64,000 bases of DNA from Hydractinia symbiolongicarpus (Eukaryota > Cnidaria > Hydrozoa > Anthoathecata > Hydractiniidae), in assembly GCF_029227915.1 (NCBI RefSeq), contig NC_079876.1, positions 13,888,001-13,952,000 on the forward strand, read 5' to 3'. Positions within the stretch are counted from its first letter, which is position 1, and each line of letters starts with the position of its first letter. The notes under the pieces were generated by a model that saw nothing but the letters and a program-made list of their open reading frames with translations, was not told where the DNA came from and ran no database searches. Below are positions 1-64,000 of the stretch, one piece after another. The translations under genes and the position numbers were made by a program.

Positions 1-1336
1 TGAGATATGTATGACTGGTGAAAGTCTGAAAACAGGTGGAACCCATGCATTTTAAAGGGGCTAACGATTGACTTAGTTTGCAGTAAAAGCCCTATATGTT
101 GACTTACAAAATTTGATTGCAAACCGACATGCAGATCCCAAGTTATGGGGTTTGCAGCAAAAAATTAGGCAGCTCGGGACGAGCAAACAAGTATCATTTT
201 TGCAAAACAAAATTTATGTTAATCAATTCATCTATATATTATCTATGCATTGATAAAGTTTTAATGTACATCCCTTAACAGGTCTAAAATTATAGAAAAA
301 TTGACAGAATTTGCTATTACTTAAATATGACATCATAATTTATGCAGCATAATTAAATCTGAAATTGTTTAAATGTGAATATCTTGAGAACGAAAAGAGC
401 TTTAAAAATTTAAAAAGACTTGTTAGCTAACTTTTTAAGCTCTATAATATAAGTCCAACATCATTTTACACCCTGGGTTTCCTTTATATAAAGTTTAGTT
501 TTCGTATGTGGTTTTAAGTTTAAGATGTTTACACTTTGTGACGAAAAAAAACGAACGCATATTGTGTAAAAAACGTGTGGTGCAAACTTTGCAGATAAAC
601 TAACTATCGTTATAAATATTTAAAAATTTTCCAGTATTTATATAAAATTTCTTTACCTAAAATAACAGATTAATACAGATCGATATTATTTTCTTTTTTC
701 CTCTGTTTACAAATTCATGTCAACGTTGTTTTTTAGTTTCACAGTGTTATTTGTTAGTTTGTATTCACAACATTCACAACAACAATAAAAATCATTTTTT
801 TAAGGAAAAAGGGTTGCCAGTGTCTCCTGAAAACTTTTTATTTTTTCTATAAAAGTAGATTTTTTACATCTTTCTCCTTAAATCTCCCCTTAAATCTAGT
901 TTTACGGCTTGTCACGTGTTTTTAGTTTTAAAAACATAAAATTTTACATGGATGCAGATATAATTTCTACTTTACTCATAACCTTTCAAATCTCCTGAAG
1001 TAGATTTTTCAATTTCAGTTTTACAACTGGTCATATAATGCTATCTTCTTCACTGATGGCATTAACTTTAAAATCTCTCCTCAAGTAATATCAACTTCCT
1101 TTAAAAAATACAAAAAATTCCTAAAATCTCCTTACAAAGGTAAATATATCTTAATAAAAATTCTTAATCTTCTCAAATCAAGAGTGACAAACTATGGACA
1201 AAACACAGTAAATTGCTTGTCACTACTCCCAGACACCCTTTTGCCTCATAGAGAACATACAGCAAACATAACAATATTGAAAGTTATATTACTTTTAGTA
1301 TTGTGTAGTACAGAGACGTAATTTAATTTTTTCTAG
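1..1336. other. AT-rich non-coding, probably intron
   Basis: No reading frame or splice-bounded exon could be supported here. It ends in a good splice acceptor (pyrimidine tract followed by TAG at 1334-1336), so at least its right part is likely the intron that precedes the hydroxypyruvate isomerase exon. Confidence 0.5.
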
Positions 1337-1471
1337 GTCATATCCAAATTGGTCAAGTGCCTGGTCGACATGAACCTGATCAAAGTGGAGAAATTAATTT
1401 TCAGTTTGTTTTCAATCATTTACTGAAGGTCGGTTACACAGGTTGGATTGGTTGCGAGTACCTACCAAGTG
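1337..1471 (+). CDS. HYI: Hydroxypyruvate isomerase, internal exon
   Basis: This 135-bp exon is bounded by an AG acceptor and a GTAAT donor, both in phase 1. It encodes about 45 residues, including GQVPGRHEPDQSGEINF and GYTGWIGCEY, which are the hallmark C-terminal segments of the hydroxypyruvate isomerase family (TIM-barrel, xylose-isomerase-like). Members interconvert hydroxypyruvate and tartronate semialdehyde and are cytosolic. In the family these residues lie just before the C-terminal end of the protein, so only a short last exon should follow; I did not find it. A decayed transposon begins about 0.2 kb downstream and may lie in the next intron. Earlier exons must lie outside the window. 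The identification rests on motif recognition; the exon is intact and looks functional. Confidence 0.8.
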
Positions 1472-1659
1472 GTAATATGTTGTTTGTTTTCTAATTTTGT
1501 TTCGCATAATGGACCTTTTCATCGATAGCGACATCATTTTGAATTTTCCGTAAAGTTTTGTAATGCATCAACGGAAAGCTGGGGTATTTTAAGTTAGTGT
1601 AAACAGAAAAACTTGTTGGATTGCGTTGGATTGTATTTGTTCTAATCATGGTTTTTACT

Positions 1660-2450
1660 GAGAAAGAATTAATAAAATGAAATGTTGAGGCACTTACGAA
1701 ATATTTGTCTTCCCGAGGCATATCTTTATCTGGGGGAAAAGCTGATTTAATTAAGAAAGTCCTAGCTGCTCGGCTACTTGAACATCCAGTTTTACCATCC
1801 TTGGAGAAAAAGAGAAAAGAGATACTGGATCTAAGAGCAACGAAACTAACTGTTGGTTATATTAAAATCCCTTTTCCTGAAGAGTGAGTTAAAATTAAAC
1901 CGGATGAATTCCTTTGTACACTTCCCAGACATAACCACCAATTGTCTCAGGGCCTATGCCAAAACATTTTTTCAGAAAGGGGTTGCAACGAAGGCCATAA
2001 TCTGATGTTTGTAGGTTTGTTAAAATTGTTGATTTTAAAAATATTATAAGTTGCTTAAAGTATTGTTTCATTCGAGGTAATGTTGCGCCACAAACCAGAG
2101 TTAGGGAAACATCTTATAATGTCTGGGTGTGTATAAACTGTGACTGAAAGGGTGGTTGTGTTGCAGGATACAGTGAGTCGTGCAAGCATATTTTCGCTTG
2201 TGATAAAGATGTGCTTGATTATGCGACATAGAATAAGTCTTGCTTCTGTGTCATCACTGATACATCTGAGGTTGTCTATACCTTAAAACCTGGTCATCCT
2301 TATTTCACACAAATTCAGCATCAAATGTATGTTACTAGAACAAATCCTAACTTTGTCATTTATTTACCACAAGAATCATGCACAATTAGAGTGGAAAAAA
2401 ATACTATTTATTTGAATCATTCAGTGCCTAGCTTGGAACAGTTTTTTTAG
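1660..2450 (+). pseudogene. SAP + YqaJ-nuclease protein of an ISL2EU-like transposon, broken
   Basis: Two blocks in the same direction are recognisable. The first (about 1660-1887) encodes a SAP-like helix-extended-loop-helix motif (LSSRGISLSGGKADLIKKVL), followed by a charged segment. Its frame carries an in-frame TGA upstream (1678-1680), has no ATG and stops at 1885-1887. The second (about 2230-2450) encodes a YqaJ-exonuclease-like C-terminus (LKPGHPYFTQIQHQMYVTRT, then FVIYLPQESCTIRVE), with a stop at 2448-2450. The block between them is degraded. ISL2EU elements are known to encode a second protein with a YqaJ domain beside the transposase. The convergent transposase remnant next door (2421-3005) supports that assignment. 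SAP motifs bind DNA; YqaJ is a phage-type nuclease fold. It is clearly non-functional here. Confidence 0.65.
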
Positions 2451-3005
2451 TGGAGAAATAGCCAAAGTATGTTTCTGTAAGTTACAGTAATCACATACAA
2501 AAGGAGTTAGATCAACTGCTCTTCTACTAATTCTGATAAACTGTGCCTTATGCTTTGATAAAACGACCTTTTTTAAAGCCACAAATTTTAAAAAAATTTT
2601 CAGGTTTATTTCTTCAGTTATAAATCGGTCGCATGAACCAGCGTATGCAGATGATATATATGATGTTAAAATCCGTTTGTTCGAAATATTAATTTTTCCA
2701 AAGTGACTTTTATTTGTGCTATTGTTCTGATATTGTGCAGCAACATTATGAGAATGTTCTATCCACTGTTCTCCCATTCCTCCACGCTTGTTAAACGTCC
2801 TAGCAGAGTGTTTATGGTTATACGACAGTGTCTCATCAGGATTGAGCCAATAAATCAATGTTTCTAGCTCCAAACTAAGGAACATGATAAATTTTGTTAA
2901 TATGTTTGAAACATGACTTGCTGAGATCACAAATCTGAATGCCAAATCCCCAACAGGTGCATCTAATCGAATTCTCATTAAGGTCACTACTATTTCATCC
3001 TCCAA
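2421..3005 (-). pseudogene. ISL2EU/Harbinger-like DDE transposase fragment
   Basis: This 194-residue open frame resembles the transposase of ISL2EU-type elements (DDE_Tnp_4 fold). Its N-terminal helix-turn-helix part reads DEIVVTLMRIRLDAPVGDLA and continues into a segment with FRFVISASHVS. A later SSAYAGSCDRFITE corresponds to the conserved region around the second catalytic Asp. The block with the first Asp (usually IDCxExFIE) is scrambled or deleted, so it cannot be active. Its 3' end overlaps the 3' end of the + strand YqaJ frame by about 30 bp, a tail-to-tail arrangement. The THAP-like piece further right (3293-3550) is probably its N-terminal part. Confidence 0.55.
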
Positions 3006-3147
3006 TTAGAGGTACCTAATTGGACCAGTCCTTTCGTTGACAAAACAGTTTTATTGGACTTGCGTTGTATTTCTTCACATCATCAAGAGATGATTTAGAG
3101 CTTCGATAATACTGCAATTTTTTATAACATGGTTGGCAATAAACATA

Positions 3148-3229
3148 AATATTTTTCCTGATTGGCACCGTATGAAGTAAAGTACAATACTGTACTTTAC
3201 TTTATACGGTGCCAATCAGGAAAAATATT
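3148..3229. repeat. Near-perfect 39-bp palindrome with a 4-nt loop
   Basis: The arms 3148-3186 and 3191-3229 are reverse complements with a single mismatch and enclose ATAC. The left arm runs from AATATTTTTCCTG to GTAAAGTACA. It lies between the DDE and THAP remnants of the transposon. Such a tight hairpin is more likely a snap-back replication product or a folded-back terminal fragment than a promoter element. Confidence 0.85.
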
Positions 3230-3292
3230 GCTTGTTGATACGATCATTATCTTTGTTACATCCCAAGACATTTGAGACATTTGGTGGATCCA

Positions 3293-3550
3293 CTACAAAT
3301 CAGGTGTACTTATAGGTAATGAAGAATTAGGGATGCTAATAGGTGAAAGGATTTCTGATGAAAAGCTAGCTAGGAAAGATGATGGTGATGTCAACTCAAC
3401 ACTGACACTAAAATCAAAAGAACTAACAGTATCAGGTAAAAAATGTCTTTTGCAGATGCCGATATCCTGCTTAATTTGCGCTTTTGGATGAACAAGGCAA
3501 TGCCTGTGTATCCCTTGGTTGTTTTCTTTTCTTAACAGGCTCTTCACCAT
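3293..3550 (-). pseudogene. THAP-like N-terminal fragment of the transposase
   Basis: The 85-residue frame contains HRHCLVHPKAQIKQDIGICK followed directly by RHFLPD. A Cys-x2-His pair in an 'ICxxHF' setting is the typical end of a THAP zinc finger, the DNA-binding domain at the N-terminus of ISL2EU/P-type transposases. The first cysteine pair is not evident. The fragment sits upstream of, and on the same strand as, the DDE remnant, separated by the palindrome. Confidence is moderate because only the last THAP motif is visible. Confidence 0.4.
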
Positions 3551-3886
3551 ATCCTTTTAAATATAGTGAGGGTGTTGGCTAAGATCAGTGGGTCTTCCAT
3601 AACCAAACAGATGCGAACATATAACACTGACCTTCTTAAGAATAGAATGCTTCCTGTTTCATGCAAAGCCCCGTTTGGAATGAAACTTTGGATCAGAATC
3701 ACTTCCAATAACATGCGTTATTTCAAGCGCCTATTTGACCGCTTTTGTTTATCAAGGGTCAGGTGTATACATTGCGTGAAGCGCATTTTCGCTAACTCCT
3801 CCTTCAGAGAACTGATGCGGTATTTTTTGGACGACAGAAAAGCTAAAACAGGGCGAAACAGGCAATATCTCGACAAAATAGCTTAA

Positions 3887-6532
3887 AGACAAAACTTCGA
3901 TTTGAAAATCGGTTTCATTTAAGCACTAGGTGTTACTAATGCCTGCATCGACAGAAGAAATTGTAAAGCGTGTGTGCTTCGATCTTGAGAATTCTTGTTT
4001 CGCGTGGATTCTGAACGTAAACGGCAAAAAACTTAAAAGATTTAAAAATTATTTTATGGACATTCTTGACCTGTGGATCGACAAAAGGTGTACGCCAGCA
4101 CTATTTTAACCTGAAAAGCACCAAATACCTTAGGTCTAATTGATGACGAGTAAACTCTGACGAAGGGTGCGTCGTTAAGACAGCTTTCTAAATGTTTGTG
4201 GAACACCACATTTAATATTCAGAACTGTCGTATGTTGTCTTAGGAGGCCCTAAAGTATCATCTAGCTATTGCAAAGAATTAAACATCGACGGAGGGGCAA
4301 GGAAGCTGTCTAAAAATGCAAAATATGAGACATAAAGAAAAATTGAATATCAATTGAATGTTAGATATTTTTCAAGAAACTGGTAAAATAAATGAATTTA
4401 TCGTTTTGTGGCTTTAAATAGCTACAACAAGTTTTCGCGAGGATTTTGTCGCACATTTTATCAGAAATTTGCGTAAATTATCGATTTTGCTGATTCGGCA
4501 TTTTTTGTCATTAGAGGCGTGAAATGTGTCAATTATCCATGTTCGCTTGAAATCCATTTACCTTGTTGAATGTTTTTATTGTTTAAAGTTTCTAATAGGG
4601 AAACAACTCAAATAAAAATATGTTAGCAACAACATTTATTGGTTGAACTCTCTAAATTACAGAAGTGCCACTTGTAGACCACATAAACAGAGTTTATGTG
4701 CACACACTATTTTTGCATCCAACTTCGTAACAGAACGCATCATGTATGTGATTTGAAATTGAGATTGCAAATCGTAGTAATGAGAAGACTTAATTGCAAC
4801 GATAAACTGTTCACTATGCGCGGAGAGAGGGGAGGGGAGAGAGGGGAGGGGAGAGAGGGGAGGAGAGAGAGGGGAGGGGAAGAGGGGAAAGGGTGCAGTG
4901 GGTTTTGTAAGTGTATTATGTTTAGATTCCTGTCTCAATATTTTATTGTTTGAACATATCTCGATGACTGAGACTTGCGAAAAGCCATTTTAACATGAAA
5001 GCTAAAAACCTTTTATCATGCTTACATCTCACACATTATCTTTGACAGATAAAATCTCGCAGACTTGCCGCTATTATCGAAGATTTTTCTTCAAAAGATG
5101 AAATAATCGGTCATTTTATCATGTATTTATTTATTTATAGGTCCGAAAACAGATTTAAGTTGGTTGAAACCTTACCTGTATGTATAGACTTGTGACTCCA
5201 ATATGTTTCGACGTGTTGTTTTTATATATTGTTTCGATGGGTTGTTTCGATGTGTTGTTTCATCCAGTCAAGTGCTTGTATGTTTATTATCATTTTGTCA
5301 TTTTATATTGCTGCACAAAACGATGACAATAATGCTTTTCATAACTAGCTTTTCCAATGCCTTGTCTGAGCCATAGCTCTATCTCCGCTTAACAAAAAAA
5401 AGTATCGCAGATAAATACTTTTTGTCTATAACTCTTGTCTTTACACGAATTGTATCTAAGGATAAATCTCGCTAGTCTGTTGGTACCTTTTTTAAACGGG
5501 GTCTTTAACGGTATATTGTCATGGTTTTGCATATACGAAGATTAGAAAAGAATTTTTATTTGAATTCGATTTTGTTAAATTGACATTTAGTATTTTATTG
5601 TACATTTTAATTACACTAAATTTTCTTTCCTTTTTTGTTTGTCCGACCACTCAGAGTATTTTCCCTAAAGGCGCGTAATCACCCTTATCGAAAAAAATTA
5701 ACATATACAAATTTTCTATTTATTTTCAAGTTCAGACGGAGTTATGACTTTCCTGAAAATTTGAGGATATAAAACCTACTAGAAATGGAAATAATGGTAC
5801 TTCAATATCTTGAATTTATTGTTTGTTTTTTCCAGCCGCTATTTAACGGTCTTCTTGATCTCTTATTCTCGTGTAATAAGCAGGCCGTGGCAAAATGTTC
5901 GTGTGAAACCGCAGGTAAACAAACGGCCTTAACTTTAAATCAGCACTGAGATGGAGTTCGATAAGCTAGCGAGGCGAAGCTGTCTTCAGAAACAACAAGA
6001 AGAGGTCGGTGTTGCAAAGAAGTCTGATTTCAGTAAATTATAACGTTGAAATAATAAAGAATAACACAGAAACTTCGATTGATTTATTTCATTTATCATG
6101 TTCGGAAATTTGTTAGTACATTTATAAAAGCATTACGATGGAAACACGGCTATAGATACTCTCCCTCAGTCATTATTTTTTTTGTAATGGCATGAATCCA
6201 GCAACCATGTGATAGCTTTTGCCGTGGGTTTATTATCGCATGATTCATGCAATGAAATGCAATGGCGATTCTGTATGCGAAGAGAAATTGGGGTGAGTTT
6301 GTTATTTCTATGAAACGTTTGAGCATGTTCTGGTTGTCAGTTTTCAATAAAATTTTCAGGATAATGTTTTCCTATGTATATCTTTCAATTTTTACAATAA
6401 AATGGGTACCTCAACTTGCCTACAGAGTGATTACGTGCCTTTAAAACTACTCCCATGATGCATTGTGTGTATATCTAACAGAATGTTGTGTCATTCTTTA
6501 CATGCGAGTTTGAAAAACTCCAAGATCTCCTC
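3887..6532. other. Non-coding, no supported gene
   Basis: The sequence is AT-rich with only short chance frames. It contains the G-rich repeat listed separately and a few short repeats of a GTTTCGATGTGTTG-type word near 5200-5265. An AATAAA lies near 6050 after a short open frame, but no gene could be established. Confidence 0.5.
4822..4893 (+). repeat. GGGGAGAGA purine-rich minisatellite
   Basis: About 72 bp consist almost only of G and A, with a repeating GAGAGGGGAGGGGAGA unit and more than eight runs of three or four G. The + strand could form G-quadruplexes. Chance frames crossing it on both strands are low-complexity shadows. Confidence 0.85.
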
Positions 6533-6776
6533 AGAGATAGGAAATGTATGTTCTAGCGCAGTCGCGTGCGCGTTCCGCAGTGGCGTCACAACAAATCCAG
6601 CACCATGCCATGCTTAGCCATGCCTAGTGAAGTAAAGTCCCTATCATGCAGCGTTGAGTAAGGGTAAGTCTCTAATAATAGATGACGTCATCACAGTATG
6701 CAGAAAAGGAGTCCAAAATCTTATAGCGCAATTCCTAAAAATCTACGCATGTCAAGGTTAAGTCCCCTACTCATTT
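6533..6776 (+). repeat. Left terminal inverted repeat of the Polinton
   Basis: This matches the reverse complement of 18012-18234 with indels. Shared blocks include GGAAATGTATGTTCTAGCGC at the tip, CAAATCCAGCACCAT in the middle and TCAAGGTTAAGTCCC near the inner end. A GTAGTGACGTCATCA-like block (GATGACGTCATCA here) is also conserved. Confidence 0.85.
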
Positions 6777-6851
6777 TTGTATGAAAGGACTTACCCTTGA
6801 TCGCAGTAAAAAGTTGTTATCTTACAACCATGCTGTAAGATACCATAATAA

Positions 6852-7010
6852 ATGTGCGTCAGCTGTCAATCAAAATTTAATATATTTGGAAGTGCAGTAG
6901 CCGGTATTTTTATAGCTGGCGTTGGTATCTCTCTGCCACTAGTAGCGTTGGCACTGGCATTAGAAAAATCAGAGGAGGTGAATGGATGGATGAGACATCG
7001 AGGCTTTTGA
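6852..7010 (+). CDS. Small Polinton membrane protein
   Basis: The 52-residue ORF starts MCVSCQSKFNIFGS, so it has a CxxC at residues 2-5. One strongly hydrophobic stretch (about residues 15-38, with AGIFIAGVGISLPLVALALA) should span a membrane. It is the first gene inside the left repeat and overlaps the next short frame on the same strand. Small single-pass proteins of unknown role are common in Polintons. I do not recognise a specific family; position and an uninterrupted frame are the main support. Confidence 0.45.
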   Translation: MCVSCQSKFNIFGSAVAGIFIAGVGISLPLVALALALEKSEEVNGWMRHRGF

Positions 7011-7061
7011 GGGAAAGTCTTGATGACCTGGAAGATGATCGTCCTTGTAATTGTAAATAAA

Positions 7062-7274
7062 ATGGAAGAATGTAACGACTTTGAACGTATGCTGGATGCG
7101 TACGACAGATGTACCTGTGGACGTAGGTTTGTGGTAAAGGGTAAAATGTTGTGTTGGTACTGTTATAATGAAACAATCACGTACAACGGAGGTGGTTGCG
7201 TATGTACGATGACATGCAATTCTCTGCAGTCGTTCAAAATATATAATAAACAAGATGCTGAAATTTGGGAATGA
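7062..7274 (+). CDS. Small cysteine-rich (zinc-binding?) Polinton protein
   Basis: The 70-residue ORF contains CTCGRRFVVKGKMLCWYC, a paired-cysteine (C-x-C, then C-x2-C) arrangement suggesting a zinc-binding knuckle, followed by two more cysteine-rich turns (GGGCVCTMTC). A 24-residue frame directly upstream (6986-7060, beginning MDETSRLLRESLDDLEDDRP and ending CNCK) lies in another frame and stops two bases before this ATG. The two may once have been one gene. No known function is recognised. Confidence 0.4.
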   Translation: MEECNDFERMLDAYDRCTCGRRFVVKGKMLCWYCYNETITYNGGGCVCTMTCNSLQSFKIYNKQDAEIWE

Positions 7275-7475
7275 ACTTGTAAATCCAAAACTATTCTACT
7301 CATTTGCTGCTACCTTTACAAATATCAACTGTGTCAGATCCCATACCTGCCATTGGATCAACGGTAAGTAGTAGGGTTCCATACACGAGACCTTGTAGTA
7401 GCCCTTAGGGTAAAAACACCTTAAATCTGGTCCGCACATGGGGTCACCCGGTACAACGCTAATGCAGTGCGGCCA

Positions 7476-7795
7476 ATGAGTCTCGATTTTGAAGAATACC
7501 CCGATTGGGTTGCGAAGCATCGCCAAATTTGGTCCAAAATTGAAGGGCTGATATCTGAGCAATTGACGACAGAACCCGTAAAAAAGGACGTTACGTGAAC
7601 GCCAAACTCAAATATTACAAGGATACAATCACAACTAAATTTCACGGTATGCCAGTACCCTATGATGAGCCCTGCCAAGTCAGTGCCATTCTGGCTATAT
7701 CATCTGTATATATGCAGGATAAAAACCCCCAGACACATATCATAGAATGCCGATACAAGGACTTTAAAAAGGAATGGCTGTTAAGTGAGGATTAA
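7476..7795 (+). pseudogene. Small conserved Polinton protein, frameshifted
   Basis: An ATG at 7476 opens a frame reading MSLDFEEYPDWVAKHRQIWS and on to a lysine-rich segment, which ends about 7590. From 7595 a second frame continues with a similar hydrophilic character (KLKYYKDTITTKFHGMPVPY to WLLSED, stop 7793-7795). The two halves abut at a single-base shift, so I read one gene of about 106 residues broken by an indel. The product is hydrophilic, without signal peptide or membrane segment. I do not recognise a fold. Confidence 0.4.
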
Positions 7796-7929
7796 AACCA
7801 TATATTTTATACGCTTTGTAGACCTACAAAATATATACCAAAATTATGTTCTATGCTCAGGTGGGGATTCTAGATACCGCTTGCATACTGCGCAGGTCGA
7901 ACGTTTTTTAAAATTTCATCCTGTATCTC

Positions 7930-8504
7930 CTACCTTCCTTCATCACGACGAATTAGTTGGGCTCTCACTTGTTTGTTAATGGCGTTCACAATACCATTAA
8001 AACAGCGCCGCACCTGTTCCTTCAATAGCATGCATTTTTCCTTTTCACGGCTAATCAGGCTGTACTCGTAGTCGCTAATCACACCGTTTTCCATTGCCTT
8101 GCTGATCAGATCGACGACAGAATTTACTTTCGGCCAATAGCCTGATGCCCTCATGCTTCTTGCTCTTAACCTCAAGCCTTTTCGAAGCGTTTCTAAGCTC
8201 GGCTTGCCCTATCCCGGCTGCAATCATTAGCCCCCCCATCGCTATAGCAAGGGGCAATGGCTCCAATACCAAGCCCGGACGTAATCACGCTCACACCAAG
8301 CAGGCCGTGGTCGCAGAAGCGTACCCACGTGCCATGCATTTTAAACTTCTTTGCATGCTTATCCCGCTCCTTAACTTCATTCCGCAGATACTTTTCAATA
8401 TCATCCATTTTTTTGAGTCTGTAAATTTGGCTCTCATCCTGCATATCAGCACCTTGTGCAGGTGCACTCGGTAAGTTTGGGTAAAGTTTGCTGATATCGC
8501 TCAT
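7930..8504 (-). pseudogene. Polinton helical protein with hydrophobic middle, frameshifted
   Basis: Three overlapping reverse-strand frames form one colinear gene starting at 8504. The N-terminus MSDISKLYPNLPSAPAQGAD is followed by a charged helix (EKYLRNEVKERDKHAKKFKM). Next comes a glycine/alanine-rich hydrophobic stretch (for example LPLAIAMGGLMIAAGIG near 8215-8265). The C-terminus is charged and coiled-coil-like, with EKEKCMLLKEQVRRCFNGIV. At least two indels break the frame. The pattern is a soluble head, membrane-active middle and helical tail, which would suit a minor virion component. That role is inferred from position in the element and composition only. Confidence 0.45.
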
Positions 8505-8629
8505 TTATTCTATGAGAAGGCACATAGTTAGGCCTAGTGAACGTAACGTTCTTCTCATGATGATAGACGTCTGTTAACATGAACTCGAGCCCTTTAGGGG
8601 GAGGTAAACAGGGGTATCAAAACTCCAGG

Positions 8630-8849
8630 TTAACATATCCCCCAAGCGTTTAGCTCCTTAGTGGGAAGTAAGGCCAGAATCTTCGACTTTTTACCATCAA
8701 GCAGGCAGTCGTCTTCATCCAACTGAGGGCACACAAGTCTCAATCTGTGGTAGACGCCGCTCCTATAATAGGCATCGTGGTCACCGCTAGTGTAATATTT
8801 TTTTTCGGGATCGTAGGGTAGGCCCAAAAGCTCAAGCAGCTGTCAATGA
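8630..8849 (-). CDS. Hypothetical Polinton small protein
   Basis: A reverse frame of about 70 codons runs from just left of the structural gene's ATG to a stop at 8630. It contains GLPYDPEKKYYTSGDHDAYY and YHRLRLVCPQLDEDD. No ATG is present, so the start is unclear. It would be divergent from the large + strand gene. It is not recognised and could be a remnant or a chance frame. Confidence 0.25.
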
Positions 8850-10350
8850 ATAACCACAGTTTACCCATCGCTGACACGAAGCCTGCAGAGTCCATTTTTC
8901 AGGACAAAAAGCTTGATCTTGTGCCCTGCTTTGCTATTGACGATACTCGCAATATCTTCTATCCAATATAAACCATTCATGATCACGATCTGAGTCACCC
9001 TCTGATCCGGTCCTTTGTTTTAAGAAAGGATGAACATATATTCGTATAACCCTAAAGCAAAGTATAAAAGTAACGGAGGGGAGTGGCCCCTTGGTGTAAC
9101 CAACTTGGAGCACCAAGATCTTTTCGTGTCTACGGAGTCGCATATCTCTGTGGCATTCCCTGAATTTAGCAAATATGCTATCAAGGTCCCAACAACCTAC
9201 CTTGATGACCCCGTTTAACTGGGATGGGCATGACAGGCCTTGGACTACTGGAATATCCAGGTGAATTTCGCCACACACTGCGCCACGACGGCATTAGGCA
9301 TCTGTGCCAAGCACATGACGGGTTCTGTACCCCTTATCAACTCCATCTTCAAATTTCACGTCTACTACCACATGCATCGTATTCTTGCAAGAATGAAGGT
9401 ACCCATGCTTTACGATGACGGGTTCTTGCAGTACAAAACTCCTATTCCACCTCGGGATATGCACAAATTTGCCGTGAGTATGGAGCAGATCCTGATGCTT
9501 TGTACAAATTCAAGGCAGTCATGTCGTCATTGACAAACGGGAGATGGTGACCCAAAGTTGATGGGGACTGGGCCAAATTCATCATCCCAACAAGTCAAGG
9601 CCTTGCATCTAAAGGTTGACCGAACTGAGTGAAAGTAAAAGGGCTTACGTGGTCTTGTTGTTGGGGCCAAAGCCTCCCTAGTCGGGTCCGATGCTGACAA
9701 CTACACAGCAAGGCAGATTTTACTGCAGAAATTTGAAACCATGATACAGCGCTTCGAAAATGTAGGGCATAATATCACCGAATTCTAGAAGGTGCTGCAA
9801 TATGCCCGAACTCCGGTGAATTTTACCGTCATGCATGGCGTGTACATGTTGCCTTCCGACATCGGATGTAACGAAACTGTTAGAGGACAAGAGGGTTGAA
9901 ATTAAGAGGGCCACTACCAAATATCACCATACGTTAAGCCCCAGGATGCGCAGGAGCTAGTCTCTGGGGAGCCTAGTAGCACCTGGGTGAAGCACTTGTA
10001 TACCATCGTAAAGAGTCTAAACAATACCAAGACTACCATCATCGGTCTTAAGCCCAGCAAAGCTATCAAACTCGATGAGGTACCGCTCGCAAAAAGCGAA
10101 GAATATCCCGAAGAGAAACCCTTGCCAGAGGATGGATTGTACTTAACCAGGGGAAGAGCACGGTGATGCAAGACGACGTGCAACTGATGTTTTCTGGAGT
10201 TGGAAAATGTATAGGTTGGACCGTATAGGAGCAGGTAGTCGTGTTTTAAACTACCTGAAAGACGGTCCTGATCGCAGCTTCGTCTCGGAAGAACTCATGC
10301 TTATTCCCGAATATGTTCAGGTACCTTCAGAATATGGTAAAGAGTGGTAG
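8846..10350 (+). pseudogene. Large Polinton structural (capsid-candidate) protein, heavily frameshifted
   Basis: Starting at ATG 8846, overlapping + strand frames can be followed to the TAG at 10348-10350, changing frame several times. Recognisable segments are NHSLPIADTKPAESIF, then VTNLEHQDLFVSTESHISVA, then NIQVNFATHCATTALG with HVYYHMHRILARMKVPMLYD. Later come LLQKFETMIQRFENVGHNIT, VNFTVMHGVYMLPSDIG, and near the end LNYLKDGPDRSFVSEELM. These blocks look like one long, conserved cnidarian Polinton protein of roughly 500 residues. It is the longest non-polymerase gene of the element and lies in the usual morphogenesis region, so a capsid role is plausible. I cannot show a jelly-roll fold. 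At least five frame changes or stops make it non-functional. Confidence 0.5.
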
Positions 10351-11236
10351 ACCCTCAACCCTACAATTTTTAATACTACTCTTGCGGGTACTATTAAAAA
10401 TTAGTGTCTGCCTAGTCCTATAATGCCGGCACACCAGATCATACAGGTCATCCCGTGTAATGTCAATTAGTCCAAAATGGTTCTTGAAACGTTCCAAATG
10501 TTTGTCGTTGGGGTTGTCGATGACAACAATCTCTTCGTATTTTGGGTAGTTATCCCCGAGCCATCTCCTTCTGATAGGGATAATACGTCTTCGGACACGC
10601 GTACAGTAGTATGAAGATGATGGTATTCATCGTCATCCCGTGCACTATGTTTCTGTATATTATGATGACGTCATCTTTACCTGAATCCTGATCATTTGGT
10701 GCGTACCGTTCTTTGAGTCTTGCATTTTCCTGGGTTTGTACTTCGAGTTCGTACCCAGTCTCCACGAGTTGTTCATCCCTGGAGTAAAAGTTATTCTCAA
10801 GAATGGCAATGTTAACATCCCTGTCCTCTAGGGCTTGACGCTGCTCCTTAAGCTCATCCTGTAGTTTTTGCACAGCTGCCCTGGCCAGCCATTTGATTAG
10901 GCCCACTGCTTTAGGCTTTTTTGACCTACGCACAATTTCCAATGCTTGATCCAATGTGACGAAAGCGTCATGCCTATTTTGGGTCTCATTTAGTCGTGGG
11001 TTCTCAACCCCTCCTCCTATAAGATCGGCGCGTGGTGTGGTCTCAATATCTGAGAACAAATGATGAATATCAACGAGCCCCAAAAAACGTCCAATATCGG
11101 CACGTTTGAACATAGGTTGATCCTGCTTGTTGGATAAGGTCTCGATTGCTCCTACGTTGAACATAACTTGCGACGACGTTTTTCTAATATATCGATGTAA
11201 GCCAGAGGTTTTCAACGTGCTCATTTTATAACTCAC
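10327..11236 (-). pseudogene. BRO-N domain protein A of the Polinton
   Basis: The main frame (10550-11236, 228 residues) has a BRO-N-like N-terminal domain: FKRADIGRFLGLVDIHHLF, a variable stretch, then VTLDQALEIVRRSKKPKAVG. A coiled coil follows (KLQDELKEQRQALEDRDVNI). Near 10555 the frame shifts; the continuing frame reads NYPKYEEIVVIDNPNDKHLE and FKNHFGLIDITRDDLYDL, the expected small C-terminal domain. BRO-N domains of large DNA viruses and phages bind nucleic acids; role in the Polinton is unknown. A second, shorter copy (11262-11877) lies directly upstream on the same strand, so the pair arose by duplication. The 3' end converges on the capsid-candidate gene. Confidence 0.65.
10365..10402. 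terminator. Inverted repeat between convergent Polinton genes
   Basis: AATTTTTAATACT and ACTATTAAAAATT form an 11-bp stem (13 bp with one mismatch) around a GC-containing 12-nt loop. It lies just past the + strand gene's stop and inside the 3' end of the reverse BRO-N gene. Its place suggests RNA 3'-end formation for both, but in eukaryotes this is not established. Confidence 0.3.
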
Positions 11237-11261
11237 GAGGAGTTATAAATTTAGTGCCCGC

Positions 11262-11877
11262 TTACAACATATCAATATCAAACATACCTTCGAATAGCTC
11301 CCGCGTATCATCGTCGGGCAGCGTGAAGTGATTTGGGTAACAATTCTCAATACCAAGACAATCTTCTCTGAATCGGCACCAAGCATGTACGGCATTCAGG
11401 TCGTCATATTCCGGTTTCCTCACCGTCATGTCAGGATACATTGCCCTTAACGTGTTTATTCTTGTGCTGAGCTGCCTGCGTTGGCACCGTATGATATAGT
11501 GCTCATGTATGCCCTTTTTTCCATGCTCGTGGGGATCGTTTTTATCAACCATACATAGCAGGTTTGTAGAGATTACAGGAAAAGCTTGCTGCAGCAATCG
11601 AAGAAAGGGATAATTCCATCCCTATATCATTTATATAGCATTTCGATGGCGCCATTTAACGTAACGAAGACGTCATGCGGATTTTTCCCCTTAAAACGTA
11701 TGGGGTGGCACCCCCAAACTTCTGTCCTACAATTACTTGCCTTGTTGTAGTTTCTTCAGCCAAATTTTGAAAATTGCGCACTATATCAGTAATCTCCAGA
11801 AACCTACCAAGATAAGCGAGTCTAAATAAAGGTCGATTTTGTTCCTCAAACAAACTCTCAATGACTCCTGCGGGCAC
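11262..11877 (-). pseudogene. BRO-N domain protein B, internally deleted
   Basis: The N-terminal piece (11656-11877) starts VIESLFEEQNRPLFRLAYLG and FLEITDIVRNFQNLAEETTT, clearly paralogous to the neighbouring BRO-N gene. After a frameshift (about 11690) it reads GKNPHDVFVTLNGAIEM and meets a stop. The next piece (11262-11597) is a C-terminal domain with CMVDKNDPHEHGKKGIHEHY, QRRQLSTRINTLRAMYPDMT and HFTLPDDDTRELFEGMFDID. The middle part present in copy A (the RSKKPKAV motif and coiled coil) is absent. The C-terminal domain differs from that of copy A, so the two genes are diverged paralogs with different tails. It is not functional. Confidence 0.6.
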
Positions 11878-11956
11878 TGCGTTGAATAGCGAAACTTACG
11901 ACGACATCTTTTTTTAAATCGATGCCCGGCCGGGGGATTTCACTGAGGTCACTTAA

Positions 11957-12047
11957 GGATCTTCCACGTCCTGGGATGTGGAAGATCCAAGCATGCATGC
12001 CAATACGTGAGGTTGGCCTCACGTATTGGCATGCATGCTTGGATCTT
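11957..12047. repeat. Two overlapping hairpins, one with perfect 31-bp arms
   Basis: Arms 11982-12012 and 12017-12047 are perfect reverse complements around TTGG; the left arm contains CCAAGCATGCATGCC and ends AATACGTGAGG. A second hairpin pairs 11957-11967 (GGATCTTCCAC) with 11978-11988 (GTGGAAGATCC). The right arm of the small hairpin overlaps the left arm of the large one, so they exclude each other. They sit exactly where the homology of the ATPase C-terminus ends. Confidence 0.9.
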
Positions 12048-12830
12048 TTTAGATCAGCCTTGATATCATCCCAATCCCAGATGAGATTCGTTTCCTCGTC
12101 CAGCAGCTTCATGTCACTCTTTTCATGAGGGTACCAGGCAAACAACTGCTTCTTCTGCCTCCTCATATTAGATAGATAGATAGATGTGCATATTTTACAT
12201 GGCTAGCCTCACAAATATCGAGGGATATACCCTGTCTATTATTTCCAGGAGGGGCCATGGCGTAGATGGAGAGTCCTAGAGTATTTAATGCTCATTTTGA
12301 GCTACGCAGACCCAATTAGAGCCCGCGCTCTACTAGGGGCTATGGTAACATTCACTCGCCCATGTTGAATCGCCGTCAAGAGGAATCGAACCCCGGTCTC
12401 CCGCACAGAGTACGAGAGCTATAACCACTAATCTACGGCGCCAATATTCTTGGGCAATGCAGTGTACGATTGAGTTAAGAGCCATAGACTGTGTTTACGA
12501 TGCCTACCACTGATAGCAAGCTCAAGTAGTGATTGTCGACGCTTATCAAGGCCTTTCTCAGCTATGACGTCGTCGACTATGAAGAGACTCTCTTCACCCG
12601 CCAACAATGAGGACAATTTCGCTATCCAAACAGTTGGTCCTTGGGATCTCTAAAAAACACATAGTTATCCCTCCATAATGAATCCTTTTTGAGGTAGGTG
12701 GTATTCCACCGTATAGTTAAACACAAAATGACAATATTGTGATAGTGCTCCCTATACTCATGCTCAAGCAAGATTGCCGTATGCGCCTCTTTAATAGTGT
12801 TCATTTACTAATAGTTTTTCCACTTTCGAT
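12000..12830 (-). pseudogene. Polinton packaging ATPase (FtsK/HerA type), split by a SINE
   Basis: Colinear pieces on the reverse strand are: a possible Walker A remnant (ESGKT, about 12805-12820), REHYHNIVILCLTIRWNTTY (12622-12804), and a block with SLFIVDDVIAEKGLDKRRQS then LLELAISGRHRKHSLWLLTQ (12428-12616). The C-terminal block (12000-12166) has QLFAWYPHEKSDMKLLDEET and LKRSKHACQYVR. The IVDDV part is the Walker B acidic pair and LLTQ is the sensor, typical of viral genome-packaging ATPases that pump DNA into capsids. A one-base shift (about 12620-12627) and the SINE at 12170-12443 break it. Removing the SINE brings the two sides together in frame, which confirms that the insertion is secondary. 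Confidence 0.8.
12170..12443 (-). mobile_element. tRNA-derived SINE inserted in the ATPase gene
   Basis: The 274-bp insertion is flanked by ATATT on both sides (12165-12169 and 12444-12448). On the reverse strand it starts GGCGCCGTAGATTAGTGG and carries a Pol III A box (TAGATTAGTGG, + positions 12425-12435) and a perfect B box (GGTTCGATTCC, 12382-12392). A tRNA-unrelated body follows, ending in a short (ATCT)n tail at 12170-12185. The head folds as a tRNA-like D arm, anticodon arm with wobble pairs and T arm. Both Pol III boxes look intact, so it is younger than most damage around it. Confidence 0.8.
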
Positions 12831-13010
12831 CGTGAATTTTTGGGTATATTGCTGCAGATGGCGAACATATTAACACACCACCGTGATTGTTTACCAAAGA
12901 CCCCCGACAAACTTGGCAGAGCTTGGTATTTCGAACCTGGTATTCGAAGGATAATGGAGTATATATTAATTTGCCTTGCAGGCATCTTAATGCGTTGCGG
13001 TACCTTTTGG

Positions 13011-13199
13011 CTAGGAATACCTTCTCCGAGCTCTCTCCGATGAGCTCAATATGTCTTCGATGTCTTTCCTTTTGACACCCCGCCTCTCCGTAGCCTTATT
13101 GAGGCAGTCTATGCAGGTCTTGGTTCTACTATTACCCCTGATTTTGAACTTGTCCGGGGGAAGTAGTTTTTTGCATCCTCTACAACGTGTAATGTCCAT
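13011..13199 (-). CDS. Small zinc-finger protein of the Polinton (copy 1)
   Basis: The 62-residue ORF starts MDITRCRGCKKLLPPDKFKI and continues to TKTCIDCLNKATERRG, giving a C-x2-C ... C-x2-C zinc-binding pattern with 20 residues between the pairs, then a basic tail (RKD, SSERARRRYS). It is intact from ATG to stop. A paralog with the same cysteine spacing lies 111 bp upstream on the same strand. DNA or RNA binding is likely from the basic tail, but no specific function is known to me. Confidence 0.55.
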   Translation of the reverse strand: MDITRCRGCKKLLPPDKFKIRGNSRTKTCIDCLNKATERRGVKRKDIEDILSSSERARRRYS

Positions 13200-13309
13200 T
13201 CAATATAGCATATTAAGCCCACTGCAATGCCTTGGTAACCTCGGCAAGCGTCGGAGATTTAAATGTTTCTAAATGGAGTTTTATGAGTTACATGTAATTC
13301 GAAGTTGTC

Positions 13310-13534
13310 CTATGTGTAACCTTCTAAAAATTGGGCCTTTATATGGTCCTGCAGGATGATTATTAAGTCATGTAAGGACTGTATATAGATACGACGTCTA
13401 AGGTGACCCTTTGACAGCCTCTTAAGATCAAGGCAGGGAATGCATGTACTCGTTAGTTGACCTCTGCCCTTTGCCTTGAACTGGTTCAGGGGGAGAGATT
13501 TTGAACACTTGGAACAATTTTTAGTCTCTTCCAT
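13310..13534 (-). CDS. Small zinc-finger protein of the Polinton (copy 2)
   Basis: The 74-residue ORF begins MEETKNCSKCSKSLPLNQFK and goes on to LTSTCIPCLDLKRLSKGHLR. The C-x2-C...C-x2-C pattern, the LP-xx-F-K motif and the basic segment after the second pair match the neighbouring 62-residue ORF, so the two are tandem paralogs. The C-terminus is more hydrophobic (IYIQSLHDLIIILQDHI), possibly an amphipathic helix. The frame is intact. Confidence 0.55.
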   Translation of the reverse strand: MEETKNCSKCSKSLPLNQFKAKGRGQLTSTCIPCLDLKRLSKGHLRRRIYIQSLHDLIIILQDHIKAQFLEGYT

Positions 13535-13599
13535 GTCTCTATCTCCTATAGAGGAGATAGAAACTTTACCATGCGGTCTATTTTGGAGATATTAACGAT

Positions 13600-13840
13600 T
13601 TTTTGTACCAACTTTGTTTTATCGCGTATTCGTCAAACAGGATCGCCGCCGTCATATAACCAGGTAGCTTCAAACCGTCCTCTAAGTCCATCTTTACCCC
13701 GGTTCTAGAAACTTTTAGGGCCTTTTTCCACCCATAGCGATCAGGGTCGTATAGGATACCAGCTTGACGGACTCCAACAAGGCGTCAATAATCATGGTTT
13801 CCTTAGGACCCATATTTTCACCATGTTTGCTTGTTGCCAT
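13600..13840 (-). pseudogene. Hypothetical Polinton protein, frameshifted
   Basis: From ATG 13838-13840 the reverse strand reads MATSKHGENMGPKETMIIDA and LLESVKLV. After an indel near 13755 it continues in another frame with ILYDPDRYGWKKALKVSRTG and LEDGLKLPGYMTAAILFDEY. The pieces are colinear and have coherent, non-repetitive composition, so one small gene of about 75 residues is likely. It is not recognised. Confidence 0.35.
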
Positions 13841-13863
13841 TTATTAAGTGTTTTTGAGAAAAT

Positions 13864-14214
13864 TCATTGCATTTTGAAAATATCGATCTGAGGCTGAGTT
13901 TTGCCTTGTTTCCCCTGTTGGGTCTCTGGTATGATGTTTTGGGATTTATTTTTACTCCTGCTAAACATATACCAAACCCCGACACTTATCGCAAGTACAG
14001 CTATTGTTCCTACCCCACAAATGTGAACCAACTGTATGGAACTGGTCCCAGAAGAGGTTTTGGCTTCAGGCTCTACAGTAGCCTCTTGTTACTTCATTTC
14101 TTCCTTCCTCTTCTTCATCAGTGCCACCACCTTATGTCCCTGTGCAACCCTTCCCAGATTCTTTGGTGGTTTTGTAATGACTCTCTCCTCTTGTTTCTGA
14201 TCTTCTTCACTCAT
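13864..14214 (-). pseudogene. Small basic membrane-anchored Polinton protein, with in-frame stop
   Basis: The frame from ATG 14214 to TGA 13864 is 117 codons with one internal TAA at codon 42. The N-terminal half is basic (KNLGRVAQGHKVVALMKKRK). After the stop comes an acidic linker, a single membrane segment (VHICGVGTIAVLAISVGVWY) and a polar tail. A lysine-rich 'NxGRVxxG' block followed by one transmembrane helix is a layout seen in several Polinton small proteins, possibly minor virion components. The TAA needs only one base change from CAA (Gln), so a recent inactivation is likely. An acidic 23-codon frame (14224-14292) lies directly upstream. Confidence 0.5.
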
Positions 14215-14380
14215 TTTATTATTATAATACGGTCTCCGCCTCTTCTGCCTCCTCCACCTCCTTCCCCGCGTTCTCTTTCTTCTTGCTCATATACCGAGCC
14301 GTGTAAGACAGGACCAGGAGCGGTGAAAGACATCTGGCGATGGTGCAGTACACCAGGATCCCAAGATTTGTCATAGAGTC

Positions 14381-14723
14381 TCAGATTATAGGGTCTTCTT
14401 CGATATCCTTTCTCATTTCTACGACATTGTCGATATCCACAAAGTTGCCAATCATGTTTGCATACAAATTGACCACGTGAGTAGACAGTGCTTTTGCCAT
14501 CTTTTCTCCCTTTTCCGGAGCTCGCGTTGTACGTACTCGGTATGGATCTTTTCTACCGCCTCCTCTGGGGCCTTGTCGACCCTTCGGTGCATTTTTTGGG
14601 AAGGAGTTGTCCTTTACCTTTGCGTAGGGCCTCCATTAAAATTTGGCGTTTATCGATATGTTTCTCTATCTGTTCATATCCTGTAGAGGCATTGTCAAAG
14701 GCTTGTGCAATATCAGACGACAT
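14381..14723 (-). pseudogene. Hypothetical Polinton protein before polB, frameshifted
   Basis: ATG 14723 opens MSSDIAQAFDNASTGYEQIE followed by a charged helix (KHIDKRQILMEALRKGKGQL). Beyond a frameshift about 14555-14590 the colinear frame reads EKMAKALSTHVVNLYANMIG and NFVDIDNVVEMRKDIEEDPI, stop at 14381. Together it would be a helical protein of about 113 residues. It is not recognised. It lies immediately downstream of the polymerase on the same strand. Confidence 0.4.
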
Positions 14724-14779
14724 CTTTATTATACGTCGATATCGAAGACGTACATAGGCAATCATGGCATACGGTAGAA

Positions 14780-17700
14780 CTATAGCAATATACAAACACA
14801 CTTCCATTTATTTCCCTGTAGACGTTGTGCTTCAACATCCTGTGCGATATCCCTATAAAAGTTCTCCGTATATGGTACACAAAGCTGTCCGTCCATGTAG
14901 CAGAGCTGTATTTTGGAACCATATTTGGGTCGCATATAGTCGTAGTGGAGCTCGTACATGACTAGCTTCGACATGTCTAGGATGGCCTGTCCAATGTATA
15001 CCGGCTTATTCATCTTCACCTCGGTCTTGCCCATCTCTAAACCTACCAGGTTTTTGCTAAACCGGCTTCCACCCTCAAAATTTGGCTTCATTATGAGTTT
15101 CGTATACTTGTCCTCATTTGTGACCAATTCATGAGTTTGTAGAAGTCCTTCTCAAACTCGTTTTTGGCATTTGTTCTAAAATCGGTGTTGTGATCGATAT
15201 AGTCCTACAACTATGCCTTCTGGTTGAACCGGATGATTTATAGCGTCATTTAATGCCCTTATATGTACCACGTATTTCCGCTTGTCTTCTAAATTTGGTA
15301 CTAATTTCTCTACCCTTTGAACCGTCGTGCGCTCGGGTAAAAATGGTAGCTCGTTATGTTTATCATGTAGCCTCTTTAGGTAGTCAATATCTACCTCCAG
15401 GATATACCCATGCTTATTATCTTCAATGAGCTTCCCGACCCGCCTTTCTGTAAAGGCCTCAACGTTTGATACCCATTTAAAGCCATCTGTTGGGAGGTCT
15501 TGACGCATCGCCCAGTCGTACAGGTTGTTTGCATCGAGTACTGTAGGTATGATGGTCTCCCATGTACTTATTGTTAGCTTTGGCGTACCGGTGTACAGCC
15601 TGGGTTATACCTCCACGGATGCCTTTTTTGAACATGAGGAGCATGTCTGGGTCTGTAAGGAGCTCTAACCAAATTCCAGTAAATTTTAGTGCTGTCTTCC
15701 AGGCCAAGTCAGGTGCTGCAAACTGTGCAGGATCAAGGCTGTAGTTGTCCAAGCAGACGCCTCAAAACGTTTCAAACACGTCTGCCAATAGCAGGACGTC
15801 TGTTGTCAGGTACACATCCTGGCAGTCTCCCATGGAAACATCATCACCCTCTGGAGTAATACAATTCCATGCCTTTTTAGCGTATGATAATCTTCATCAC
15901 TGATCCCATTTATGTTTAGCATGCTGTAAAAGGCCTCCTTGGGGGTAACTCCACCTCCTCAAATCGCTGCCAGTTATCCATGTGTTCACATGGATAGACA
16001 CCCTTTCTGCGCATGAGCTAAAACGTGTCATCCTCAGTGAAAAACCAGCGGAGATTTTTACACTGCTCATCGTTGAGGTTGCTTGCCAATTTGTCTACCG
16101 ATGATGCCATAGTTTGGTCATAGGTTTCTGTGGATAGGTATAATATAGTCTTTTTACCTTGTCCTCCAGATGGTTTAAGAACCTCGTCACCCAGTCCTCA
16201 CCCCTGTATACTGTTAGGGGGTCTGACACATCCCCATAGGCAAAGGTGCTATAGGTACACCAGCTAGACGGTACATGCTTGCTTAGCTTTTTAGTCCTTT
16301 TGAGCTTGGCATCTTCTACTGGGATGAGTAGACTCTCGAAGTCGGCATAGATAGCAAAGGGTACCTTGAAATGCTGTTGGCCATTCCTATAGTATAGCTA
16401 TATTTCAGCCTCATTTGGCATCGTAATTTTAACAGTCTCGTGATCGGTGCAATATCTATAGTACTTGTCTCTTGATTCAACCGTGGGAAAAGCCTGTAGG
16501 CAGTTTAGACAGAAGTGCAATTTTGCCGTATTTTTCGAGGTATCACTACCTAGGAGCCGTGATAGGGATTTGACGGCTGTGTAGTGGGTCTTTTTGTTAT
16601 CTGTTATAAGCAACAGATTAACCTGCTTGTTGCGCCTAATGTTGTACTCGGATCGACGTCGGATGTTGATCTTCTTCCCCATTACGTACAACATATTTAC
16701 CGCAATGTCAGGGTTATTATTTTTAAACCTGGAAATGTCCTTGATGCTTGTAAGGAACTCTATACCATCCCAATTGTAGTGGTTTATATAAAGTTTCAGC
16801 TTGGTGATTCTTTGTGGATCTCTTTCAATCTCCATATGATATAGACCACCGTTGATGCCCCACTTGAAACACTCCTCAACATCATTTTTCGGGTCAATAA
16901 TGGCCTTCTTAGAGGCTATCCACTTAGGTGCTTGTGTATACGATGAACCCCTTGTTAGACTTAATTTGTGGAAGTCTGCATCAAGGTATAGTATTCTACT
17001 AATTGTAAAACCACTTTGGGGGTAGTGTTGGATGTTCCACACCTGTTTTGATTTGGGCAAACATCCTATCCAGCAGGTCATCTACGTTGCTACCCTGGAA
17101 TACTGAGGCCATATTACTATGGAAGACCTTCTTCACCTCAATGTACTCATCGTTGGCGCCCTCTATATTTGACGGCTTCTTCCACATAATCCATAGTTAC
17201 AGCTGTACCGCATAGTGACAGCTGACCCCTTCACCTGCCCTTCAACCAAGGTTTTCACGTCTGGTCGCACTATCCCTATATACACGTCAACATCGGCCCC
17301 TCCTATACCGGGAATGCGGAAACTTCGGAACGTTCTGTGGAGAGCATGCTAATGTTATTGAGGTGTGAAATCTTGCCCCGGCTGTTCATATAGATAGTCT
17401 TCCTCGGCCTCTTTTTCCACCTCTTCATGTAGTGTAGGTTTTGTCTTGGCTGTCCCATTATAGAGATTCATCACCGTGCGTTTAAGGGTGGCATATGTAC
17501 TCTTGACACCCTCTTTTATAGGTTTGAGGACAGCATCTACAAGCAAATTATAAAATCCCTTAATTCCATCAATTACAATGGAACGATTTTTCGACAACTC
17601 CTGTTCCCAAAAATTTCCATGGCCTCTGGCGTTCTTAGTATAGTTACGGGCCTTACCGGCTTTCGTTATCCATCACTTCTGACCGGTCTCTGTGGTACCC

Positions 17701-17865
17701 TTTTAGGTGGCCTCCAAGCATACTACGGTACGTCCACCGTTGTTTTAACTGGAAGTCTTTTAGGTGGCCTCGGTGGGTATTGTGATACATTCTCCAATAG
17801 TGTAACCAATTCAGCCTTGCGTAGCTTATAATACCCCATAAGTCCACGGCTTTTGGCTTCATCAC
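14780..17865 (-). pseudogene. polB: Protein-primed DNA polymerase B of the Polinton, multiply broken
   Basis: The gene can be followed on the reverse strand from ATG 17865 (MMKPKAVDLWGIISYARLNW) to about 14780 through at least six frames. The N-terminal extension ends near 17000. The block 16398-17081 contains WGINGGLYHMEIERDPQRIT and a cysteine motif (HFCLNCLQAF). A 3'-5' exonuclease motif (YLTTDVLLLADVF, about 15778-15815) and polymerase motif A (LDANNLYDW, about 15515-15540) are visible. So are the AKANNKYM/FKKGIRGGITQAVHRY block (15560-15640) and a thumb-side block with FSKNLVGLEMGKTEV. Motif B is lost by an internal deletion near 15130-15170, and the motif C aspartates are replaced (YMDGQLC). 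Such polymerases replicate the linear element from a terminal protein. This copy cannot work. Confidence 0.85.
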
Positions 17866-18011
17866 ATAAATGTATTCATTCTTTATTATATAGAATTTTC
17901 ACTTTGTCGGAAGATATTATAACGGTCAAAAATACCAACGCGGTTATTTTCCTTTTAACTGCGCATGCGTTGATTTTCATCACTTTTTAGGGAATTCCCG
18001 TACTCATGTTT

Positions 18012-18234
18012 GTATGATAGGGACTTAACCTTGATATGCGTAGACTTTTAGGAATTGCGCTAGAAAATTTTGCACTCCTACTCTGCATACTTTGATGACG
18101 TCACTACATTTGCAATGATTATTAGGGATATGTCCTTAAATTCCATAGCTCAATATGGTATGGTGCTGGATTTGCTGTGACGTCTTTGTGGTGCGCTTGC
18201 GCGACTGCGCTAGAACATACATTTCCTTATCTCT
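18012..18234 (-). repeat. Right terminal inverted repeat of the Polinton
   Basis: It is the reverse complement of the left terminal repeat with several indels. It ends CATTTCCTTATCTCT, directly followed by the TCCTC target duplication. The inner boundary is where GATAGGGACTTAACCTTGA stops matching. Confidence 0.85.
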
Positions 18235-18547
18235 TCCTCCGCAGAGGTCAGTACAATCTAGTCCAGTTTTTTTAGGGCGAAGTTCCAACCAGTAATTTTA
18301 CCTCCAACAGAGAACACTATAGAGATTTTTTAATGAATTTTTTTATGTATGTCTTGTTTAAGTAAAATATCTTTAAAATATATTTTGAGATGCGGAGAAA
18401 AACAAGTTCCCTTTCACGCATCTGTGCTACCACGGTTTTTTATATTAGACAAACAGCGGCGAAATTACGTTTTACCGTCAGAGTTGCATATTTCTTTGTT
18501 ATCATGGCCACAAACAGTCCAAATTTTAAAATGAAATTCACTTTTAA

Positions 18548-18579
<32 letters not shown>

Positions 18580-19067
18580 GCGTATGAAATTATAATGGTC
18601 CGTGATTCTATGTGCGATTATCTTACACCCTAAACACATTAAATACTTTACATGTTCCAATTTTTTAAAAAAGAACCATTTTTAAGGAACTTGGTGTTCT
18701 TTAACAACTTATTAAAACATTGTTATAAAAGCGGAATGTATTGTTCTATTGTTACTCACAAGACAAGAACGTGTCGTTCCCATAGGGAATTTGATGGAAT
18801 TTATGTGACGGTATATATCGTTCCACTCTATTTGTTCCGTTGAATTCTTTTATATATCATAACGATAATATATGCGAAATGATTATCTTGAGGAATAGTT
18901 ATTTAATTATGAATACTCTGCAGTCTAATTTATATTGTGCCACTTGAAATAATTCCGTTTTCGCTGCTACCTTAACTCTGCTATGGAGAGCGTCCTTCAT
19001 TATAAAAAGGAATTGTTTTAATGAGAAGTTTCTCAACTAATACTTTGTATACGAAGTAAAGTATAAG
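18235..19067. other. Non-coding spacer between the Polinton and the recombinase gene
   Basis: AT-rich, with a short (ATT)n run at 18547-18575. Its right end may hold a non-coding first exon: a donor (AAG followed by GTAAGT) lies at 19068 and pairs well with an acceptor (TTTCTAG) at 19202, 20 bp before the next gene's ATG. Confidence 0.4.
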
Positions 19068-19222
19068 GTAAGTTGTTCAAACTTTAAATTTATAGTTAAT
19101 AGGATTCTTTTTTTATTCAAATGAATTCTTTTTTTTATCCTACTTTCTATGCTTTGTTAAAAACTAATATTGTTATAAACTTTCTATAAATTTTGTTTCT
19201 AGAGAACTTTAAAGAAATCGGA

Positions 19223-20869
19223 ATGACAAAACGAGTCTTGCAAAAGCCTGCGTGGAAAGAGGCATTGGGAGCCTCAATGAGATCGAAAAGGCTTAAGTTA
19301 ATGCCTGATAAAGATAACCGCTTTTGTTGTCCTGTGGCTGATTGTGACAGCGAGTCGTATGGAAGTAAAAGAGGGTGTAGAAAACATGTCTATAACCGTC
19401 ATGGATGGTTTTATTATTTCGATAAAAGACCGAATATCGACGAAGTACTTCCCCACTTCAGTACGAGAAATCGCATAAAAGATCCCCAAAGAAAGCGCGC
19501 CTCCACATTTTCAATGCCGTCTTTTGCTAAAACATGTAATTTGGCAGTTGCATTTAGGACATGGTTAAAAAGTCCAGGTGGTGGTGGTAAAGATCATTCT
19601 CAGGCCGATCAAATAACTTGTAAAGTTTTAAAGTATGCCAAATATTGCTGCGAGGATTCTCCTTCGGTATGGGAAGTACCATTCCCTGTTATCGACTACT
19701 GTGTTGGCTCTATTAATATGCTTTCTGATTTCGTAGATTTTTTGAGAGACCAATGGAAGGTTGGCTTCTCAGGAATAATTGGCTACATGAATGCTATTGG
19801 GCACATGCTTGATTACAGACGAAGCACAGGTACGACTGAAAAAAATTTGTCGGTATTTGTTGCTGCAGAGATTTATTTGCACCGTGTTAAGAAATTCCTC
19901 CTTCGTAAAATGAAAGCTGAATGGAAGTGTATCTTAAGTGTTGAATATCTAAACAGTATAGACTGTTGGGCGACACTATATGATTTACAAAAGGTGATAC
20001 CATACCATAGTGAAAAATATAAACAAATTGTGTTAAATGCTAAAAACGCAAGTGCATGTGTCGCAGCACACGATTTATCATTTTCGACTTCCTTCATAGT
20101 AGCTGTATTATTTTTAATGGTGAAGGCTTCAAGACCCATGACGTATCAAACTCTTACAGTAACAATGATTAAAGGCGTGAAAGAGGATGGTTTTATAGAT
20201 CAGAATGTCTTTAAAACTGCGGAGAAATACGGATTTGACTCTCTTTATTTTTCCATAGATGTACTCACACTAATAAACGAATACATTGACAATGTACGAC
20301 GAAGATTGAACCCCACCAACGATTATCTACTAGTGTGTCGAAATGGTAAGCAGTTGACGCGTATTTCGGACGTATTCGGTAGAATTGTTTATCAAGCAAT
20401 TGGTAAGTATATAAATCCTACACGATATAGGCAAATCATCGAAACCGAAAGTGTTGCACACTTAGAAACAAAAGAACAAGCAATTCTTTCTCAAGATCAA
20501 AAACACACGTCGCAGGTAGCTAAAGTTCATTACCAGAAGACTGAATCGCGCAATATAGCTGCAAAAGCCAGGTTATGTATGGATAAATTACGAGATCAAA
20601 CAACGTGTACTTTAACTGTAAGCGAAATCAATAGTAACACCAAAAATGTGAAAACGTCTGGAAGTACTTTGGAACACGAAACACCTGTTTAAACGAGACA
20701 GAAAAAAGTTAGTTTTAGTGCCATGGAGGACAAGTTTTTACAAGCTGGGCTACAAAAATATGGCAATGCAAAATGGACTTCCATTCTCGCAGATCCTAAC
20801 TACTCCTTTCATTGTAGCCGTAAAGCTAGTACATTGGCGGTTAGAGCGAAGACAAAACAATTTATATAA
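19223..20869 (+). CDS. Tyrosine-recombinase-like protein with Myb/TRF-like tail after an in-frame TAA
   Basis: ATG 19223 follows a probable acceptor at 19202, and the first frame runs 489 codons to TAA 20690. Near the N-terminus CCPVADCDSESYGSKRGCRK and VYNRH resemble a C2H2-like zinc finger (residues about 35-60). The C-terminal half looks like a tyrosine recombinase: an Arg in KASRPMTYQ, then YINPTRYRQIIETES, and DQKHTSQVAKVHYQK, which offer the R...(H/K)xxR...H...Y pattern of Crypton-like enzymes that cut and rejoin DNA. Beyond the TAA the same frame stays open for 58 more codons. It encodes MEDKFLQAGLQKYGNAKWTS followed by ILADPNYSFHCSR, a Myb/SANT domain of the telobox/TRF type, ending at TAA 20869. 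So either the stop is a recent mutation or read-through occurs. Catalytic residues are assigned by eye. Confidence 0.6.
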
Positions 20870-20907
20870 GTTTAAATTGTATTTATAATAAAAATAACTT
20901 TGTAAAT

Positions 20908-21270
20908 TTACAAAGATTTTTGAAAACCAGAATATTTAAATAGTCTTTTAACTTTGTTACAGTCAAAACCGGCGTACACATAAAGGCTTTTTTTCCTCTT
21001 ACGATTTGGCCAATAATCTGGTGTATTAAGTACCCTCGTGTGTGAAGGCGGTTCGCAAAAACTTGGTTCTCCCTTCAAAGCCGCTATCGGTATAGTTAGG
21101 AAAACTTCATCATCTGATAGGCAAACAATATTTTTTTCCACGGAAATTGCCAGCGTTGAACAGGAATGTGAGAACGGTAAAACCTCCTTAGATGCTGAGC
21201 ATTCGTTATCCGAAACGTTTACCACAACTGCCTCTTCATTCACCATTTTAGCGTACACATAAGCGTCCAC
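20908..21270 (-). CDS. Small protein with SUMO-interaction-like motifs
   Basis: The intact 120-residue ORF converges on the recombinase gene and starts 0.1 kb from the first iteron array. Two hydrophobic-then-acidic motifs, VVVNVSDNE (residues about 16-24) and NIVCLSDDE (about 47-55), fit SUMO-interacting motifs. The C-terminal third is basic (PNRKRKKSLYVYAGFDC, NKVKRLFKY). The helicase gene of the same cluster ends with the same type of motif. The protein is not otherwise recognised. SUMO binding is an inference from the motifs. Confidence 0.45.
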   Translation of the reverse strand: MDAYVYAKMVNEEAVVVNVSDNECSASKEVLPFSHSCSTLAISVEKNIVCLSDDEVFLTIPIAALKGEPSFCEPPSHTRVLNTPDYWPNRKRKKSLYVYAGFDCNKVKRLFKYSGFQKSL

Positions 21271-21380
21271 ACAATTTAGGTGAAACTTACACGCTGTAAG
21301 CCTTTAAGTATGCAAATAATGGCGCAAATGCGACATTCATTAAACGCACACTTATCCCCATTCCTACTTAAAATGACTAA

Positions 21381-22318
21381 AGTGATTCTTGTAACGCCTT
21401 GTAACGCATGGACGTGCTGATTGTAACGCCTTGTAACACGTTGTAACGCTTTGTAACCTATTTCCATGAAAAAATGACTGTGAAATTTTTGGAAATGGCT
21501 AGAGTGATTCTTGTAACGCCTTGTAACGCATGGACGTGCTGATTGTAACGCCTTGTAACACGTTGTAACGCTTTGTAACCTATTTCCATGAAAAAATGAC
21601 TGTGAAATTTTTGGAAATGGCTAGAGTGATTCTTGTAACGCCTTGTAACGCATGGACGTGCTGATTGTAACGCCTTGTAACACGTTGTAACGCTTTGTAA
21701 CCTATTTCCATGAAAAAATGACTGTGAAATTTTTGGAAATGGCTAGAGTGATTCTTGTAACGCCTTGTAACGCATGGACGTGCTGATTGTAACGCCTTGT
21801 AACACGTTGTAACGCTTTGTAACCTATTTCCATGAAAAAATGACTGTGAAATTTTTGGAAATGGCTAGAGTGATTCTTGTAACGCCTTGTAACGCATGGA
21901 CGTGCTGATTGTAACGCCTTGTAACACGTTGTAACGCTTTGTAACCTATTTCCATGAAAAAATGACTGTGAAATTTTTGGAAATGGCTAGAGTGATTCTT
22001 GTAACGCCTTGTAACGCATGAACATGCTGATTGTAACGCCTTGTAACACGTTGTAACGCTTTGTAACCTATTTCCATGAAAAAATGACTGTGAAATTTTT
22101 GGAAATGGCTAGAGTGATTCTTGTAACGCCTTGTAACGCATGGACGTGCTGATTGTAACGCCTTGTAACACGTTGTAACGCTTTGTAACCTATTTCCATG
22201 AAAAAAATGACTGTGAAATTTTTGGAAATGGCTAGAGTGATTCTTGTAACGCCTTGTAACGCATGGACATGCTGATTGTAACGCCTTGTAACACGTTGTA
22301 ACGCTTTGTAACCTATTT
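21381..22318 (+). repeat. Iteron array 1: about 8 copies of a 121-bp unit
   Basis: The 121-122-bp unit is repeated nearly identically, starting at about 21381, 21503, 21624, 21745, 21866, 21988, 22109 and 22231. Each unit has six TTGTAAC words (GTTACAA on the other strand). Start-to-start distances are 10, 22, 10, 10 and 10 bp, followed by an AT-rich spacer containing ATGAAAAAATGACTGTG. It lies between the 3' end of the helicase gene and the start of the small reverse gene. The words recur every helical turn, as in binding sites for oligomerising proteins. Confidence 0.95.
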
Positions 22319-22406
22319 CTGTAGAGAAAACCGCTTTTCGCATGTCACTTTAGAAAAGGAGTATGTGGTGGGATATGAGGGAAGGAAAACGCAAAAAAGT
22401 TTTTTT

Positions 22407-25400
22407 TTAATTGTCTTCTTCGTCCGAACTAATGCAGATAACATCACAATCGAGAGAAGTGGTTGAATTATCTGCGGAAAATAGCTCTAATTTTACTGAA
22501 GAAATTTCAGGAACACTTTCATCATCTGACACGAGGTCTATAAAAGCAGTACTGTTATTTGCTGGACAAAACGGCATATATTCTTGCTTAACAGTGGAAA
22601 CAGGTTTCGTCGACTGAGCATTGATTTCATGTTCTTCTGTTTCTTCTTCTTCCCTATGACCTTCCTCCTCTTCGTTTGTTTCCTCTTCTTCTTCCTCGTT
22701 CTCTTCGCGGTCGTGGCTACTACCTTCTCCTTCGTCTTCGTCTTGCTCAATTAGTTGTGCCCAATCAGGGTAGAGCTCCTTCATTTCTTTCGTCGGGAAG
22801 CAATCGCGGCAGGAGTTTGTAGCAAGCAACCACGTGTCGTAGAACGTGTCACTACCCTGCCAGTTGATCCTTTTACGGCGTTTGAATGCTACCAAGGTCT
22901 CATCGTTATTAATTAATGGGCAGATTTCCTCCCATGCCCCAGCGGCTATCTCGTACATTTTGCGCATATATTCAGCACTGTGTAACTTGTTTTCTATGTC
23001 AAACAGTTCATGATCAAAGTTAAGCGCATGGTACAAAATGCCATCCCTATCGTCGGCCGCAATAATGGCATAGTCGATAGCCTCTTGCGGAACTGCATTC
23101 TCAATCTGAACTCGTGTGCTTAGACAACTGCTAGATGCTTCCAATGTTTGCTCTTCGTCCAAGAAGACCGACGGATCGCAATCAACGTCGTTGTACACAG
23201 CGCCTACTTGATTTTTCTTCGCAACATTGGTTTCGCTGGTGAAAAGCGAGATGTCTTTCAACTGGCTGGCAACGTACACAAATACTTCCATGCAGTGCAT
23301 TCTCATCCACTCTACGGGAAAAAAGTCATTACTTATTTTTATGCATATTGATTTACACCATTGTTATCATTTATTCTCATGAGATACTTACTTGTTATGC
23401 TATTGTCCTTCACTCGAAGTGTCTTAGTTTCGAAAACTTCAAGACGACGCAGGATAGCCTCACCATCTACACCATTTCCGAAGTCCGGCATTATATTAGT
23501 TGTTATAAAAAAACCCGAATTGTATTGAAAACGGGCCGGTTCTTTGTGTTTTTGCGGGATCATAACCAAGCCGCCTATAAGAGAAAGTGGTATCCCATCT
23601 GCACATTGCCACATTTTATTCAAAGTAAATGTTCATGTACTGCATCGACATCGACTTACCTTGCAATATTCTTTTTGCATCTTCACAACATAGACTGTCG
23701 CTAGTCCATTCATCCATAAATACGACTTGTGTATTTCTATTTATCAGGTGGCCTGAGAATCGACCATCCCGAACCACGCCAGCAATGTACATTTCTGGAA
23801 TAATGCCTAAAAGGACAAATGTATGTCAGTAAGTGCCGTCTAAAAGTCAGAAGTTTTCACGAACTTTATTTAATTACCTTGAAATGGAGCAAACCAACTA
23901 GTCTTTCCACTATCAGGAGGACCTACCAGCAACAATTTCTTTTCTTTCATGGGATACTGACCGGCGAGCAAAATTTGGTACCATTTTTGATAAAAACGCA
24001 ACCGCACATTTCTATCTGGGAAGCTATTTTCGACACCTACAAATGTAGTTCAGTGCACCTTTTTTAGAACTACGTTACAACAAGTTACAATACGTTACAA
24101 CACGTTAAAAGAAAAAGAGCCAACATTTTCACTGAAAATGCGTTACAACAAGTTACAATACGTTACATCACGTTACAACTACCACCTTGATATGTTACAA
24201 CGCGTTAAAAGAAAAAAAACACATTTTCTTCACTGACAATGCGTTATAACAAGTTACAATACGTTACAACACGTTACAACTACCACCTTGATATGTTACA
24301 ACGCGTTAAAAGATAAAAACATTTTCTTCACTGACAATGCGTTACAACAAGTTACAATACGTTACAACACGTTACAACTACCACCTTGATATGTTACAAC
24401 GCGTTAAAAGATAAAAAAAAACATTTTCTTCACTGACAATGCGTTACAACAAGTTACAATACGTTACATCACGTTACAACTACCACCTTGATATGTTACA
24501 ACACGTTAAAAGATAAAAAAAAACATTTTCTTCACTGACAATGCGTTACAACAAGTTACAATACGTTACATCACGTTACAACTACCACCTTGATATGTTA
24601 CAACACGTTAAAAGATAAAAAAAAACATTTTCTTCACTGACAATGCGTTACAACAAGTTACAATACGTTACAACACGTTACAACTACCACCTTGATATGT
24701 TACAACGCGTTAAAAGATAAAAAAAACATTTTCTTCACTGACAATGCGTTACAACAAGTTACAATACGTTACAACACGTTACAACTACCACCTTGATATG
24801 TTACAACGCGTTAAAAGATAAAAAAAAACATTTTCTTCACTGACAATGCGTTACAACAAGTTACAATACGTTACAACACGTTACAACTACCACCTTGATA
24901 TGTTACAACGCGTTAAAAGATAAAAAAAAACATTTTCTTCACTGACAATGCGTTACAACAAGTTACAACACGTTACAACACGTTACAACTACCACCTTGA
25001 TATGTTACAACGCGTTAAAAGATAAAAAAAAACATTTTCTTCACTGACAATGCGTTACAAGTTACAATACGTTACAACACGTTACAACTACCACCTTGAT
25101 ATGTTACAACGCGTTAAAAGATGAAAAAAAACATTTTTTTCACTGACAATGCGTTACAACAAGTTACAATACGTTACAACACGTTACAACTACCACCTTG
25201 ATATGTTACAACGCGTTAAAAGATAAAAAAAAAACATTTTCTTCACTGACAATGCGTTACAACAAGTTACAATACGTTACAACACGTTACAACTACCACC
25301 TTGATATGTTACAACGCGTTAAAAGATAAAAAAAAACATTTTTTTCACTGAAAATGCGTTACAACAAGTTACAATACGTTACAACACGTTACAACTACCA

Positions 25401-26637
25401 CCTTGATATGTTACAACGCGTTAAAAGAAAAAAAACACATTTTCTTAACGCGTTAAAAGAAAAGTAAAAACAATTACCTTCTATAAATGGCTTTGGTTCG
25501 GGATTTTTTTCCTCACGATGAAAGTACCGTACGAATGCTCGGGGAGATCCCTTTAAATTTGGCTTGACATCGAAACATTTTTTGGCGATGTTATAACAAA
25601 CTCCATTTGGCAAGCATTCAATGTAATTGTAATCCAGAGTTATTTGATCAATTATTTGACACTCGCCGTCCGACAGCAAAAATACCAACTCTCGTAAATT
25701 TGGCGTAATTTCGTTGGCGATTGCTTTGTTTTTCAACGAGCGATAGAGATAGCTTTTCACCGAACAACAGTAAACGTATGTGTATCTGCTTTCTCCTATT
25801 TTTTTGTATACACCTCCATTGCACAGTCCAAAGCTATTCCTCTCCATCATCCTTCGAACTATATCCACGGATTGACAAAGTTTGTTAGTTGGCTTAACGG
25901 GAATAGTTACTTCTGTGCCTATGCGTGTAACAATGTAAAAACATGTTTTAACTTCTACAAAAAACTTGTCTTATTATTGGAGAAGTAAGTAAATTTGTTC
26001 GTGGCAACTTACCTTCCGATTTATCAATTACTTTTAAATCAAGCGATGTAAATCTGATTTCGGATAAACCACGAATTACATCTTGATATACCTCTTTATC
26101 AATATTTTTTGTTAGAATTAACTGACAGGGTTTCATCGAGTACTGTTCGCTTTCCATTACAGCAACGTGGTCAAGTTGAACACCTTCATCTCTAGCTGCA
26201 CTCCTAATCATTGTGCGATGGGATATCTCAACTATCCGTTTTGCTTCTTCCCTATTGTGGTCTTTCAAGACTTGGTATAACGATCCTGAGAATGCTTGCA
26301 ATGCACTGGTTTTGCCTACAAATATCAAATGTGGCGTAAAATATTCGAAAAACATTGACAGTATTTCAAGTACTAAAAGGTTCAAGTATTTACCTCTTGT
26401 CTGTATAGCATTGCACGTTGTTAAATTCAACCCGGCTTGCATAAAAGACTTCGACAAATTTGTTTCAAATTGACTTAAGGTACAGTTTGGCAAGTCGCAC
26501 GCGATCCAGAAAGAAATGCCAGGAAATGTTTCAGGCGCATTTGCGCCGTTTCTGTTATCACCTTCACTGCTAGAGTCGGCTCCTTCTTCTTCCTCCCCTT
26601 CATTCCTCATCGACTTTCTCTTACGAGGTCTGGCCAT
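22407..26637 (-). CDS. SF3-type helicase, seven exons, 793 residues
   Basis: Exons by splice signals (reverse strand): 26394-26637, 26013-26315, 25478-25918, 23878-24036, 23660-23806, 23392-23574, 22407-23311. All six introns are GT/AG and phase 1, and the joined frame is open for 794 codons including the stop. The start is MARPRKRKSMR with an acidic patch. An upstream in-frame ATG (26853) is an alternative. Exons 4-6 encode a superfamily 3 helicase core: Walker A (LLLVGPPDSGKTS, about residue 365), Walker B (VVFMDEW, about 410) and motif C (GFFITTN, about 452), as in parvovirus NS1 or papillomavirus E1-type initiators that unwind origins. No HUH nuclease motif is seen. The last exon has a Glu-rich stretch and two SUMO-interaction-like motifs (FIDLVSDDE, DVICISSDEED). 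Intron 3 (1441 bp) is filled by iteron array 2. Cellular role unknown. Confidence 0.8.
24067..25447 (+). repeat. Iteron array 2: about 13 copies of a 102-bp unit inside helicase intron 3
   Basis: Each unit holds GTTACAA words at start-to-start spacings of 10, 10, 10, 22 and 10 bp. The sixth word is degenerate (GTTAAAA), and the A-rich spacer ends in TTCACTGACAATGC. The block ACTACCACCTTGATAT occurs 13 times. Unit length is about 102 bp with small changes in the A-run. Some units have TACATCACG instead of TACAACACG, and one has lost ten bases near 25055. Except for the GTTACAA words, the sequence is unrelated to array 1. Confidence 0.95.
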
Positions 26638-26913
26638 ATAGGTAATACAAGAAAAAAAACAGGATACTTGTTCGTTGCTAAGCAATATGTTCTCCATCTG
26701 CATTCTCTTGCCCCAAATGACCTCGCGGGCATCAACATCACTTCCCCACATCGCACGAACGGCTACTACCTGATATTTTCTTATTACCGGTTGGACGATG
26801 CATGCCTTCAGGGCGCGTTTCAAAACTTCACTTCGCAGTTGCCTGTTAGCCATGTTCTGCTAAGTAATACAAACGAATGCTGTAGCGGAACAAAAATAAT
26901 CTCCTATGGTTAT

Positions 26914-27346
<433 letters not shown>

Positions 27347-27931
27347 ACAATGTCTCTCGAAAACATAATCCTATTCTCAGGGTCACCTACATTCTCTTTG
27401 CGCAAACCGATCGTGAAAATCAACAGAATATCCTAACTTCGTTCCCAGGCGTTTGTAGACAAAAGTCCCACTGCGTGACGCGGATCTTGTCTCATTCAAC
27501 ATAAGGTTACAATAGTGTTGTACTATCAATAACATGTTACATGAAATAAATAATGCAATATATGTTTTTCAACTTTTTTTGTACATTGTTTCTAAGAACA
27601 AACTACAACAAAACACGATGCTCTGCCTTATGTTTATGTATCAGATTTGTGACAGGTAAAGAATATCGCTACGTAAGAATAAAGTATAAATCACATATAT
27701 TTGGGATCCTTTGTTATTCATTTTAATACTTATCTCCTCTGAACAGGGAATGTTGTTCAGAGGAATGTTGTCGCTTGGTAAAAAACCTGGCATAACACGG
27801 TCTGTCATACAATGCATAAAGTTGTTTTTCCTGTGTGGTAATACTGTTTGTTTGTTTATTCTAGCAGTGTCTTAATTAAAGTGCTTTTAACCGAGTTTTA
27901 TCTTCATAAATAATAGTTTTGTTAATTATAG

Positions 27932-28563
27932 ATGTCTCGATCTCCCAGAATTTTATTGTTGGACACTTCAGGTAAATTAAGAATATTTCTTAGGTTTTCA
28001 ATGCAACGTTTTTAATACGGGAAGGGCTGATCTGAAGAATTATAAGTTTTATTTCTGTGGCGTTGAATGACTCGACACATACATTGCTATTTCAGCAGGA
28101 ACATTTCCCGATCACGTGATTGGAGAAGCGGTTATTGCTGACCACTTGCTTTATGCTCTCAACAAACAAAAGAACGCCAGGTTAGCTATAATACTAGTCA
28201 TCGGTTTATACTATAAACTAACTTCAATAACAGTAGAGCCTTGTAATTGCTATCGATGCACAGGATAAACCAACTTAAATTACTCCTAGGTAGCCTAATA
28301 TCAATTATCAAGCAAGTTTAATAAAACCAGGTTAGCCTTAATACTAATAAAAATCCCGAGCGTGAAACAACTTAATTTGGAGTTTCTTGTCTTATAACAA
28401 AAGTAAATACAACATAACTTAATTCATTATATTCTTTTATGAGTATTAACTTGGAGAATCTTTATTTCTTGTGCTTTATTTTTATAGATATTTAAAGATG
28501 TTTGCGCTAAAAGAACCGTGCGAAGAATTTGATAAAGTTATATGTTTACTAGGTCAACAATGA
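27932..28563 (+). CDS. Small three-exon gene, 66 residues, unknown function
   Basis: Exons 27932-27971, 28096-28180 and 28488-28563 have good GT/AG borders and join into one frame. The first exon reads MSRSPRILLLDTS, the second GTFPDHVIGEAVIADHLLYA and LNKQKNAR, the third YLKMFALKEPCEEFDKVICL and LGQQ, then TGA. The second acceptor is a CAGCAG tandem (28093-28098), so an alanine can be included or skipped. There is no signal peptide; two cysteines lie in the last exon. I do not recognise the family. It could be a real small gene or the remnant of a larger one. Confidence 0.4.
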
Positions 28564-31255
28564 GATCTTATAAGGGGTAATGTGGATTTTCCCAATAACA
28601 TGGCGCTTTCTTAACTGAGAAAAGACTTGGAAGGCTTAACTTTAAATTTTTTTACCTATAATTACAAGACATTAAATTTTCTACTTCGCTGTCACATGTG
28701 ATTACATTGGTTGTTTCTATATTTGAGTCTCTATATTTGAGTTGCATGCTATGAAATCTTAGGTATTAGGTTACATGGTTAAATTCATAGTCGTGAAGGG
28801 TGCTAATTGTTGCTAGCGACATCAGTATACATCCATTTTTCCAAAAATTACAATGAGGGATGAAGGGCAGAATTTTTTTTTCTCTGTTTAATGGAATTAT
28901 TATCACTATCATCATCATTAATTCTCGCAACGACGCTTCTATTATTTGTAACGGGTTTTTTAGAAGTTACTCATTCAACATTTTTTAAAATGTAACGTAA
29001 AATTCAACATTTTCAAAAAGTTTTAAATAAACACTCCTTAAAAGAGACGGGATTTGATTTATTACACGGGTGTCTATAGAAAAGATTGAAAATGAGGTGA
29101 CCGATAAGGAGTCTCAAATAAAAGGGAAGTGTTTACCAGAGGCGGTGCAGAATTGAAAAAAGTCAAAACTATTTGACAAAAAAACTGATGTTACTTTTGT
29201 CTTGATTATTCGAGTTTAACATCTGTTAGATAAGTAAGTAACCGCTACTTACGCTGGTGACGTAACTATACTGTTTTAATTTTAGATTCTCGACCAGATT
29301 ACCGACGTTGTTCGATATTGTTAATACAAGCTTTCAGAAATAAAAAGGTTTCGTCGTATTACTCTCGACGAAACGTCAATGTTACGATGGATTGTGTTAC
29401 CGTAAATTCTCTAATTTTCCGCGTGTTCTAATTAACGCGTGGCACCAATTTTTTTAGGAAAAATCGTAATTTATTTCCGTGTACTTATTAACGCGTAGCC
29501 GAAATTCAGAATAATTTATTTCCATCCAATTATTAACGCGCAGCCGAAATTCAGAATAGTTTATTTCCATTCAATTATTAACGCACAGCCGAAATTCAGA
29601 ATAATTTATTTCCATCCAATTATTAACGCGCAGCTGAAATTCAGAATAATTTATTTCCATCTAATTATTAACGCGCAGCCGAAATTCAGAATAATTTAAT
29701 TTGTGTCTAATTATTACGCGTAACCAAACCGTAACGATAAACATTTCCTGGTTGCAAAAAAACACTCAATAAGAGATTCTTTTTTATAAATTTCAACTTT
29801 CCAATTATCAACCCAGATATTTCTGGATATTTTACAAATCAGTTAAAAATGGATCATCATTATCGTCTTCTTCATCGTCAACACATTTTAAAGCCTTTTC
29901 CCTCGAAGTTTTTAATCCCCACAAATACAAGTTTTAACGTCCCGCAAACTTCCCTGTATTTATATAAATAAAATTTTTACGATTTGTTATTCTTACACAA
30001 GAAAATGCTTTCTGTAAAATATAAAATGTATTTTTCAGCAGGATAATTAATGCTTTACATTTTCTAAATGAAACATTGTTTTTCTCACGACACAAGAGTT
30101 TAAGAGAGTTGAGAACGAGACTAGTTGACTGTAACAAAACCACATGACTTTAAACATGCATCCATCCATGATACGAAAATACATCAAACAAAATTTGTTT
30201 CACAGTACACTTGCTAAAAATACGTTATTTTATGAGAACTATGAAATTTGGCTTCATGCTCAGATGTAATTTCTATAATTTTTCGCAAAGTAAACAAACT
30301 TGAAAAGCTACAACAATTGACTCTGCGAAAATTTCTTTGCATTGAAAGATATATTTCTTCATATTTGTTGTGAAAAGAATATCGGTACAAATTCATCCTT
30401 TCCATTCTCAAAATTTGTTTTTATTTCTCAACCACATCCAGCTTCCTTGTTTTTATTAGTTGATATACAAAAATAATAGTTTAAAAGGAAAATAACATGG
30501 ATTTATACTTACAAATTAAATTAATCCGTATGAAATAAATATATATATCAAATAAATACATAGAAATCGAATATACATAAAAAAATAATGTATGTACAAT
30601 AATAAAATAAATAATTCGAGCTGCAATTTTTTTTCTTCATCTAAAAAATAAAAGTTCATTAAAAATGTGAAAATTTTTCCCAAACATTAAACTCAAACAG
30701 ACTGGCGAAATTACACTCTCGAATAATTGATAAAACATTTTAAACTCCCAGAATTTTACGAAATTTCACTAAGAAATTATCTCACCTGGTGAAACGATTG
30801 TTATTTTTTCATATTAATTTCCTGAGACATTTATCTCCTCTTTCCATCCTATAAAAATATTTTAAAATATTTAAATATAAACTCGTAACATATAACTAGC
30901 TGTTTGATTGTTTATTCTCGTTTCATCTAGTTGATAGAGGTCTGGGTACGAAGTTTTATTTTACCTAGTATTCAAATTATTTTTTTATAACTACATGTTT
31001 TTGTTCAACATTCTATTTCATCTTTTTCATCTGTTTAAACCAAAAATATCACATCTAAATATTTAAAACTTTATTCATTAATTTAAATTATTTTTTGTTA
31101 AAATATTTTACTCCGCTCGAAAACTGATCATTCCTTCCTGTTTCTTTTATAATATTTATATATACATTTTTATTCCTTATTAGCAAGGTAACAAAAATGA
31201 TTAAATTAATTAAATAAATAAGATACAAAATTTACTCTTCTTTCTAATTTATTAA
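28564..31255. other. AT-rich non-coding
   Basis: Apart from the 45-bp satellite listed separately, only short chance frames and A/T-rich low-complexity sequence are seen. Confidence 0.5.
29425..29720. repeat. 45-bp satellite, about 6 copies
   Basis: The unit reads AATTATTAACGCGCAGCCGA followed by AATTCAGAATAATTTATTTC and CATCC. The edge copies are more diverged. The TTAACGCG core is the only GC-rich part of the unit. Confidence 0.85.
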
Positions 31256-31261
31256 ATCAAC

Positions 31262-31755
31262 TTAATAACTTACTTCGTATTCTTTTATTTTTCGTCTTAT
31301 TATTTCCCGCTTTTGTTCATTCTTCAATCTTCCAGCAACATCATAAGCTGTTCTTCCAGCTCCATCTTCGATCGTCACATCAATATTTTCATGACGTAAC
31401 AAAACATCAACACATAAGATGTTACCAAGCGCTGCAGCACGATGTAATGGTGTGCGGTTGTTAACATCTACACGGTTGATGTTTGTTACATCATGTCGAC
31501 ATAACATATCTAATCTTGTGTGACGATCATGATATGCAGCGTAATGATAACTGTTTTCTTTCCATCTATTTCCCGCCCAAACATCACTCCCATATGAGAT
31601 GAGTATTTCCACCATTGATGTATTGTCGGTGTGAAATACTGTCCACATCAATGGTGTGTATTCATGTTCATCTCTCATGTGAACGATGTTTGGATGAATG
31701 GATAGTAATTTTTTCAGTTGCTCGATATCGTTAGATCTAATAATTTTCACGATAT
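31262..31755 (-). CDS. Ankyrin-repeat protein, last exon
   Basis: An acceptor (TTTTTAG, ending at 31756) precedes an exon open to the stop at 31262, about 164 residues. It has about four ankyrin repeats. Repeat-like features are EYTPLMWTVFHTDNTSMVEI, a repeat with NSYHYAAYHDRHTRLDML, the canonical NRTPLHRAAALGNILCVDVL, and a last DGAGRTAYDVAGRLKN. The C-terminal helix is basic. There is no ATG at the exon start (a GTG is present), so it is a 3' exon and earlier exons lie at higher coordinates. Ankyrin repeats mediate protein binding; nothing here gives the partner. Confidence 0.75.
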
Positions 31756-32615
31756 CTAAAAATAAAATAATAAATGAATAAAAAATATAAATTTATAAAT
31801 TAATGAAATATCATAACGAAAAACTTATGACATCGATTTTAAGATGTTTCTTCTTATTGTAATAGATTAAACATTTGATAAACATAAAAATAGTGAAAAA
31901 AAGAATGTTAATATATTAAACATTCGCAAATAATTATAAAAACACAAAAATAAATATAAGAACAAACGAAATTCGAGTATATTATTTTGATGTCACCATT
32001 GCAGATTAATTTGCGCAAGTGTAATTTTTTTCAAATAAAAAATATTTTGAGATAATTTGTTCGTAGTGACAAAAATAAATAAATATCGAAGAAAATAAAC
32101 AATTATACAAATTAATACAAACATTGATAAACAGATGAAATTAAAATTGTAATAACACTAATTTAATGACGTCATCATGTATGGGATAATTTGCAAATGG
32201 AGAAAAATTAGAAACACAAAATTAATTGTCTAAATCATGATGACATTAGAATTTTTGTTTAACTAATAAATTCTTTATCACAAAACGGTTTCATAAAAAG
32301 AACAAGTTTAGTGAGAGAAGATAATTTAAATCTTCGGTACAAAATTTTATGTCGAAAAAATAATTTACTGCATAATAACAAAAAATACGAGCGATATTTT
32401 TTCTCACAACGTTGAAAGTAATTTAGCTACCATTCAAAAACATTTAAAAATTTGTACAATAGAAATCATAAAATTTTTCTTAGGTTTCTTAAAAAAGTAT
32501 TGTCTCGTTAAATTAATTCTTCTACACAAATCATTTTTAAGATGAAACGAGAGTTTTTTAACGATTAGCGAAAAACCTTTCTCACCTTATTGACGTCCTG
32601 TTGTTATCAGAACTC
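31756..32615. other. Non-coding, probably intron of the ankyrin gene
   Basis: Very AT-rich. A donor-like AATAAG|GTGAGA on the reverse strand lies at about 32585. The short frame before it (ATG about 32632, MFHSTTSSDNNRTSI) would be a first exon, but direct joining to the ankyrin exon breaks the frame, so an exon is missing or the pairing is wrong. Confidence 0.35.
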
Positions 32616-32619
32616 GTTG

Positions 32620-33058
32620 TTGAATGAAACATATTCGTTTTGGTTGAGTATGATATAGTGATATAAATAGAACAAATTGTACTCAATATATTCGATTTCG
32701 GCTGCACGAATATTTCAAAGATTGTTTTTCGACACGCGATCGGTTATTTATAAGAACAAGTTCTAAAGAACACGAGACTTAGGTACACAGCTCTTAGTAA
32801 ATACTCCGTTAATTGTAAACGGGTTTCTCAGGAATAAAAATAATGTATAATAAAAACCAGCTACTGCTTTTATCAAAATTAAATTTTCTCTACCCTCAAA
32901 CGACCAGTTTCTATCAACATTATTTGTTGAATGAAACATATTCGTTTTGGTTGAGTATGATATAGTGATAAAAATAGAACAAATTGTACTCAATATATTC
33001 GATTTCGTCTGCACGAATATTTCAAAGATGTTTCTCTGACACGCGATCGGTTATTTGA
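32620..33058. repeat. Direct duplication of a 130-bp promoter/first-exon-like segment
   Basis: Copies at 32620-32753 and 32930-33058 share GAATGAAACATATTCGTTTT and GAGTATGATATAGTGATA, then ACTCAATATATTCGATTTCG and GACACGCGATCGGTTATTT. On the reverse strand each copy holds an ATG starting MFHST, after which the two diverge. Confidence 0.85.
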
Positions 33059-33651
33059 AAACATGGAGTATCCCAACCTCGTCCCCAATACCTCTTCTTC
33101 TTCGCGCCGTCTCCAATATAAAAAAGCGAATAGGGGTCCTGATGAAGATGAGGTTGGGGTAGTGTTTGTGGTGGTAGTTTCATTCTACAGACCAGTTCAT
33201 TATGTGCTTTCCTTTGCCACTGATAAGTTATGCAGATGGAAACCGTCCCATAAGATTCGCACTGAGTTGTTTGTATTAGCGATAATTTTCAAGTGTAAGA
33301 GACTTTTACAAAGTAAGAACGGGACTATCTGCACCAATGTTGACAATAACTTTTCATAAAAGCCCGTTGTATGAATAACGCGCCAAAAATTGTTTACGAA
33401 AATTTAAACGAAAGTGACAACTATGGCTACTGTCACAAAATGACAACAAAGCGTTGAAGGAACTAAGTTCAAAATCCATACAGTCAAACCTTTATAGCTA
33501 TGGAGAATGGGTTGTATTATACGTATTATACTGCGCCATTCAACTATAAAAATCCTAACAAGTCCTGGCAACCATCCTATAGGAACCGAACTGCTCGTCG
33601 TTTCGTAAAAGTGATCAATTTTACACGGAGGTTTAATTTTGCAAAGGTATA

Positions 33652-33983
33652 GGCCGAATAGACGGAACAAATTTGCAGATCAATTTTCAAAATAAAATTG
33701 ATCTAAAATTGTTGTGTATATATCGTTAAAAAATAATAGAACGGTAATACTCAAACGACATAGAAACACAAATCAATTTTCGAAAATTGATCCAATAAAA
33801 TCAAACTGATAAATTAAATTCAGATGTTTCTATTGTATCGTGTATGTACGCAAAAATATTAAATCAATTTAAGAATGGAATAATTATTGACCTAAAATCT
33901 TTGCGTGTATTGTTTTCAACAATATTCCGACAAATAATATTTTTCGAAAATTGATCTACAAAATTGTTCCGTCTATTCGGGCC
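33652..33983. mobile_element. MITE-like element with 40-bp terminal inverted repeats
   Basis: The left end GGCCGAATAGACGGAACAAA and the right end (reverse strand GGCCCGAATAGACGGAACAA) continue as inverted repeats for about 40 bp to GATCAATTTTC. The 332-bp element has no coding capacity. Its inside contains further AAATTGATC inverted words. The target duplication is not clear. Confidence 0.65.
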
Positions 33984-36480
33984 TTATCAGATCTGCAAAT
34001 TATTCTGCAACATATAAATATTGCGGAGCTACGCGTTGTAACCTAAATGTAAAGTTAAAACTTCTTTTTTAAAACTGGGCGTCAAATTCAAAGAGCCGTC
34101 GTATTACAGTAAAATTGAATCTATTATAATGTGAATTTACAAAATATACGCTTCGATTATGACAGTTAGCTAGTCCTATTGCTACCCCAAATGCTACCGC
34201 AATGCTTTTAATAACCCCACGCGAAAAAATTATTTTCATGCGAGAAGAATTATTAAATCTTTTTATGTAGGATTACACCATATTTTTACCGTTTTTTAAT
34301 TTGCCACACTATCCTTATAATAACATATATTTATACACCCTAACAACTTTTCTATTAGCCTGCGATCCAAGACCCAGGACCAGAAAGAAACGCATTGTTA
34401 AGGTATCACTATTTCAAATTTTAGCCTCGTCTTTTTCTCAACCAACTCCTAGCTTGTTGTTTTTCTTCATATAAAAAACTGAGTATGTGGGATTTAATAG
34501 ATGTTGCTGTGTAATGCTTATGAAAATTTCACAAAAAGGTTTTTCGGTTTTTCACTTTACTTATGTCGTCATTTTTTGTGTAAAGAAGAATACACGAAAC
34601 AAGCGCTCGCAGAGAATCTGTGCCTCCTGCTTCATATTTAACTTGAATTTGGAATTACTTATGGATAGTAAAGTTGATAGTTTTTTCAGATATGGTCTTT
34701 TTTGCTTTAGTGTTAAAATAATTTATTTTGAGCTAATATGGTGGACAACACCATTCTAAACCCTCAAATTTCCGTTTATTCATATGCCTGGCCATAGCAC
34801 ATCTCCATATTTGTCAGTCATATACTTTAAAACTTTGAATATTGGTTTAATTCAGGCTTAACGATGTCCAAAGAATACTGTAGACTTTTTTATAGGAATA
34901 ATACCTCCTAAAAGACAATTTCAAGTGCTCTAAAAGTATAGCGAGCATAGTCATACGTGTCAACAGCTAACATGCTATAAAGTTCAGTGAGAGAATTACA
35001 TCCCTTTAAAGTCAGGTGATACCATCGTTCATATATTTTTAGCTAATTAGTTTAACAGTCAATCTTCAACAGTCTGAATTGTTGACTGGTACCTTAGAAG
35101 TTTATAATGCCTCTGAATTATTTCTGTAGACCAATTCTCTATTTTTTTTAGTTTTAAGCCTTACAATTTTAAAAATATTTTTTATCAGTTATACTAATGT
35201 TTAACAAACAACGTATATGGCTATCTATTTTGAATCTGGAAAACTACATTGCAATAAGTGCTTAATTAACCACCTTCCAATAAACCTTCCCTTTCATCAA
35301 GCTCTAATTCCCAAGAAGACCATTTCTGACAAAAGAACTTTATAGTATGCTAAAAGTTTGTATCCTCGTCAGCAAAAAACATTAAAGTAAAAAAAAAGAC
35401 AGTGAATTGAAGAATCTGTTGGCACTAGCCTTCACCGAGTACTAACGTGGATTACAAAGGGTGTGTTTCTTATCAAAACAGTTTCAAACTGAAAACTTTC
35501 AAACTGAAAACAGTTTCAAACAAACTCTTTTTGAATCTACATAATTAATTATGCCACTGTAAATATATTTTCTTGAGTATAAATTTAACCAACCTCTACC
35601 AACGCAATTTATTGAAAAGAAAGTTAAATTATAATGAAAGCTTTAAACGTTTCCGTGCATCCCAAACACTTGCCTCGTTTTGATTAACCGCAAATGGATA
35701 TGGAAAATGTGGTATTGTAATAATAAGAAACAGTTGATTTGGGAGTAGCGTTTTGACAATAGTAGCAAAGTTAGAATTTCATGATTTTATGGTCAATATA
35801 AAAGAATTCCATGTTTTACTTTAGGCACTAAAAGCATTTCCCGTTGACTTTTAAGTGGACGATATGTTACGATATGTTACAGTAATTATTAAATATTAAA
35901 ATGTTTCACAATCACTTTGACTAAAATCTAGATCAAAAATATATGGCCAAGTTTCAGTTTCGTTACTATTCTTTAAAATAAATATACAGCGTTGACTAAA
36001 ACTTGCTGATACAAATTCCCTGGTCTAAACACGTTACTTACGCAATCTAAAAATCTGCTCGAGTACAGAACAACTCACTTTACGCGATGTGTAAATGCCC
36101 TAAAATTGGTTCAAAGAGGTCATGCTTTCGTTTTCGGACTTTGCTGAATATCGAAAGATAAAACCGGAAGTCTGTTAAAATTGAACTTTGATGTTAAGAA
36201 CGTGCAATAGTTACTTTTATCAAATGAAATCATGTATATCTTCATCATCACATCATCACATCAGATACATCTTCATCATCACATCACATCAGATGTACAT
36301 CTTGTACATCTTCTGTTTAAATCATGGATTTTAACAGAAGATGAACAACTTCAACCAGCCTTCATCTGAAGACTATATTATCATCCCTTAGTTTGACTGT
36401 GCAAAGATACCCAAATTTTCATTCTTAGCAAAATCAAAACCTTTTTTAATGACACTACACGGAAAGCAATTAATTCATTT
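33984..36480. other. Non-coding
   Basis: No gene supported. A 44-bp exon-like stretch (34358-34401, between TTCTATTAG and GTATCAC) is the only splice-bounded candidate. A small CATCACATCA-rich patch lies at 36240-36310. Confidence 0.4.
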
Positions 36481-36504
36481 TTTAGAAAAATTAACTCTCT
36501 TAAA

Positions 36505-36990
36505 TATTTAATACTCTAATTTAATACTCTAATTTAATACTCTAATTTAATACTGAATATTTAATACTCTAATTTAATACTAAATATTTAATACTCTAAT
36601 TTAATACTCTAATTTAATACTAAATATTTAATACTCTAATTTAATACTCTAATTTAATACTCTAATTCAATACTAAATATTTAATACTAAATATTTAATA
36701 CTCTAATTTAATACTCTAATTTAATACTCTAATTTAATACTAAATATTTAATACTAAATATTTAATACTCTAATTTAATACTCTAATTTAATACTAAATA
36801 TTTAATACTCTAATTTAATACTCTAATTTAATACTCTAATTTAATACTAAATATTTAATACTCTAATTTAATACTAAATATTTAATACTAAATATTTAAT
36901 ACTCTAATTTAATACTCTAATTTAATACTAAATATTTAATACTCTAATTTAATACTCTAATTTAATACTAAATATTTAATACTAAATATT
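36505..36990. repeat. 13/14-bp minisatellite
   Basis: About 35 copies alternate between CTAATTTAATACT (13 bp) and AAATATTTAATACT (14 bp). The order of the two unit types is irregular. It lies downstream of the last exon I can assign to the TIR gene, presumably in an intron. Confidence 0.95.
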
Positions 36991-37042
36991 AAATAATACT
37001 CTTATTTTTTTGGAGCGCTAGTCTCCATACAATTGAACTCAC

Positions 37043-40000
37043 CTTTAAAAGTGACAGATTTATCTACATGACCTGATGGGAGAGTATTTCTAAAAATAAA
37101 AAATGAAATGCCCAATGAAATAAAAATAACCATACCTTTAGAAAACCAATAGTAAAGCCGCAAAAAAAAACTTACACATGTCGATACGATACAACACTTT
37201 GAGCTTGACCAGAGTCGTTACTAGCCAAAACACGAAACTTGTATTTATTTCCAATAACTAAATTATTGATAACACATCCACCAAACGTGATGATATGTTC
37301 TATGTTCTGCCATTGAGATCTGTCGTTTTCCATTTCAATTACGTAACGATATCCTTCCTCATTCCAATTAATTGTACAGGAATTGTCGTTTGAAAAATTG
37401 CAGATCACGTTAATTGTTGGAGGCTGGAAACTAGAAAATAAATTTGGAGATTATAAGGGTATAACAGTTTATATTTTTTAGGAAGGATGGAAGGAATTAG
37501 TCTGATGATGATGTTGTAGCTATTTACAATATGGTTTACAATACGGAGACATAGAACAACTTTATAAAAAAAACGTTTCTATAAATCCAAAATTGCAATA
37601 ATTATTATACCGACTGATAACCTCCTTATACTTCAAATAAATAACAAAGATATATTTACTTTTTACGTATGATTTGTGCGAAATTAGGCGTGTCTGATTC
37701 ATCCTTTTTATATTCGATCTTCTTTATCCGTTCCATGAGACTTTTGCATCTGCACGAATTTGTATTCACATAACCTATCGATTTTCTGTCATTAACTTCC
37801 GTTTCAAAGTAATCTTCATTTGAATCTTTGCAACATTCCACAGAAACTTCATTCAGGTACTCTGGTAGCAGATCTTTAATGATATGTCCAGTTGATGAAT
37901 TAATAGCAGCAGACTGTATGTTACATGCGCAAACAATTATCAGGCGTTCAGTTACTCTGGACATGCCTTCTAACGTCTTATGTCGCAACATAGTGTCATT
38001 TATGTCAATACAACATACGGTTTCACAAAATTCTGTTCCTCTACTACCTTCTAGATTAGTAATTAGATCATAACCTTTGTTTTTTGGAAGATTGGTAACG
38101 ACATTGCTTCTGTCGATGATGTTCCATTCTGTTTGTTTGTTATAAACAAAATAATCTTCTCCGATCAAATCCAAAACTTTTCGAAACGTGATCATTTGTT
38201 CCACAGTGTTATGAAAAAATAATCGTTTAATATTAACACGATCTAGGTAGTATTCCAACGAGAGAGCTAACATGACAATACTTTTTTCTTCTGTTTCATT
38301 TCCATAATTAAGATGTATCAGTATTGGCTTTCTACCTTCAATGTTATGTCCAACTGCTTGGGCGGAGTTGCATTTCACTTTGGTCAAGGTTTTCACATCT
38401 TCAGAAACACCTGGGTAATTTGAGACAGCTGCAATTTCCTCTATATCCACTGGTTCTTCAAAAATCTTTTTACTTTCTTCTCCTGATTTCACTTGTGAAT
38501 TTTTTATTTCTAAGACTTTACGCTGCTTTGAATTTTCTTGAATGGTAGAGCTGGTCGTTCCAGATTTTGCTGATGATGTTTCATGATTTTTGTCGTGAAC
38601 AGGATGTTTGATAACTGATTCAATCCCGGAAATTTTCTTCTCAAATTGTACCAAGAAGTTAAAATTTTTCTTCGTTGTTCGCATTGCTTTATTGAGGTAA
38701 AACACACGCATACCAGCTTCTTCGTATTTGTATTTATCATGGCTTTTTGATTCTCCAGATGAAACCAATCTCCTGTGCTTTTCCAAAGATTGCAGAAACA
38801 ACACAATCATGGAATTCTGTAAAGCTTCTTCCCTTTCCAAAATCTGCTTCAACAATAAAGCTTCTTGTTTGTCAAACATCGCTCCATCAACTTCGTCACT
38901 TATAAAATGAAATGACATACCACCGTGATTCTTTAACAACAACAGTAATAATTGGGATAAGGTTGGAAGTTTAGAGAGATTGAGCTCTTTTGCTAATTCA
39001 ATAGCATTCTTTACTTTCAACGTGATATTTTTATTGCATTGAAATGTTAAGACGAATTCTTCGACCGCATTCAGCAGTATTGTTTTGTCACTCCATATAA
39101 CATAATATATTATGCATTTTCCTTCACAACATTGGCAAAGATGTTTTAGATGAGATAAAGCAAGAACCGATTTACCACTTCCCAATGGTCCCACGATAAT
39201 TTTCTTTTTAGATTCGTTAAACAAAATATTCGACTGCTCAGATGACAATAGGACAGTGCATATTTTCCCATGAATGTCATCTTTGATTGTTGGAACAGTG
39301 TTCATAGTTTCCCTACTAGCCATAAAACACATTGCTTGACCCAATATGTTCATATATTGTTCTTTAATTTTATTATCAGGATATCTTCTTGTTAATTCGA
39401 GATTCACAAAAAAAGTTCTAACCTTTGAGTCGTCTGAGAAAATAGACTGATCTAACAATTGACAGTTTGCACAAACGTCGATGTTCTCTAACTTTGGGAA
39501 ATTTGGTGCAGCAACAACATTTATAAATCTGGATGTACTATCCAAGATAAATTGTCGATTGATTGCAAACAAATGTTTGATATCTACCTCACCATTTTGA
39601 AATTCTTCCTGAATAATTGTGGCACTAGTAGTCTTAGTGTATCTTATGTTGACGAAGGTATTTTGAGATGAATGGAGCAGCAGAAGTCTGTGTTTATAAT
39701 CTGGAACATGATCACAATAAGTATTAAAATTTAGAAGTTTCAGATTGTCCGTGGTATTGTAATGTGTGAAAATCACAAACACGTGCCTAATTTCACTGAG
39801 AATTAACTTTAGTCGAAATGCAAAGCTGGAAATCTCTTCATTTACCATTGGTGGTGGAAATTGAACAGCTTCTTTTAGAAAATCATTGTTAGATGTGCAG
39901 TTTTCATTAACATAATTTCTTGAAAATCTTAAGTATTCGCTTCTACTTTTTTCATGTACTTCTCCACAATAGAGCAGCTGAATGTCAGTTTCAAGAACAG

Positions 40001-42253
40001 GGGTGCTGATAATTGACTTGATATATGCTGCAACTTTGTCACTATTATGTGTATGGAGAGAAAATTTACTTTCTTTGTTGTAATACTTGTGAGCGCAGGC
40101 AATGTTGACATCTACAAATAGTAATGACAGTGACGAATAAAATTTTTAAAACAATTTTTTTTAAAAAAAATTAAAAACCTAATTAGTTACTACTTACTGT
40201 CTACTTCAAAAATCTCTTTATTTTCATCAATGTCCAGCAACGATATGACAAGTTTTAGGATGTACCGGGTAGCTGCCTTATATATTGTTAATACAAGCTT
40301 ATTGTCTCTCATTTCTTCATAAAAGTCAGATGATTCTTTCAGTTCTACCTTGGTATCACTACCGTTCTGTTGTATAGTAATTCTCTGAACGGTTTTTAAG
40401 TTTTTATTATGAAACTTAACAATGATATTTTCTTCTTTGTCTTTATACATCCAAAAACTAAAATTAAAAATATAGTTAGAACCTAATTTTTTAAAATATT
40501 TGTCAACGAACTTTATATTTCTGTATCTATATTATAATACCCGTATACGTCTGTCTGTCTGTCTGTCTGTCACACAAAATGGTACCTCAAGTATTGCCAC
40601 ACACGCAATTAGGTATTAAAAGGACCGAACCCGGGGATTTTTCCTCGGACCACCGACTAGTACTTTATGATATTAATTAGGAGTCTATATTGCTGTTGTA
40701 ATAAAACAACGAGAAGTTTAAAGTAGATGCAAATTAAAGAGTTGAAGCTTGTTTATGATTAGTTTGAATTAACTAATGTCTTTTTTTTACTGACTTTATA
40801 AGCGTAGAATAAAGTAAGCCTTGTAAAATCATTATTATTACTATTATTACATTTCTATAGGAGGTGTTTTAGCATATAAAATCTCTTTTTCTGAATCATC
40901 AACAAATCCGCTGAATTAAAATTTCATCGGTATAAACAATCGACAACAAGGTGCGAATGTATAATCTGCTTTACATGATGTCGCCTAATGTCTTTTTATC
41001 CCGAATTATAAGGCAGTATAATGTCAGTTTTCTAAAATCATTTTTCTTACTATTATTATATTTTTAAAGAAGATGTTTTACCATTCAAAATATCTTTTAC
41101 TGATGTATAAAGAACTGATGTTGCTTACTACATACTTGTAACAAGAACTTTTAACAAGAATAGACTTGTAATTAAATTTCAAAAATACGAAAGAAAGACG
41201 CTATTGTTAAATTTATATACTTTTAGGAAATTTTTCCTGGTTTAATAGATAAAGATAAAAAAAACAAAAAGGAAAACAAAAAAACATGACAAACAGAATA
41301 TTTTTTTTTTATTGTAGAGAAATTTGTGACACTTACTTCAAAATGGGCTCAGTCTTTACTGGAGCTATCATAAACAAGAAAATAAATCAAAGCAAAATAG
41401 TTAAAACAAAAGTATAAGGAAAAGAACCCTAGAAATCTAAACTAAATCATTAAATACACTATTATTCAATAGAAACGCAAAGATCTAGCATTTCAACAAA
41501 TTCAGTGTAACAAAATAGACTGAATTTACATGCGTTAGCTGAGGGCTCATTAACAATATCCACAATTTGTGGTTGTTATGGGTTGGCTAGCTACAGATTT
41601 ATTTGAACCCTACTTCAAAAATAACCTTTTTAAAATAAACAAACATTGGTCTAATGTAGTAGTTTCTTTTTGCTTTAATCGAACAAAGACGGGGGGAAAG
41701 GTAATCAAAAAAATTCTCAAAGTTTTGCGAACTACAAGTTTCGACGACCTTTAGTATTTCAAACCATACACAAGGTGAAACAACGATAAAACAGTTTTGC
41801 AGTTTTTAAATCTACAACTGAAATGCACATACCTTCTCTTAATAGCTGTTGTGAGATGTCTTTTAATAGACTTTGAAAAGTTGTTTCATCACCTCTGTAT
41901 AATTGGTAGTACATGTTATTGCCCAAGATCAAACTGAGCGCATGGTCTGCTGGAGGTTTATAACCTTTCTCAACTATTACACAGATAATTTTCTTGTGTT
42001 GCGCAGAGGCCAAGTTGTATTCTTTCTGACAGTTTTTAGATTCTTCATATCCCTTTGAAAGTAAAAGAATGATCAACTCTGATCCTGCAACGCCTTCTGC
42101 CATCCGTGCACCTAAATCTCCATACACATGATCTTCATCAGTCCAAACAGAGTAACCCTGTTTTAATAATGACTCTTTAATCCTTTTCATGTACTCCTTC
42201 CCAGACGCATGATGGTAGGATATCATAATATCCCAATTTGCTTTGGTGGCCAT
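37043..42253 (-). CDS. TIR - P-loop NTPase (SF1-helicase-like) - FN3 protein, at least six exons
   Basis: Exons by splice signals and frame: 41833-42253, 41337-41364 (28-bp micro-exon), 40198-40457, 37660-40111, 37176-37430, 37043-37089; more exons should follow. Exon 1 is a TIR domain (DIMISYHHASGKEY, GYSVWTDEDHVYGDLG, then CQKEYNLA). Glu78 in QKEY sits where NAD-cleaving TIRs have their catalytic glutamate. The large exon has a P-loop (IIVGPLGSGKSVLAL, + about 39165-39195), an acidic ISDEVDG that could be Walker B, and near its end LITNLEGSRGTEFCE with EGMSRVTERLIIV, similar to SF1 helicase motifs V/VI. Exon 5 is an FN3 domain (INWNEEGYRYVIEM ... YKFRVLASNDSGQ). About 1150 residues so far, no signal peptide. 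TIR plus NTPase suggests an innate immune receptor or signalling ATPase; that is inference. Confidence 0.75.
40550..40571. repeat. (CTGT)n microsatellite at a repeat edge
   Basis: Five CTGT units follow TATAATACCCGTATACGT, in an intron of the TIR gene. The phrase before it looks like the edge of an interspersed repeat, but no second end was found. Confidence 0.6.
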
Positions 42254-43699
42254 TTTTTTTTTCTCTTTGCTTATCTAAGAACAATATATGTTATAAAATA
42301 TGTGCTGAAATGCGTTCACATTTTGTCACAGATTACTTCGTTTTTACACTGTTTAGCGTAATTACATTGTTGCAGACATATTGCGTTGGTACACATTAAG
42401 GAGAGGAGGAAAGGGGAAGGGGGGGGGGGGGGGTACAATGTGCTGACGGCCTCTTGGACTGGGCATAAGTTTTGTTGGCATGTGATTATGTGCTGAAATT
42501 TTGTGACTTTTTCTAACCTTCATTGGGACTTGTAATAAAAAATTCTATTTGAAAGATCTTCATACTTTGCGCGGGGTATCAAAATTTTGGGACGGGTATA
42601 ATTTTTTGTAAATTTTATAATGTGCTGACTTGCATGCCAAGAAGATATATGGGTCACAAGGCTAAAATACAGAACAGATTTAAAGGAAATATCGTTTCAC
42701 TAAAATATTGTCATTTCTAATCTCAATATTGTTTTCCTTACTTCAAACATTTATAAATTCTAACCTTGTACAAAGTTTAATGACTTAAATTGGATATTTC
42801 AGGAAAACAGATTTTTTGCTTTATCGTTAAAGTAAGAAACTTACAAATATGACGTCATTTTAAAATTATTTTTTTATACAAAATAAAAATCTTTCTACCC
42901 AGTGAATAAATCCAAGAATTGACGCCCTATCATCAGTAATCCTTGAAAAATTTAAATTTATTACCAAACTAGAAAAATAACCATGTGTGACGGCATTAGG
43001 CGTGTGTAAACTGATTTCTAATACTAGAATAACAATTACTAAAATGCATACTGATAGCATATAAGGATGATTTTCATAGTATAATTAGTACACAATATTT
43101 GAAGGATATTGATGATCGTCTAATAAAATAAAGAGTTTTTGACCTTTATTTATTCTAAAAGATTATTTAATATAAGCTCTTTTTCCATAAGTCATATTAT
43201 ATTACATAAGTAGTGTAAGCCTACGTGAGATTGTAAGACAAAAAATAGGATATAATATTGTAGCAATGAAGATACGTAGTGCCATAGTGATAATCCTCCT
43301 TCATCAAAATCCAAAGCATGAAACAAATCGCTAATTTTGCAAAGTTTTCTAAAATGTTTTTTCATATAAGTGATATTATAATAAATAAGTAGTATAAAAC
43401 TACCTGAGATTAATACGACAAAAAAAAAACAGGATTAAAATATTGTAGATACGAAATTATGTAGTGTCATAGTGATAATCTCCCCTTTTTTTTATTGTCT
43501 ACGTACGCAAGAAAAGTACTGCGCATTTCTTTAAAACGTGAAAATGGAGAGTTAAGGTTCAATTTATTGTAAGAATACTGCATAATCAATGTCTTATTAT
43601 CACAGTATTCTCTTCCATTTTTCCCAATGTTGTTTTTCAACTATCAAATTAAAAAAAGATTAGATTTATGGCCACTTGAAATAAAAAAAAATTCATTTA
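42254..43699. other. Intergenic, no supported gene
   Basis: Holds a poly-G tract (42418-42433) and two related stretches near 43150-43300 and 43340-43480 that repeat a 'taagt...tattata..ataagtagtgtaa' pattern about 190 bp apart. The 5' end of the TIR gene's promoter would be in the left part; no TATA box was assigned. Confidence 0.4.
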
Positions 43700-43701
43700 C
43701 A

Positions 43702-45515
43702 TATCCGACGATAATTTTCTTTTTAGATTTGTGAAACAAAATATTTGACTGTTCAGATGACAATAGAACAGTGCATATTTTCCCATGGATGTCATCTTTA
43801 ATTGTTGGAACAGTGCTCATAATCTCTCTACTGGCCATGAAGCGCATTGCTTGTCCCAATATGTTCATGTACTGCTCTTTGCTTTTCTGATCAAGATCTT
43901 TTCTTGTTAATCCCAGAGATAGAAGGAATTTTTGAACCTTTGTGTCATCTGAGAAAATTGACTGATCTAACAATTGACAGTTTGCACAAACGTCGATGTT
44001 CTCTAACTTTCGGAAATTTGGTGCTGCAACCACATTTATAAATCTGGAGGTACTATTCGAGATAAATTGTCGATTGATTGAAAACAAATGTTTAATAACT
44101 ACTTCACCATTTTGAAATTCTTCCTCAATGGTTGACGCACTGGTAGTTTTAGTGTATCTTATATTAAGAAAGGTATTTTGAGATGGATTGAGCAGCAAAA
44201 GTCTGTGTTTGAAATCAGGAACACGATCACAGAAGGTATTCAAAAATGACGAACACGTGTCTAATTTTACTTAGAATTGACTTTAGTTGAAAGGCTAGCT
44301 CGGATACCTCTTCATTTACCATTGGTGGTGGAAATTGAACAGCTTCTTTTAGAAAATCATTGTTAGATGTGCAGTTTTCATTAACATAATGTCTTGAAAA
44401 TTTTAAATATTCGCTTCTACTTTTTTTTTGTACTTCTCCACAACAGAAGAGTTGGATGTTAGTTTCACTAAAAAGAGAGCTGATAATTGACTCGATATGT
44501 GCTGCAATTTTGTCACTATTATGTGTATGGAGAAAAAAGTTACTTTCTTCGTAGGCATACTTGTGAGCGCAGGCAATGTTGACATCTACAAATATTAAAG
44601 ACAAAAATGATAAGAAAAGGTTCAGTGGACATGTTAAAGAAAAAATAATTTAATTGTAATTGGGTGACTTACTGTCGATTTCAAATAATTTTTGCTTTCC
44701 TTCCATATCAAGCAGTGCTATGGCGAGCTTTGCAATATATTGGACGGCTTCTTTATATATCGTCAATACAAGTCTATTGTCTTTTCTCTCTTCATGGTAA
44801 TCTGTTTCTTGCAATTCTAGCATTGTATCTTCCCCTTCCCCTTTTTTGAACGCTTTGAATGCTTTTATCATGAAACTTAACAACCATACCCGTGTTTTTA
44901 TGCATCCAAATACTTAAAGTTTAATATATGGTTACAAGCTAGTGTATAAAATTTGTCGAGACACTTTATGATCCTGTAATGCCTTTTAATATCAAATTTA
45001 AGTCTATATTATAGTGATAATAAAACTAGTTAATGATGAAATGTGATATTTAAAGTCGACGCTCTTTAAAGTGTTGAAAATTTGTTTATGATGAATCTCA
45101 ATAAGTTAGTATAGTAATGTACGTGGCTATCCATTTGTAAACACAGATGTAGCGCTGAAAGCAATGTTAGAAAACAAGAAATACCGATGTTGAAATAAAA
45201 ATGTTTTGCCTCTCTGTCTCAAAATTTTGATGGAAATGAATCATTTAAGTTAATAATTATTATCTTTTTGTAAAGTTGGAGCCGCGCTGAGACGGTAAAA
45301 TAATCGTCTGAGACAAATATTTTTCTATCGGACAGTGTACAAAATCAATTGTTGATAGAATTTTCCTTTCTTCTCGCCAATCAATAAAATTTCCAGTAAT
45401 TGTCATAACTCTTTTTAGCTCATATGCCTTAATATATTTGTAAACAAATAAAAAAAAAAAGTTATAAAGGAACTTTTTAAAACTTACTTGCAGGCAGGGA
45501 CATTGGTTACTGGAA
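43702..45515 (-). pseudogene. Truncated tandem copy of the TIR/NTPase gene
   Basis: Three exons match the neighbouring gene: the 28-bp micro-exon (45488-45515), the exon at about 44680-44915, and the start of the large exon (43702-44585, with VNIACAHKYAYEESNF and GEVQKKSRSEYLKFSR). Damage: a frameshift in the second exon near 44860, a deletion of about 43 bp at 44240-44250 between short T-runs, and homology stops exactly at the P-loop (43702), after which unrelated sequence follows. No TIR exon or NTPase core is seen, so only the middle was copied or survived. Identity to the intact gene is still high in the remaining parts. Confidence 0.75.
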
Positions 45516-45689
45516 CTAAAAAAAAAAATGAAATTAAAATATTTAAAACAAAAGCATGAGGGGACAATAATCTTAATAATATATACTAAATTACTTTATA
45601 TATACGCTTTTATTCAATAGACTAGTTGATAAAACCGTGGAAGAATCTACTTAGGCAGAAGAACAATAAAAATATCAATGGGTTGAATT

Positions 45690-46640
45690 TTAATGACGTT
45701 AGCAAACCCGTTAATACTCCAAAAATGTAATTTGTAGACGTTTCTTTTCCCTTCGCTGTAATTAAATAGAGCTTAAATCGCTGATCAAGAAAATGTATAG
45801 GATTATACGCTTTTGACGAACGGGTGAAGAGAAATGAAGTTTTATGACGTCATTATCCCGTTCATTTACAAACGGTTGAGTGGATAAAGCTTCAAATAAT
45901 TGGTCCCATTTTAGTCCAAGGCGATTCCACTTTTTATGCTAATAGGTCTAAAACTCAAAAATGCAATGTAATGGTTTCACTAAATTTACGGCAATCTAGT
46001 TTATCTTTAGCGTCAAAGTAATTAAATGTCTCACTTTCCAAGAATATATCTATTTAGGAGCTAGGCACAAAGGTTTACTAGCCCATTTTTATAAGAGACT
46101 AGTCGATAACCAAATATTTTGATGACGTTATCAACGGTGTCTCGCCATACACATCAAAAAGTTTTAAAAGTTTATTGACCCATTGACCGTATTGTGTAGA
46201 GCTTTAAACGCTGATAAACATGTATAAATTCGTGTGCTTTCAACGAACGATTAAGGGGATAAAATAATTTGATTTTTTTTTGATGACGTCAGTAACCTAT
46301 CGGTTTTGGATGTAAGGGACTGATAGAGCTGTAGAAAATTAGACTTATTTTCGTCCGAGATGGTCCTTGGCTACTTACCCAGAAGATGACATCAGTTAAT
46401 CACGTCAGTTTCTAAGTTGTTAAAATTTGAAACTTAAAAGTACAACGCAATCGCTTCGCTAATTTTTAAAACATGCTATTGACGTCAGTCAAAATGACTA
46501 TGAGTATGAGTCCACTTCTTAGGAATAGAATGTTTTTTAGTGACGTTATTAACCTGTATATATGTTCCGAAACGGGTGAGCTGACTGATTTTAGGAAATT
46601 GGTCCAATTATGGTCTCTGGTGGCAAATACCCACGCAGCA
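45690..46640. repeat. Degenerate satellite with TGACGT(C/T)A words
   Basis: A diverged unit recurs at about 45692, 45844, 46121, 46283 and 46538. Shared pieces are TGACGTYA followed by ACCCGTT-like sequence, a 'tagagcttaaa' stretch and a 'ggtccnatttt' stretch. No coding content. Confidence 0.5.
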
Positions 46641-49600
46641 CATGACGGCAGTTATTTCCATCCTTTTCCAAGTTATTCGGCCTCAAATTTAAAAATAAGA
46701 AGGAAAGAAAGAAAGAAGTAAACAAACAGGTAAGGAAAACTAAAATGCAAAAGGAAACAATTATTAAATCTTGCAAAGTAACAAAAGGTGATAAAACGTA
46801 AAACCCATAAACAACGAACAGCAACAAAAAGTGATGCAAGTAAAACACAAAACAAATATACAAAACAAACGAACAAACGAACAAAAATATAGAAATATAT
46901 ACGAATAAATTATGTGAGCATGGAGACTAGCAAATAAAAAGAAAAATATAAAAACACAAACGACAAACACAACAGTGCCAACACAAACAACAGCAAAATC
47001 ATGAAATGTACCACAAGACAAGATAAAAATAAACAAATATAAATACAAAAAATATGGTAACTTAACAAAAGAACGAAAAGCAAACAATCGGAAGAATTTA
47101 CCCACACGCAAGTAAGGTAAATTTTCTCTATATACTTATCGACTTTCTCAACAAAAGGTGTTCTTTACTGCCTGCTAAACCTTATCGTCCAACATTATTT
47201 TAAGTTCTACATAGTCTCTTCATTGTTTATTTTATCCAACACAACAAAATTAACAACACACAACCAATACAGCCCCTACTATATTTGTAATGCTGGTAAT
47301 TATTACTGCTGAAAATTTTTTTTAGATAACATACTTTGGTTGCCTGTCGACTTTTTCGAACACAGATCTTTCTCTGATGCTGGCTAAACTTTATCGTTTA
47401 ACATATATTATACAGCTCCACACCTTTACTATAGAAATAATTACGTATTGAGATTCTTATGATTTCAGTAAAGTTGATTGGTTCTTTAGGTAATTATTCC
47501 TTTGTTTTAAGCAGAGGTTTACCCTTTTAGGTATCGTAACTCAGCAACCATACTAATCAATAACCAATCATAGGAACACAAAATAATATAACGATATAAT
47601 CTAAGAAGTTACATAAAGCTTTCTAAAACATGTAAAAACATTTTTTATTAATTTTTTTTTAGAATTTTACTAACGTAAAAAAGTGTTTGCCATGGCAACA
47701 TTTCGTCATAATTTCAAAAAAAATAATATTAAAAAAAGTTTAAGAGGGGGCTGATTCAGCACGAATAGGGTTAAAAAATTAGACTATTATATTAACTCAC
47801 TCTTATTAACTCTTTATAACCTGCGAAATATGCGAAAAAAGTGAAGTGATCAGACTAGGTTCATTTATTTCCATATGCAAATGGAACATGTTGTTCTATT
47901 TCATTCCCGCCTTTAAATAAACTTTTTTTTCGTCATATAAGAGCCAGGATACCCTGCGTTAATACTCAGGCTAAAACCACCAGTAATCCAGCATTTACTG
48001 CCAGGTTAAGAACTTAAGTAAATCAATACGCTCTATTAACCGTAATATCCTTTTCAAAAAGCTTTGCACAACTTTAGTTTTAATAAAGCTGGTTTTACAT
48101 TTATTTTATTTCAGGATGATTTTTTTATCATTTACCAGTCAGTTGTTTCAGGTTAACAAATATTTTTATATTGGGGATTTTGTGGAGTAATATCGCTAAT
48201 CCTTTTTGCGTTGTTTTATTTAATTTTCTCGAGTGTTATTTAAACTATCACTTTCGCAGAGCCATTCATTTTGATCACAAAATCCTTTACATGCGTCATC
48301 TATAAAAAGTTCTCACCAGACCACAGACATATACGTCAACATTCTTTAAATAAACAACTACGTTTAATTGTAGTTCTCCCCCGGAGAGGTTTTCAGTAAA
48401 GAAGAAAAAGTGATACAGATCACAAAGGAACCTTTAAAAAAATCTACAGAATGGTCAACTGACCTTTTTTGGATGAATTAAATATTCCTTTAATGTTCAA
48501 TGCTGCATATAATTATGTTAGACGTTTCTTTTGCCACCGACGGAACAATTACCATTTCATAAATATTATGCCACAATTTGATCTTGATGTAAAGATGATT
48601 AAGCATCACAGAATTATAATATTGCAAATGCTTTATTTGCACTACTTTTCGTGCATATTAATTTTAACGGGTAATTTATTTCTACACACTTCTTCATTCT
48701 CCCCAAAAAGGCATATTTTCGTGCATAGTAATTTGCGCCAAAATTTCAAACATTAACAAAGTCTAAATGGAAAATTTACAAATAAGGTATAATATTCCTA
48801 TTTCTTCCTAAGTCCTATTTCTTATTTGTTACAGAGATTAAAAGATTATATTAAAATATTTTACAGAAAAATACAACAAGGTCCAGAAATTTTTTTCTTC
48901 CATCGGCGCTGCAGTGTATAAAGAGACAACATGTCCCGCCATCGAGGTTGAGGGACATATTTGCACAAGAAATTGCGATTCGAAGTCCACCAGCTTCACT
49001 TACATAATAGCTAGTAGACCCCGCATAATTTTTCTTATCATCAGGAAATCGGAATGTTTAAGGTGGAAAAAATTACGCTGGGTCTCAAACGATTTTTCTG
49101 CGGTAGGAATACTTAGATTAGTTAACTAGGCTACTTACATAAATATTTTAGTTATGTTAATTTCAACCTTTGACGTCAATAAATCAATACACGTCTATTT
49201 CTATTTAATTACTCTCATTCTCCTATCGCTATCACTTTCGTCTACCTGACCACATGATATGTCCAAAGTTCATATTGCTCTACTTACGTAAACCCATAAT
49301 TGCTGCAATTAAAATTATCTCCTTTTTACTTTCGTCTATCTGACCACGAAATTGTTTATGCCAAAAATTATCTAACACACTCCAAACACACTCCAAAATA
49401 TCATTAAAAAATTACCACTTTTAGTACACACCTATTTTTAATTTTGTACCGTAATGCTTTGAATATACGCTTGCTTCTATTCTTTAGACTTCTCCAATCT
49501 CTGTATATGTAAAAAATCTATCACTATTACTTTCTTCTCGATTATCCATGACAACTTATCGCTATCACTTCGTCTTATTACAAGCTCGTGAGCTTGTATT

Positions 49601-50300
49601 AAAACGCAAATGTGTCCTACAAGAATGGAAATTTTTTCCTCTCTGAGCACCGACACGGGAGTCGTCGTGTGTTCGAATCTCATCTTAGTAACTATTTTTA
49701 CTTTTTTTTTCTTTTTTCTTTTTTAAAAAGATAAGACAAGTGTTCAAAACACTTGTTTAACTAACTAGTAAATAAAGGTGTTTCCACCAAACTTTTTAAA
49801 AGTGAATGTAGGCAGAATTAACTGAATTAATGAATTTCGCAAATTTTGGGGTTTGTGGGTTTGTGGTCTTTCTTCTTCCTGTCAGTCGGTTCACCCAAGA
49901 CGGACCCATCGAATATTAAAAGTTCGAGGAATTTTCTGAAATCAATTTTGAAAAATAAGTGTGTAACAAATATTATTGCGTATCTGAATAGTAAAATATG
50001 TCGTGTCTAACTTCGTAACAAAAATCTCAATTTGATAGACAGCTTTTTGTAAACTTTATTCGCGAGGTTGTTTGCGTATATCATACGTCTTGTTGACTAT
50101 ATAATGATGTGTTTTCATGATACGCAAAAACATTTGATCACATGGCTATTTTTAATTTTCTGATACATTGGGCATAGCTACTTTTAAAATATTATTTAAG
50201 ACGTATTATAAATTTTAATTCTTTAAAAAAAGGACGCAATATTGTTTCTTCGAACATACTAAGTGTTTCCACGGAGAAGGGAGTAGTTTAGAATGCAGAT
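46641..50300. other. Non-coding, low complexity
   Basis: 46680-47100 is A-rich with AACAAACGAACAAA-type patches that create artefactual Phe/Leu-rich reverse frames. Nothing else is supported. A B-box-like GTTCGAATCTC before a T-run (49670-49720) is too weak to call a tRNA or SINE. Confidence 0.45.
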
Positions 50301-50304
50301 ATGT

Positions 50305-51470
50305 TCAAGTGTTTATTTATTTAGTTACACAACTTGTCATAACCATTTTCATGCCAGTAGCTACTTGTTTTACTGGTTTCTTTTAAAAAATAATATATAC
50401 CTTAATTCCATAATGATATAATGATAGCCAAAAATGTTATTTTCAGTTTTTTATATAATTCACTAAAAATTCAGTAAAGTTGCCCATAAATCAGATTTTT
50501 CTGATTTTAACTTAAGAAAATCGGGAAATCCGGTTAATAACATGTTTAAACTCTACAAAATTATTCCCCTTGATGAAATCATATGATGAAATAAAGTTGT
50601 GTTAAGAGTTTCAAGTTCTTAAGAAAATCATAAAGAAAGTTATTTCCCTGATTATAAGAACTTCTTAGAAATATGTGGTGTATTTATGAGTAATAGCCAA
50701 ATTTTATTACTCTGAGAGGGTTAAAAAGGGTTTTTGGCACTTTGTTTTTTCTACGTAATAAATAGGCTACTTTTCGTTACAAGAATTCACATATATTTAA
50801 ATGTTTATTTATTTAATTGCACACAACTTGTCATGAGATGACATGATGAGTCAGTTCTTGTACTTTCTGTATCAATTTCTTTTATCAGAATCTCTACTTG
50901 GCCGAATTTTTTGCTAGTTTATTAAAACATGCCACTTAATTTCCATTCTATAATTACAGTTTATATAACCTGCCATGACAACAACAACGACAATAAGTTT
51001 GTACTTTTGTTTTATTTTCAACCTCGTTATAGTATATTTCGAAAAGTGTTATTCAAGTGTTTATTTATTTAATTGCACACAACTTGTCATGAGATGACAT
51101 GATGAGTCAGTTCTTGTACTTTCTGTATCAATTTCTTTTGTCAGAATCTATAATTGACCAAATTTTTTTGCTATTTTAAAACGTGCCACTTAATTTTCCA
51201 ATATTCTTTAATTAATGTTTCTATAACCTGTCATGCCAACAATTACAATAAGTTTGTACTTTTGTTTTATTTTCCACCCTGTTGGAGTTTATTTCGAAAG
51301 TGTTATCCACTGAGACTAACCATAAACAAAATAGAAGAACAACATAATTCAATACAAATAAAAGAAGTTGTCTGAAATGTAAACATATATAAGTGTTTAT
51401 TTACTTACGTAACATTTGTCATGAGATGATGACAACACATTTATTGTAGCTACTTTGTACCTAGTACCCT
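50305..51470. repeat. Diverged direct repeats, four copies
   Basis: A segment beginning AAGTGTTTATTTATTTAATTG and continuing CACACAACTTGTCATGAGATGA with TGATGAGTCAGTTCTTGTAC recurs at about 50308, 50798, 51054 and 51391. The second and third are most alike over some 200 bp; the outer two are shorter and more diverged. Confidence 0.75.
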
Positions 51471-54380
51471 TCTCACGAACTAAGTTTGAAATTTGTGTGG
51501 ACGAATTTATGTTTTTCAACGTTACTCTACAATTCTGCATAATAAACATGTTTTTATATGTCATTGTGCACTCAAAGAAAAAAGGTAAATGAGACGGTTG
51601 GAGTAAGCGCTTTGTCCTTAGTATTTTCTCTCTATCCGTTCACATTTTAAATTTTATTGCGTAAAAAAAACAGCTCAAAAAATAATACACTTTAGTAGTA
51701 CGTAGATTAAAAATAATTGTTTTATATGATAAACTTTCTATTTTTTATTTCCCTCTCTTTTATCATTTAGCTAAGACTGTTTAGCAGTAAAATGAGCTAC
51801 GTTCACATTTTAGTGAAAACGAAAGTTTGTTTCGCCGATAAAGTGAATATAAAACATGTTCTTTTTCTTATAAAATACTTTTTGTTAGCTTTACATATGG
51901 GAGAAAGAGTGTATAGAATTTATTTTTATTTAAAAGTTCCACCTATGTGGAACAAAATTTTCAGTTTCTTGACAAGCGCCAGATAGTGGCAGTCAACAGT
52001 ACCCTCGAAACAATTTTAAAATCTTTTATGTTGCCTCAACTAGCTTTATTAGCCATATTTTGTATACTTTTACGAAAACCTCAGAATACACAGCCAGTTT
52101 GAAAAATGGTTATATGGGTACCAAATATATAATAAGCCGTGTCCAATATCACATTCAAGATGATAAAAGATTTTTTTTTTATTCCAATACCCATGAAACG
52201 TTTCCCTGCGTTTAGCTTGACTTTCGTGGAAGCCACTAAACTCCGAAGTTCATAGTTGTTTGAAAGTACATTTCAAAAACTCGACATCCCTGCAAAATAA
52301 TGCTATAACTCGAAAGATGAAAATAATTCACTTTCTCTATTGCTTTGTGAGTTTTAAAAATAAAATAAAATCGCTTAAACTTTCTTGTTAAATATTCATA
52401 GCTTAAAAAATTAGACTCCGGATGTTCTTAAGTTTTCAAAAATTATCAGCAAATGTGTAAGACTAGAAAATATCAAAAATTATGTTCGGGTTTAAGTACA
52501 GCCACAACTAGAGACAAATAGACAAACAAATGAACAAATACACGAACACATAAAGATAAACAGAAAGAAGAATAAAAAAAATAAAAATAATAAACCAGAA
52601 AACTTGCCTGTGACTTTAAGCGATGTTTGTTTCAAAAAATCTGTATGTCTTTCCTCACTGAAAGGTAAAGTTTTTTCTACCAAGCCCATCTGATTTTATC
52701 GACTGTCGCGAGTTATTTGATTGGTTCTATAGATAGCTATCTCTTTGTTCACAAAATTATAAAAACATTTTTAGCAACGTAATACAAAACCAATTGTCAA
52801 TTTTATAACCAATCAAATCTCTTTCATATTTACGGTAGCCGTATATTATTTTAAACAGAGATCACAGAAGTTTTATTTTTATTTTTGATTTTGCTATATA
52901 ATGTTAGCTAATTAGGATACGCAGTCATTATCGGTTATAGTATCTTTTGTTAATTTACCTTATTGATAAACAAGTGAGGTCAAAAAGTGACCAAATTCTT
53001 GCTAAGTAACTATTATTTTTTGTCGACCAACCATATTTACTGATTTGTTTAACTGACCAAATATTTTTGCTGATTTTACTTGTACCAGTCACTGCGTTAA
53101 ATAACATTTCAAGTGAGTGTAATTGAGCAGAGGAAAATGAAAGCTGAGAAGGAAGAGCGAAAAAGAAATGGAAAACCAAAGCAGAAAAAGTGTGTAAATA
53201 AAAGAAAAAGAGAAAAATAATCATTGAAATTGACGGATTTATATACAGTTTTCATTTTCCTTCTGTTTAAAGTTTTTTTAGACGGAAAAATCATTAAAAA
53301 TTCAAACTTTTTTTTTTTTTTTTAAGAAAGCCAGAATCGCTATTCATATTTGTAATCTCTATGAATCTAGAAAACCAACACATAAAAAATCCGTTTTTAA
53401 TGTTTTTTAAAATTAAACACTTTTCTCAGCCAGAATCACACTGAAAATAGTTTCAATTAGTTAAAGCTAAAGATAGTTAAATATCTACGTCACGTCTTTG
53501 TGACTTCACTACATTAGTTACTTTCAGTTTACTTAAAAAAATATGACGATAATTTTTAAGAACAAGTGCAATATCTGGTTAATCCTATAAACCGAGCATC
53601 ATTGTAATTTGATATAATCGTCAGATGATTGTTCAACTGTAGTAATCGTTCCATATTGCGTTTATCTCACAAAAGTATTTAGGTATGCTTAATAACTACC
53701 GCTGAGGTATAAGTTAAGCAATCGAATTAAACACAAAACTCCTTAAATAAATATAACTTCACTAACCTAAAGTGACAGTTTAACTCAAAATCTCTACGGT
53801 GGAGGGTACTGGCACTTCTCTTTAATAGCTTTAATGTCTGAACAAAAACAAAATTGAACTGTAAATATTTATTCTGTCTGTTTCGCAAAAATAATTACCG
53901 ACAAGTTCTCGATTTTCAAGAAAACAATCACACTGTAAGCATAAGGAAAAAATATCAGGTGCCCGCGGCAATTTCAATTGAGCATATCTTTTTTTGTGCA
54001 TGATATTGAATGTTCAAATTTGATGACTTTTTCTAACTTATATTATAGATTACGGCAAAAAAAATTTCAATTTCCTGGAATGTCCCGCCATTTTTGAACA
54101 CATGGTGTGTTTTATTTAGAATTTTTTTTTCAGGAAGTCAATATAAAGCAGTTTTGTTGCGTTGTCAGAATTTTTGTATTATCAGGAGGAGAAAATTTTA
54201 TATATATATGACGTCATTTATGATCCCTATGACGTCATCAATTTTTTTGCCTGGAATGAGTTTGTACTAAGACATTCTACAACTGTGCCAAGTTTCATCA
54301 CTTAAGCGTAAGTGGTTCAGGATTTATGACCCGCGGGCGCTTTGTCACCCCCACAACAAACTGCTGCTGTCAAAATATAT
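51471..54380. other. Non-coding
   Basis: No gene supported. 53958-54345 has GTGCCCGCGG at one end and an inverted CCCGCGGGCGC at the other with two TGACGTCA words inside. It could be an old 0.4-kb inverted-repeat element. Confidence 0.4.
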
Positions 54381-54384
54381 AATC

Positions 54385-55075
54385 ACCAATATTTACTCAC
54401 TAATAGAGTTGCTAAAGTTTTGACTTCATTATTGAGTTTGCTGACAACTGATCTAGACGTAGTTTGAAATTTTGACTTCAATAATGTATTTGTTGACAGC
54501 TAATCTGAACACATGACAACTAGAATCATTTACGTAAAGACGCAGTATGTTGTTTTAAATTATATCAGTCAAAAGCGTTGGTGTTGGAATGCTATTGTCT
54601 GGATCTGTTAATTAGAAATTTAGTTCAGATTTTTATCTCTATCACGAAAATATGTTGCAGAGTTTAGAGTCAAAGTTGCTATTAGGCAAGCCTTCAAGTC
54701 CCTATTTTCAATAAAAGCTAAAACATGCCTATTTTGTTATCCTTAAGTACTCATAAATATTTCATTGCCATTAGCTCAACTCCTTCGAATGACAACAAAA
54801 AACTGCTATTGCCAAAATATTTAATCACTAATAGAGTTGCTGAAACTACGGACGCAGTTTGAAATTTTGACTTCATTAATGAATTTGATGACAGATAATC
54901 TGAACACATGACAACTAGAATCATTTACGTAAAGACGCAGTATGTTGTTTAAATTAGATCATTGAAAAGCGTTGGAGTTGGAATGCTATTGACAAGATCT
55001 GTTAATTAGAGATTTTTTTCTTTATCACGAAAATATGTTGACAGAGTTTGTGTAGAGCCAAAGTTGCTATTATGT
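54385..55075. repeat. Direct duplication of about 300 bp
   Basis: Copies at about 54390-54700 and 54815-55075 share AACACATGACAACTAGAATC followed by ATTTACGTAAAGACGCAGTA, and GAATGCTATTG, in the same order. The second copy has a deletion near its start and another after the GGAATGCTATTG block. Confidence 0.8.
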
Positions 55076-58000
55076 GTGTATTCTTTTAACAAAATTAAAA
55101 ATGCGGTAACTCCTTGTGACTCGTGTTTGTATATCTCAATTATGACAAGAATATAAAAAAGGTTCAAACTTGAGTCCTTTGTTCTCGTTTATAACAGGTA
55201 AATCAACCCTTGCAGCTAGAAAATTCTTTTCTTTTCTGATAGCAAAATTTTCAAAAGTAAATTGTTACAGTAATAATTTCTTGATCTACATCATATCAAA
55301 AAAAAGTAGTGAATAAAACTACTTATTAATTGTATCATGCCAAAACTGTCCGAAAAAAGAGTCTGGGAACAAGATTGATTTTAGCATTCTAAAGAATTCG
55401 CAACATGTTTGAATTATTTCCTAATGGTTGAACCAAGCCAACATAACAAAAAAATAATTTTGCAGGAATATTGTACCAGTCGTTGAAATATCAGAATTAT
55501 TTATGCAAAATTTGCGTTTTTCATTCTCCCAATTATGTTGTTGTAAAAGAAATGCTTTTTGTATGCTTTCCTTTAAATTAAATATTTGGGAATTTTTATA
55601 ACAGTACCGAAATACAATTCACTGCGGAAGTCATTTGATTCTCTGATGTATTTTAGTTTTTAATATTTGTAGGCCTAAACACTCTTCCTCCTTTTATGCA
55701 AAACTCATGTATAGAACACAATACAGACTACCTTCCTATGCATCAAAATAATAACAAATCTTTGCAAGTTTGAAAAAGGCTGAGGTATTTCGAAATGTAC
55801 TTTTCAACTTACAGCCTCTTCCAGAACACCTTCCTCGCCAACCAGAGAAATCATAATACCGCTTGCCTTATATGCTACGACCAGAATCTTTGCAGTCTAG
55901 GTTTCAGTATTATACGCGTCTGCGGTATTCTCTGATGAAATATAATGGGAACAGACAAAAATAATTCTTAGGAGAAGATTTAAAAAGTTATTATAAGTGT
56001 AGCTATAAAGACTAAATTCTTAATATAACGTGGAAGAAATTTATAGACCCAGCAGAGAAGAAATCCGAATGGTCTTATGAGAAGTTAGAAGATCAGCGCC
56101 AATATTGTTTGTCGGATGAAAACTAGACTTTTGCATGATTTAACTGAATTTATGTGACCCGAAAATATTCTCATTTTTTTGATGGTTTTATCTTAAAATG
56201 CTCTGAGTGCCTTGCCCGTCGTCGCTCTAGGTTGATGTAGGTGGCCTGTATAAAATCCTTAAACTAAACCATAACATCGGAGTTAAACTCATTAGACTTT
56301 TGTCCAGCAACAATGTCCCAATCATTTTTACATCATATTTATTTCACCTAGTGTTTTATTAACGCCGGCGCGATTTCCTTTGTGTATTACAAAAACCGTC
56401 ACAAAAACAACTCATTGGCTTCAAAAAGGAATGTTCCAGGACACCGGGCGACTTAAAACGTCCTTTAAAAATCTGCAGAGACAATGTTTATCTTTTATAA
56501 TGAGAAAGTTTAGCTTGGTTAGTATCATGACGTATATTTCGGCGATTCTCAGAAGATCATGTTTTTATCAGTATAAGAGATTACGTAACTTCGTTCCCAG
56601 GACTTTTTTGTCATTTGGTGTAATAGGGCGCTTGCTTATAGGATAAACGACCCTAAAAAAATTGTGTAAAGCCTGTACACATCTTATATAACTCGAAATT
56701 CGTGGAAGAAAATTCTAGAAAAAAGAGTTCCTAATTATCCCCCGATGTGCTAACAAAAGTTTTTGCCCGGTTTTTTAGTAATAGGTTCACTCTTTCGTCA
56801 CTTTCAGGGGAAGGGGACAAGCCTCGGTCATACGGAGAAGTACCGGCTTAAATGCGTTCAAAGAACAGAAAACTTTGCAATTTTGCAATTTTTATCCCTC
56901 TCAGTAAAGTTTATGTTTTTGAACATTCTAAAAAAAATCGCGAAAAAATATAGATAATCGTCGACTCGCAAAGGTTTTTGTTCTTATCACATAAGCAGTC
57001 CTATCTTATCTCTTACTCCCCTTCCCTTTCTTAAACGTCTGATTTACAACAAGAGTGGCGTATAATAGAAAAAAATAGAGATGATTGACTTGTATTTCGA
57101 TATTCTAATGAGGTTGCACAGTAGCTGACTGTTTTCAGTATCTACCCTCTCATACCAAAAGGCGAAAAAGTTAACACGGGTGTGTCGCTATCAATATATA
57201 TATATAAAGGTATATATAAAGCTATATGCATAGTTCTTTTTAAACATGTTTACCAAAAAAATACAAACATGTGTAAAGCGTACTGAAGCGTACTAGCTTT
57301 TCACCCATTCTGGTCTTGGTTTCTAGTCTTTACGTCATAGACACGTATCACATTCGCCTACGCATGCGAAACAAGCTGTAATGATGGTCGTTTAAGCCAA
57401 CTCATGGGTACAATTATGTCATTTTTATTTTCAAATATCTAGAGAAATATTATGAAGTAGGCAAAATAAAATGTTTCTTTTATTGTTTAATAATATGAAC
57501 TTATTCACATTTATTTGTTTTTTCCTGAGGTACAATTCAATTTGATCTCACATGTATAAATACTTAGAATAATACTAGGCGGTACCACGAATTTACACTA
57601 ATTGCCAAAGTTTATTTTATATTTTTGAACATCGACATTTTCTCATGTCACTCAGTGTGTTTTTTATAAAATCTGCTGACACATAATCTGTTTACTCTAT
57701 TAAAATTGATCATTAAATTATAATGTATCATTAAAAATTATATATCAATTATCATTAAAAAGAGTTGGCGTAAGGAATGCTATTATTTGGCACTGTGTTA
57801 AAGTTATCCATATGTCTAGTGAAGCCTCTTATATTGTAAAAAGATGTTAATAATCTGTTACGTAGAACATATTCACTAATTACTTTATAGGCAATATAAA
57901 ATTCTGCTACGTTTAACGGCTCTATGCTTTCCTTGAGTGGATAAAAACATTCAGTTTATTTGACATGCAATGAGATAGTAAACTTAAAATTAAATTTTGT

Positions 58001-59155
58001 GCGTCATGCAAATTTTCATATCTCAAATAAACAATCGAGCTTGGACTTATTTTTAGGATATTCCTAAATTCTGACATATTTTTGGTAGTGTATCCTTATT
58101 AAAAAGTCCGTACACAAAGCAAGCTGAAGAAAGCAGGCTCAAGACACAAAAAGGAACTTAATATTAAAGGGAGAGTTGAACTCTTAAAGTTGAAACGGCT
58201 AAAAAATCGTTTCACACCTAAATTTATCTCTCTAAGCAAAACTGTAAACAACTCACTTGCTTTTCTTTGGTTTTCTCAGTAGGTAGCTAGCTAGCGTTCT
58301 TTGGATTAAAGTACAATCATTGTCTGATATATTTTCAATTAGTTCTCTTTGTGACGTTATAACATCGAAAGTTTCTCTTCTTTTAAAAAATATTACTAAC
58401 AAACAACATCAAATTTTTATACTCGCTCAAAAACACAGTTAGTTTTTTGCATTCTAGATTCAAGTTAATACTCGAATGCGATAGTTTTTTATAAAACTAA
58501 GCAACCTCGGTCCCAGAACACAAATGGCAAACTGTGCACAAAACGGCTACTGAATAAAAGTTCATGATGATAGTGTTGACTTTGCAGACCAGACCGACTG
58601 GCTTGGTCTGCTCCATAATAAATCAATTTACATGTTACAGCCATCATAATAAACTGAAACAAACAAATAAGAAGTTTTGATATTAAAAATATTCGTAAAG
58701 TTAAAACAATTTGTCGCTTTTCGCATAAAAACGGTAAATATTTACTTAAAACTTTGCAGAACGACAACACGGTAGAGACCTAAAATATAAAACAGTCTGT
58801 TAAAAATACCAGTATTGTTTACATCTTTGTGAGTGCTGAATTATTTATAATTTAGTATTCTTACTCATTTGCCAAACAGGTGGCTGAATTAAAAAACAAT
58901 ACGATTTATTTCTCCTCATTTGAAAGACAATATAGTTGTATGTTCGGGTGTATCAAAAGTGAAATCAGCCATTATATATATAATATAACTTGTATGAACA
59001 TCATGATGCAATAAAGGTAGTTAACTTTACTTAACTTTAGTTAATTGCTAAACGACATGGACTGACATTAGTACGGTAGCACGTAGCTGTGGTTGCCATT
59101 TTAGTTTCACAGGCCTGGGCTCCAATCTTAACTTTGTTCGTTCGTCTCTTTTAGT
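55076..59155. other. Non-coding
   Basis: No coding region, RNA gene or repeat array could be supported; a short TATATA tract lies at 57193-57230. All open frames are short with no recognisable motif or splice context. Confidence 0.45.
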
Positions 59156-59282
59156 CACGGTCTAGCTTCACGGTTCCTCTTTCGCTCGTGCTAGCCAGCA
59201 GTAGGTGTGGTTTTAATCGGTTTATTTAATCTTTTGTTATCCTTTTAATTGGTTCCGCAAATAATCATTTACGTGACGAAAG

Positions 59283-60738
59283 ATGTTTATTGTTAGATTT
59301 ACGTACCTTACGATAATGATAGTTCTTTGCGTCGCTGTTCGACGACGTTCTGGAGTAGCCTTGCCAGTGCCAGATGCAGACAAAAAGAGTCTGGCAGAAT
59401 GGACCACATTGCCCGTGCAAACATTACGGTTAGTGTGTAGCGCATTAGATTTAATCGACTCGGGGTCGCCCCAAATACTTGCTCGTCGCCTGTTTTCGCT
59501 CTACAATCCGCCAAATTCGGTGGCAGGTACGTCGGCGACGACTACATGTATGGCATCAATTCTGTCAACCAACGTGGCCACGAGATCGACCAGACTCCGC
59601 ACACGTGGTCAGCCGATCAACACAGCAACGGGCGTCGAGTCAAACTCTGTCGAGTCATCAATTGTCTTCACTGGTCAGGCATCATCTACTTCGACCACTG
59701 ACGTTGTCGAGTCATCTATCCTCACAACAGCTGTTGTGACTGATTTGATCAGAGAAGAATTACGACGATTCTTTTAAGGTCACGAGGGGGGGGGGGGGGG
59801 ACAAATCACAGGAAGAGCTCCTGACATGGAACGAAGTCAAGCGACAGGTGACACCTATAATAATAACTCTATTGTTGAGCCTCCATTACTTGTAAATAAT
59901 TTTGTATCTGAGCCTTTTTCTGAGGGGGGTTGAGTTTCCACAGGGTCTTCCTCGTCCAGCCCAGGTTGGGTTTACGGTCGCAACCACAGCGCGCCCTGCC
60001 CCCTTGCCGGCACTTCCTCAGGCTGTTTTGGACAAGGTTAAAAAAGGTGAGTATGTTAATTTCGATAGGTTGCTGCCTGCTTCCGCCTCATCTTCCGACG
60101 AGTTTACGTTTAAGGTTCTAGGTGAGTCTAGCCCGTCAGTTGCATTAATGCCCAAGCAATCAAACCGGCCAAAGGTTAGTAACTTCTCATCTTGAATGTT
60201 AGCATGGAATAATTTTATCCGGTGCTTCACTTTTTTCTTTCCACATCGGTCAGCCGAGCTTTCACACTATCAGTCCGTCATGTGTGACTTTGCCTCGCAG
60301 TTTACGTTTACAGCATGGTCGACATACGATCGCATGTTTAGGTACCAAATAGCTTTCGATTCAGGTTTGTCATGGAACCGTGTAGATGACGATCTTTATA
60401 ACCGTCATCTCCGGAGTGCCTCACTGCAGGTCATGTGTTCCCGATGCCGGAATTATGAACATCTTGCATCAAGCTGCCCCCTTCGTACTGAGTCAGCAGC
60501 TGGGAACGAATTAGCGCCCTCAAACTTCGCATGCAGTGGGCAGCCCTTTCGTGCCCCCCACCCTTCTTTAGTTTCATTTATTGTATCTGGTTTATTTTCT
60601 GGATTTGACATTGGCTTTCATGACCCATGTACGGCTACCCGGCTACGTAACCTACTATCTGCACGCTCAAATTCTCGACCAGTGTGGGAGGCAATTGCTA
60701 AAGAATTAGCGCGAGGCCACACCTCAGGACCTTTCTAA
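59283..60738 (+). pseudogene. gag: gag-like region of the DIRS element
   Basis: Three frames in series. 59283-59777 has a SAP-like segment (LPVQTLRLVCSALDLIDSGS, PQILARRLFSLYNP) and a Ser/Thr-rich linker, ending at a stop before a G-run. 59902-60195 has ALPQAVLDKVKKGEYVNFDR then a stop. 60196-60738 continues the typical DIRS gag (FASQFTFTAWSTYDRMFRYQ) with a zinc knuckle CSRCRNYEHLASSC (C-x2-C-x4-H-x4-C) and VWEAIAKELARGHTSGPF at its end. It would bind and package the RNA. At least two frame breaks separate the parts, and the frame shifts again at 60738 just before the RT starts. Confidence 0.65.
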
Positions 60739-61942
60739 GCCCTCCCATTACACCTATGCATTGTTCACCTTTAGGTGCAGTACCAAAAAAGGACGGTTCC
60801 TACAGGATCATTTTAGACCTCTCCTCACCTAGAGGTAATGCTATTAATGAAGGCATATGCAAAGAAGAGTTTTCGGTGCGATACTCTACTTTTGACGATG
60901 CCCTAAAACTGGTGTCCGGGTTGGGTCCCACTGCATTCTTAGCCAAAATTGATATCAAGCATGCTTTTCGCCTTTGCCCCGTTAAACCAGCTCAATGGGG
61001 TTTATTAGGCTACTGTTGGCAGGGTAATTATTTTGTGGACACTCGCTTGCCATTTGGCAGCCGCTCCTCACCCTTCTTGTTTAACTGTTTTGCAGATTTG
61101 CTATGTTGGATCTTCCTCACTGAGCTTGCTATTCCATTTGTGATCCATTACCTAGACGATTTCTTCCTTTGTGGGAGGTCTGCAGCAGAAGTAAATAGTT
61201 ACATGGAATCCATTCAGTCCATGTGCACTATATAGTATAGGGAGTTACACGAATCTTTATTGGCTTGGTCTGGTAGGAAGAAGTGCACTAAACGTGAATT
61301 GCTTTCCTTGATTGGCTCATTATCTTTTGCTGCCAAAGTAGTAAAGCCAGGTAGAATGTTCCTCCGTCGGTTGATTGATTTGTCTACCACAGGTGCATCA
61401 CTCAATCATCATATTACATTAAACGGGGAGGCACGCTTAGACGTTCAAGGTGGGTGGATTTTCTACCTAGCTGGAATGGTGTCTGTTTTATACAAGGCGA
61501 CCCAATCACAGCTTCACTTAGCCTCTTTACGGATGCATCAGGGGTAGGGTTTGGTGCTGTCTTTCGCAATAGTTGGTTTTGTGCTCCGTGGCCCACGGCA
61601 TTTCATTCTTTTCACATTAATATATTGGAGCTTTTCGCAATTGTAGCAGCGGTTAGGACGTGGGGTCACGAATGGCGCAATCTACATATTATTATTTACA
61701 CGGACAACGCGTCCATAGTCCGTGTGTGGCGTTCAGGCACATCGCGGGATAAACACATCATGTCGTTAATTCGCCATTTATTTTTATTCACGGCGCGGTT
61801 GAACATTAATATTTTGCTTCAACATATTCCTGGATACAAGCTGATCTTCTCTCTCCGTTACAGGTTCGTCGATTCAAACAACGCCTTCAGTCTGCAGACG
61901 AGTCACCCACACCAGTCAAAACAACCATCTGGACCGTCTTAG
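60739..61942 (+). pseudogene. pol: Reverse transcriptase and RNase H of the DIRS element
   Basis: The RT begins with CSPLGAVPKKDGSYRIILDL and has AKIDIKHAFRL (first catalytic Asp), LPFGSRSSPFLFN and HYLDDFFL (the YxDD box). It is cut by a stop/deletion at 61233, resumes with KRELLSLIGSLSFAAKVVKP, and shifts frame near 61460. RNase H follows: LFTDASGVGFGA (first Asp), HINILELFAIVAAV (Glu) and IIIYTDNASIVRVW (second Asp). A last shift near 61840 disrupts the C-terminus. Active-site residues of both domains are still present, so decay is by indels rather than by point loss. Confidence 0.8.
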
Positions 61943-61961
61943 CATAGCCTCACAGTACTTT

Positions 61962-62912
61962 CAATCTAAAGCTTTGCCACCCACCACTAGGTCCACGTAT
62001 TCTACTGGCCTTGCCCCATATCAGCGATTTTGTTACAGGTGGTCTCATCCTCCCTGGCCGTTGAACGAGGATATTCTAATTCGCTACACTTCTAGTTTGG
62101 CACATAGCTTATCTCACACTACCATTCGTGTTTACATCGCAGGCTTGCAATATCACTCCATCATGGCCGGCAACTAATGCTCGAATAGCAGACATAAGTC
62201 GATTGTTTTACACCCTATGGGGAATCAAAAGAGTCCAAGGCGCTTGTCTCACTCGGCCGCGCAGGCATCCAATTACGTACCAGAATTTGTGTTTAATTCA
62301 TTACCGTATTCAATTTCTCCAAGCTACAGTCTATGAACGTCTACGTTTCAAAGTTGCTACCTCTTTGGCCTTCTTTGGCTTGTTGCGCTGCTCTGAATAC
62401 ACATATCAATCCAGTCGTCACTTCGACCCATCCACTAATTTATTGTTCGGGTATATCCAATTTTCCGCAGACAATTTATCCGGTCGTCTAAAACTGATCC
62501 ATTTCGTGTTGGTTGTCAGATTAGGGTTGGCGCAATCAATACCGAAGTTTTCCCGGTTTAGTGTATGAACCGTTTCTTAGCTGGTCATCCAGGCCCAGGG
62601 TGGCCATTATTCATTTACAAGGACTTTAAATTTTTGACTCGTCAGGATATAGTTAACCTCCTGGCTTAGTGTTTGCCTAATACTCCACACATCAATACAC
62701 ATTCTTTTTGTATCAGTGGCGCCTCTGCAGCAGCGTCAGCAGGGGTGCCTGACAGCACTATCCAGATTTTAGGCAGGTGGACCAGTGATGCCTATAGACG
62801 CTATCTACATATTGACGATGCACAGATAATTGGCCTTTCTCGAAGTCTATGCACCACTGGGCCACCTACTCGTGGGTGGAACCATCACGTACCTTCTTCA
62901 TTTTTGTTATAG
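61962..62912 (+). pseudogene. Tyrosine recombinase of the DIRS element, catalytic Arg lost
   Basis: Pieces in order: PPTTRSTYSTGLAPYQRFCY (N-terminal SAM-like domain), a frameshift at about 62175, KVATSLAFFGLLRCSEYTYQ (first catalytic Arg), another break at 62520-62670, and INTHSFCISGASAAASAGVP with ILGRWTSDAYRRYLH. In the H-x-x-R motif the Arg is Cys here (HSFC), a one-base change from CGT to TGT, while the Trp and the nucleophile Tyr remain. The enzyme would integrate a circular cDNA. This copy cannot. Confidence 0.75.
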
Positions 62913-62997
62913 TTTGTCAAGTTTGGTGGTGTGTTGTGTATTTGAAACTCATGTTTGTATTCTTAATTAATATTTTACTATTCATGACCTATCAATC

Positions 62998-63180
62998 TTA
63001 CGCTGTCCTTGTTGGCAGTTTGTTAGAACCTGTCTTTGTTGACAGTTTGTTTAGAACCTGTCTTTGTTGACAGTTTGTGTTACTTATATTGATTGACAGT
63101 TTGTTTCTGTGGTCCTTGTTGACCCTACTACATTTACGAGAAACTGTCTTAGACAGTTTGTTATGGTCTTTGTTGACCTC
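62998..63180. repeat. Terminal repeats of the DIRS element
   Basis: GAACCTGTCTTTGTTGACAG recurs twice and shorter TTGACAGTTTG versions follow. A palindrome AAACTGTCTTAGACAGTTT lies at about 63141-63159. Such stacked direct and inverted words fit the split or inverted repeats of DIRS/Ngaro ends. Confidence 0.6.
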
Positions 63181-63477
63181 TGTTGCAATTATATACAGTA
63201 CACACACATCCTCCGAGACCCCTCATATCCGCCAAACCTGCAGTTTTTATTGTTGTTTTTCCCTGCGCGTTGTCAGAAATTAAAGCCTCATATATGTAAT
63301 GAAGTCCATCATACAAAAAGTGAAGAAAAAACAGCTAATTTCAGCTAAAGAAATTTGGTCAAACACGTAAATTACGTTCCAAGTTTTTGTTGGTTTTGAT
63401 GAAGTTGAGGCTAGGATTATTGTTTAAAAACTTAGCAGACTGTTTCAAAATTTCAGTGGCAACAACTTCTAAAATAT

Positions 63478-63663
63478 TTGCCTGTTGGATTACAGCTATG
63501 TCTAAATTTTTTAGCTGTATGGTTTATATTTCAGACCAATAAAGAATATAAGTTCAATGATCTTGTTGCAATTATTGATTGCTCAAAGATTTTTATAGAG
63601 ACTCCAAAGGATGAGGAGCTGCAAAACGCTACATGGTCTAATGATAAATTGATAATGCGATGA
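63478..63663 (+). pseudogene. DDE_Tnp_4 (ISL2EU/Harbinger-like) transposase fragment
   Basis: The 61-residue frame contains YKFNDLVAIIDCSKIFIETP and KDEELQNATWSNDK, the block around the first catalytic Asp of this transposase family. Homology stops soon after ATWS. No other transposase part is seen nearby on +. It is a second, separate remnant of the same superfamily as at 2.4-3.5 kb. Confidence 0.6.
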
Positions 63664-63810
63664 AGTTTTTCATTTCAGTCACCAACTTCATTTATAAATT
63701 TTGTACAGAGCCTTGTACCGGACTAATTTCTGACTAAGCTCTCTGCGAATTTTTAGTCATAGTGCCACTCTATTATCGTGCTTTGCCGACAAAAGATTTA
63801 ATATTGCCAA

Positions 63811-63999
63811 TTAATGTGGCGCCCGTGGTACATATTTTACTGTACCACCCGGAAAACGCGAAATGTCACAAATGACTTCCTCAGAAGTAAAATAGTGAAG
63901 AAGTAACTTTTCTATATACTCTTTCAGTATCAAACGTTCTTGATGTTTCACTTCAACATCAACAACAGGAACAACTTCTTCATAAGCAGAAAATGCTCC
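63811..63999 (-). CDS. Unidentified coding segment, partial at window edge
   Basis: The reverse strand is open from the right edge to a TAA at 63811-63813. It reads GAFSAYEEVVPVVDVEVKHQ, then ERLILKEYIEKLLLHYFTSE and EVICDISRFPGGTVKYVPRA. Composition is coherent and polar without low complexity, so it is probably the 3' end of a real gene or of a transposon gene. No family is recognised. Confidence 0.4.
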   Translation of the reverse strand, partial: GAFSAYEEVVPVVDVEVKHQERLILKEYIEKLLLHYFTSEEVICDISRFPGGTVKYVPRAPH

Positions 64000-64000
64000 A

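Follow-up and report, generated by a model that had tools for sequence, protein, structure and literature searches.

We propose, at about even odds (close to 50%) and judging from sequence, that two tandem arrays of the word GTTACAA in Hydractinia symbiolongicarpus are iterons for the proteins of a young transposon, most likely serving the replication of its excised circle. The arrays lie in a window of 64,000 nt (GCF_029227915.1, NC_079876.1:13,888,001-13,952,000), which is the whole stretch of DNA that was analysed; all coordinates are window positions, and genome-wide pattern counts refer to the 481-Mb genome searched. The initial annotation had already compared the arrays to replication-origin iterons in and beside an SF3 helicase gene. 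It had missed that they belong to a multi-copy transposon, that they are secondary expansions of single modules and that the recombinase of the element carries a TRF-like Myb domain.

A transposon within TTA repeats

The element spans about 8.3 kb and is matched over its length by two other copies that stop at the same points; its left end also recurs in 22 loci. It encodes an SF3 helicase and a tyrosine recombinase that carries a TRF-like Myb domain. The features are as follows (all helicase parts are on the - strand, and the exons and intron 3 were placed by splice sites).

18548..18575, target (ATT)n flanking the left end
18576..26909, mobile element
19223..20869, +, predicted tyrosine recombinase (548 aa in intact copies), zinc-finger-like Cys/His N-terminus, TRF-like Myb C-terminus
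20908..21246, -, small ORF of 112 aa, of doubtful reality
21371..22319, -, array 1, six GTTACAA words in each of 8 units (122-123 bp)
22407..23311, -, helicase exon 7, acidic tail and stop
23392..23598, -, helicase exon 6, SF3 motif C (SGFFITTN)
23660..23806, -, helicase exon 5, Walker B (VVFMDEW)
23878..24036, -, helicase exon 4, Walker A (GPPDSGKTSW)
24037..25477, -, helicase intron 3, 1441 bp
24074..25446, +, array 2, 14 word clusters, 102-bp unit, six-word layout, almost filling helicase intron 3
25478..25954, -, helicase exon 3
26013..26315, -, helicase exon 2
26394..26853, -, helicase exon 1, whose start codon lies 56 bp inside the right end and whose N-terminus is kept in Clytia relatives
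26910..27345, target (TTA)n flanking the right end

The left end of the element starts TATAGCGTATG and the right end finishes CTCCTATGG, followed by TTA, and both lie inside (ATT/TTA)n. Among 23 left ends in 30 loci, 17 adjoin (ATT)n, one adjoins a single TTA and five adjoin a right end head to tail, which is what a circular intermediate would leave. These five tandem junctions read CTCCTATGG-TTA-TATAGCG in four cases, with TATTGCG in the remaining one. The ends lack long inverted repeats (a weak inverted similarity was seen by eye) and have instead a short shared core, the TTA common to ends and target. Target duplications cannot be judged within (TTA)n, and the flanking tracts differ in length between copies. 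A protein search returned 21 full-length recombinase copies at 97% identity or more, and 16 recombinase genes carry 0-8 differences in 1644 bases with respect to one reference copy. The element may be a young, recently active tyrosine-recombinase transposon of Hydractinia.

A host enhancer without a mobile element was ruled out, since the arrays travel with the element copies, and a DDE transposon or a retroelement was discarded because no such Pfam match was present in the ORFs scanned. A DNA virus (of Polinton, parvovirus or papillomavirus kind) is still conceivable: no capsid gene was matched among the element ORFs scanned, but the small 112-aa ORF, for which no homologue was found, is without assignment.

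The six-word module and its amplification

The layout of six GTTACAA words with steps of 10-10-10-22-10 bp, which the initial annotation had described, was confirmed in the units of each array, on opposite strands as claimed. Array 1 keeps this spacing in every unit, with GTTACAA on the - strand; its 8 units agree with the earlier count of about 8, and their length corrects the 121 bp given before. In array 2 the words are on the + strand and the sixth word is indeed degenerate (GTTAAAA). Its 102-bp unit held, and the earlier figure of about 13 copies becomes 14 word clusters, 12 of them of 98-103 bp, the remainder being a shortened first cluster (68 bp, four words) and the last one. One array 2 unit has a first step of 7 bp, and a few have one further word with a 1-base change (GTTACAT, GTTATAA).

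GTTACAA is found 118 times in the window, where 16.0 would be expected (no more than 24 in any of 100 shuffles), and the pattern GTTACAA-N3-GTTACAA-N3-GTTACAA has 424+475 = 899 matches genome-wide and none for the reversed control pattern. These results rule out a chance origin of the word pattern, and the empty reversed control goes against the refuting case named earlier, a pattern equally common at random loci. In the matches listed (the first 100 of the 899), the triplet falls in the window and at two further loci, all three being copies of one element. The triplet was also seen in 36 stretches of viral contigs.

The six word offsets share one helix face, as had been suggested, with a resultant of 0.94-0.97 at 10.3-10.6 bp/turn; with a hypothetical long step of 20 bp the resultant would be 0.74-0.93, and with 25 bp 0.49-0.71. 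Outside the words the arrays show no significant likeness, which bears out the earlier claim: their spacers are identical at 10 of 27 positions (shuffle P 0.10), and linker comparison gives P 0.06-0.12. The unlike spacers rule out that either array is a simple recent duplicate of its counterpart; an ancient common descent could still link them. Over 167 modules, picked for good words, variation is 0.7% in the words and 2.9% in the spacers, a difference driven mainly by two spacer columns.

By its sequence, the element appears to be organised as an iteron replicon, with tandem words that adjoin an A/T-rich tract and a gene resembling an initiator. The A/T-rich linker is present in every unit (68% and 73% AT in the two arrays) and is a weak point for this assignment, as the whole element is 63% AT.

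How did the arrays arise? The numbers of units in array 1 and array 2 are 8 and 14 in the window, 10 and 12 in a second copy (C1), and 8 and 19 in the copy at 18 Mb (C2), where 19 is an undercount. The young lineage has about 4-10 units in array 1 and at least 12 in array 2. Older copies have 1-3 units in array 1, and one older copy holds a single module at each of the two sites, which indicates that the arrays are later amplifications. All 23 well-preserved loci (L072-L094) carry 2-9 exact array-1 modules. These modules, the phased layout at two unrelated sites and the A/T-rich linkers lend the iteron reading partial support, although degenerate words, several per copy, occur in some well-preserved copies. 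The case held to speak against it, arrays absent while the gene remains, was encountered at most once, at the decayed locus L100/L101, where remnants of the recombinase but no helicase were seen and the stretches examined contain no GTTACAA word. A scripted scan detected no degenerate module in L103 and L104; by eye, a partial degenerate module was seen in L103.

Each site might have one functional module, the arrays being passive minisatellite growth and the common layout reflecting the shared descent of two module copies. The variable unit numbers among near-identical copies, the short array 1 of older copies and the equally variable flanking (TTA)n lengths are compatible with such growth, and an intronic repeat can expand without selection, which also weighs against the iteron reading. 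However, passive growth would need two independent expansions at exactly both modules. TRF detects no tandem arrays in the element other than array 1 and array 2, so both expansions struck the same module, and since the spacers are no longer alike, descent alone cannot explain the kept spacing. We regard this explanation as the least probable of those considered here.

The modules could also be regulatory sites (an enhancer, a silencer or a copy-number sensor) for an element or host factor, tuning the transcription or splicing of the helicase gene. Array 2 is intronic, a location absent from the initial annotation, which had correctly placed the arrays in and beside the helicase gene, and array 1 lies downstream of that gene; the other five helicase introns measure 58-80 bp, as compared with 1441 bp for intron 3. 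Iteron number can act through titration, which would agree with a regulatory role, but an exact phased six-word layout, present twice, exceeds what an enhancer typically needs, and we consider this role unlikely.

The recombinase, the helicase and a proposed replication cycle

The predicted structure of the recombinase (mean pLDDT 86.6, built with 48 sequences) has XerA and Cre as its top Foldseek matches, with probabilities of 0.96-1.00, these matches being weak overall (E 1e-3 to 6e-2, query TM 0.22-0.30, rmsd 10-16 A). The next matches are the Myb domains of TRF1 and TRF2 (target TM 0.67-0.91 over about 55 residues). Residues R304, K331, R401/R403, H436 and Y437, which we take to be the tyrosine-recombinase catalytic set, are conserved; the supposed catalytic stretches 331-334 and 429-437 have a pLDDT under 50. 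No recombinase profile was matched by Pfam in the 48 relatives or among the best 25 of 43 families in a second search, no DUF3504 (Crypton YR) match was obtained in the 48 members at E 0.1 (21 families), and no integrase Pfam match in the 48 relatives. The model nonetheless indicates that the element encodes a tyrosine recombinase, Crypton-like in a broad sense, whose C-terminus adopts a predicted TRF-like Myb fold. This domain has a profile match to TRF1 (E 1.5e-5), and Pfam Myb was detected in 41 of the 48 relatives at E up to 0.1. The telobox recognition-helix signature is VDLKDRWR; it is absent here, the corresponding segment being STLAVRAK.

The three SF3 motifs of the helicase (Walker A, Walker B, motif C) are kept in hydrozoan relatives, one of which is named SF3 helicase domain-containing protein. 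No profile exceeded its cut-off, the matches to papillomavirus E1 and parvovirus NS1 being sub-threshold. The N-terminal part matched no Pfam origin-binding domain of known kind, and the search against solved structures gave three matches at E 0.4 or worse, with none in a second search. Relative to the window, the C1 copy shows 4 gap positions in exon 7, so the helicase gene of that copy may be broken.

The Myb domain on the recombinase means that the helicase is not the sole candidate for binding the words. Taz1 is a TRF-like protein. Its binding sequence, GGTTACAG (PMC6576747), shares GTTACA with the array word. This resemblance, the fusion of the Myb domain to the recombinase and its presence in most relatives would also suit accessory recombination sites, at which the TRF-like Myb binds the words and the inverted arrays pair the ends or set the reaction direction, like arm sites or recombinational enhancers; moreover, the words of both arrays point outward, to the nearer element end. 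Yet the distance to the ends is 2.8 kb for array 1 and 1.5 kb for array 2, which counts against the iteron reading too; one array is intronic, a scan of the element sequence found no GTTACA near the ends, and the window copy has an in-frame stop between the recombinase and Myb domains, possibly arisen after insertion. Accessory sites seem to us a doubtful explanation, though one to be kept in mind.

Returning to the iteron reading, the working unit would be one module of about 69 bp, six phased GTTACAA words beside an A/T-rich tract, where six protein subunits or domains could sit side by side on one helix face. Each element would have two inverted modules, one in helicase intron 3 and one downstream of the helicase gene, both multiplied in the young lineage. 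The recombinase would join the element ends and free a circle, bringing the helicase start beside the recombinase leader in what could be a divergent promoter region. Element proteins would then gather on the modules, load the SF3 helicase and replicate the circle, which would reinsert by way of the short core TTA, either into (TTA)n or next to a resident copy. The element, its copies, ends and tandem junctions are seen directly, as are the module and its single state in an older copy, and the recombinase and Myb folds are seen in a predicted model. We infer from these data the circle, its replication, the binder (either the recombinase, through its TRF-like Myb, or the N-terminus of the helicase) and selection for site number. 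In its fullest form, which we offer only tentatively, the transposon would live as a small replicating circle, combining a Cre/Xer-fold recombinase bearing a telomere-type Myb with an SF3 helicase, and the address shared by these two proteins, a six-word module phased on one DNA face and fitting a six-subunit complex, would have been amplified at two inverted origins for copy number.

Comparison with known systems

In the open literature covered, we recognised no description of such an element. Cryptons have a circular intermediate. Like the Hydractinia element, they use a tyrosine recombinase and are without terminal inverted repeats. In fungal and oomycete groups they have short terminal direct repeats, the presumed recombination substrates, whereas none were found in animal Cryptons (PMC3212892, whose text has no match for helicase, Myb or microsatellite). 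Unlike Cryptons, the Hydractinia element has an SF3 helicase, phased iteron arrays and ends in (TTA)n, and its 48 relatives lack a DUF3504 or integrase match. The endogenous nimaviruses of crustaceans, as described in PMC10871703, encode telomere-specific tyrosine recombinases with a C2H2 zinc-binding domain and insert into simple repeats. The zinc-binding recombinase and simple-repeat insertion are a likeness by description; Pemonivirus measures 300-360 kb, in contrast to 8 kb, and the recombinase-bearing nimaviruses target (TAACC)n or 28S rDNA.

With regard to the helicase, papillomavirus E1 and parvovirus NS1 share the SF3 motifs, whereas the element helicase has no known Pfam origin-binding domain and no capsid gene was seen. 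TRF1, TRF2 and Taz1 resemble the element Myb in fold and sequence, but the latter has a different recognition helix and is fused to a recombinase. Relatives were not confirmed in viral contigs by protein search, nor found in phage records, and a PHROGs profile search gave nothing informative. In phage P4, two regions, ori and crr, carry the same initiator sites. The phage satellites P4, SaPI and PLE each bring an initiator of their own, which in P4 and SaPI has helicase activity, and RepA of PLE binds iterons (PMC7145576). By description they resemble the Hydractinia element in carrying a replication initiator on an integrating element. They differ in being bacterial parasites of helper phages with no known homology to it.

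The combination of a TRF-like Myb with a telomere-repeat-like word suggests where such transposons may obtain their DNA addresses. The copies are alike enough that circles, binding and insertion should lend themselves to direct tests in Hydractinia, which is a laboratory animal. If our reading is true, an animal harbours a recently active transposon that perhaps replicates extrachromosomally by its own helicase and origins, which would link tyrosine-recombinase transposons to the replicons of small DNA viruses and to the phage satellites of bacteria.

Word layout of the two arrays

The transposon studied here (~8.3 kb, window 18576-26909) bears a helicase gene and the following features:

19223-20869, + strand: tyrosine recombinase gene, 548 aa in intact copies
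21371-22319, GTTACAA on the - strand: array 1, 8 units of 122-123 bp
24074-25446, GTTACAA on the + strand: array 2, 14 word clusters, 102-bp unit

Our results show that both arrays described in the initial annotation are present and have in common the word spacing 10-10-10-22-10 bp, with small corrections to the unit length of array 1 (122-123 bp) and the cluster number of array 2 (14). Array 2 has GTTAAAA as its sixth word and just four words in its truncated first cluster; one more altered word, or a first step of 7 bp, occurs in a few of its units. As had been claimed, the two units show no significant likeness beyond the words: the spacers between them are identical at 10/27 positions (P 0.10), and the linkers gave P 0.06-0.12. 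The comparison is compatible with an ancient common origin of the two modules without demonstrating one. The six word offsets face one side of the helix at 10.3-10.6 bp per turn (resultant 0.94-0.97), the 22-bp step regaining the phase lost over three 10-bp steps.

GTTACAA occurs 118 times in the window against 16.0 expected. Throughout the 481-Mb Hydractinia assembly, in which the window occupies C2:13888001-13952000, the GTTACAA triplet at 10-bp steps gave 899 matches and its reversed control none, so the triplet spacing is not equally frequent at random loci. The first 100 of these matches fall in just three loci, the window and two further copies of the element; they are apparently in contig order and would then span contigs C1 and C2 up to 18.27 Mb. 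One viral contig (IMGVR 3300037400_000783; pieces L061 and L065) has five triplet matches, three and two at 30-bp steps. Tandem-repeat detection by TRF gave no array within the element besides these two; elsewhere in the window there are a 45-bp tandem repeat (29467-29748, 5.6 copies) that includes TTAACGCGCAGCCGAAATTCAGAA, and a 13-bp one, ATTTAATACTCTA (36501-36983, ~36 copies).

Element copies, ends and module history

Two further loci, L031-L032 and L033-L035, were fetched in full; they match window 18576-26909 with identical end points and show 98.9-100% identity to the window copy in the recombinase, the helicase exons and the small ORF. In all three whole copies the ends are embedded in (ATT/TTA)n. 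Adjoining the element but outside it, broken frames at 14000-18000 (-) resemble, by eye from translations, a Polinton-type protein-primed DNA polymerase and other Polinton genes; Pfam gave no match for the one piece scanned (16398-17081).

A six-frame search of the genome with P0001, an intact recombinase protein, gave 56 matches, 21 of which span the entire recombinase or all but two residues at identity >=97%; 16 of these are open and five, including the window copy, have stops. From the 56 matches, 30 loci were fetched, some being pieces of one copy (e.g. L095/L099). The left end was located in 23 of them (22 exact, L086 with a one-base variant), preceded by (ATT)n in 17, by a single TTA in L090, and by another copy's right end in five: L081, L082 and L086 (a four-copy row on C4), L084 (C10) and L087 (C9). 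This head-to-tail junction reads CTCCTATGG-TTA-TATAGCG (TATTGCG in L086), with nothing intervening, as would be expected from integration of a circle beside a resident copy, or of a multimer. Array-1 length varies among the four copies of the row (C4:15236474-15262441). In L088 (C2:18273300) ~2.3 kb is inserted at the equivalent of window ~18902-18906, between the left end and the gene. Relative to the reference L072, sixteen recombinase genes (L073-L088) show changes at 0-8 of 1644 positions; 9 of the 22 distinct changes are silent (27% would be expected at random), a sample too small for a verdict on selection.

Array 1 was surveyed in the 30 loci with 1.5 kb either side of the recombinase match, which may clip long arrays. 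All 23 well-preserved copies (L072-L094) hold two to nine exact six-word modules, their remaining modules having at least one altered word or a long step extended by 11 inserted bases. Decayed copies hold fewer: three in L095 (the L099 locus), one with a 3-base loss, two in L096, one in L097, and none within the stretch fetched in L098, L100 and L101. The decayed recombinase locus of L100 and L101 (C3:18271891-18272936) has no GTTACAA word within that stretch. L102, which covers the remainder of the L097 element (90-91% identical DNA), also has a single module in intron 3, with two damaged words, one through a 1-base loss; another old copy, L103, has by eye a partial single module at the array-1 site, missed by the scripted scan, and no module was found in L104, a more distant piece. 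These copies suggest that a single module per site was probably the older state and that both multiplied later, the array-2 part resting on one copy. Three young copies have 8/14, 10/12 and 8/19 units in arrays 1/2, the 19 being an undercount since two of the pieces counted comprise two and three units.

A less likely, rival explanation of such multiplication is that only one module is functional and the array around it grew passively. Variation over 167 modules was 0.7% in words vs 2.9% in spacers, a comparison of little weight, the modules having been picked by word quality, two spacer columns dominating and L095/L099 being counted twice. Since six phased words are kept at two separate places, both amplified, a protein complex reading the modules is likely, the amplified modules being hard to account for otherwise.

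The recombinase and the helicase

From N- to C-terminus, the recombinase comprises a Cys/His region, a catalytic region and a Myb domain. A near-identical database protein (P0002) bears the name of Hydractinia symbiolongicarpus. The search gave 695 relatives; 120 of these were listed and 48 entered the alignment. Neither Pfam (48 relatives) nor the 25 families listed out of 43 in PHROGs gave a recombinase profile match. The AlphaFold2 model (mean pLDDT 86.6) had XerA and Cre as best Foldseek matches (probability 0.96-1.00), otherwise weak (E 1e-3 to 6e-2, query TM 0.22-0.30), followed by the Myb domains of the telomere-type proteins TRF1 and TRF2 (target TM 0.67-0.91). The recombinase profile also picks up TRF1 (E 1.5e-5), and 41/48 relatives have a Pfam Myb match (E up to 0.1); in most of these the related CHD1/SLIDE models match the identical stretch too. 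The window copy has an in-frame stop between the recombinase and Myb domains; other copies are intact.

The SF3 helicase gene (-) consists of seven exons bounded by GT-AG sites, giving an open frame of 885 aa; in the C1 copy, exon 7 has 4 gap positions. Five of its six introns measure 58-80 bp, and intron 3 reaches 1441 bp through array 2, which fills it. Among the 7999 best candidates scored there are at least 15 relatives (nine named Clytia hemisphaerica, one Hydractinia); those spanning the SF3 motifs keep them, and several also share the N-terminus. The helicase tail (22407-22640, -) is very acidic and terminates in VICISSDEE, which we take to resemble a SUMO-interacting motif; the small ORF contains IVCLSDDE, which is similar. 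The start of the helicase is 56 bp away from the right end, so that on a circle it would face the ~650-bp recombinase leader, with which it may form a shared promoter.

Proposed function and known systems

Replication of the excised circle by the element's own proteins would be, from the sequence, the most likely use of the modules, because no other role for an SF3 helicase is obvious in such an element and because initiator origins are usually laid out as iterons adjoining an A/T-rich tract; the initial annotation had likewise seen a resemblance to origin iterons. The six words agree in number with hexameric SF3 helicases, which is suggestive only. Two element-encoded parts are good candidate binders, the helicase's N-terminal part, for which no known domain was matched, and the TRF-like Myb domain, since the site of Taz1, GGTTACAG in the part of the source available (PMC6576747), and the word have GTTACA in common. 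This domain belongs to the recombinase, for which the modules could instead be accessory sites; a further, less likely use would be regulation.

We found no published description of the element in the open-access literature searched. As far as the available parts of these sources describe them, Cryptons have the recombinase logic in common with the element, which differs in having a helicase and arrays but no DUF3504 match (PMC3212892); crustacean nimaviruses similarly have a zinc-binding recombinase and insert into simple repeats (PMC10871703); and phage satellites follow a like integrating plan with their own initiator and iterons (PMC7145576).
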